A stretch of DNA of 30,879 bases, from positions 1 through 30,879 of IMG/VR virus record IMGVR_UViG_3300042939_000725. One strand, 5' to 3'. Numbering within the stretch: the stretch's first letter is position 1; every line of letters starts with the position of its first letter. A program made the position numbers and the translations under genes. The notes under the pieces are model-generated. The model ran no database searches and was not told the origin of the DNA. It saw nothing but the letters and a program-made list of their open reading frames with translations. Below, piece after piece: positions 1 through 30,879 of this stretch. Source of the stretch: a virus.

Positions 1-690
1 GACATTGCCAAACCCGCTTGGCCAAATCAGGGTTCTGGAAAGTTCCCTAGCTTTATTTCCGATGTCAAGTTAGCGGCTTTATGGATTAAAGAACAAGAAG
101 ATTATGCTCTGGATCACAACCGGGTAGTTGTAACTGGGCATTCAGCTGGAGCGTACTTAGCTCAGGCTGCAGCAATCAGTAGAGATTTATCTAATCTAAA
201 CGGATTTGATTTAACGGTTAATAGTGAATGGGGCGGTAGATCGAACACTCCAGATCCAATTTTTAAAGGCGCATATACTTGGGCGACTCCATCCGATATG
301 TGGTGGGCCTACGACAATGATGCTAGCGACCCAGATTACGGCCCGCTTGCTAGTGGAGGCGAAACTTTAGTAGCTCCTTATGGTAAATTAAAGATTACCG
401 CCAACTTGTTTTACGGTAATGATTACGATTACCCGCTTACTCAGGTAGAAACTGAAGGGTCTTCACTTTCCAGTATGGTTGCCGCTCAGGCCTCATCTAA
501 GATTCCAAAAATTGGCTTGGTTCATGGGCAATTTGATGGAGTTGTTCCAGCAAAACACATGTTTATGTATCAAACTGCCTTGGCTAGTAAAAACATTGGG
601 GCTTCAACTTTCATTTCAAATAAAGCTCATGATACTCCGTATACTCAGATGCCACAAAGGCATTTCGAGTTGTTCTTAGATAGTTTATAA
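1..690 (+). CDS. alpha/beta-hydrolase (esterase-like), 5'-truncated
   Basis: The frame is open from the first base of the window, so the N-terminus is missing. The translation carries a nucleophile elbow GHSAG with the candidate catalytic Ser at 142-144. A likely acid follows in the segment VHGQFDGVVP (Asp at 535-537), and a His lies in KAHDTPY (628-630). The order Ser, Asp, His and the spacing fit an alpha/beta-hydrolase of the carboxylesterase/depolymerase kind. No signal peptide can be judged because the start is outside the window. It sits 4 bases upstream of the HNH gene and probably belongs to the same rightward transcript. In a phage such an enzyme could modify or cleave a surface ester, in lysis or on the virion, but that is inference. 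It does not look like an endolysin. Confidence 0.8.
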   Translation, partial: DIAKPAWPNQGSGKFPSFISDVKLAALWIKEQEDYALDHNRVVVTGHSAGAYLAQAAAISRDLSNLNGFDLTVNSEWGGRSNTPDPIFKGAYTWATPSDMWWAYDNDASDPDYGPLASGGETLVAPYGKLKITANLFYGNDYDYPLTQVETEGSSLSSMVAAQASSKIPKIGLVHGQFDGVVPAKHMFMYQTALASKNIGASTFISNKAHDTPYTQMPQRHFELFLDSL

Positions 691-694
691 CATT

Positions 695-1102
695 ATGAAA
701 CGAACATATTCAGAGTTAATCAGCTTACATACTTTTGAAGACAGGTTTGAGTACTTAAAGTTAAATGGGTCTATTGGCGTTCAAACTTTTGGATTTGACC
801 GCTATTTAAACCAAGAATTCTATCAATCATATGAGTGGAAATCTGCTAGAGATCACGTTATTTTGCGTGATCAAGGGTGTGATTTGGGCGTTGAAGGGTA
901 CGAAATTCACAGTAATCTTCTAGTTCATCACATAAATCCAATAATCAAAGAAGATATTTTGCACGGAGAAGAATGGATACTAGATCCAGAGTTTTTAATT
1001 ACCACAACAAAAACCACGCATAATGCCATTCATTACGGCAACAAAAACTTATTAATACCCGCTTTCTCACAAAGAAAACCTGGAGACACAAAACTCTGGT
1101 AG
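695..1102 (+). CDS. HNH endonuclease
   Basis: This 135-residue protein has the HNH (beta-beta-alpha metal) signature. LLVHHINPI supplies the paired His and Asn at residues 78-81, and TTHNAIHYG supplies His109, Asn110 and His113. Length is normal for small phage HNH proteins. Such proteins often sit next to the terminase genes and help DNA packaging (HK97 gp74 type), while others are homing endonucleases. The position 2.2 kb before the terminase large subunit favours a packaging role but does not prove it. The ATG at 695 has no good Shine-Dalgarno sequence and lies 4 bases after the preceding stop, so translation may depend on coupling to the hydrolase gene. Confidence 0.85.
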   Translation: MKRTYSELISLHTFEDRFEYLKLNGSIGVQTFGFDRYLNQEFYQSYEWKSARDHVILRDQGCDLGVEGYEIHSNLLVHHINPIIKEDILHGEEWILDPEFLITTTKTTHNAIHYGNKNLLIPAFSQRKPGDTKLW

Positions 1103-1119
1103 TCTGAAAGGAGGTTCAA

Positions 1120-1464
1120 ATGGAGAATAGCATTCTGATTAGTACTAAAAAAGTTTTAGGCATTGGTGAAAGTTATACTGCTTTTGACCCCGACATTATT
1201 ATGTTCATTAATACATCCTTTTCTTCACTGGCTCAGCTTGGTGTTGGAGAAGACGACGGGTTCTTTATTCAAGACGAAACCTCTGAGTGGAGTGAGCTCG
1301 ATCTTCCAGATAAACAGTTACACATGGTTAAGTCTTTTGTGTTTTTAAAGTGTAGAGTTTTGTTTGACCCACCTGGAACTTCATTTTTGCTAGAGGCAAT
1401 GGACAACCAGATCAAAGAATTTGAGTGGCGTCTAAACTTTGTTCGGGAGGTTGAATTGCCATGA
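1120..1464 (+). CDS. putative head-tail connector (gp6-like)
   Basis: A 114-residue acidic protein preceded by a strong AAAGGAGGT ribosome binding site. The pattern is a short N-terminal helix, a DPDIIMFINTSFSSLAQLGVG segment (quoted only in part as DPDIIMFIN), then VKSFVFLKCRVLFDPP and a C-terminal helix EFEWRLNFVREV. It resembles the small all-helical phage proteins annotated as gp6-like head-tail adaptors, which seal the portal ring. That match comes from remembered family sequences. If correct, the gene is displaced, because adaptors usually follow the capsid gene. Its stop overlaps the start of the next gene (ATGA), so the two are translationally coupled. Confidence 0.5.
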   Translation: MENSILISTKKVLGIGESYTAFDPDIIMFINTSFSSLAQLGVGEDDGFFIQDETSEWSELDLPDKQLHMVKSFVFLKCRVLFDPPGTSFLLEAMDNQIKEFEWRLNFVREVELP

Positions 1465-2000
1465 ATGATAAACAAAAATTTAACCAAAATGCTTTAGATC
1501 CAATTTTAATTGAAAAAGGTATGAGTTTTATTGAACATGCCGGCGTAAAAGGTATGAAATGGGGAGTTCGTAAAAAAACTCCAACTGGAGCCTCAAGGTC
1601 AATTAATAAAAAAGCAAAAAAAGACGCCCAAGAATTTGCTAGAGCAAAAATGTTTTATGGTGAAGGCGCAGGAGTTAGAAGAAAATTAGTTAAAGCAACC
1701 GTAGATCAACGAAGTAAAAACAGCTCTGAATACAAAAAAGCGTTTGATTTTCATCTAAAATCGCAAGACATGTCTAAGCACGCAGGTAAAGCAAAAAAAG
1801 AAAGAAAATCTAAAGACCGAAACGCTAAAAATGCGCAAAGAATTAAAGCTGTTGCGCGAAGAGCTACTGGAGAAATGGGAACACAGGCTGCTTTTGTTGC
1901 TATTGCTGCTGGGGGCATTGCTTTTTTAAGAAGTGAAAAAGGTCAAAAAATTATGGCGCAAACTGTTGATTTTGGCTCTAAACTTGTTCGAAATACTTGA
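1461..2000 (+). CDS. basic protein with HAGVKGMKWGVRK motif, copy 1
   Basis: A 179-residue, very Lys/Arg-rich protein. The conserved motif HAGVKGMKWGVRK lies at residues 26-38, followed by a long charged helical middle and a C-terminal hydrophobic patch (QAAFVAIAAGGIAFL) with a basic tail. The start at 1461 overlaps the previous stop and has a GGGAGG ten bases upstream. An internal ATG at 1521 would put the motif at residue 6, as in the sister proteins, but its ribosome binding site is weak. Short HxGVKGxKWGV motifs near the N-terminus recur in proteins of many Gram-positive phages, function unknown to me. Placement beside head and packaging genes suggests a head-associated or internal DNA-binding protein (inference). 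Confidence 0.75.
   Translation: MNDKQKFNQNALDPILIEKGMSFIEHAGVKGMKWGVRKKTPTGASRSINKKAKKDAQEFARAKMFYGEGAGVRRKLVKATVDQRSKNSSEYKKAFDFHLKSQDMSKHAGKAKKERKSKDRNAKNAQRIKAVARRATGEMGTQAAFVAIAAGGIAFLRSEKGQKIMAQTVDFGSKLVRNT
1536..1574 (+). repeat. 39-bp coding repeat, copy A
   Basis: Encodes HAGVKGMKWGVRK. Identical over all 39 bases to copy B at 2042-2080, including every synonymous position. Confidence 0.95.
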
Positions 2001-2011
2001 TTGGAGATAAA

Positions 2012-2938
2012 ATGTCAATGTATTCAAATTCTCAGTTAGATCATGCCGGCGTAAAAGGTATGAAATGGGGAGTTCGTAAAAACCCAAAAAAGTCTAGCCT
2101 AAAAACAATTAGAAAAGATAGAAAATTTGAACAAAAAGCAGTAAGTAATAAAATGACTATTAAACTTTATAATGAAGCTGCTGGACGGGCAAATAAAGAG
2201 ATTGGGTTAATTAATAAAAAATACGAAGGTAAAGATTTATCATACGATAGTCCGACACGTAGGCAATATTATAAAGATCATCAAAACAATTTAATAAAGC
2301 ATTTAAAAGACGTAGCAAAAGAACAGGGCACAAATGCTTCTGGAACTCGAGAAATGTCTATTCGGGTAAATCCTGACAATAGTTGGGAAGTTGAGACTGT
2401 TTCTAAAAACATTAAACAAAGCTCAATGAATGAATTGCGCTACAAAGTAGTTCCAATTACTAATGCTATGGGTAGAATTATTAGTTTAAAAATTCTTGCA
2501 GTTGATAGCGTTTTAATGCAAGGTTTAATTTTTTCTGGAAATGATATTTTTCATGTCGGCGTAAAAGGTATGAAATGGGGAGTTCGTAAAGCAGGAGCCA
2601 GAAAATTAGCGGCGGTTAAAAAAAACCGTAAACTTAATAAAGCAAGTCGAGCAAAAGACCGGGCCGAATTTGAAAAAGAAGTTGATGAAGCTAGAGGAAA
2701 AGTTTTTAGCGGCCAACTTCGCAGAGATTTAGCTTCGGCAAAAAAAGAGGCCAAAGCTAAAAAATCTGAAATTGGCTCTAGAGAAGCTCGAAAAATTGTT
2801 GCAAAACAAAAAAAGTTAAACGAAGAAACTAGACAAAAAGCTTCTCAGTTTAAAAACGGAAAAGAAGCCGCCGCTGGATTATTAATTGTAATTGGGACAG
2901 ATTTAGTTAGCTCTAGAATTAGTTCTAGAGATTCTTGA
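2012..2938 (+). CDS. basic protein with two HAGVKGMKWGVRK motifs
   Basis: A 308-residue Lys/Arg-rich protein that looks like a fusion of two motif proteins. One motif lies near the N-terminus (about residues 11-23, encoded at 2042-2080) and a second in the middle (encoded at 2552-2590, HVGVKGMKWGVRK). The tail ends in a short hydrophobic stretch AAAGLLIVIGTDLV. I chose the ATG at 2012 because GGAG lies six bases upstream; the upstream in-frame TTG at 1997 would place that sequence inside the coding region. The first half contains a compact sequence ending near LKILAVDSVLMQGLIF that is less basic than the rest. Function unknown; see the repeat entries and findings. Confidence 0.75.
   Translation: MSMYSNSQLDHAGVKGMKWGVRKNPKKSSLKTIRKDRKFEQKAVSNKMTIKLYNEAAGRANKEIGLINKKYEGKDLSYDSPTRRQYYKDHQNNLIKHLKDVAKEQGTNASGTREMSIRVNPDNSWEVETVSKNIKQSSMNELRYKVVPITNAMGRIISLKILAVDSVLMQGLIFSGNDIFHVGVKGMKWGVRKAGARKLAAVKKNRKLNKASRAKDRAEFEKEVDEARGKVFSGQLRRDLASAKKEAKAKKSEIGSREARKIVAKQKKLNEETRQKASQFKNGKEAAAGLLIVIGTDLVSSRISSRDS
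2042..2080 (+). repeat. 39-bp coding repeat, copy B
   Basis: Identical to copy A. It lies near the 5' end of the 2012-2938 gene. Confidence 0.95.
2552..2590 (+). repeat. 39-bp coding repeat, copy C
   Basis: One base differs from copies A and B, changing Ala to Val. It lies in the middle of the 2012-2938 gene, marking the apparent junction of two fused units. Confidence 0.95.
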
Positions 2939-2954
2939 TGATCGGAGCTACTCA

Positions 2955-3326
2955 ATGAATGGAAAAATTGAGCACGCCGGCGTAAAAGGTATGAAATGGG
3001 GAGTTCGTAAACAACGAACTAAAAAACAAACTAGAGAAATTAATAAAAGAAAAGCCGCTGTTTCTAATAGACGGACTTTGTCGGATAATGATCTTAAAAA
3101 CTTTATTTCTCGTTTAGAAAATGAAAAAAAACTTAAACAATTAATTGAAGCGGATCTATCACCAGGAAAAGCCGTAACAAAAAAATTGTTAAGTGAAGGC
3201 GGCCAAAAAGTTCTAAAAACAGTTGCGACTGGTGCTGCAATTTATGGAGTTAAAGTAGCTTTAACTCGACAATTTGACGCAAAAGAAGCAGCCTCCTATC
3301 TTGCGCCAAAAATTAAAAAAGCGTAA
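2955..3326 (+). CDS. basic protein with HAGVKGMKWGVRK motif, copy 3
   Basis: A 123-residue basic protein. The motif is almost at the N-terminus (residues 7-19), followed by a charged helical region, and the C-terminal half has a hydrophobic segment VLKTVATGAAIYGVKVAL. A GGAG lies nine bases before the ATG. It has the same plan as its two upstream neighbours: motif, basic helix, hydrophobic patch, basic end. The three genes form a tandem paralog set immediately before the terminase gene, with only 18 bases to it. No catalytic motif is visible. Confidence 0.75.
   Translation: MNGKIEHAGVKGMKWGVRKQRTKKQTREINKRKAAVSNRRTLSDNDLKNFISRLENEKKLKQLIEADLSPGKAVTKKLLSEGGQKVLKTVATGAAIYGVKVALTRQFDAKEAASYLAPKIKKA
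2973..3011 (+). repeat. 39-bp coding repeat, copy D
   Basis: One base differs from copies A and B, a silent change in the first His codon. It lies near the 5' end of the 2955-3326 gene. Confidence 0.95.
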
Positions 3327-3344
3327 AATATTTTAGGAGACAAT

Positions 3345-5090
3345 ATGCCGATGTCAAACACTGCAACCCCAAAGTATTATGGCGAGTTTAGAAACTCTGT
3401 ACTTTCAGGCGAAATTCCAGTAAATAGAGAAATCTCTTTAGAGATGAATCGAATTGATGATTTAATTTCTAATCATAACATTTATTACGATGATCAAGCA
3501 GTAGAAGGTTTTATTAAATACTGTGAAATGGAATTGACGCTAACTGATGGTAGTAATTTATATTTATTAGACACGTTCAAATTATGGGCAGAACAAATTT
3601 TTGGCTGGTATTATTTTGTTGAGCGAAGCGTTTATCAACCCGGTGAAAACGGAAAAGAAGGAAAATACGTTAAAAAGTTGATTAAAAAGCGACTGGTTAC
3701 AAAACAGTATTTGATTGTAGCCAGAGGAGCCGCAAAATCAATGTACGGTGCTTGCATACAAGCATATTTTCTTAACGTCGACACTGCTACAACGCATCAA
3801 GTAACAACAGCGCCAACTATGAAGCAGGCTGATGAAGTAATGTCTCCGATTCGAACTGCGGTGACAAGAGCAAGAGGTCCTTTATTTAAATTTTTAACTG
3901 AAGGCTCAATTAGAAACACAGCCGGATCAAAAATTGAACGGGTTAAATTAGCCTCTACAAAAAAAGGTGTTGAAAACTTTTTGACTGGGTCTCTTTTAGA
4001 AGTTAGACCGATGGCAATTAATAAACTTCAAGGTCTTAGACCAAAAGTTTCTACTATTGACGAGTGGCTTTCTGGGGATATTCGAGAAGATGTTGTTGGG
4101 GCTATTGAGCAGGGCGCTTCTAAGATGGAAGACTATTTAATCGTTGCGATTAGTTCTGAGGGAACCGTTAGAAACGGGTCTGGCGATACAATTAAAATGG
4201 AGCTTGCTAATATTTTAAAAGGTGAGTATCAAGCACCGCACGTTTCAATCTGGCATTATAAACTAGACGACATTGAAGAAGTTTCAGATCCAGCAACGTG
4301 GGTTAAAGCAAATCCAAATCTAGGTAAAACGGTTACTTATGACGTTTATCATTTGGATGTGGAAAGAGCTGAAAAAGCTCCAGCGTCTAGAAATGATATT
4401 TTGGCAAAGCGCTTTGGAATACCAATGGAAGGGTATACATATTTCTTTACTTATGAAGAAACTATCCCTCACAGGTCTAGAGAATTCTGGACTATACCCT
4501 GCGCTTTAGGCGCTGATCTTTCACAGGGCGACGATTTTTGTGCTTTTACATTTTTATTTCCATTAAATAATGGCGCTTTTGGTATCAAAACAAGAAGTTA
4601 CATCACGAGTCTTACTTTAATGAAACTACCTGGTGCCATGCGAGCAAAGTACGATGATTTTATTAATGAAGGAAGTCTTCAGGTTTTAGAGGGAAACGTT
4701 CTTGATATGATGGAAGTTTACGACGACCTTGACGCGTTTATTGTTCAAAATGAATACGATGTCAGATGTTTAGGTTTTGATCCATACAACGCAAAAGAAT
4801 TTGTAGCTCGTTGGGAAGCAGAAAACGGACCGTATGGAATTGAAAAAGTTATTCAGGGGGCAAAAACCGAATCAGTTCCTCTAGGAGAGTTAAAAATCCT
4901 AGCTGAAGAAAGAGCGTTAATCTTTGATCAAGATTTAATGTCCTTTGCCATGGGAAATGCAGTTACTCTGGAAGATACCAACGGTAATAGGAAGTTATTA
5001 AAAAAAAGAGCAGACGAAAAAATTGATAATGTGTCCGCGATGATGGACGCATATATTGCCTATAAAGCCAATAAGGAGGCTTTTGAATGA
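3345..5090 (+). CDS. terL: terminase large subunit
   Basis: This 581-residue DNA-packaging motor protein translocates phage DNA into the prohead and cuts it. The ATPase half has a Walker-A-like ARGAAKS at residues 126-132 and a Walker B STIDEW with Asp239-Glu240. The C-terminal nuclease half shows the acidic residues expected of an RNase-H-like fold: Asp391 in GADLSQGDD, Asp479 in LGFDPYN, and Asp561 or Asp568 near the end (EKIDNVSAMMDAY). Length is normal. The ATG at 3345 follows TAGGAGA; a second ATG at 3351 is possible. No small subunit is recognisable nearby; one of the basic proteins upstream or the HNH protein could assist packaging. Its stop overlaps the next start. Confidence 0.95.
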   Translation: MPMSNTATPKYYGEFRNSVLSGEIPVNREISLEMNRIDDLISNHNIYYDDQAVEGFIKYCEMELTLTDGSNLYLLDTFKLWAEQIFGWYYFVERSVYQPGENGKEGKYVKKLIKKRLVTKQYLIVARGAAKSMYGACIQAYFLNVDTATTHQVTTAPTMKQADEVMSPIRTAVTRARGPLFKFLTEGSIRNTAGSKIERVKLASTKKGVENFLTGSLLEVRPMAINKLQGLRPKVSTIDEWLSGDIREDVVGAIEQGASKMEDYLIVAISSEGTVRNGSGDTIKMELANILKGEYQAPHVSIWHYKLDDIEEVSDPATWVKANPNLGKTVTYDVYHLDVERAEKAPASRNDILAKRFGIPMEGYTYFFTYEETIPHRSREFWTIPCALGADLSQGDDFCAFTFLFPLNNGAFGIKTRSYITSLTLMKLPGAMRAKYDDFINEGSLQVLEGNVLDMMEVYDDLDAFIVQNEYDVRCLGFDPYNAKEFVARWEAENGPYGIEKVIQGAKTESVPLGELKILAEERALIFDQDLMSFAMGNAVTLEDTNGNRKLLKKRADEKIDNVSAMMDAYIAYKANKEAFE

Positions 5091-5296
5091 ATGAACATCA
5101 GAAAACCACTCAGGTGATCCTTTCCAGTTTAGGAGAGCCTCGGGAGCATCAGAAACTTGAAAGTATTGCACTTTTTGTTGAGGTTGAGCCCGGTGTTTAC
5201 GAGAATCTTCTCGCCGCGAATAGCGAAACCCTTACTAGTATTTTTACAGCTTTAGCCGATTTTGACGAGAGAATTACCGCTTTAGAAGAGGCTTAA
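5087..5296 (+). CDS. small hypothetical protein, terminase-portal gap
   Basis: A 69-residue acidic protein whose ATG overlaps the terminase stop (ATGA) and follows an AAGGAGG seven bases upstream. The C-terminus (ALADFDERITALEE) looks like a short coiled-coil helix; the middle is VEVEPGVYENLL. No family is recognised. Its tight coupling to terL suggests a packaging or head-assembly accessory role (inference). Confidence 0.7.
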   Translation: MNEHQKTTQVILSSLGEPREHQKLESIALFVEVEPGVYENLLAANSETLTSIFTALADFDERITALEEA

Positions 5297-5320
5297 TAAG
5301 TAAGATTTACGCCGTAACTT

Positions 5321-5331
5321 AAGGAGGTGAT
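5321..5331 (+). promoter_or_regulatory. extended Shine-Dalgarno for the portal gene
   Basis: AAGGAGGTGAT matches the full 11-base complement of the conserved 16S rRNA 3' end. The spacing from GGAGG to the ATG at 5338 is ten bases. Confidence 0.8.
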
Positions 5332-5337
5332 GCATTA

Positions 5338-6549
5338 ATGCCGATGTTAGATAGATTTAAAAACGCTTGGAACGCGTTTAGAGACAACTATGAAGTTTGG
5401 GATCCAACAAGTTATCACAACGGTCCTAGTTATGGCATCAGGCCCGATCGAAGTAGGTTTCATTACTACAATGAAAAGTCAATTGTCACGTCAATCTACA
5501 CAAAAATGAGCATTGACGTTGCAAGTTTTAATTTTAAACATGTTAAACTCGACGCAAATGGCCGATATATGGAAGACATGCAAAGCGCTTTAAACACCGC
5601 TTTGACTTTAGAGGCAAATATTGATCAGGGTCCTAGAGCATTTCGGCAGGACATTGTGATGACAATGTTTGACAAGGGCTGCGCTGCTTTAGTTCCAGTT
5701 GACACTAACTATAATCCGCAGACAAGAGAAAAGTTTGACATTTATACTCTTAGAGTCGGAGAAGTTGTAGCTTGGTACCCTAGGCATGTTCGGATCAATC
5801 TCTATAATGAAGCTCGTGGAGAACGAGAAGAAATTACTTTAGAAAAACGCTATGTGGCTATTGTAGAGAATCCTTTGTATGCGATTATGAACGAGCCAAA
5901 CTCTACGTTACAGCGATTGATTAGAAAACTTACGCTTCTTGATGTTGTTGATGAACAGTCTAGTTCGGGCAAGTTAGATTTAATTATTCAGTTGCCGTAC
6001 GTTGTAAAATCTGAAGCTAGGCGTCAGCAAGCAGAAAAGCGAAGAGAAGATATTGAGTTCCAATTAAAAGGCAGCCAGTACGGAATTGCTTATACCGATG
6101 GAACCGAAAAGATTACTCAGTTAAACCGCCCAGCGGAAAACAATTTGTTAAAACAGATTGAGTACTTAACTGGTATGCTTTACGGCCAATTGGGAATTAC
6201 CGAAGACATTATGAATAGCACTGCGGATGAAAAAGCCATGCGAAACTATTATAGTAGGTCTATTGAGCCAATTGCAGACGCAATTGTAGAATCTATGCAG
6301 AGGGCTTTCCTTGGACCAATTGGGACTTCCGATGGTGAACGAATTCAATACTTTAAAGATCCGTTCAAGCTTGTTTCTGTTAGTGACCTTGCTGACATTG
6401 CGGATAAATTTACAAGAAACGAAATTCTAACTTCAAACGAAATCCGTGGGTTTATTGGCATTCCTCCTTCTAAGGATCCAAAAGCCGACGAGCTGGTCAA
6501 TAGCAACATGCCACAACAACCGCCATTAAACGACGTGGCTGAATTTTAG
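5338..6549 (+). CDS. portal protein
   Basis: A 403-residue HK97-type portal protein, a dodecameric ring at the capsid vertex through which DNA passes. The N-terminal region carries the usual YYNEKSIVTSIYTKMSIDVA-like stretch (shown here only as SIYTKMSIDVA). The centre contains ITQLNRPAENNLLKQIEYL and LYGQLGITEDI, typical of the stem and clip segments of these portals. The C-terminus, NEILTSNEIRGFIGIPPSKDPKADEL, is a hallmark of the family (only NEIRGFIGIPP is needed to see it). Length and position between terL and the protease-capsid gene are as expected. An alternative ATG lies six bases downstream of the chosen start. Confidence 0.93.
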   Translation: MPMLDRFKNAWNAFRDNYEVWDPTSYHNGPSYGIRPDRSRFHYYNEKSIVTSIYTKMSIDVASFNFKHVKLDANGRYMEDMQSALNTALTLEANIDQGPRAFRQDIVMTMFDKGCAALVPVDTNYNPQTREKFDIYTLRVGEVVAWYPRHVRINLYNEARGEREEITLEKRYVAIVENPLYAIMNEPNSTLQRLIRKLTLLDVVDEQSSSGKLDLIIQLPYVVKSEARRQQAEKRREDIEFQLKGSQYGIAYTDGTEKITQLNRPAENNLLKQIEYLTGMLYGQLGITEDIMNSTADEKAMRNYYSRSIEPIADAIVESMQRAFLGPIGTSDGERIQYFKDPFKLVSVSDLADIADKFTRNEILTSNEIRGFIGIPPSKDPKADELVNSNMPQQPPLNDVAEF

Positions 6550-6563
6550 GAAAGGAAGTCAAA

Positions 6564-8504
6564 ATGGAAGCAGATTTTAGCGGTTACGCCACAAAAGCGG
6601 GGCTTAAGTGCACCGACGGGCGAACCATTATGCCTGACGCCTTTAAGCATCAGGATAAGGCAAAAGTTCCTCTGGTTTGGCAGCACGGGCACAATGATCC
6701 AGAGAATGTTCTTGGCCATGCAATTTTAGAAGCTCGTCCAGATGGCGTGTACGCATATGGTTTCTTTAATTCTTCGGGTAAAGCTAGTCACGCAAAAGAT
6801 TTATTAGAGCATGGCGACATCAACATGTTGTCTATCTGGGCAAATGATTTGATTGAGCGCACTGGACGAGTTTTACACGGGGCTATTCGAGAGGTTAGTC
6901 TCGTTCTTTCCGGAGCGAACCCTGGAGCACTTATTGAAAATGTTACCATTAAGCACTCTGACGGAGATGAGCTTACATTAGAAGATGAAGTTATTATTTA
7001 CACCGGCCTTGAGTTTGAACACAAAGAGGAAAACATGACCGAATTAGTTCACGCAGAGGATTCACCTTCCTCTGATGATGAAACAGTCGAAGATGTATAT
7101 AATTCTATGACTGATAAGCAGAAGCAGGTTCTTCACTACATGCTTGGCGAAGCTTTAGCTGAAGTGGATGGATCTGAAGAGATGGCACAAGATAATATGA
7201 ACGATACTGATTACAACGATAGGGAAGGTTCCGATATGACCCGAAACGTGTTTGAGATTGGCGATGAGTTTAAGTTTGAGTCTTCTCCGACTCTTTCTCA
7301 CTCTGACATTGAAGGTATTGTCGCAGACGCTACCAAGCTCGGTTCACTTAAAGACGCCGTTGACGCCTTTGCTTTACAGCATGGTATCACTGACATCGAT
7401 CTTCTGTTCCCGGATGCCCAGAACATTGCCACGACTCCGGAGTGGTTCACTCGTCGGACTGAGTGGGTTAATAAGCTGCTTTCGGCGACCCGGAAGAGCC
7501 CGTTTAGCCGCGTTAAGACGATGTCGGCTGACCTCACCCCGGATGAGGCCAGGGCAAAGGGTTACATTACTGGTAACCTGAAGAAGGAAGAGTTCTTTGG
7601 CGTCTCCAAGCGGGTTACGACTCCGACGACCATCTACAAGAAGCAGAAGCTGGATCGCGATGACATGGTCGATATCACCGACTTTGACGTTGTCACCTGG
7701 CTTAAGGGTGAGATGCGGCTGATGCTCGATGAGGAGCTGGCCCGGGCTATTCTGATTGGCGATGGTCGTGACGTTGCTCACGACGATAAGATCAACGAGC
7801 AGAACATTCGCCCGATTGCAAAGGATCACGAGCTCTACACTACGGTCATCAACGTTAACATCGATGACGCTAACTCGTCGGTTCAGGAGATTATTGACGC
7901 CATTGTGATGAACCGTCAGTACTGGAAGGGTACGGGTCTTCCGACCATGTACACCACCGAGACCTACATCGCCAAGTTCCTTCTTTTGAAGGACACGGTC
8001 GGTCGTCGGATCTACAAAACTCTTGACGAGGTTGCTACCGAGCTTCGGGTCGCTGAAATTGTTCCGGTTGAGGTTATGGAGGAAGAGGACGACATCGTCG
8101 CCATTCTCGTTAACCCGGTCGATTACATTATTGGCGCCGATAAGGGCGGAAACGTCAGCATGTTTGACGATTTCGACATCGATTACAACCAGTACAAGTA
8201 CCTGATCGAGACTCGTGTTTCTGGGGCGCTTACCAAGTTGAAGTCGGCGATGGTTGTCAAGAAGGTTGCTGCTTCTCTCGTTGCGGTTACCCCGGCTGAG
8301 CCAGCTTTCAACGGCTCTGGCATTACCATCACGAACCAGACGGGTGTCGTTTACCGGGACGCCTCCGATGATTCGACGATGAACGCGGCTGGGTCGCCTT
8401 ACTCGGTTGCTGAGGGTGAGACGTTTGTTGTGGAGGCAGTTCCGGCGAGCGGCTACTACTTCCCGAGCAGCGAGAACGATTCCTGGACGTTTGTCGGGGA
8501 GTGA
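6564..8504 (+). CDS. prohead protease / scaffold / major capsid protein fusion
   Basis: One 646-residue ORF holds three virion-assembly modules plus an extra domain. Residues 1 to about 155 are an HK97-type (U35-like) prohead protease, with His in WQHGH (41 or 43) and Ser112 in REVSLVLSGANPGA. Residues 158-224 are an acidic helical segment resembling a scaffold or delta domain. Residues 225 to about 565 are an HK97-fold major capsid protein, with LKKEEFFGVSKRVTTPTTIYK and a DEELARAILIGDGRD stretch (quoted in part). Residues 573-646 are a beta-rich add-on (TPAEPAF through GYYFP to WTF) also found on the major tail protein. Codon use turns clearly GC-rich near 7230. Internal starts at 7035 and 7236 may give separate products. 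Confidence 0.92.
   Translation: MEADFSGYATKAGLKCTDGRTIMPDAFKHQDKAKVPLVWQHGHNDPENVLGHAILEARPDGVYAYGFFNSSGKASHAKDLLEHGDINMLSIWANDLIERTGRVLHGAIREVSLVLSGANPGALIENVTIKHSDGDELTLEDEVIIYTGLEFEHKEENMTELVHAEDSPSSDDETVEDVYNSMTDKQKQVLHYMLGEALAEVDGSEEMAQDNMNDTDYNDREGSDMTRNVFEIGDEFKFESSPTLSHSDIEGIVADATKLGSLKDAVDAFALQHGITDIDLLFPDAQNIATTPEWFTRRTEWVNKLLSATRKSPFSRVKTMSADLTPDEARAKGYITGNLKKEEFFGVSKRVTTPTTIYKKQKLDRDDMVDITDFDVVTWLKGEMRLMLDEELARAILIGDGRDVAHDDKINEQNIRPIAKDHELYTTVINVNIDDANSSVQEIIDAIVMNRQYWKGTGLPTMYTTETYIAKFLLLKDTVGRRIYKTLDEVATELRVAEIVPVEVMEEEDDIVAILVNPVDYIIGADKGGNVSMFDDFDIDYNQYKYLIETRVSGALTKLKSAMVVKKVAASLVAVTPAEPAFNGSGITITNQTGVVYRDASDDSTMNAAGSPYSVAEGETFVVEAVPASGYYFPSSENDSWTFVGE
7022..7037 (+). other. 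possible internal start for scaffold-capsid product
   Basis: AAAGAGGA lies just before an in-frame ATG at 7035 (Met158 of the fusion), at the exact protease/scaffold boundary. The product would be scaffold plus capsid, 489 residues. No transcript or protein evidence is available. Confidence 0.45.
7221..7238 (+). other. possible internal start for free major capsid protein
   Basis: AGGGAAGG precedes an in-frame ATG at 7236 (Met225, MTRNVFEIG), where the capsid domain begins and where the GC-rich codon use starts. The product would be 422 residues. The ribosome binding site is only moderate. Confidence 0.4.
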
Positions 8505-8517
8505 TTTAGGAGCTTAG

Positions 8518-8847
8518 ATGGCTAAATTTTATGGAGAAATTGGATACGGGGAAGCTGTAGAAGACCCACCCGAGTCTGGTATTTGGGTTGATCTCATTAC
8601 CGAGTACCAGTATTACGGAGATATTATTCGTAATACTAGAACTTTAGATTCGGGAGTATCTTTAAATAATGATATTTCGGTTGGCAACTCTATTAGCATT
8701 GTTGCCGATCAATACGCCATCGATCACTTCTTTAAAATTAAATACGTGCGGTGGGCGGGGGTTCTTTGGACTGTGACTAGTGTCGAAGTCAAGAGCCCCC
8801 GCCTAATCCTCAGTCTTGGGAGTGTTTACAATGGCCCAACGGCTTGA
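8518..8847 (+). CDS. putative head-tail joining (stopper) protein
   Basis: A 109-residue beta-rich protein directly after the capsid gene, with AGGAGC eight to nine bases before the ATG. The pattern is an N-terminal WVDLITEYQYYGDI, a central SVGNSISIVADQYA, and a C-terminal KYVRWAGVLWTVTSVEV strand region. It resembles the small beta-barrel head-closure or stopper proteins of siphophages, which sit below the adaptor ring. I rely on position and general look. The last 17 bases overlap the next gene. Confidence 0.6.
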   Translation: MAKFYGEIGYGEAVEDPPESGIWVDLITEYQYYGDIIRNTRTLDSGVSLNNDISVGNSISIVADQYAIDHFFKIKYVRWAGVLWTVTSVEVKSPRLILSLGSVYNGPTA

Positions 8848-9136
8848 ACTTCAGGAGCTTTTAGTTGATCTTTTAGGTAGCGACTACGTATATTTTCAGC
8901 CACCTCCTACCGTTCAAATTAAATACCCCTGTATCATTTACAAAAGAGACGACGAAAGCACTGACTTTGCAGATAATAAGCCGTATAAAAACAAATTACG
9001 ATATCAAATAACAGTTATTGATAGAAACCCTGATAGCGACATTCCTAAAAAGATTTCAGAGTTGCCATCATGTGTTTATGATCGTTTTTACACGGCAGAC
9101 AATCTAAACCACGACGTTTACAAACTTTACTTCTAG
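8831..9136 (+). CDS. putative tail terminator / neck protein
   Basis: A 101-residue protein starting at the ATG at 8831 inside the end of the preceding gene, with GGGAG upstream. It has an N-terminal helix (LQELLVDLL), then YPCIIYKRDD, a strand RYQITVIDRNPDSD and a helix ending in YDRFYTADNLNHDVYKLYF (partly quoted). This alpha-beta layout and the IIY...YQITVIDR pattern fit the tail-terminator/neck family that caps the tail tube and joins it to the head. Position immediately before the major tail protein agrees. The upstream in-frame TTG at 8816 is less likely because it would place the ribosome binding site inside the gene. Confidence 0.55.
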   Translation: MAQRLELQELLVDLLGSDYVYFQPPPTVQIKYPCIIYKRDDESTDFADNKPYKNKLRYQITVIDRNPDSDIPKKISELPSCVYDRFYTADNLNHDVYKLYF

Positions 9137-9148
9137 AAGGAGATATCA

Positions 9149-10018
9149 ATGGCAGTTCTTACTTGGGACGGTGCCGGTGAGCGAATCTATGAGACCGGTG
9201 TGGACCGGGGTGTTCTCTACATCCCCGATTCTTCCGGCGCTTACACTGACGGAGTTGCTTGGAACGGTCTTGTTACCGTTACGGAGACCCCTTCAGGCGC
9301 GGAGCCTAACGCTCAGTATGCAGATAACGTTAAGTACCTGAACCTCTTCTCGGCCGAGGAGTTCGGTGGGACTATTGAGGCCTTTACTTACCCGGATGAG
9401 TTCGCTCCTTTTGATGGTCTTGGCGTTCCCGCGCCTGGGTTAACCATTGGGCAGCAGGCTCGTCGTACGTTCGGTCTTTCCTACAGGACCAAACTGGGCA
9501 ACGACATCGATGGCGATGACTATGGCTACAAACTTCACCTGGTTTACGGCTGTAGCGCGAGTCCTTCGGAGAAGGCCTACACGACGATCAACGATTCGCC
9601 CGAGGCTATTACCTTTAGCTGGGAGTTAACGACGGTCCCGGTTGCGGTTACCAATGCTAGGCCTACTTCTATCTTAACGGTTGACTCCACCATGGTTGAT
9701 TCCGGTGATTTAGAGATTCTTGAAAACTTCCTCTACGGAACGGCTGGGACTGATCCGTCTCTGCCTCTTCCCAATGCGGTGGTTTCCATCTTCAGCGGAA
9801 CCGCGGTCCAGGTCACCCCAACTGAGCCGGCGTTTAACTCGGCAACCAACACCATTACGATTCCGTCGGTTACTGGTGTTACTTACTACATTGATAACGT
9901 CGCACAGTCCGCTGGCGCTGTCGTCATTACCGAGGATACTGTTGTTACGGCTCGTCCCAACAACGGTTACTACTTCCCGGCCAATGTCGACGACGATTGG
10001 TTCTACGACTTCGACTAA
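9149..10018 (+). CDS. major tail protein with C-terminal Ig-like add-on
   Basis: A 289-residue tail-tube subunit with a strong GAAGGAGAT site. The tube domain covers about residues 1-215; TWDGAGERIYETGVDRGVLY, AEEFGGTIEAFTYPDEF and RTFGLSYRTKLGND are shared with the paralog at 10597. Residues 220-289 form a separate beta-rich domain running from TPTEPAF through ITIPSVTGVTYYIDN to GYYFP and DDDWFYDF. The same domain ends the capsid protein. Such add-ons usually decorate the outside of the virion and may bind cell or environmental glycans (family knowledge). Codon use is GC-rich, as in the capsid gene, which fits high expression. Confidence 0.9.
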   Translation: MAVLTWDGAGERIYETGVDRGVLYIPDSSGAYTDGVAWNGLVTVTETPSGAEPNAQYADNVKYLNLFSAEEFGGTIEAFTYPDEFAPFDGLGVPAPGLTIGQQARRTFGLSYRTKLGNDIDGDDYGYKLHLVYGCSASPSEKAYTTINDSPEAITFSWELTTVPVAVTNARPTSILTVDSTMVDSGDLEILENFLYGTAGTDPSLPLPNAVVSIFSGTAVQVTPTEPAFNSATNTITIPSVTGVTYYIDNVAQSAGAVVITEDTVVTARPNNGYYFPANVDDDWFYDFD

Positions 10019-10042
10019 TGACTTTGGGCAGGAGGCCAGAGA

Positions 10043-10585
10043 ATGCTTAAACTTGTTGTCGAAGGCGACGAGCTTTTCGATGAAGAGACACAAACCTTTG
10101 AGACTATTAATGACACAGTTTTATACTTAGAGCATTCTCTGGTCTCTCTGTCAAAATGGGAGTCAGAATTTCAAAAACCATTCTTGTCAGCAAACAACAA
10201 AAGTCATGAAGAAATTTTTTATTACATTAAGTGTATGCTTTTGCATGATTTGGATGATGAAAACGTTATTTACAGATTTTCAGAAAAAAACTTACAAAAA
10301 ATTAATGATTACATTGAATCTCCACAGTCGGCTACTACATTTGGTGTTATGCCGCAACAAAAGTCAAAGGGAGAAACGATTACCGCCGAGTTAATCTACT
10401 ATTGGTTAGTTGCCTTTAACATTCCGTTTGAATGCGAGACCTGGCACTTAAACCGGCTGTTTTCTTTAATTAGGATTTGCAACATTAAAAACTCCCCACA
10501 AAAAAAGATGTCTCGGCATGAGATTTCAAATAGAAACAAAGAGCTTAATGCTCGTAGAAAAGCCGAACTAGGAACCAAAGGTTAA
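10043..10585 (+). CDS. tail assembly chaperone
   Basis: A 180-residue mostly helical protein located between the two tail-tube paralogs, upstream of the tape measure gene. The segment AELIYYWLVAFNIPFECETW followed by HLNRLFSLIRICNIKN and a basic C-terminus (SRHEISNRNKELNARRKAELG) is typical of tail assembly chaperones of Gram-positive siphophages as I recall them. They coat the tape measure protein during tail assembly. No overlapping -1 frame extension is present, since the next gene starts 12 bases after the stop, so the classical frameshifted second product appears absent. The preceding codons include AGGAGG. Confidence 0.7.
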   Translation: MLKLVVEGDELFDEETQTFETINDTVLYLEHSLVSLSKWESEFQKPFLSANNKSHEEIFYYIKCMLLHDLDDENVIYRFSEKNLQKINDYIESPQSATTFGVMPQQKSKGETITAELIYYWLVAFNIPFECETWHLNRLFSLIRICNIKNSPQKKMSRHEISNRNKELNARRKAELGTKG

Positions 10586-10596
10586 ACGGAGGACAA

Positions 10597-11565
10597 ATGC
10601 CTAAAATTACTTGGGATGCGGTTGGAGATAGGTATTATGAGTCTGGTTTAGACAACGGGGTTCTGTACTTACCAGATGGTTCAGCAGTTCCATGGAATGG
10701 GTTAACCTCTATCAATGAAAGCCTTGACCGATCTGCTGAGGCAGTCTTTTTAGACGGGTCAAAGATTAATGACGTTGTAAAACTTGGAACTTTTACAGCA
10801 ACTCTTTCTGCGGTAACATATCCAAATGAATTGGATGAAATTAACGGCGCAGAAGAACTTCGAAGCGGTGTTCATTTAAATGAACAACCGCAAAAAACAT
10901 TCGCGTTATGTTATAGAACCAAAATTGGTAATGATTTTGAAGGCAGTGAAGCTGGTTATAAAATTCATATTGTTTATAACATTACGGCCATTCCTAGTGA
11001 AAAAACTTACGCAACCGCTAGTGATGACCCGTCTTTAGTTGAGTTCGAATGGGAACTATTTACCACACCAGAACATATTGAAGGGTATAGGCCTTCCGCT
11101 TACATGGTGATCAACACTGCTGAGTTAGATCCTTGGCTTTTGGAAGAAATTGAGGCCATTCTTTACGGAACAAATTATGCCAATGCGTCTTTACTTTCTA
11201 TGAACGATTTAGTTTCATATATTAATAATTGGTTTAGAATTAAAATTACTGATAATGGAAACGGAACCTGGACGGCAGAAACAAAGTACCCAGGGTTTAT
11301 TATCTTTGTAGAGGAAGGTGAATTTTTAATTAAAGACGCAAATGCAATCTTTACTGAAGATGATGTGTACATTCTTAGTGATACAAAAGACGTTAAAGAC
11401 GCTCCAAACATTAAAATTGTTGACAATGGAGACGGTACTTGGACAGCGTCTACTTCTAACGATAACTTAATTGTTACCACAAGCGCAGATGGAACTTACG
11501 AAATTAGAGACGCAAACGTTACTTATTTAGATACTTTTACCTATCAACTTTCAGATTCTTTTTAA
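10597..11565 (+). CDS. second tail-tube paralog with tandem C-terminal repeats
   Basis: A 322-residue protein whose first ~205 residues clearly align with the major tail protein at 9149: TWDAVGDRYYESGLDNGVLY, TFTATLSAVTYPNEL, KTFALCYRTKIGNDFEG, IPSEKTYATASDDP. The C-terminus differs. From residue 213 it holds two ~57-residue repeats, each beginning IKI-DNG-GTWTA (residues 215 and 272) and containing a [FY]xI[KR]DAN strand. Codon use is AT-rich, unlike the 9149 gene, which suggests lower expression. It may form a minor part of the tube, a tail tip ring, or a decoration. The paralogs flank the chaperone gene, implying duplication. Confidence 0.8.
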   Translation: MPKITWDAVGDRYYESGLDNGVLYLPDGSAVPWNGLTSINESLDRSAEAVFLDGSKINDVVKLGTFTATLSAVTYPNELDEINGAEELRSGVHLNEQPQKTFALCYRTKIGNDFEGSEAGYKIHIVYNITAIPSEKTYATASDDPSLVEFEWELFTTPEHIEGYRPSAYMVINTAELDPWLLEEIEAILYGTNYANASLLSMNDLVSYINNWFRIKITDNGNGTWTAETKYPGFIIFVEEGEFLIKDANAIFTEDDVYILSDTKDVKDAPNIKIVDNGDGTWTASTSNDNLIVTTSADGTYEIRDANVTYLDTFTYQLSDSF

Positions 11566-11573
11566 GGAGGGTC

Positions 11574-12230
11574 ATGGCTACCGTTACAGGGTATACTGCT
11601 GCAAGAATTCAGGCAATTGAGGATCAGGCTATTGTCGGTGGAACAGTCATTGCCGGTCAATTAGTTTTAACGCGGTATAATGGAAATACTGTCCAGGCTG
11701 GAAGCGTTGTTGGCCCTACTGGCCCCTCTGGGCCGACTGGGGATGTCAGCCTGTCGCAGTTAAACTCCGCGATTTCAAATGTCGAATCACAGATCTCGGA
11801 TAGTGGCCGGGGGATTGTTGCACGTAGCTACTACAACACTCAGCAGACTATGGGCGCAGCTAACTTATGGCAAAATGTTAACGGAACTACGGTTACGTTT
11901 ACCCCGACCGTCGGCCGAGCTTACAAATTTACTTGCCATGTTGCTTTTAGTGCGCTCGAAGGTAGCGGATTTGTAACCAGGCTCGTGCCTTCAGATACGG
12001 GTTCGTCAAATAATGAGCCAAACACCATTGTTCGGGGTGGAGCCCACGCAACTTTAAACAACTGGGTTGTTCACGCGCATTCTAGCGCAGTTGTTATTGC
12101 ACCAGCAGGATGGAATGTGTCTAAATCATTTAAACTTCAAGCATATAGCACCTACCCAAACACTTTAATTCAGAGTGACGAGTATGGTTCCGCCGCTTTT
12201 ATTGTTGTTGAAGACATTGGAGTTCTCTAG
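11574..12230 (+). CDS. minor tail protein with collagen-like segment
   Basis: A 218-residue virion protein. The N-terminus MATVTGYTAARIQAIEDQ with VIAGQLVLTRYNG is an attachment domain commonly seen in actinobacteriophage tail proteins as I recall them. A short collagen-like stretch GPTGPSGPTG follows at residues 47-56. The C-terminal ~150 residues form a beta-rich domain (YKFTCHVAFSALEGSGF, LNNWVVHAHSSAVVIAPAG), probably a trimeric receptor-binding or fibre tip domain. AAGGAGG lies upstream. It is probably involved in host recognition (inference). Confidence 0.7.
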   Translation: MATVTGYTAARIQAIEDQAIVGGTVIAGQLVLTRYNGNTVQAGSVVGPTGPSGPTGDVSLSQLNSAISNVESQISDSGRGIVARSYYNTQQTMGAANLWQNVNGTTVTFTPTVGRAYKFTCHVAFSALEGSGFVTRLVPSDTGSSNNEPNTIVRGGAHATLNNWVVHAHSSAVVIAPAGWNVSKSFKLQAYSTYPNTLIQSDEYGSAAFIVVEDIGVL

Positions 12231-12247
12231 TTAGAAAGGAGACCGCT

Positions 12248-12622
12248 TTGATTACTTTATCTTCTTCCGGAGACTTTTCAAAGACTAAAAAGTTTTTAAA
12301 AAAGCTTTCGTCAAATGACCTTTTTGCAAACTTAAACAGGTATGGCAAAATGGGAGTAAATGCGCTAGAAAAGTACACTCCCGAAAAAAGCGGTCTCACT
12401 TCTGAGTCTTGGGGATACAGGATTATCAACAGCAAAACCAACCCAGGAATTGAATGGTACAATACCAACACAAATGACGGGGTTAACGTAGCTATTTTAA
12501 TTCAGTACGGTCATGGAACCGGAACTGGCGGTTACGTTCAAGGGATTGATTATATTAACCCAGCTATTAGGCCGGTGTTCGAAAAGATTGTCAACGACAT
12601 TTGGAGGCAGGTGAAAGCATGA
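12248..12622 (+). CDS. HK97 gp10-like tail-completion protein
   Basis: A 124-residue protein starting at TTG 12248, with GAAAGGAGA five bases upstream and no ATG nearby. It contains NRYGKMGVNALEKYTPEKSGLTSESW and YNTNTNDGVNVAILIQYGHGTGTGGYVQG (quoted in part), then a C-terminal helix with FEKIVNDIWRQV. The VN-ALEKYTP...SG-L and IQYGHGTGTGGYVQG pattern fits the HK97 gp10-like family, usually a neck or tail-completion protein. Here it sits just before the tape measure instead of near the connectors. The stop overlaps the tape-measure ATG (ATGA). Confidence 0.65.
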   Translation: MITLSSSGDFSKTKKFLKKLSSNDLFANLNRYGKMGVNALEKYTPEKSGLTSESWGYRIINSKTNPGIEWYNTNTNDGVNVAILIQYGHGTGTGGYVQGIDYINPAIRPVFEKIVNDIWRQVKA

Positions 12623-15600
12623 GCGGAGTAGATAACCGCGTAGTCAAAATTACTTTTGATAATGCCTCCTTTCAACGGAGCATTGAAGAGACGTCAAGAT
12701 CGTTAGACAAGTTTAATCAAAAGTTAGAACTTAAAGGAAGCACAAAAGGCCTTGAAAACGTTTCTACGGCGGCCCAAAAAACTAATAATAGTTTGAAACT
12801 CGAGGGCAGCACAAAAGGTCTAGAGAATGTCGCTACAGCTGCTCAAAAAACTAACGATAAATTAAAGTTTGATAGCGGGGTTCAAAGTTTAAGTGACGTA
12901 AATAACGCCGCAAAAAAAGTTGATTTTTCGCCGATGGGCGTTCAAATTGAGGGAATTTCTGCTAAGTTTTTAGCTTTAAGCGCAGTCGCTGTTACAGCTC
13001 TTTCTACCATTACGGCACAAGCTATCGACGCTGGTTTAAAAATTGGTAAAGCACTAACTTTAGACCCAGTTCTTTCTGGGTTTCAAGAATATGAGCTCAA
13101 CATGGGTTCTATTCAAACGATTTTGGCAAACACCGAGTCTAAAGGTGAAACCTTAGGCACTGTTAACTCTGCGCTAGACGAGTTAAATGAGTACTCAGAT
13201 AAAACAATTTACAATTTTGCTCAGATGGCAAAAAACATTGGCACGTTCACTGCTGCTGGTGTCGATCTGGATACTTCTGTTAGCTCTATTAAAGGTATTG
13301 CGAACTTAGCGGCCCTTTCTGGTTCTTCATCAGAGCAGGCATCTACCGCGATGTACCAGTTGTCTCAGGCCTTGGCCGCTGGCAAAGTTGGTTTGATGGA
13401 CTGGAACTCAGTTGTCAATGCTGGTATGGGTGGTGAAATCTTTAAGTCCGCCTTGTTCGAGACGGCTAAGGCAATGGGGACTATTGCCAACGTCCCATTG
13501 GACCAGAGCTTTACCGAATGGGAAGATTCTGGGAACTCTTTCCGGGATAGCCTTCAAGACGGGTGGATTACCGCCGACGTTTTAAGCACGACGTTAGCCG
13601 GTCTTTCTGGCGATATTAGCGCAGCAGAATTGTCGGCAAAAGGCTTTTCTGATGCTCAGATTGTTGCGCTTCAGAAAACGGCAGACACAGCAACTAAAGC
13701 AGCAACTGAAATTAAAACCGCAACTCAGTTGGTTAGTGTAGTCAAAGAAGCACTTGGCACCGGAATGGCGTCAACTTTTAGAATTGTTGTTGGCGACTTT
13801 GCCGAAGCTAAAGCGTTGTTTAGTGGTTTTGGAAATGCAATCTCTAACTCAATCCAGGGCATTACTCAACGAAGAAACGAATTGTTAAATGCCTGGAAAG
13901 CGTTTGGCGGAAGAAACGCAATTCTTGAAGGAATTCTTTACGCTTTAAACGCAATTAAAACTGTGTTGGCTCCAATTCGGGAAGCCTTTAGGCAAGTGTT
14001 CCCACCTGTAACAGCCACTACTTTATTGATTTTGTCGGCAAAGTTTAGGGATTTTGCTGCTGGACTTGCTATTGGCGGAGAGACCGCTGGCAAAATTAAG
14101 TCAATTTTTACCGGTTTATTTTCTATCTTTAAAATTGGTATTGCTATTGTTTCGGGTATTTTTGGCGTTATTAAAAACTTATATGGAGTTTTGTTTAACC
14201 TTTACGGGTCTGCTGCACCAGCTGCTGCTGGCATTGGTAGTCTCATCACAAAACTCCAAGAAATGCTCGTTTCCGGAGGAGGAATCGAGCGATTCTTTGG
14301 CATCATTAACAGCGGAATTCAAAAGCTTGGCGAGTTTATTACAACTGCCAAAGAAAAAATTGCTAGTTTGTTTGGCGGTGGAGAAGCCGTTCCAGGTGGA
14401 GAAAAAGCTACTGGAATTTTCAGTACAATTTCTGAAAAGCTTAGTGGGCTCTCAAGTATTGGCGAGAAAGCACAATCGGTATTTTCTACGATTGGCGATG
14501 CGCTTAAAAATGCTTTTGAAGGCGTTAAAGAACTTATTGAAAACGCAGGAACCGCTATTGGTAATTTCTTCTCCGGCGTTGGCGACAAAATTTCATCGGT
14601 TTTTACTTCTGATGTTTTTAAACCAGCTTTAGCTGGAGTGGCTGTTGGTTTATTTGGCGGCCTTGTTTTCTATATTAGAAAGTTTGTTACTGAAGGTATT
14701 AAATTTGCCGGGCTTTCAGACCTTTTAGAATCTTTTTCGGGGGCAATTGACGAGGTCGGCAACACGCTTCAGGCATTCCAGCTACAAATCAAAGCAGAAG
14801 CTTTGTTAAAAATTGCGATTGCTATGGCAGTTCTTACCGCTTCAATTATTGCGCTTTCTTTTATTGAACCAGTAAAGATCGCAACAAGTCTTGGCGCGGT
14901 TGCTGGTGGCATTGGGGCTATGGTTGCGGCGTTAACTCTTCTTGCTAAAATTGAAATGAATCCGTTTAAACTTGCGGCGTTGGCGTCTAGCATGACTCTT
15001 TTGGGTATTGCAATGTTAGCGCTAACTGCGTCTATTGTTATTTTGGGTAATATGGACCAAGACAAAATTGTTACTGGGCTTCTTGGTATAACCGCGTCAT
15101 TACTTACTTTAGTATTTATTACCAAACAGTTAGATGACGAAGTTGACAACATTTTAAAAACTGCTTTTGCTCTTACAGTGCTTAGCGCTGGTATGATTGT
15201 TATGTCTTACGCAATTTCAAGTTTTGGATCTATGGATTGGCAAACTTTACTTACCGGGTTAGCTGGATTTGCCGCTGTTTTAGCCGGATTTACTATTGCG
15301 TTAAAAAATATTGATAATGACGACGCAATTAAAATTGGACTTAGTCTTGGAATCCTTGGAGTTGGCTTTTATATCGTTGCAAAAGCAGTCGAAACTATAG
15401 GGTCAATTCCATGGCAAAATCTTTTAATTGGCATGGTTGGTTTAGCTGCAATTATGGCCGGTATGGTAATTACTTTAAAAAACCTTCCCAAAAACACAAA
15501 AGAACTTTCGTTTGGTTTAATTTTAGTTGCTGGCGCGATGTTCATTATGGCAAAAGCAGTTGAAACTATGGGCAACCTTAGCTTTTCTGAAATTGTAAAA

Positions 15601-17448
15601 GGAATTTTAGGTATAGCCGCAGTTCTTGTTATTTTAGTTATTGCTATGAAAACTATGGAAGGCGGTATTGGTGGAGCAGCAGCAATTATAATTGCTTCTG
15701 CTGCTCTTTACGTGTTGGCTCAAGTGTTAAAGACCATTGGGCAGCTAAGTCTTGGGGAAATTGGAAAGGGCCTCCTTGGTATTGCCGGTGTTCTTTTGGT
15801 GCTTGGCCTTGCCGCCGCGGCAATTGCAGCATTTCCGCCTCTTCTTGCTGCGCTAATCGGCCTTGGAGCGGCTTTAATTCTTGTTGGCGCTGCGTTTGCT
15901 TTGTTCGGAGTAGGCGCAAAACTCTTTGCTGAGTCCCTAGAAATCTTTGCCCGTGTGGGTCCAGATGCTCTAAACACCTTTGGAGGGGTTCTGGACACTG
16001 TTGCGCAAGCAGTTCCTAGGTTTATTCGAAAACTTGCTGAGGGATTTATTGAACTTATCAAAGTGCTTCTAGACAATGCGCCAGATTTAGTAAACGGCTT
16101 TGGCGATGTCCTGCTGCTCATCCTTAACAAGATTATTGAGCTTTCGCCAAAGATTGGCGAAGCAATTGGCGCGATCATGGACATTGGGTTTAAGCTGCTT
16201 CGGGAAAAAGTTCCAATTATGATTCAAATTGGGATCGAATTGCTTACTTCTTTCTTGAACGGTATTAACGATAACATTGAGTTGATTACTACTCTGGCGT
16301 TAAGCATCCTTACAAACTTCATTAATGGTTTGACAAACGGAATCCCGCTCCTCCTTGAAGCCGGAACAAACTTTATTGTTACGTTTATTAATGGGATTGC
16401 CCTTAACATTCAGCCTATTATTGATGCTGGGTTTAATTTGATTATTTCGCTAATCAACGGTATCCGAAATGGCTTTGTTAATATTGCAAGCGCCGTTACT
16501 GATATGATTACTGAGTTTATTACTCAGGCCGGAAACAACGCGGAACGAATTGCCGGTGCTGGAACTGACGCTTTGGTTAGTTTCTTGGATTCTATCGGTG
16601 GTAATATAGACGAAGTTATTGGCGCTGTTGGCGATTTAATTGAAAACCTTATTACTGCACTCGCCGACGAAGCTGGTGATTTGGCAACGGCCGGTAAAGA
16701 CGCTGCGATTGATTTCTTGGATGGTTTAGTTGATGATGCTATTGACTTTGTAGATAAAGCCGGGGCAATGATTGTTAGATTGCTTGAAGGTTTAAGGCTT
16801 GCAGTTGATAAATATTCTGGAGAAATTCGTGAACAAGGTAGGCTCTTGGCCGGGGCAATTATTGACGGTATGACTGGCGGGTTAGCAAGTAGAGCCAAAG
16901 AAGTTGCGGATCAAGCTAGGCAAATGGCAAGTGATGCAATCGGAGCAATCGGCGACTTTATTGGTTGGGACTCGCCGGCCAAACTCTTTATTAAAATGGG
17001 TAAAGATATGGGAGCCGGTCTGGTGATTGGCCTCAGTAAAACGACAATGGTCGAAAACGCTTCTGAAAAACTTGCTGAATCATCAGTTAACGCATTTTCA
17101 AACGTTTTAAGTAGCTTTGTTTATGGCCTTGAGTCAATTGACGAGTTTAACCCAAGGGTGACTCCAGTCTTAGATCTTTCTACCGTGCAAAAAGATGCTA
17201 GTTATTTAAGTAGTATGTTGGGGTCAAGCACTATGACGGCCTCTCTTTCTTACGGAAACGCTCGGTATATTGCTAAGACAACAGACGTTGCCTCTAGCTC
17301 TGCAACTGAAGTTGCGGCTAATTCTGGCCCAACTGAAATTACGTTTGAGCAAAACATTTACTCACCGACGGCTTTGTCCACAAACGATATTTATCGTAAC
17401 ACCAGGAGTCAGATTACTTTAGCTAAAGAGGAGTTGAGCATTCCATGA
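12619..17448 (+). CDS. tape measure protein
   Basis: This 1609-residue protein sets tail length and probably helps DNA cross the membrane. The chosen ATG overlaps the upstream stop, with GGAGG and AGGTGA before it. The N-terminus has 23-residue tandem repeats (LxxxGSTKGLENVxTAAQKTN) at residues 36-82 and a degenerate third unit. Residues about 110-450 carry a conserved tape-measure head region (ALDELNEYSDKTIYNFAQMAKNIGTF in part). The middle (about 14,800-15,950) is a series of long hydrophobic helices with a recurrent period of roughly 60-70 residues. The following part has repeats with F-NGI. At about 1.5 angstroms per residue the tail would be near 240 nm (rule of thumb). Confidence 0.95.
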   Translation: MSGVDNRVVKITFDNASFQRSIEETSRSLDKFNQKLELKGSTKGLENVSTAAQKTNNSLKLEGSTKGLENVATAAQKTNDKLKFDSGVQSLSDVNNAAKKVDFSPMGVQIEGISAKFLALSAVAVTALSTITAQAIDAGLKIGKALTLDPVLSGFQEYELNMGSIQTILANTESKGETLGTVNSALDELNEYSDKTIYNFAQMAKNIGTFTAAGVDLDTSVSSIKGIANLAALSGSSSEQASTAMYQLSQALAAGKVGLMDWNSVVNAGMGGEIFKSALFETAKAMGTIANVPLDQSFTEWEDSGNSFRDSLQDGWITADVLSTTLAGLSGDISAAELSAKGFSDAQIVALQKTADTATKAATEIKTATQLVSVVKEALGTGMASTFRIVVGDFAEAKALFSGFGNAISNSIQGITQRRNELLNAWKAFGGRNAILEGILYALNAIKTVLAPIREAFRQVFPPVTATTLLILSAKFRDFAAGLAIGGETAGKIKSIFTGLFSIFKIGIAIVSGIFGVIKNLYGVLFNLYGSAAPAAAGIGSLITKLQEMLVSGGGIERFFGIINSGIQKLGEFITTAKEKIASLFGGGEAVPGGEKATGIFSTISEKLSGLSSIGEKAQSVFSTIGDALKNAFEGVKELIENAGTAIGNFFSGVGDKISSVFTSDVFKPALAGVAVGLFGGLVFYIRKFVTEGIKFAGLSDLLESFSGAIDEVGNTLQAFQLQIKAEALLKIAIAMAVLTASIIALSFIEPVKIATSLGAVAGGIGAMVAALTLLAKIEMNPFKLAALASSMTLLGIAMLALTASIVILGNMDQDKIVTGLLGITASLLTLVFITKQLDDEVDNILKTAFALTVLSAGMIVMSYAISSFGSMDWQTLLTGLAGFAAVLAGFTIALKNIDNDDAIKIGLSLGILGVGFYIVAKAVETIGSIPWQNLLIGMVGLAAIMAGMVITLKNLPKNTKELSFGLILVAGAMFIMAKAVETMGNLSFSEIVKGILGIAAVLVILVIAMKTMEGGIGGAAAIIIASAALYVLAQVLKTIGQLSLGEIGKGLLGIAGVLLVLGLAAAAIAAFPPLLAALIGLGAALILVGAAFALFGVGAKLFAESLEIFARVGPDALNTFGGVLDTVAQAVPRFIRKLAEGFIELIKVLLDNAPDLVNGFGDVLLLILNKIIELSPKIGEAIGAIMDIGFKLLREKVPIMIQIGIELLTSFLNGINDNIELITTLALSILTNFINGLTNGIPLLLEAGTNFIVTFINGIALNIQPIIDAGFNLIISLINGIRNGFVNIASAVTDMITEFITQAGNNAERIAGAGTDALVSFLDSIGGNIDEVIGAVGDLIENLITALADEAGDLATAGKDAAIDFLDGLVDDAIDFVDKAGAMIVRLLEGLRLAVDKYSGEIREQGRLLAGAIIDGMTGGLASRAKEVADQARQMASDAIGAIGDFIGWDSPAKLFIKMGKDMGAGLVIGLSKTTMVENASEKLAESSVNAFSNVLSSFVYGLESIDEFNPRVTPVLDLSTVQKDASYLSSMLGSSTMTASLSYGNARYIAKTTDVASSSATEVAANSGPTEITFEQNIYSPTALSTNDIYRNTRSQITLAKEELSIP
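12724..12930 (+). repeat. tandem 69-bp repeats in the tape measure gene
   Basis: Units at 12724-12792 and 12793-12861 share GSTKGLENV and TAAQKTN. A third unit at about 12862-12930 is diverged. This is a likely site of length variation. Confidence 0.8.
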
Positions 17449-18296
17449 AAGTAACGAACATTGATTTGTATTGTTCTTGTGATAATCATTTAATTAATCT
17501 TAGCTTTAGGGATCCAACCTCAACTAATTCTTATGTAGCAAAAGCTTTGGCTGGTATTGACAGCGGCGATATTACGGCAAAATTTTATGGGTTGGGGAGC
17601 TCTTCTAATAGCAAGTTTTACGCAATGAGTGCGGATAAAAGAGAGCTTGTTATTAGAATCTCCCTGAATCCAAAATACTCCGCAGGAGAAACGATTACGA
17701 CTTTGAGAGATAAGCTGTATCGTGGTATTTCTTCGTCTAGAACCGGAGCAATTGACGTTCAGTTTAAAGACGGAAACTCAGTTGTTGCCTCACTTAAGGG
17801 TTTGGTTACTAAATTAGAAGCAAATCATTTTTCCGACACTCCAGAAGTTCAACTTACGATGGAGTGCATCGACCCAATGCTGACCTCTCCAAACTTTACT
17901 TATGCGCAAACAGACTTTGAATCTCCAAATACACCAGTAATTATCGACGATGTGTCAACAGCCCCACACGGCTTTGAGTTTGAGGTTGTTTTTAGCGGGC
18001 CAACGCCATTTTTTAAGATTCAGGACGAGGCTTACGATTGGAAATTTGAAGTAATGCCGGGAGACGTATTTGGTATTATTGGCTTTCAAAATTTAGATGT
18101 TCTTAAATTCTCAAGCTTGAACAACAAAAGACATTTATATATGGAGAGAGAAGGACAAACCATTCATTTATTAGACCGTTTAAAAGCTGATTCAGTTTGG
18201 CCAATTATTTTTCCAGGCACAAATGAGTTTTACATCACAGCAAACAACTTTTCCTGGAATTATATTCGTCATCAGCATACTTACTGGGGGATCTAA
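17445..18296 (+). CDS. distal tail protein (Dit-like)
   Basis: A 283-residue protein that overlaps the tape-measure stop by four bases (ATGA) and occupies the position normally held by the distal tail protein, the hub that links the tube to the tail tip. The N-terminal half has KVTNIDLYCSCDNHLINLSF and RELVIRISLNPKYSAGETI; the second half has a beta-sandwich look (GFEFEVVFSGPTPFFKI, NEFYITANNFSWNYIRHQH). An N-terminal ring domain and C-terminal galectin-like domain would be typical. The assignment rests mainly on order and general pattern. The gene ends directly against the next start (no gap). Confidence 0.65.
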   Translation: MKVTNIDLYCSCDNHLINLSFRDPTSTNSYVAKALAGIDSGDITAKFYGLGSSSNSKFYAMSADKRELVIRISLNPKYSAGETITTLRDKLYRGISSSRTGAIDVQFKDGNSVVASLKGLVTKLEANHFSDTPEVQLTMECIDPMLTSPNFTYAQTDFESPNTPVIIDDVSTAPHGFEFEVVFSGPTPFFKIQDEAYDWKFEVMPGDVFGIIGFQNLDVLKFSSLNNKRHLYMEREGQTIHLLDRLKADSVWPIIFPGTNEFYITANNFSWNYIRHQHTYWGI

Positions 18297-19397
18297 ATGG
18301 ACCTGTTTAAATTCCCAAAATGCTCCGGTGTAGAATTGGATATTTTAAGCGGAGAGCTTGTAAACGGCTGGGACAGTTTAATGTGGATTGAGCGTTACCG
18401 AGACTTTTGCGAGTTTGAGTTAATTTCAAAAATTGATACTGATATTCAGAAAACTCTTCCAATTGGGACTTTAATTTCTCATGCCGAAAGCACAGAAGTC
18501 ATGATTGTCGAGAACCATGAAATTAATCAGCAAAAAGGCTCCGAGGCAACTATTAAAATTACTGGTAGAAGTTTTGAGACCTTTTTAGAAAACCGAATTG
18601 TCGGGGCAAACCAAGATTGGGTAGGCCGCGAAATGGTAATTCCTGAATATTTAATGGCCGCAAACTATAGTTGGTGGCAAGCAACCACTCTGATTAACAA
18701 TCATATTCGCGAGGATTTTCTTTGGGACTCGAAAGATTCATTTTTAAATGTAAGAGCCGTTAACGGCGTAGAGAAAGATGGAGTATACGAAGAAAGAGTA
18801 ATCAAAAAAGGTGACGTTTACTCTGGGGCAATTACTCTTTTGGAAATTGACAATCTTGGCATTAGAACAGTCCGACCAAATTACTGGAATAATGAATTAA
18901 CTATTTTTATTCATGACGGGGAAGATAAAAGTTCTTCTGTTGCTTTTTCGTATGAATACGGAGACATTGATTCGGCAGATTACCTTTGGAGCAATAAAAA
19001 ACTAAAAAACTGCGCTTATATCCTTGGGCGATGGGTGGATCAATTTATTGATTCGGCAGAAGCTGGGTATGATAGACGAACTATGATTGTCGATGCTTCA
19101 GATATTGATAATCAATTTAGTGAGTTTCCTCAAGGAGCTGATTTAACTGCGGTAATCAATAAACTTTTAATTCGCGGCTACGAGGCGCTTGCCCAGCAAA
19201 GCAACGTTGCGATTACAAACGCTAAAATTAGTTCTTCTTCTCAGACTTACAAGTATCGAGCCGATTATAATGTTGGCGATATTGTATCTGTTCGCGGCGA
19301 CTATAACACTTCTGCACGAATGCGAGTTATTGAACACGTTGAAATTGCGGACAAAACTGGTGAAAGCTCTTATCCAACTTTGACGGACGAGATTTAG
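18297..19397 (+). CDS. Gp37-like (Tal-type) minor tail protein
   Basis: A 366-residue protein beginning one base after the previous stop codon. Features such as MWIERYRDFCEFELISK, TLISHAESTEVMIVENHEI, ATIKITGRSFETFLENRI and YNVGDIVSVRGDYN match the family named after Siphovirus ReqiPepy6 Gp37, found in tails of Gram-positive phages. By position it would be the tail-associated hub (Tal-like) protein below Dit. No peptidoglycan hydrolase domain follows, so the protein is the short form. The last ~40 residues (RMRVIEHVEIADKTGESSYPTLTDEI, in part) contain the usual OB-like strand set. Confidence 0.75.
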   Translation: MDLFKFPKCSGVELDILSGELVNGWDSLMWIERYRDFCEFELISKIDTDIQKTLPIGTLISHAESTEVMIVENHEINQQKGSEATIKITGRSFETFLENRIVGANQDWVGREMVIPEYLMAANYSWWQATTLINNHIREDFLWDSKDSFLNVRAVNGVEKDGVYEERVIKKGDVYSGAITLLEIDNLGIRTVRPNYWNNELTIFIHDGEDKSSSVAFSYEYGDIDSADYLWSNKKLKNCAYILGRWVDQFIDSAEAGYDRRTMIVDASDIDNQFSEFPQGADLTAVINKLLIRGYEALAQQSNVAITNAKISSSSQTYKYRADYNVGDIVSVRGDYNTSARMRVIEHVEIADKTGESSYPTLTDEI

Positions 19398-19404
19398 GAG
19401 TAAA

Positions 19405-19749
19405 ATGTTTAACTTATCTAATAAACAGTACGATTTTGCAAAGAAAGCAATTCAAATTTGGTTTCCAGCCTTTTGTACATTTTACTTAACAATTGGGCAA
19501 TTGTGGGGCCTTCCATCACCTGAAAAAGTGGTTGGAACTTTGGCTGCTTTTGCAACATTTTGCGGGGTTGTTCTTGGCATTAGTTCTAAAAATTATAATA
19601 GTTCTGACCCAGAGCCAAATGTAGAAGATAATTTAGTTGACCCTAATAGTTCTTCTTACGACACAGATTTGTTTGATATGTATAACAAAACGGTTAAAGA
19701 TAACAACTCTGATTTTTGGCCGAAGAAGCCTCCATTTACTGGAGGTTAA
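19405..19749 (+). CDS. holin, r1t-like
   Basis: A 114-residue membrane protein. YDFAKKAIQIWFPAFCTFYLTIGQLWGLPSPEKVVGTLAAFATFCGVVLGISSKNY (seen in pieces) has two transmembrane helices joined by a short loop with LWGLPSPEKVVGT, the hallmark of r1t-type holins. The acidic, hydrophilic C-terminus is SSDPEPNVEDN onward. Holins form lesions that trigger lysis and release endolysin. AGGAG lies upstream of the ATG. It begins a run of three small membrane genes after the tail genes; no endolysin gene accompanies them in the window. Confidence 0.85.
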   Translation: MFNLSNKQYDFAKKAIQIWFPAFCTFYLTIGQLWGLPSPEKVVGTLAAFATFCGVVLGISSKNYNSSDPEPNVEDNLVDPNSSSYDTDLFDMYNKTVKDNNSDFWPKKPPFTGG

Positions 19750-19750
19750 A

Positions 19751-20110
19751 ATGGAATGGGATCAATGGGCGGCTTTAATTTTTACTGGCGTCTATACTGT
19801 AGGAGCTTCGGCCGGATTTTGGAAGTTCTTTTCGCAGAAACAGAACGAAAAAGAGGCTGAGCTTAGTTTACTGCTTGGTATCACACACAAAGTCTTTCAT
19901 GATATTTGTGACGTTTACATTTCACAAGGGTGGGTGAACCGAGAAGAATATGAAGTTTTATTGGCTAATATTTACACGCCGTATAAAACTTTGGGAGGGA
20001 ACGGAACAGCGGATTTAATTATGAAAGAATTAAGCGAACTTCCGCTAAGGTCGGGGCACAAGTTTTCACCAAATTTAGATTTAAGAACTAACAGGAGAAA
20101 AAGTGACTGA
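19751..20110 (+). CDS. single-span membrane protein, holin-cassette
   Basis: A 119-residue protein with one N-terminal membrane helix (ALIFTGVYTVGASAGFWKFF), then a soluble helical domain: LSLLLGITHKVFHDICDVYISQGWV, YEVLLANIYTPYKTLGGNGTADLIM (both in part). This plan, an N-out span followed by a YI-GWV--EEY--L---Y-PY--LGGNG domain, is the common companion of r1t-type holins, possibly an antiholin or second holin. I chose ATG 19751 over the much longer upstream open frame because GGAGG lies eight bases before it and the membrane helix then starts near the N-terminus. Confidence 0.75.
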   Translation: MEWDQWAALIFTGVYTVGASAGFWKFFSQKQNEKEAELSLLLGITHKVFHDICDVYISQGWVNREEYEVLLANIYTPYKTLGGNGTADLIMKELSELPLRSGHKFSPNLDLRTNRRKSD

Positions 20111-20495
20111 GCCTTTACGTTTTAAAAAGAAAAGTCAACCTTTAATTTTAATTTCAAATAGTTTCTATGATTTTCTAAAAGCGCTTGTTATGGTTGTTTT
20201 ACCTGGAGCGGCGGCTTTATATTTGGGCGTGTCAACAGCGTTTGATCTATCCTGGTCAATTTTTGCCGTGGTTTTAGGCCTTTTAATTACGGTTGCGCTT
20301 GGAATTTTTCTTTTAATTTCGTCTCGATTTTACGTAAAATCTGATTTAAAGTACGACGGGACTATGATGGTTAGCCAGAACGAAACTGGAGAAATGCTAT
20401 ATTCTTTGGAGCTGGATGATAGTCCGGAAATCCTTAGATTAAAGTCTCATATTTGCTTTAAAGTTTTAAACGATTCTATTGAGGATCGCAGTTAA
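20103..20495 (+). CDS. second r1t-like holin or membrane protein
   Basis: A 130-residue protein from GTG 20103, overlapping the previous gene by eight bases. Two membrane helices: LVMVVLPGAAALYLGVSTAF and WSIFAVVLGLLITVALGIFLL (split here). Before them is FYDFLKAL and after them SSRFYVKSDLKYDG. That arrangement mirrors the r1t-type holin at 19405 (YDFAK...LP/FP...LYL, then a second helix followed by IS-S--Y), so the two are probably distant paralogs. AGGAGAA lies seven bases upstream. A promoter element overlaps the end of this gene, so it closes the lysis operon. Confidence 0.65.
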   Translation: MTEPLRFKKKSQPLILISNSFYDFLKALVMVVLPGAAALYLGVSTAFDLSWSIFAVVLGLLITVALGIFLLISSRFYVKSDLKYDGTMMVSQNETGEMLYSLELDDSPEILRLKSHICFKVLNDSIEDRS

Positions 20496-20514
20496 TACAA
20501 GGCTTATAATGAGA
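20486..20514 (+). promoter_or_regulatory. repeated promoter element P1
   Basis: TCGCA at 20486-20490, then TACAAGG, TATAAT at 20505-20510 and GAGA. It overlaps the last codons of the upstream gene and drives the 20533 gene with a very short leader (GAGACCCTAACAAGGAGG). This is one of five matching elements. Confidence 0.75.
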
Positions 20515-20532
20515 CCCTAACAAGGAGGAATT

Positions 20533-20838
20533 ATGTTCCGAAAGCGGGACGAATTGTCAACATCGCTCGAGGATGCCATTCAACGAGTGCTGAACTACAT
20601 GGACATGATCGAACCGGGTTCCGACGAATACAACAACTACGTCAACCAGCTGGAACGGCTGATCGAAGCTCGTGACTCGCAGAAGCGAAACACGAACCAG
20701 ATCAGCCGCGACACGCTGGTCGTCGTCGCTGGAAACATCGTCGGGATCCTGCTCATCGTGGCCTACGAGCAGCACCACGTGTGGTCTTCGAAGGCGTTCA
20801 ACACAATCGTCCGTCCGAAGAACATCAACGTCAACTGA
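20533..20838 (+). CDS. small GC-rich membrane protein
   Basis: A 101-residue protein with an amphipathic helical N-terminal domain (ELSTSLEDAIQRVLNYMDMI, EPGSDEYNNYVNQLERLIEA) followed by one membrane helix (TLVVVAGNIVGILLIVAYE) and a short tail. Related small proteins with the pattern N-x-x-S-x-DTL-VVAGN-x-GIL occur in many Gram-positive phages in my memory, without an assigned function. Base and codon use is strongly GC-rich compared with neighbours, resembling the capsid and tail-tube genes. A dedicated promoter lies 23 bases upstream, an AAGGAGG seven bases before the ATG, and a strong terminator follows. All this points to high expression as a single-gene unit. Confidence 0.8.
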   Translation: MFRKRDELSTSLEDAIQRVLNYMDMIEPGSDEYNNYVNQLERLIEARDSQKRNTNQISRDTLVVVAGNIVGILLIVAYEQHHVWSSKAFNTIVRPKNINVN

Positions 20839-20849
20839 CGAGGGAACGA

Positions 20850-20894
20850 ACGCGGAAGTCGTGTACAAAAACTGTACACGGCTTCTGCGTTTTT
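20850..20894 (+). terminator. intrinsic terminator after the 20533 gene
   Basis: An about 18-bp stem (ACGCGGAAGTCGTGTACA pairing with TGTACACGGCTTCTGCGT, allowing two G-U pairs), a short AAAAC loop and a TTTTT run. It is a well-formed rho-independent terminator. Confidence 0.85.
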
Positions 20895-20917
20895 CCCTAC
20901 AAAGATTATTTTTTTTT

Positions 20918-20946
20918 TCGCAAGAATTACATGGCTTATAATGAGA
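20918..20946 (+). promoter_or_regulatory. repeated promoter element P2
   Basis: TCGCA at 20918-20922, TTACATGG, then TATAAT at 20937-20942 followed by GAGA. It lies just after a T-rich stretch and ahead of a structured segment and the two tRNA genes. Confidence 0.75.
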
Positions 20947-21082
20947 GGCTTAGATGCTTATGACTCATTTAGAAATAGACACTATTTTCAGATGTTATAT
21001 ACGGATTAACTGTATGTGACGTGAATAGTAGTTGTTTGACCTTCTTTATGACGAGACATCTAAGCCTCTCATTTTATTTTTT
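20942..21082 (+). ncRNA. probable structured phage RNA 1
   Basis: A perfect 15-bp inverted repeat closes the segment: TGAGAGGCTTAGATG at 20942-20956 and its complement at 21057-21071, followed by a T-rich run to 21082. Inside, ACTATT (20981-20986) pairs with AATAGT (21024-21029), extended by CA/TG across a 2-base bulge. A 9-bp stem with two G-U pairs (20994-21002 with 21012-21020) has a 9-base loop. There is no open frame of note. The tRNA-Leu gene begins directly after it, so it may be an independent RNA with its own terminator or a leader processed from a tRNA transcript. Confidence 0.65.
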
Positions 21083-21168
21083 GCGGGCGTGGCGGAATAG
21101 GCATACGCAGGAGACTTAAAATCTCTGGATCTTAGATCTTGTGGGTTCGAGTCCCACCGCCCGTACCA
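21083..21168 (+). tRNA. tRNA-Leu (anticodon UAA)
   Basis: An 86-base class II tRNA with the 3' CCA encoded. Acceptor GCGGGCG pairs with CGCCCGT. The anticodon loop CTTAAAA gives UAA, reading UUA. There is a long variable arm (GATCTTAGATCT region) and a T arm GTGGG-TTCGAGT-CCCAC. UUA codons are frequent in the AT-rich phage genes and rare in high-GC hosts, so the tRNA probably supports phage translation. Confidence 0.93.
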
Positions 21169-21169
21169 A

Positions 21170-21243
21170 GCGCCTCTAGCTCAATTGGTTAGAGCAACTG
21201 ACTTTTAATCAGTAGGTTCTGGGTTCAAGTCCCAGGGGGCGTA
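21170..21243 (+). tRNA. tRNA-Lys (anticodon UUU)
   Basis: A 74-base tRNA one base after tRNA-Leu. Acceptor GCGCCTC pairs with GGGGCGT, using terminal and T-G wobble pairs. Anticodon stem ACTGA/TCAGT with loop CTTTTAA gives UUU (Lys, AAA/AAG). The T arm is CTGGG-TTCAAGT-CCCAG. The discriminator A is followed by CTA, so CCA is not encoded and must be added, in contrast to its neighbour. Confidence 0.92.
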
Positions 21244-21256
21244 CTAAGGAGGTAAT

Positions 21257-21382
21257 ATGCAAACACTAGTTGATTGGTGGCTATCATTGTCGTCGAAAGA
21301 TGTTTTAACCGGTTATCTGCTAATAATTGTGTTTTTGTTTTTTGCAGTATATATTCGCGAGCTATTTAGGAGAAAAAAGTGA
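21257..21382 (+). CDS. 41-residue membrane protein
   Basis: A short ORF: an N-terminal amphipathic part (MQTLVDWWLSLSSKDVL), one membrane helix (GYLLIIVFLFFAVYI), and a basic end RELFRRKK. The ATG at 21257 follows AAGGAGGTAAT immediately downstream of tRNA-Lys. The positive C-terminus suggests N-out, C-in topology. It overlaps the next start by four bases (GTGA). No family is recognised; the good ribosome binding site and coupled neighbour make it a real gene. Confidence 0.7.
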   Translation: MQTLVDWWLSLSSKDVLTGYLLIIVFLFFAVYIRELFRRKK

Positions 21383-21489
21383 ATCAGGAATACGGATGTT
21401 TAAGTTTTTTATTTGATGTCATTATGGTAGTTCTTACAGGAGGACTTTGGCTTATTTGGATTTTTGTTCGTGAAATGAGAAGGAAGTAA
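21379..21489 (+). CDS. 36-residue membrane protein
   Basis: A GTG-started ORF overlapping the previous stop (GTGA), with AGGAG six bases upstream inside the preceding gene. The sequence has a short hydrophilic start (MNQEYGCLS), a hydrophobic helix (FDVIMVVLTGGLWLIWIFV) and a basic end REMRRK. Same topology signature as its neighbour (single span, basic C-terminus), so the two may work as a pair. Function unknown. Confidence 0.65.
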   Translation: MNQEYGCLSFLFDVIMVVLTGGLWLIWIFVREMRRK

Positions 21490-21497
21490 GGAGGAAA

Positions 21498-22241
21498 GTG
21501 CAAAAGCTACTAAACAACGCAGTAAAAACGGCGCATCAAAATAAGTCTTCTATTTATGCTGCAATTGCAATTGGTGGGGTCGCGTCCACCGCATATTTAG
21601 CATCTAAAGCTTCTGTTAAAGCGTCTAAAATTATTTCCGAATACAAAAAAAATAACGAAGAAATTGAAGAGCCTTTGGAGAAAGTAAAGACTTATACTCC
21701 TATGGTCTGGAAGCTTTATATCCCAACAGCGGCGTCTGCAGCAACAACTGTTGGATGTATTTTAATGGCCAATAAAGTAAACGCGCAAAAAACTGCGGCA
21801 GCAATTAGCGCCTATACTTTGGCCGAAAAAGCATTTACAGAATATAAAGAAAAAGTTGTAGATCAAATCGGCGCAAACAAAGAACAAAAAATCCGGGACG
21901 AAATTACTGAAGATGCATTAAAAAAAACAACCTTAAAAGACAGTTTAATTCTACCGGGGTCTGGCGATATTCTGTGCTGCGAAATGTACACTCGTCGGTA
22001 TTTTATGTCTGATATGGAAACACTTAGAAAAGCTCAAAATGACGTTAATATGGCTATATTTGACCAGATTTATGTAACTTTAGATTATTTTTATTCTCTC
22101 ATTGGTTTGTCAACGACTTCGCATTCTAATGAATTAGGTTGGGATTCAGACAGGCTTTTAGAGCTAGAGTTTTCAACAACGCTAACTGAAAACGGAAAGC
22201 CGTGTCTCACCTTCTGCTATAATTACCTAAAACCAATTTAA
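21498..22241 (+). CDS. DUF6353-like membrane protein, copy 1
   Basis: A 247-residue protein from GTG 21498 (AAGGAGGAAA upstream). It has two membrane helices, one near residues 18-35 (IYAAIAIGGVASTAYLASKA) and one near 72-92 (LYIPTAASAATTVGCILMA). Between them is a charged stretch (KIISEYKKNNEEIEEPLEKV). The soluble part contains AYTLAEKAFTEYKEKVVDQIG and ends with a beta-rich region. This plan (TM, EE-rich linker, TM, AY--Y-EKV, then a C-terminal domain) matches what I recall of DUF6353 phage proteins. It is a paralog of the 23758 gene. Function unknown. Confidence 0.7.
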   Translation: MQKLLNNAVKTAHQNKSSIYAAIAIGGVASTAYLASKASVKASKIISEYKKNNEEIEEPLEKVKTYTPMVWKLYIPTAASAATTVGCILMANKVNAQKTAAAISAYTLAEKAFTEYKEKVVDQIGANKEQKIRDEITEDALKKTTLKDSLILPGSGDILCCEMYTRRYFMSDMETLRKAQNDVNMAIFDQIYVTLDYFYSLIGLSTTSHSNELGWDSDRLLELEFSTTLTENGKPCLTFCYNYLKPI

Positions 22242-22270
22242 TCGCAATAAATACAAGGCTTATAATGAGA
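22242..22270 (+). promoter_or_regulatory. repeated promoter element P3
   Basis: TCGCA at 22242-22246, TACAAGG, TATAAT at 22261-22266, then GAGA. The downstream leader GAGACCCCAACAAGGAGG is nearly identical to that of the 20533 promoter. Confidence 0.75.
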
Positions 22271-22288
22271 CCCCAACAAGGAGGAAAA

Positions 22289-22459
22289 ATGGAAACTGAA
22301 AACGAAAGCAACAACGTTCCGGCGGAAACCACTGGTGATCAGCTGGCCAAAACAATGCTCTGCGCACTTGCAGGCTTTGCGGCGGCAAAGTTGATCAACC
22401 TTGGCTACGACACGGCCCGAGTTGCAATCGCGACCAGGAAGAACAACCCACCCACTTGA
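22289..22459 (+). CDS. 56-residue GC-rich membrane protein
   Basis: A small protein with an acidic N-terminus (METENESNNVPAETTGDQLA), a hydrophobic helix (TMLCALAGFAAAKLINLGY) and a basic tail (DTARVAIATRKNNPPT). The ATG at 22289 is preceded by AAGGAGGAAAA; the in-frame ATG at 22265 overlaps the promoter and is unlikely. Codon use is GC-rich. Its promoter and leader match those of the 20533 gene and it too is followed by a terminator, so the two appear to be parallel, highly expressed single-gene units encoding small membrane proteins. Function unknown. Confidence 0.75.
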   Translation: METENESNNVPAETTGDQLAKTMLCALAGFAAAKLINLGYDTARVAIATRKNNPPT

Positions 22460-22472
22460 GAAGACTCAAAAG

Positions 22473-22506
22473 CTAAAACTCTTGTCTAACAAGGGCTTTA
22501 GTTTTT
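22473..22506 (+). terminator. intrinsic terminator after the 22289 gene
   Basis: CTAAAACTCTTG pairs with CAAGGGCTTTAG (one mismatch, one G-U) around a TCTAA loop, then TTTTT. Confidence 0.75.
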
Positions 22507-22521
22507 CACGAAAGGACCACA

Positions 22522-22944
22522 GTGTTAAAGCGAGAAATTTCATACGAGAATTTTGATGGAGAGCAGGTTACTGAGACTATTTATTTTAATATTTCAAAGC
22601 CCGAAATCATTGAGCTTGAAGTTGAGTATGAGGGCGGCTTTGGTAAGATGATGGAGCGCATCGTCGAGGCCGAGGACGCAAAGCAGCTCATCCACGAGTT
22701 TAAGCGCATTGTTCTTCTTTCTTACGGAAAGAAGTCTGAGGACGGAAAAAGGTTTATTAAGTCAGATGAGCTCCGGGAAGAATTTTCACAGTCAGCTGCT
22801 TATAATGAGCTTTTTATGGAGCTTGCGACAGACGACAAAGCTGCAGCAGCATTTATCAAGGGGATTCTCCCCAAGGATCTTGCTGATGCGGTTGAGGAAC
22901 CATCTACTGAGACGCCACTTCCGCCTGCTCCGCCTACAACTTGA
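22522..22944 (+). CDS. conserved phage protein, possible tail-assembly-chaperone-like
   Basis: A 140-residue acidic protein from GTG 22522 with AAAGGA upstream. Sequence features are LKREISYENFDGEQVTETIYF, IELEVEYEGGFGKMMERIV, IVLLSYGKKSEDGKRFIKS (in part), SAAYNELFMELATDDKAAAAFIKGILPKDL (in part), and a proline-rich tail. I recall this family as common in Gram-positive phages and sometimes annotated as a tail assembly chaperone. Here it is about 11 kb away from the tail-tube genes, among accessory genes, so the chaperone call is uncertain. The middle part is GC-richer than its start. Confidence 0.5.
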   Translation: MLKREISYENFDGEQVTETIYFNISKPEIIELEVEYEGGFGKMMERIVEAEDAKQLIHEFKRIVLLSYGKKSEDGKRFIKSDELREEFSQSAAYNELFMELATDDKAAAAFIKGILPKDLADAVEEPSTETPLPPAPPTT

Positions 22945-22961
22945 GAGGGAACTAACTGAGC

Positions 22962-23603
22962 ATGGATTATCAGTCAAATAGTAATAAAAATAAGCAAGCA
23001 AAAAAGAAAGATACTCCGTCAGAGTCAGATGACAAAAAAGTTGAGCCTATTAAATTAGGCGGTGAAGTTACAACAAGAAAGAAGCCCATCGGGTCAAGGT
23101 TTAAAGAAATCTTTCTTGGCGGCGAAGTGCGTTCGGCTTCCGAGTATATTTTGTCAGATGTGCTTTTGCCGGCTCTTAGAAACTTAATTGTTGACGCCAC
23201 TACTAAGGGTATTGAGCGGTTTGTTTACGGAGATTCCGGGTATTCTCGCTCTCGGCCAGCTAATTATGGGCCTAGAACGACGTATAATCGTCCACTAAAC
23301 CGGCCTTCGTATAATGACCCTAGGCGCCCTAACGTTCCGGATCAGCCGAATAAACCACGGTCTAGGCCTGGGCATTCGGAGATTATTTTGGCCGAACGAG
23401 CAGACGCCGAAATGGTTTTAGAGCGGCTTCAGGATATTATTGACCGGTACCCAGCAGCTTCAGTTGCCGATTTGCACGAGTTGTTGGGGCTTCCCACGAC
23501 TTATGTTGATCATCAGTGGGGCTGGACCTCAATCCGTTACGCAGAGATTAGGCAAATCAGAGAAGGCTTTCTGCTGGATCTTCCTCAGCCCGATCCTATT
23601 TAA
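22962..23603 (+). CDS. conserved phage protein, unknown function
   Basis: A 213-residue protein with three parts. The N-terminal ~45 residues are highly charged and Lys-rich. A central part (RFKEIFLGGEVRSASEYILS, LLPALRNLIVDATTKGIERF) is helical. A Pro/Arg/Tyr-rich linker is followed by a C-terminal domain with RADAEMVLERLQDIIDRYPAAS, DLHELLGLPTTYVDHQWGW and IREGFLLDLPQPDP. The layout (basic disordered start, amphipathic helices, linker, compact end) recurs in phage proteins I recall but whose role is unknown. The preceding GAGAGGGA is a modest ribosome binding site. Confidence 0.65.
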   Translation: MDYQSNSNKNKQAKKKDTPSESDDKKVEPIKLGGEVTTRKKPIGSRFKEIFLGGEVRSASEYILSDVLLPALRNLIVDATTKGIERFVYGDSGYSRSRPANYGPRTTYNRPLNRPSYNDPRRPNVPDQPNKPRSRPGHSEIILAERADAEMVLERLQDIIDRYPAASVADLHELLGLPTTYVDHQWGWTSIRYAEIRQIREGFLLDLPQPDPI

Positions 23604-23614
23604 GGAGGATATTA

Positions 23615-23755
23615 ATGAGTTTGTATATGGAGCGAGAGCAAGTTAAAATGATGAACCCGTCTAGAACCTGGGCGGAAAAAGTTGACAGCATGACAGATAA
23701 TCAGGTTCTTGCTATTTATATTCGGCTCAAGTCTCAGGGAAAGCTTAGGAGGTAG
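23615..23755 (+). CDS. 46-residue conserved small protein
   Basis: Starts at ATG 23615 with AAGGAGGAT eight bases upstream. Features are YMEREQVKMMNPSRTWAEKV, followed by MTDNQVLAIYIRLKSQGKL. I recall very similar short proteins (Y-REQV--M-P---WA--V--M-D-QV-AIY-R--SQGK) as common hypothetical proteins of Gram-positive phages, which supports it being a real gene. It is a single helix-rich domain without a membrane segment. It contains the ribosome binding site AGGAGG for the next gene at its 3' end. Confidence 0.75.
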   Translation: MSLYMEREQVKMMNPSRTWAEKVDSMTDNQVLAIYIRLKSQGKLRR

Positions 23756-23757
23756 CT

Positions 23758-24654
23758 TTGAAGTTTGTTCCAAATTCTATTAGCAGAAGCGTGAGTACGT
23801 CTTTACTTCAGGCAAAAATCAACTCACCCAAGTACATGTTTGCGGGCGGTCTAGTCGGTGTCCTTGCCGGCACAGTTTTGGCCTGTCGGGCTACTCTAAA
23901 ACTTAGCGATACTCTTGATGAGTTTCAGGACGATATTGAAAACGTTAAGGGTATGGGGGGTCTGCGAAAGGACCCCTCTGCCCCTTACGACGATGGAGAA
24001 TACTATCGAGACTTAATTTACGTATATGCAAAGGGAAGTTACAAAGTTGCCAGGCTGTACGCTCCAGCAGCAATTGTCACTGGCCTGTCTGTTGTTGCTT
24101 TGACTGGTGCTCACGTTACTTTGACTAATCGGAACACGGCCCTTACTGGGACGCTCGCTCTGGTTAGTAAGGCTTACGATGAATACCGAGAGCGGGTAAA
24201 AGAAGAAGTTGGGCTGGAAAAAGAGCTTGATATTTACCACTCTGTTGAAAACAAAGTTATTATTTCGGCAGACGGATCAAGAGAAACTGTCAACGTTGTA
24301 AATCCAAACAGCCTCTCAACTTACGCTCGTTTCTTTGACGAGGCGTCTCCGTACTGGGAAAAAAGTGCTGAGTTAAATAAGTTGTATGTTCAGTGCCAGC
24401 AGAATTACGCAAACAGTAGGCTCCAGGCTCGAGGCCATCTATTCCTAAACGAAGTTTACGATATGTTTGGTATTGAGCATTCTCAGGCTGGATGTGTTGT
24501 TGGTTGGGTTATTGGCCCTGACGGTGACAACTACGTAGACTTTGGTATGTTTGACGCCTATAACAGAGACTTTGTCCACGGGCAAGAACGGTCCATTCTT
24601 TTAGACTTTAATGTTGACGGCGTTATTTACGATAAGATTGGAGGAGATAAATGA
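23758..24654 (+). CDS. DUF6353-like membrane protein, copy 2
   Basis: A 298-residue protein from TTG 23758 (AGGAGG six bases upstream). Two membrane helices are visible: residues about 25-44 (KYMFAGGLVGVLAGTVLACR) and about 99-120 (YAPAAIVTGLSVVALTGAHV), with an acidic linker containing DEFQDDIENV between them. The rest is soluble: AYDEYRERVKEEVGLEKELD, then a C-terminal domain with HLFLNEVYDMFGIEHSQAG and VGWVIGPDGDNYVDFGM. It shares the plan of the 21498 protein but has a longer C-terminal domain. The stop overlaps the next start (ATGA). Function unknown. Confidence 0.75.
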   Translation: MKFVPNSISRSVSTSLLQAKINSPKYMFAGGLVGVLAGTVLACRATLKLSDTLDEFQDDIENVKGMGGLRKDPSAPYDDGEYYRDLIYVYAKGSYKVARLYAPAAIVTGLSVVALTGAHVTLTNRNTALTGTLALVSKAYDEYRERVKEEVGLEKELDIYHSVENKVIISADGSRETVNVVNPNSLSTYARFFDEASPYWEKSAELNKLYVQCQQNYANSRLQARGHLFLNEVYDMFGIEHSQAGCVVGWVIGPDGDNYVDFGMFDAYNRDFVHGQERSILLDFNVDGVIYDKIGGDK

Positions 24655-25415
24655 CAGAAGAGCAAATGCCGTTTGTCAATCGCCCTTGGGTTATCCCGGC
24701 TTCGGTCGGGGCTGCCGCTTTTTGCGGTGGCCTCGGCCTCGGGTATTTCATTCGGGCTAATAAAGACAAGATTCTGGACAGGTTTAAATCATATTCTTTG
24801 GTCGATTCTGAGTATTTTGAGGAGCCAGAATACGAGGAAAAGCCCGAGGTTCCAGATCCAAGGGATCTATATCCGATTCCAGATCCAAACGAAATTGAGG
24901 TTGACGAGAGTGGATTAGATCGCTTAAACGATCTAGTTGACAGGTATGGCGTTGGAACTGGGCACGAAGTTTTTAGCCTTGAGCGTCACGGGTACGCCGA
25001 AGAAGAGAAGCCGGAGGCTCCTGTGACTAACATTTTTGCGCATGGTTCTGATTCTTGGGACTACGACGAAGAGTTAAAATTTAGAACCACAAACAGTCCA
25101 TACGTTATTCACAAAGATGAGTTTTGGGCTGATGAGTTTGATTATTCTCAGTCTACTTTGACTTATTTTAGCGGCGACGATATTTTGGTTGACGAAAAGG
25201 ACACGCCGATCTACAACTACGCTAGTGTTATTGGCGAGTTAAAGTTTGGGCATGGCTCTCAAGACCCGAATGTTTTTTACGTTAGAAACCCCAAAAACAA
25301 AGCAGAGTATGAGATTTTGTTTGATAGTGGTTCTTATGCTGTTGAGATTCTTGGTTTGGAAATGGAGCATAAGAATTCTCAGCCTTCAATTGATAAATTT
25401 AGACCGGATGATTAA
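24651..25415 (+). CDS. membrane-anchored acidic protein, unknown function
   Basis: A 254-residue protein coupled to its upstream neighbour (ATGA overlap). One N-terminal membrane helix (WVIPASVGAAAFCGGLGLGYF) is followed by a long acidic, Pro-rich linker (EEPEYEEKPEVPDPRDLYP) and a C-terminal domain with TTNSPYVIHKDEFWADE, STLTYFSGDDILVDEKDTPI and FGHGSQDPNVFYVRNPKNKAEYEIL (pieces). This TM-linker-domain plan next to DUF6353-type genes is one I recall from other Gram-positive phages, suggesting a conserved membrane-linked module. GGAGG lies eight bases upstream. Confidence 0.65.
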   Translation: MTEEQMPFVNRPWVIPASVGAAAFCGGLGLGYFIRANKDKILDRFKSYSLVDSEYFEEPEYEEKPEVPDPRDLYPIPDPNEIEVDESGLDRLNDLVDRYGVGTGHEVFSLERHGYAEEEKPEAPVTNIFAHGSDSWDYDEELKFRTTNSPYVIHKDEFWADEFDYSQSTLTYFSGDDILVDEKDTPIYNYASVIGELKFGHGSQDPNVFYVRNPKNKAEYEILFDSGSYAVEILGLEMEHKNSQPSIDKFRPDD

Positions 25416-25417
25416 TC

Positions 25418-25930
25418 ATGGAAAAGTTCATAGATGAGCTATATTTTTCTTGGTTAGTTGATCGCGTTCTACTTCCTGAGTCTAAGCCATATTTTGAGCT
25501 TTTGTCTTTGCTTCATAATAGTGAGTTTATTTGGTTGTTGTCTGGTGATGACAACCGGTCCGAAGATGGTTTAAACCTTCGGTACGAGTTTATTAACTAC
25601 AATGAAGAAGAAGTAGATCAAATGTGGCTTTCCGATAGATGTAGTTTGTTAGAACTTTTGGTTTCATTTTCTAATCATGCGCAGTTTCAAACCGGAATTA
25701 ACTCTAGAGATTGGTTCTGGGAGTTCGTTGCAAATCTAGATTTACTCAAGTACTCCGACGATAACTTTAATTTTAACAAGGTTTCAGACAAGCTTTATGA
25801 CTTTGTATGGAGAACCTACCACTACGATGGAACAGGTGGGATTCTACCAATTAAAGAGCCGCAAGAAGATCAAAGAAAAATTGAGCTCTGGTACCAATTA
25901 TCTAAATACATTTCCGAAAAAGATATTTAA
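25418..25930 (+). CDS. conserved phage protein, unknown function
   Basis: A 170-residue acidic, helical protein two bases after the previous stop, with no strong Shine-Dalgarno, so likely translated by coupling. Characteristic patterns are YFELLSLLHNSEFIWLLSGD, DDNRSEDGLNLRYEF, SLLELLVSFSNHA, WFWEFVANLDLLKYSDD, and a C-terminal RTYHYDGTGGILPIKEP with DQRKIELWYQLSKYI. I recall this as a widespread phage hypothetical family, often near head, tail or replication genes. It ends 15 bases before the replicase. Confidence 0.65.
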   Translation: MEKFIDELYFSWLVDRVLLPESKPYFELLSLLHNSEFIWLLSGDDNRSEDGLNLRYEFINYNEEEVDQMWLSDRCSLLELLVSFSNHAQFQTGINSRDWFWEFVANLDLLKYSDDNFNFNKVSDKLYDFVWRTYHYDGTGGILPIKEPQEDQRKIELWYQLSKYISEKDI

Positions 25931-25945
25931 CAGAATGGAGGATTT

Positions 25946-28900
25946 TTGGATTTCTATAACGTTCTAGTTAAAGAGAATAAAGACGGAACGCTGCAGGTAA
26001 GGCCTGACTGGAAAGTTGGCAGGTCCAAAGATTTAATGACCCGTTCTGGATCTTTTTACGCGATTTGGGATTCCGAAGCTGGTTTGTGGTCTACCGATAT
26101 TTATGATGTTCAGAGGTTGGTCGACTCTGACCTTCACAAGCAAGCAAAAGAGTTAGAAGCAAGAAACGGGCAAAGTTATAAAGTTTCAACACTAGAGTCA
26201 AACTCAACTAGGCTTTGGGACGAATTCCAGCGATTTATTAGAAATAGCGGAAGCAACAGTCATAATCTAGACGAAAAGTTAACGTTTGCTAATACAATAG
26301 TTGAAAAAACAGATTACGTTAGTAAGCGGTTATCATATTCGCTTGAGCCTGGAGACCACGAGGCCTGGGACGCAATTGTTGGAACGCTATACAACGAAGA
26401 AGAGCGAACAAAAATTGAGTGGGCAATTGGCGCCATTGTTTCTGGAGACTCGAAAAACATTCAAAAGTTTTTAGTGTTTTATGGCCCACCAGGCAGCGGT
26501 AAATCAACAATTTTAAACATTATTCAAAAACTGTTTGAGGGCTATACTTCTGTTTTTGACGCACGAGAATTAGCGGGTAATAACAACTCGTTTGCAACAT
26601 CAGCGTTTAAATCAAATCCATTGGTTGCAATTCAACACGACGGTGATCTGTCTAGGATTTACGACAACACTAAATTAAACTCTATTGTTGCTCACGAAAT
26701 AATGACGGTAAACGAGAAGTACAAAGCTCCATTTGAAGCCAAATCAAACGCATTTTTATTTATGGGTACTAATCTTCCAGTAAAGATTAGTGATGCAAAA
26801 TCCGGGATCATTAGGCGTTTAATTGATGTTGTTCCAACTCAAAGGACAATAGATCATGATACTTATCATATTTTAATGGAGCGAATTAACTTTGAGCTGG
26901 GAGCAATTGCGCATCATTGTTTGACTCGATATTTAGAGTTGGGTAAGAACTATTATAGCGCGTATCGGCCTACTGAAATGATGCTTCAAACAGATGTTTT
27001 CTACAACTTTGTTGAGTCCTGCTACGATATTTTCAAACTTGAGGACGGAATTACTTTAAAAAGAGCCTGGGTTTTGTACAAGGAGTTTTGTTTGGACACG
27101 GGCATTGACAAAGTTCTTCCGCAATACAAATTGCGGGAACAACTCAAAGATTATTTTTATGAGTTCCACGAGCGTTATAGAATAGACGGCGCAGAGGTTC
27201 GAAGTTATTATGAGGGTTTTAAGGGCCTGGCCCCAATTCCTCCAACCACCGATATTCCAATTAAGACCGACGGACCGTACGAGTTATTTTTAACAGAGTT
27301 CCCGTCTGTGTTTGACGACGCATTTTCTAGTATGCCCGCGCAGTATGCTAACGATAATGGAACCCCTCAAAAAAAGTGGGAAAATGTAACGACTACTCTG
27401 GCTGATTTAGACACTTCAAAGCTGCATTATGTTAAAGTTCCGACAAACCATATTGTTATTGATTTTGATTTGACCGATGAAGATGGTAATAAATCCATTC
27501 AGAGGAACTTGGAGGAGGCCGCAAAGTGGCCAGCTACTTATGCTGAGTTTAGCAAAAGCGGCGAAGGACTTCATTTACATTACGATTATTTGGGTGACGT
27601 AACAGAGTTATCTAATGTTTATGATATTGGTATTGAGATTAAAACTTTACTTGGCGATTCATCTTTGCGGAGAAAGTTAACGAAATGCAACGATGTCAAT
27701 ATTACGCCATTAAACGGAGGACTTCCAAAAAAGGAAAAGAAGATGTTGGACAATCAGAGCATTAGAAGTGAACGCGGCCTTAGGGATTTAATCGGTCGAA
27801 ACCTTAGGAAAGAAATCCATCCGGGCACAAAACCTTCAATTGATTTCATCAAAAAAATTCTAGACGATGCCTATGAATCTGAGCTTCCGTTTGATATTCG
27901 TGATATGCGAGCCAGCATCCTTGCTTTTGCAGCAAAAAGCACTAATAGATCTGCAGAGTGTATTAAGCTTGTGCAGTCAATGAAGTTTGTTGGTCAAGCC
28001 GATATGCCTGAGTTTAAGGATACTGAAGAGAAGCCAATCATTTTCTTTGATGTTGAAGTCTACCCAAACCTTTTTATTGTTTGCTGGAAGTCGGAAAAGT
28101 CAGAGAAAGTTGTTAGAATGGTAAACCCATCTCCAGCTGAAATTGAGGATCTACTTCAACAAAAGTTAGTTGGGTTTAATAATAGACGTTATGATAATCA
28201 TATTCTTTATGCCAGGTATTTGGGCTACTCCGAGGAGGAACTTTATAATTTAAGTAGTAAAATTATTAACGGAGGAAACAACCTTAATGTGATGTTTGGA
28301 GAAGCATATAATCTTTCTTACGCTGATATTTACGATTTTAGCTCTAAGAAGCAAGGTTTAAAAAAGTTTCAGATTGAGCTTGGTATTCACCACATGGAGT
28401 TAGATATTCCTTGGGATGACCCGGTAGACAAAAGTCTTTGGAAGAAGATTGAAGACTATTGTGCTAACGATGTTGTTGCAACCGAGATGGTATTTAACAA
28501 CCGAATGCAGGATTTTGTAGCGAGGCAAATTCTTGCTGAGCTTTCTGGTTTGTCGGTTAACCACACAACTCAGGCTCATACAGCAAAGATTATTTTTGGA
28601 GACGTCAAAAAGCCACAAAAAGATTTTATTTACACCGATTTAAGTACTGAATTTGAAGGTTATAAGTTTAATGGGAAGGAGAGTACTTACCGTGGAGAAA
28701 CCACTGGTGAAGGTGGCTATGTTTATTCAGAGACCGGTATTTATGAAAACGTCGCCCTTTTGGACGTGGCGAGTATGCATCCGACGAGTATTGAACAACT
28801 CGATTTATTCGGACCTTACACACCCAATTTTAGTGCGCTCAAAGACGCCCGTATGGCAATTAAACATAAGGACTACGCAAAGGCCAGTAAGGTTCTTGAC

Positions 28901-29683
28901 GGTAAGCTCGCCAAGTTTCTTGGAGATGATCAAGATGCTGAAGATTTGGCCTATGCTCTTAAAATTGTCATCAACATCGTCTATGGACTCACTAGTGCGC
29001 GATTTGAAAACCCATTCCGGGATAACCGTAACAAAGACAATATTGTAGCCAAGCGTGGTGCTTTGTTCATGATTGACTTAAAGCACGCGGTTCAAGAAAA
29101 GGGCTACGTTGTCGCGCATATTAAAACTGATTCTATTAAGATTCCAAACGCGACAAAAGAAATTATTGATTTTGTAACGGAGTTTGGTAAGCAGTACGGG
29201 TACGAATTTGAGCACGAAACGACTTACGATAAATTTTGTCTGGTCAACGATGCAGTTTATATTGCTAGAGATGGCGACAAATGGACTGCTGTTGGTGCTC
29301 AGTTTCAGCATCCTTACGTCTTTAAGCGTCTTTTCTCAAAAGAACAAATCGAGTTTGACGACTTTTGCGAGACAAAAAATGTAACGCAGGGTTTGATGTA
29401 TCTTGACTTTGAGGGAAGCGGAGATATTTCTACAATGCGCCACGTTGGACGAACCGGAAGTTTTGTGCCGGTTACATCTGGCGGCGGAATTTTGTGGCGG
29501 GTTAAAGACGGAAAAACTTACCACGTTACGGGAACGAAAGATTACAAATGGGTTGAGCGAGAAGTTGCTTTAAACCGTCAGAGCGACAGAGGCGAAATCG
29601 ATCAAAGATATTTTGATCATTTGGTTGACGATGCGATTGAAACAATTGAAAAGTTTGGATTGTTTGAATACTTAGTTAATTAG
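25946..29683 (+). CDS. all-in-one replicase: SF3 helicase, AEP-like, exonuclease, polymerase
   Basis: A 1245-residue protein from TTG 25946 (TGGAGG just upstream). Residues about 150-330 are an SF3 (D5-type) helicase: Walker A GPPGSGKST 180-188, acidic HDGD 231-234, sensor MGTN 273-276, Arg finger R290-R291. Residues about 440-610 resemble an AEP primase: DFD at 506-508 and SGEGLHLHY near 538-546. A DnaQ-type 3'-5' exonuclease follows: DVE 702-704, NNRRYD 745-750, YCAND with Tyr838 and Asp842. A family-B-like polymerase ends it: motif A LLDVASMHP (Asp940), motif B KIVINIVYG (1006-1014), motif C HIKTDS (Asp1062). It would unwind, possibly prime, synthesise and proofread phage DNA. Confidence 0.85.
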   Translation: MDFYNVLVKENKDGTLQVRPDWKVGRSKDLMTRSGSFYAIWDSEAGLWSTDIYDVQRLVDSDLHKQAKELEARNGQSYKVSTLESNSTRLWDEFQRFIRNSGSNSHNLDEKLTFANTIVEKTDYVSKRLSYSLEPGDHEAWDAIVGTLYNEEERTKIEWAIGAIVSGDSKNIQKFLVFYGPPGSGKSTILNIIQKLFEGYTSVFDARELAGNNNSFATSAFKSNPLVAIQHDGDLSRIYDNTKLNSIVAHEIMTVNEKYKAPFEAKSNAFLFMGTNLPVKISDAKSGIIRRLIDVVPTQRTIDHDTYHILMERINFELGAIAHHCLTRYLELGKNYYSAYRPTEMMLQTDVFYNFVESCYDIFKLEDGITLKRAWVLYKEFCLDTGIDKVLPQYKLREQLKDYFYEFHERYRIDGAEVRSYYEGFKGLAPIPPTTDIPIKTDGPYELFLTEFPSVFDDAFSSMPAQYANDNGTPQKKWENVTTTLADLDTSKLHYVKVPTNHIVIDFDLTDEDGNKSIQRNLEEAAKWPATYAEFSKSGEGLHLHYDYLGDVTELSNVYDIGIEIKTLLGDSSLRRKLTKCNDVNITPLNGGLPKKEKKMLDNQSIRSERGLRDLIGRNLRKEIHPGTKPSIDFIKKILDDAYESELPFDIRDMRASILAFAAKSTNRSAECIKLVQSMKFVGQADMPEFKDTEEKPIIFFDVEVYPNLFIVCWKSEKSEKVVRMVNPSPAEIEDLLQQKLVGFNNRRYDNHILYARYLGYSEEELYNLSSKIINGGNNLNVMFGEAYNLSYADIYDFSSKKQGLKKFQIELGIHHMELDIPWDDPVDKSLWKKIEDYCANDVVATEMVFNNRMQDFVARQILAELSGLSVNHTTQAHTAKIIFGDVKKPQKDFIYTDLSTEFEGYKFNGKESTYRGETTGEGGYVYSETGIYENVALLDVASMHPTSIEQLDLFGPYTPNFSALKDARMAIKHKDYAKASKVLDGKLAKFLGDDQDAEDLAYALKIVINIVYGLTSARFENPFRDNRNKDNIVAKRGALFMIDLKHAVQEKGYVVAHIKTDSIKIPNATKEIIDFVTEFGKQYGYEFEHETTYDKFCLVNDAVYIARDGDKWTAVGAQFQHPYVFKRLFSKEQIEFDDFCETKNVTQGLMYLDFEGSGDISTMRHVGRTGSFVPVTSGGGILWRVKDGKTYHVTGTKDYKWVEREVALNRQSDRGEIDQRYFDHLVDDAIETIEKFGLFEYLVN

Positions 29684-29685
29684 TC

Positions 29686-29714
29686 TCGCACAAATTACAT
29701 GGCATATAATGAGA
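29686..29714 (+). promoter_or_regulatory. repeated promoter element P4
   Basis: TCGCA at 29686-29690, TTACATGG, TATAAT at 29705-29710, GAGA. It starts two bases after the replicase stop codon. Confidence 0.75.
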
Positions 29715-29807
29715 TATAATCTATATCTCAACTCAAAGGAGTGTACGGGGAGCTAGTTAGACAAGACGTTTAGCTAGCTCCCCAAAATGCTGCTTTATTT
29801 TTTTTTT
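29710..29807 (+). ncRNA. probable structured phage RNA 2 or structured leader
   Basis: Three hairpins in a row: a perfect 9-bp stem TGAGATATA/TATATCTCA (29710-29718, 29722-29730), a small ACTC/GAGT hairpin (29731-29734, 29739-29742), and a perfect 10-bp GGGGAGCTAG/CTAGCTCCCC hairpin (29747-29756, 29774-29783). A ten-base T run ends at 29807, but 14 bases separate it from the last stem, so it is not a textbook terminator. The next gene's ribosome binding site follows at 29811, so this may be a leader RNA instead of a free RNA. Confidence 0.55.
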
Positions 29808-29819
29808 CATAGGAGGATC

Positions 29820-30278
29820 ATGGCAGAGCAATCAAAAACTTTTATGGTCGAAGACGGCCAAATTATCTTTAGAAATTTCACTGGCAAAGAAGGTCAGTAC
29901 AACCGAGAAGGTGACCGTAACTTTGCTGTCATTCTTGATCAGGAAGCTGCTGATCAAATGTTGAATGATGGTTGGAACGTTCGATTCTTGGCAGCACGTG
30001 AAGAGGGAGAAAGCGATACTCCTTATATTCAGGTTGCTGTTAACTTCAAGAATCGCCCGCCTCGTGTTGTCATGATTACGTCCACGTCAAGGACGCAGCT
30101 AGACGAGGCTAGCGTTGACGTTTTGGACTGGGCTGATATTCAGTCTGCTGATCTTATTGCACGTGGGTATGAATGGACTGTTAACGGTAAAAGCGGTGTA
30201 AAGGCTTACCTTCAGTCGTTATTTGTCACAATTGAGGAGGATGCTCTAGAGAAGAAGTACTCTATTAACAACGATTGA
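29820..30278 (+). CDS. conserved phage protein, possible ssDNA-binding protein
   Basis: A 152-residue acidic protein. The ATG at 29820 follows TAGGAGGATC; the upstream in-frame ATG at 29787 lies within the structured leader and is rejected. Core pattern: FMVEDGQIIFRNFTGKEGQYN, RNFAVILDQEAADQMLNDGW, VAVNFKNRPPRVVMITS, then LDWADIQSADLIARGYEWTV and KSGVKAYLQSLFVTIEED. The beta-rich core, acidic C-terminus and position directly after the replicase are consistent with a single-stranded DNA-binding protein, and I recall similar phage proteins annotated so or as hypothetical. No direct binding motif is provable here. Confidence 0.6.
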   Translation: MAEQSKTFMVEDGQIIFRNFTGKEGQYNREGDRNFAVILDQEAADQMLNDGWNVRFLAAREEGESDTPYIQVAVNFKNRPPRVVMITSTSRTQLDEASVDVLDWADIQSADLIARGYEWTVNGKSGVKAYLQSLFVTIEEDALEKKYSINND

Positions 30279-30300
30279 TTTTTCAACATTAGGAGATAAA

Positions 30301-30630
30301 GTGGAGTTTACAGAGTTTGCTAGGAAGCCATTTGTTGTTCAGGCCGTTGAGATTACGGAGGACAACATTATGGAGGTGGCCAAGTCCGTTGGCACGATCT
30401 GCACGAAGGAGGACGGAACGACTTATATTCAGGTCGACCGTCGCTTCATCCCCAACGTGGATCGGGTTTACGTGGGCTTTTGGATGACTAAGATGGGCGG
30501 AAACATTCGTTGCTACTCCGCACGAGTGTTCAACCAGCAGTTCACCAGCGTCACTCCTGAGATCAAGGAGTGGATCGGGTTCATGAATTCTAAGGACGCT
30601 CCGGCAAAGCCCGAGGCTGATTCGGAGTAA
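30301..30630 (+). CDS. small conserved hypothetical protein
   Basis: A 109-residue protein from GTG 30301 (TAGGAGATAAA upstream). Features are EFARKPFVVQAVEITEDNI, VAKSVGTICTKEDGTTYIQV, VDRVYVGFWMTKMGGNIRCYSARVFNQQFT (pieces) and an acidic Ala/Pro-rich tail. It resembles small phage proteins with an FVVQAVEIT...DNI start that have no assigned role. Codon use becomes strongly GC-rich from about 30370, like the capsid and tail-tube genes, which suggests abundant product. It is co-transcribed with the 29820 gene and followed by a hairpin. Confidence 0.65.
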   Translation: MEFTEFARKPFVVQAVEITEDNIMEVAKSVGTICTKEDGTTYIQVDRRFIPNVDRVYVGFWMTKMGGNIRCYSARVFNQQFTSVTPEIKEWIGFMNSKDAPAKPEADSE

Positions 30631-30635
30631 TGTAC

Positions 30636-30690
30636 GTAGGGCGGTCTGTGAAATGACGCAGCACGTTGTTTGCAGGCCGCCCTACATTTA
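30636..30690 (+). terminator. hairpin, probable terminator of the 29820-30630 unit
   Basis: A 13-bp stem, GTAGGGCGGTCTG (30636-30648) with CAGGCCGCCCTAC (30673-30685), one G-U pair, and a 24-base loop. The T-tract after it is weak (ATTTAT), so efficiency is uncertain. Confidence 0.55.
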
Positions 30691-30695
30691 TACGC

Positions 30696-30724
30696 TCGCA
30701 AGAATTACACGGTATATAATGAGA
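30696..30724 (+). promoter_or_regulatory. repeated promoter element P5
   Basis: TCGCA at 30696-30700, TTACACGG, TATAAT at 30715-30720, GAGA. It lies just after the hairpin ending the previous unit. Confidence 0.75.
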
Positions 30725-30822
30725 AGGAGTAAGACACGAAGGTGTATCGGCTTACCGATACCTGCTGACGTTAGTTTTCGATGGGCTAACGTACTAGCCT
30801 TCTCATCATTATTTTTTTTTTT
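30720..30822 (+). ncRNA. probable structured phage RNA 3
   Basis: A closing stem TGAGAAGG/CCTTCTCA (30720-30727, 30798-30805), extended by AGTA/TACT across a 2-base bulge, encloses two perfect 7-bp hairpins. These are GTATCGG-CTTA-CCGATAC (30744-30761) and ACGTTAG/CTAACGT (30768-30774, 30786-30792). A T run to 30822 follows. The shape is a three-way junction with a terminator-like end. The next gene's ribosome binding site starts at 30823, so a structured leader is the alternative. Confidence 0.65.
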
Positions 30823-30831
30823 GGAGGAAAC

Positions 30832-30879
30832 GTGGTAAAACTTACAAGGGAAGAGAAAAGAATGTTGGCTATGTACGGC
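30832..30879 (+). CDS. start of a gene cut by the window end
   Basis: GTG at 30832 with GGAGG four bases upstream. Only 16 codons are visible (MVKLTREEKRMLAMYG), basic and helical. Nothing can be said about its function. Confidence 0.55.
   Translation, partial: MVKLTREEKRMLAMYG

Follow-up and report, generated by a model that had tools for sequence, protein, structure and literature searches.

Four tag copies upstream of the terminase gene

The window, by which we mean the whole 30,879-bp IMG/VR virus contig analysed here, carries a short tag that we tested at both the DNA and the protein level. The tag is encoded by a 39-bp repeat lying within three tandem genes, which are followed by the genes for the terminase, the portal and a protease-capsid fusion (Table 1). 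The initial annotation had reported four near-identical copies in three tandem proteins, and we found all four of them, none more than one base off the consensus. The copies at 1536 and 2042 have the same letters throughout. The copy at 2552 has GTC in place of GCC, so that HV is encoded where the other copies encode HA, and the copy at 2973 has CAC in place of CAT; the terminal 34 bp are invariant across all four. The flanks have diverged, as had also been noticed: the likeness between the repeats is lost within about one codon of either side, at the edges of the encoded peptide. With the codon usage of the window, independently encoded copies of GVKGMKWGVRK would agree with a probability of about 2e-11 for four copies and about 1e-4 for two, which excludes coincidence as the cause of the four-copy identity. 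Two other contigs from this phage species (99.9-100% identical) have the same four copies, and so the repeats are not an assembly artefact.

Table 1. Positions of the tag copies, the tagged genes and the neighbouring head genes in the window
Feature	Positions	Strand	Basis
Head-tail connector, Phage_connect_2 (PF24829), conserved upstream neighbour	1120..1464	+	
Tagged protein 1, 179 aa, N-terminal tag and helical basic body (phrog_6291)	1461..2000	+	
Tag copy 1, HAGVKGMKWGVRK	1536..1574	+	DNA match and Pfam DUF7211
Tagged protein 2, 313 aa counted from TTG 1997; tag, domain A, tag, domain B	1997..2938	+	
Tag copy 2, HAGVKGMKWGVRK	2042..2080	+	DNA match and Pfam DUF7211
Tag copy 3, HVGVKGMKWGVRK, internal, at the domain A/domain B junction	2552..2590	+	DNA match and Pfam DUF7211
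Tagged protein 3, 123 aa, tag and small basic body	2955..3326	+	
Tag copy 4, HAGVKGMKWGVRK	2973..3011	+	DNA match and Pfam DUF7211
Large terminase subunit (TerL), directly downstream of tagged protein 3	3345..5090	+	
Portal protein	5338..6549	+	
Head-maturation protease and major capsid protein fused in one ORF, lineage marker co-occurring with the tag	6564..8504	+	

The position of the tagged genes just before the terminase gene was confirmed, TerL starting at 3345. For tagged protein 2, the ATG at 2012, which has GGAG upstream, is a likelier start than the TTG at 1997 (the gene would then span 2012-2938). Its tags lie at residues 15 and 185, numbered from 1997, and no Shine-Dalgarno sequence was found at the in-frame ATG nearest to tag copy 3 (2516). 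The initial annotation had described basic proteins with a hydrophobic C-terminal patch. The first part held, the net charge of the window tagged proteins being +0.12 to +0.15 per residue, and the patch is present but modest (best 19-residue hydropathy, 1.27-1.85).

Several other features of the window were seen. A cut-off alpha/beta hydrolase (BD-FAE, esterase-like), possibly tail-associated, lies at the left end (1-690), and two DUF6353 paralogues lie at 21498-22241 and 23758-24654. In a 1245-aa ORF (25946-29683), a DUF5906/SF3-like helicase region lies close to the N-terminus and is followed by the B-family polymerase-like motifs DVASMHPT, YGLTSARF and KTDS, recognised by eye; the ORF is possibly a helicase-polymerase fusion.

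The motif corresponds to PF23847 (DUF7211), a 25-position Pfam family whose entry gives no function. The three window proteins are members, scoring 36.6, 65.3 and 33.3 bits (curated cut-off, 27 bits), and all four copies exceed the cut-off when scanned at the DNA level. Scans of virus contigs yielded 422 distinct tag copies on 186 contigs, and a query bearing the tag matched 220 records of annotated phages. The consensus over the collection is H-x-G-[VI]-K-G-[MQ]-[KRH]-W-G-[VI]-R-[KR], in most cases directly preceded by acidic residues, with a Leu two residues ahead of the His. Copies were gathered with peptide or DNA patterns, which partly impose the invariance of H1, G3, G6, W9 and G10 but not the freedom of the silent sites. 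In the literature searched, which covered papers available without subscription, we found no mention of KGMKWGVR, MKWGVR or DUF7211, no virion proteomics on the phage of the window and no experiment on the tag. What the present analysis adds to the Pfam entry is the genomic context, the cargo domains and a silent-site test for DUF7211.

Silent sites of the tag within and between genomes

For the agreement of the four copies at silent positions, the initial annotation had considered a function at the DNA or RNA level, ongoing gene conversion or very recent domain shuffling. If the 39 bp were a functional nucleic-acid element, such as a recombination site or a packaging or regulatory sequence, its silent sites would be under selection, and the four near-identical, sharply bounded copies in the window genome could be read in this way. 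We compared silent-site conservation inside and outside the 39 bp in 38 orthologues of tagged protein 1 (703 pairs), leaving aside the two same-species contigs, which are too close for a drift test. Silent identity was 0.423 in the motif and 0.433 in the body, showing that drift is equally free in both. Silent identity to the window was 0.35 in the motif and 0.32 in the body, and with AT-rich orthologues 0.41 and 0.43. Other phages have their own, different silent versions of the tag, and in many of them the copies differ within one genome. In contig L142 the two tag copies are identical, including the rare Q, I and N, and have one of eight silent codons in common with the window. Since silent sites drift freely and phages homogenise different silent versions, a DNA-level signal in the 39 bp is not supported. 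The proposed function at the DNA or RNA level was rejected on both grounds, and we consider a selected element of this kind extremely unlikely.

Copies within one genome are nevertheless more alike than codon usage predicts. The mean silent identity between copies within a contig was 0.56, compared with 0.43 expected from codon usage, and the expectation was exceeded in 98 of 119 contigs, whereas the codons flanking the tag showed an excess of just +0.03. Pairs of copies from different, GC-matched contigs had a silent identity of 0.47. Pairs with a silent identity of at least 0.9 were found at 7.4% within contigs versus 0.8% between GC-matched contigs, and the window, at 0.95, stands near the upper end of this continuum. 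Rare amino-acid variants also cluster by genome: the probability of Q at position 7 is 0.57 in a sister tag versus a base value of 0.08, and Ala at position 2, present in three window copies, occurs elsewhere in only three others of the 422. Some of this amino-acid clustering could result from co-adaptation to a common receptor, which would leave the silent identity unexplained. The excess of within-genome silent identity over both the codon-usage expectation and the GC-matched pairs supports gene conversion or recent shuffling, as does the clustering of variants by genome. Judged from these sequences, the identity of the window copies appears to reflect recent recombination or conversion within the genome, that is, concerted evolution of a short homologous island between non-homologous bodies.

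The copies might instead be recent duplicates of a single tagged gene whose bodies then diverged fast, with neither conversion nor shuffling. Tagged proteins 2 and 3 do have weak profile matches in common (e.g. phrog_7021), partly via the tag. However, tags with identical silent sites precede bodies that are unrelated or have diverged far, the identity goes no further than the tag, and the same island-limited pattern recurs in three other contigs (L142, L082 and L117), so that we regard duplication of this kind as very improbable.

Head-gene context and the bodies behind the tag

A match to a terminase, portal, capsid or connector gene was present at 184 of 185 tag loci, at a median distance of 448 bp from the tag to the nearest head-gene match, and all 417 of 417 tag copies lay on the same strand as the head genes. 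The recurring order, with variations, is HNH, connector, tagged genes, terminase, tagged genes, portal and protease-capsid fusion, and it was seen in phages of Arthrobacter, Gordonia, Streptomyces, Rhodococcus and Lactococcus. The tag, this terminase and the protease-capsid fusion occur in almost the same sets of phages. This near-coincidence suggests a partner of the tag within the head module, but it could also be explained by common descent, which could also account for the synteny and the lineage restriction of the tag.

The median position of the first tag in 370 complete proteins is residue 15, and 308 of them have it within the first fifth of their length. When the tag was masked, the bodies fell into 102 clusters, of which 91 were singletons; one single-linkage cluster, in which charged helices probably chained 249 bodies together, was left out as homology evidence. 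The bodies were net basic in 97.5% of cases, compared with 28% of control ORFs. A GNAT acetyltransferase domain was found in 6 of 121 representative bodies, and a 2H phosphoesterase domain (2'-5' RNA ligase; Pfam 2_5_RNA_ligase2 / LigT) in another count of 6/121 at E <= 1e-3 (best 3.6e-9; none in the window), the individual 2H examples that we inspected being just below the curated cut-off. Three representatives have a Gln_amidase papain-fold domain and one is a portal; one matches a minor head protein PHROG and one a head-morphogenesis PHROG. A PADLOC scan of the bodies gave marginal matches only. In the Pfam scan the window proteins matched DUF7211 alone above the cut-off, which places them outside MuF and leaves their three bodies with no recognised enzyme domain.

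Two unusual placements of the tag were seen in the collection. The sole tagged portal among the 370 proteins (L089, 5124-6575) has the tag in a C-terminal extension, at residue 426 of 484, and the longest tandem tag protein (L011, 1636-4755) is a 1040-aa ORF with three DUF7211 stretches. A helix common to the capsid-protease fusion and the tagged proteins was considered and dropped, the loose pattern being found in only 13 of 370 proteins.

One cargo family, which occurs in relatives and not in the window and has about 35 members, almost all with the tag, was modelled with AlphaFold (pLDDT 76, pTM 0.70). The best match among solved structures was MbcT (E 6.4e-4, probability 1.00, Z 8.1), and nearly all further matches were ADP-ribosyltransferase/RES/NADase proteins at Z 4-7, close to the level at which Z by itself stops being decisive. 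Because these Z values are moderate, the model makes an ADP-ribosyltransferase/RES-like fold probable, not certain. Comparison of tagged protein 1 with the PDB gave no usable fold match (best E 3.4). In both models, that of tagged protein 1 and that of the cargo family, the tag is a low-confidence segment, and it is apparently flexible or disordered.

Two annotated phages, Lactococcus phage 1706 (gp07) and Rhodococcus phage ReqiPepy6 (gp013 and gp015-gp021, eight tagged proteins by inspection), resemble the window in the tag, in its adjacency to terminase and portal and in the downstream protease-capsid fusion, but their bodies are unlike those of the window. In ReqiPepy6 (L062), six tagged genes are consecutive (1057-6182), and several of them end in the GYxAxxDDNDxG pattern of the ADP-ribosyltransferase/RES-like family. 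The gp07 protein of 1706, which has two divergent tags, carries the database label 'structural protein', and the adjoining gp14-gp16 are labelled 'hypothetical'. The structural labels of phage 1706 reportedly derive from virion mass spectrometry by Garneau et al. in 2008.

These data bear on two other roles for the tagged proteins. They could be structural or DNA-organising head proteins, such as condensing or portal-associated ones, that dock by the tag on the packaging or head machinery and stay there. Their basic helical bodies, the terminase adjacency, the label of 1706 gp07 and the finding of tagged protein 1 orthologues across the whole lineage as one family are all consistent with such a role. 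It is harder to reconcile with GNAT, 2H phosphoesterase, ADP-ribosyltransferase/RES-like and papain-fold bodies, which have no evident structural role, and with the strong variation in the number and kind of bodies among phages, and we think it rather unlikely. The tag could also be a signal by which the fused maturation protease recognises or clears the tagged proteins, which would then be substrates in the procapsid that are sacrificed or act like a scaffold. The capsid protein is indeed fused to its own protease, the tag co-occurs strictly with this fusion, and no separate scaffold gene was identified in the portal-to-capsid interval of the window; but bodies with enzyme domains are unlikely scaffolds and 1706 gp07 is labelled a virion component, which makes a protease signal improbable.

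Some tags are internal. ReqiPepy6 gp013 consists of a 2H-phosphoesterase-like part, domain A, the tag and a C-terminal part like window protein 3 (the first and the last recognised by eye), and both it and window protein 2 are encoded directly upstream of the terminase gene or adjoining it. A Shine-Dalgarno sequence with a start was found at 38 of 66 internal tags versus 10.6% in the control, but at only 2 of 16 internal tags in true domain A fusions, which is the control level. Internal translation starts were rejected on this ground, and the apparent enrichment mostly reflects over-extended upstream ORFs, since it is absent from the true fusions. The domain A fusions are without an internal ribosome site, and therefore the tag can also occupy a domain junction; a strictly N-terminal signal like that of T4 does not fit every case.

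A candidate address for loading the phage head

In phage T4, a 10-residue N-terminal capsid-targeting sequence (CTS) is by itself sufficient for packaging a foreign protein. It precedes a varied set of basic internal proteins that are injected, among them the ADP-ribosyltransferase Alt (PMC9026906, PMC3012670). The DUF7211 tag is similar to the CTS of IPI-III and Alt in that it is short, N-terminal (with the exception of the domain A fusions) and common to otherwise unrelated, basic, phage-specific proteins, and the probable ADP-ribosyltransferase/RES-like fold of one cargo family would recall Alt. It differs in that it belongs to another phage lineage, with a protease-capsid fusion and mostly Gram-positive hosts, and is also found at internal domain junctions; no homology to the 10 residues of T4 is claimed. 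The best reading is that the tag is a capsid-cargo address that would work like the T4 CTS without being a member of it.

Effector surveys have described ADP-ribosyltransferases, 2H phosphoesterases and other enzymes among terminase-portal genes whose products are predicted to be packaged and injected, in many cases with a MuF or portal domain as the carrier (PMC5512222, PMC9503650). Like these MuF- or portal-fused effectors and the polyvalent proteins, the tagged set includes probable ADP-ribosyltransferase-like, 2H phosphoesterase and GNAT domains encoded among terminase-portal genes. Unlike the fused effectors, in which the carrier is part of one polypeptide, here a 13-residue tag groups mostly separate small proteins.

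The initial annotation had speculated that the motif is a targeting tag that carries cargo proteins into the procapsid. Among functional readings this one is the best supported, by the unrelated enzyme bodies, the basic charge, the head-gene synteny and the 'structural' relative in 1706; packaging itself, and with it the head incorporation of the window proteins, a receptor for the tag, delivery to the host and the recombination mechanism, is what we infer. We find it reasonably probable that the DUF7211 tag marks diverse basic proteins for incorporation into the head, and that recombination at the tag DNA moves bodies and keeps copies alike. In the mechanism that we propose, HxG[VI]KG[MQ]xWG[VI]RK would be a short, flexible, mostly N-terminal protein tag directing basic proteins encoded beside the terminase, the portal and the protease-capsid fusion into the head; its most likely binding partner would be some conserved portion of the terminase/portal/protease-capsid module. 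The cargo would travel with the DNA and would probably reach the next host. Recombination at the short common stretch would swap bodies between tags and keep the tag DNA of one genome alike, which would be why the four window copies agree at silent sites.

In its widest form, on which we are evenly divided, the proposal is that the tag is a lineage-wide modular head-loading address, that any basic late-operon protein behind it would be packaged and delivered, and that bodies would be recombined at the tag DNA to refresh the injected arsenal; it would then be a second, independently evolved capsid-targeting system beside that of T4, in phages of mostly Gram-positive bacteria. If this is true, one 13-residue pattern would predict which proteins are packaged, and probably injected, by more than 200 sequenced phages, whose hosts include Arthrobacter, Gordonia, Streptomyces, Rhodococcus and Lactococcus; most of these proteins are now annotated 'hypothetical protein'. 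Candidate early effectors could also be listed from it, some of them with domains predicted to degrade nucleotides or modify the host, and in laboratory hosts the short tag could be used to bring proteins of choice into phage heads.
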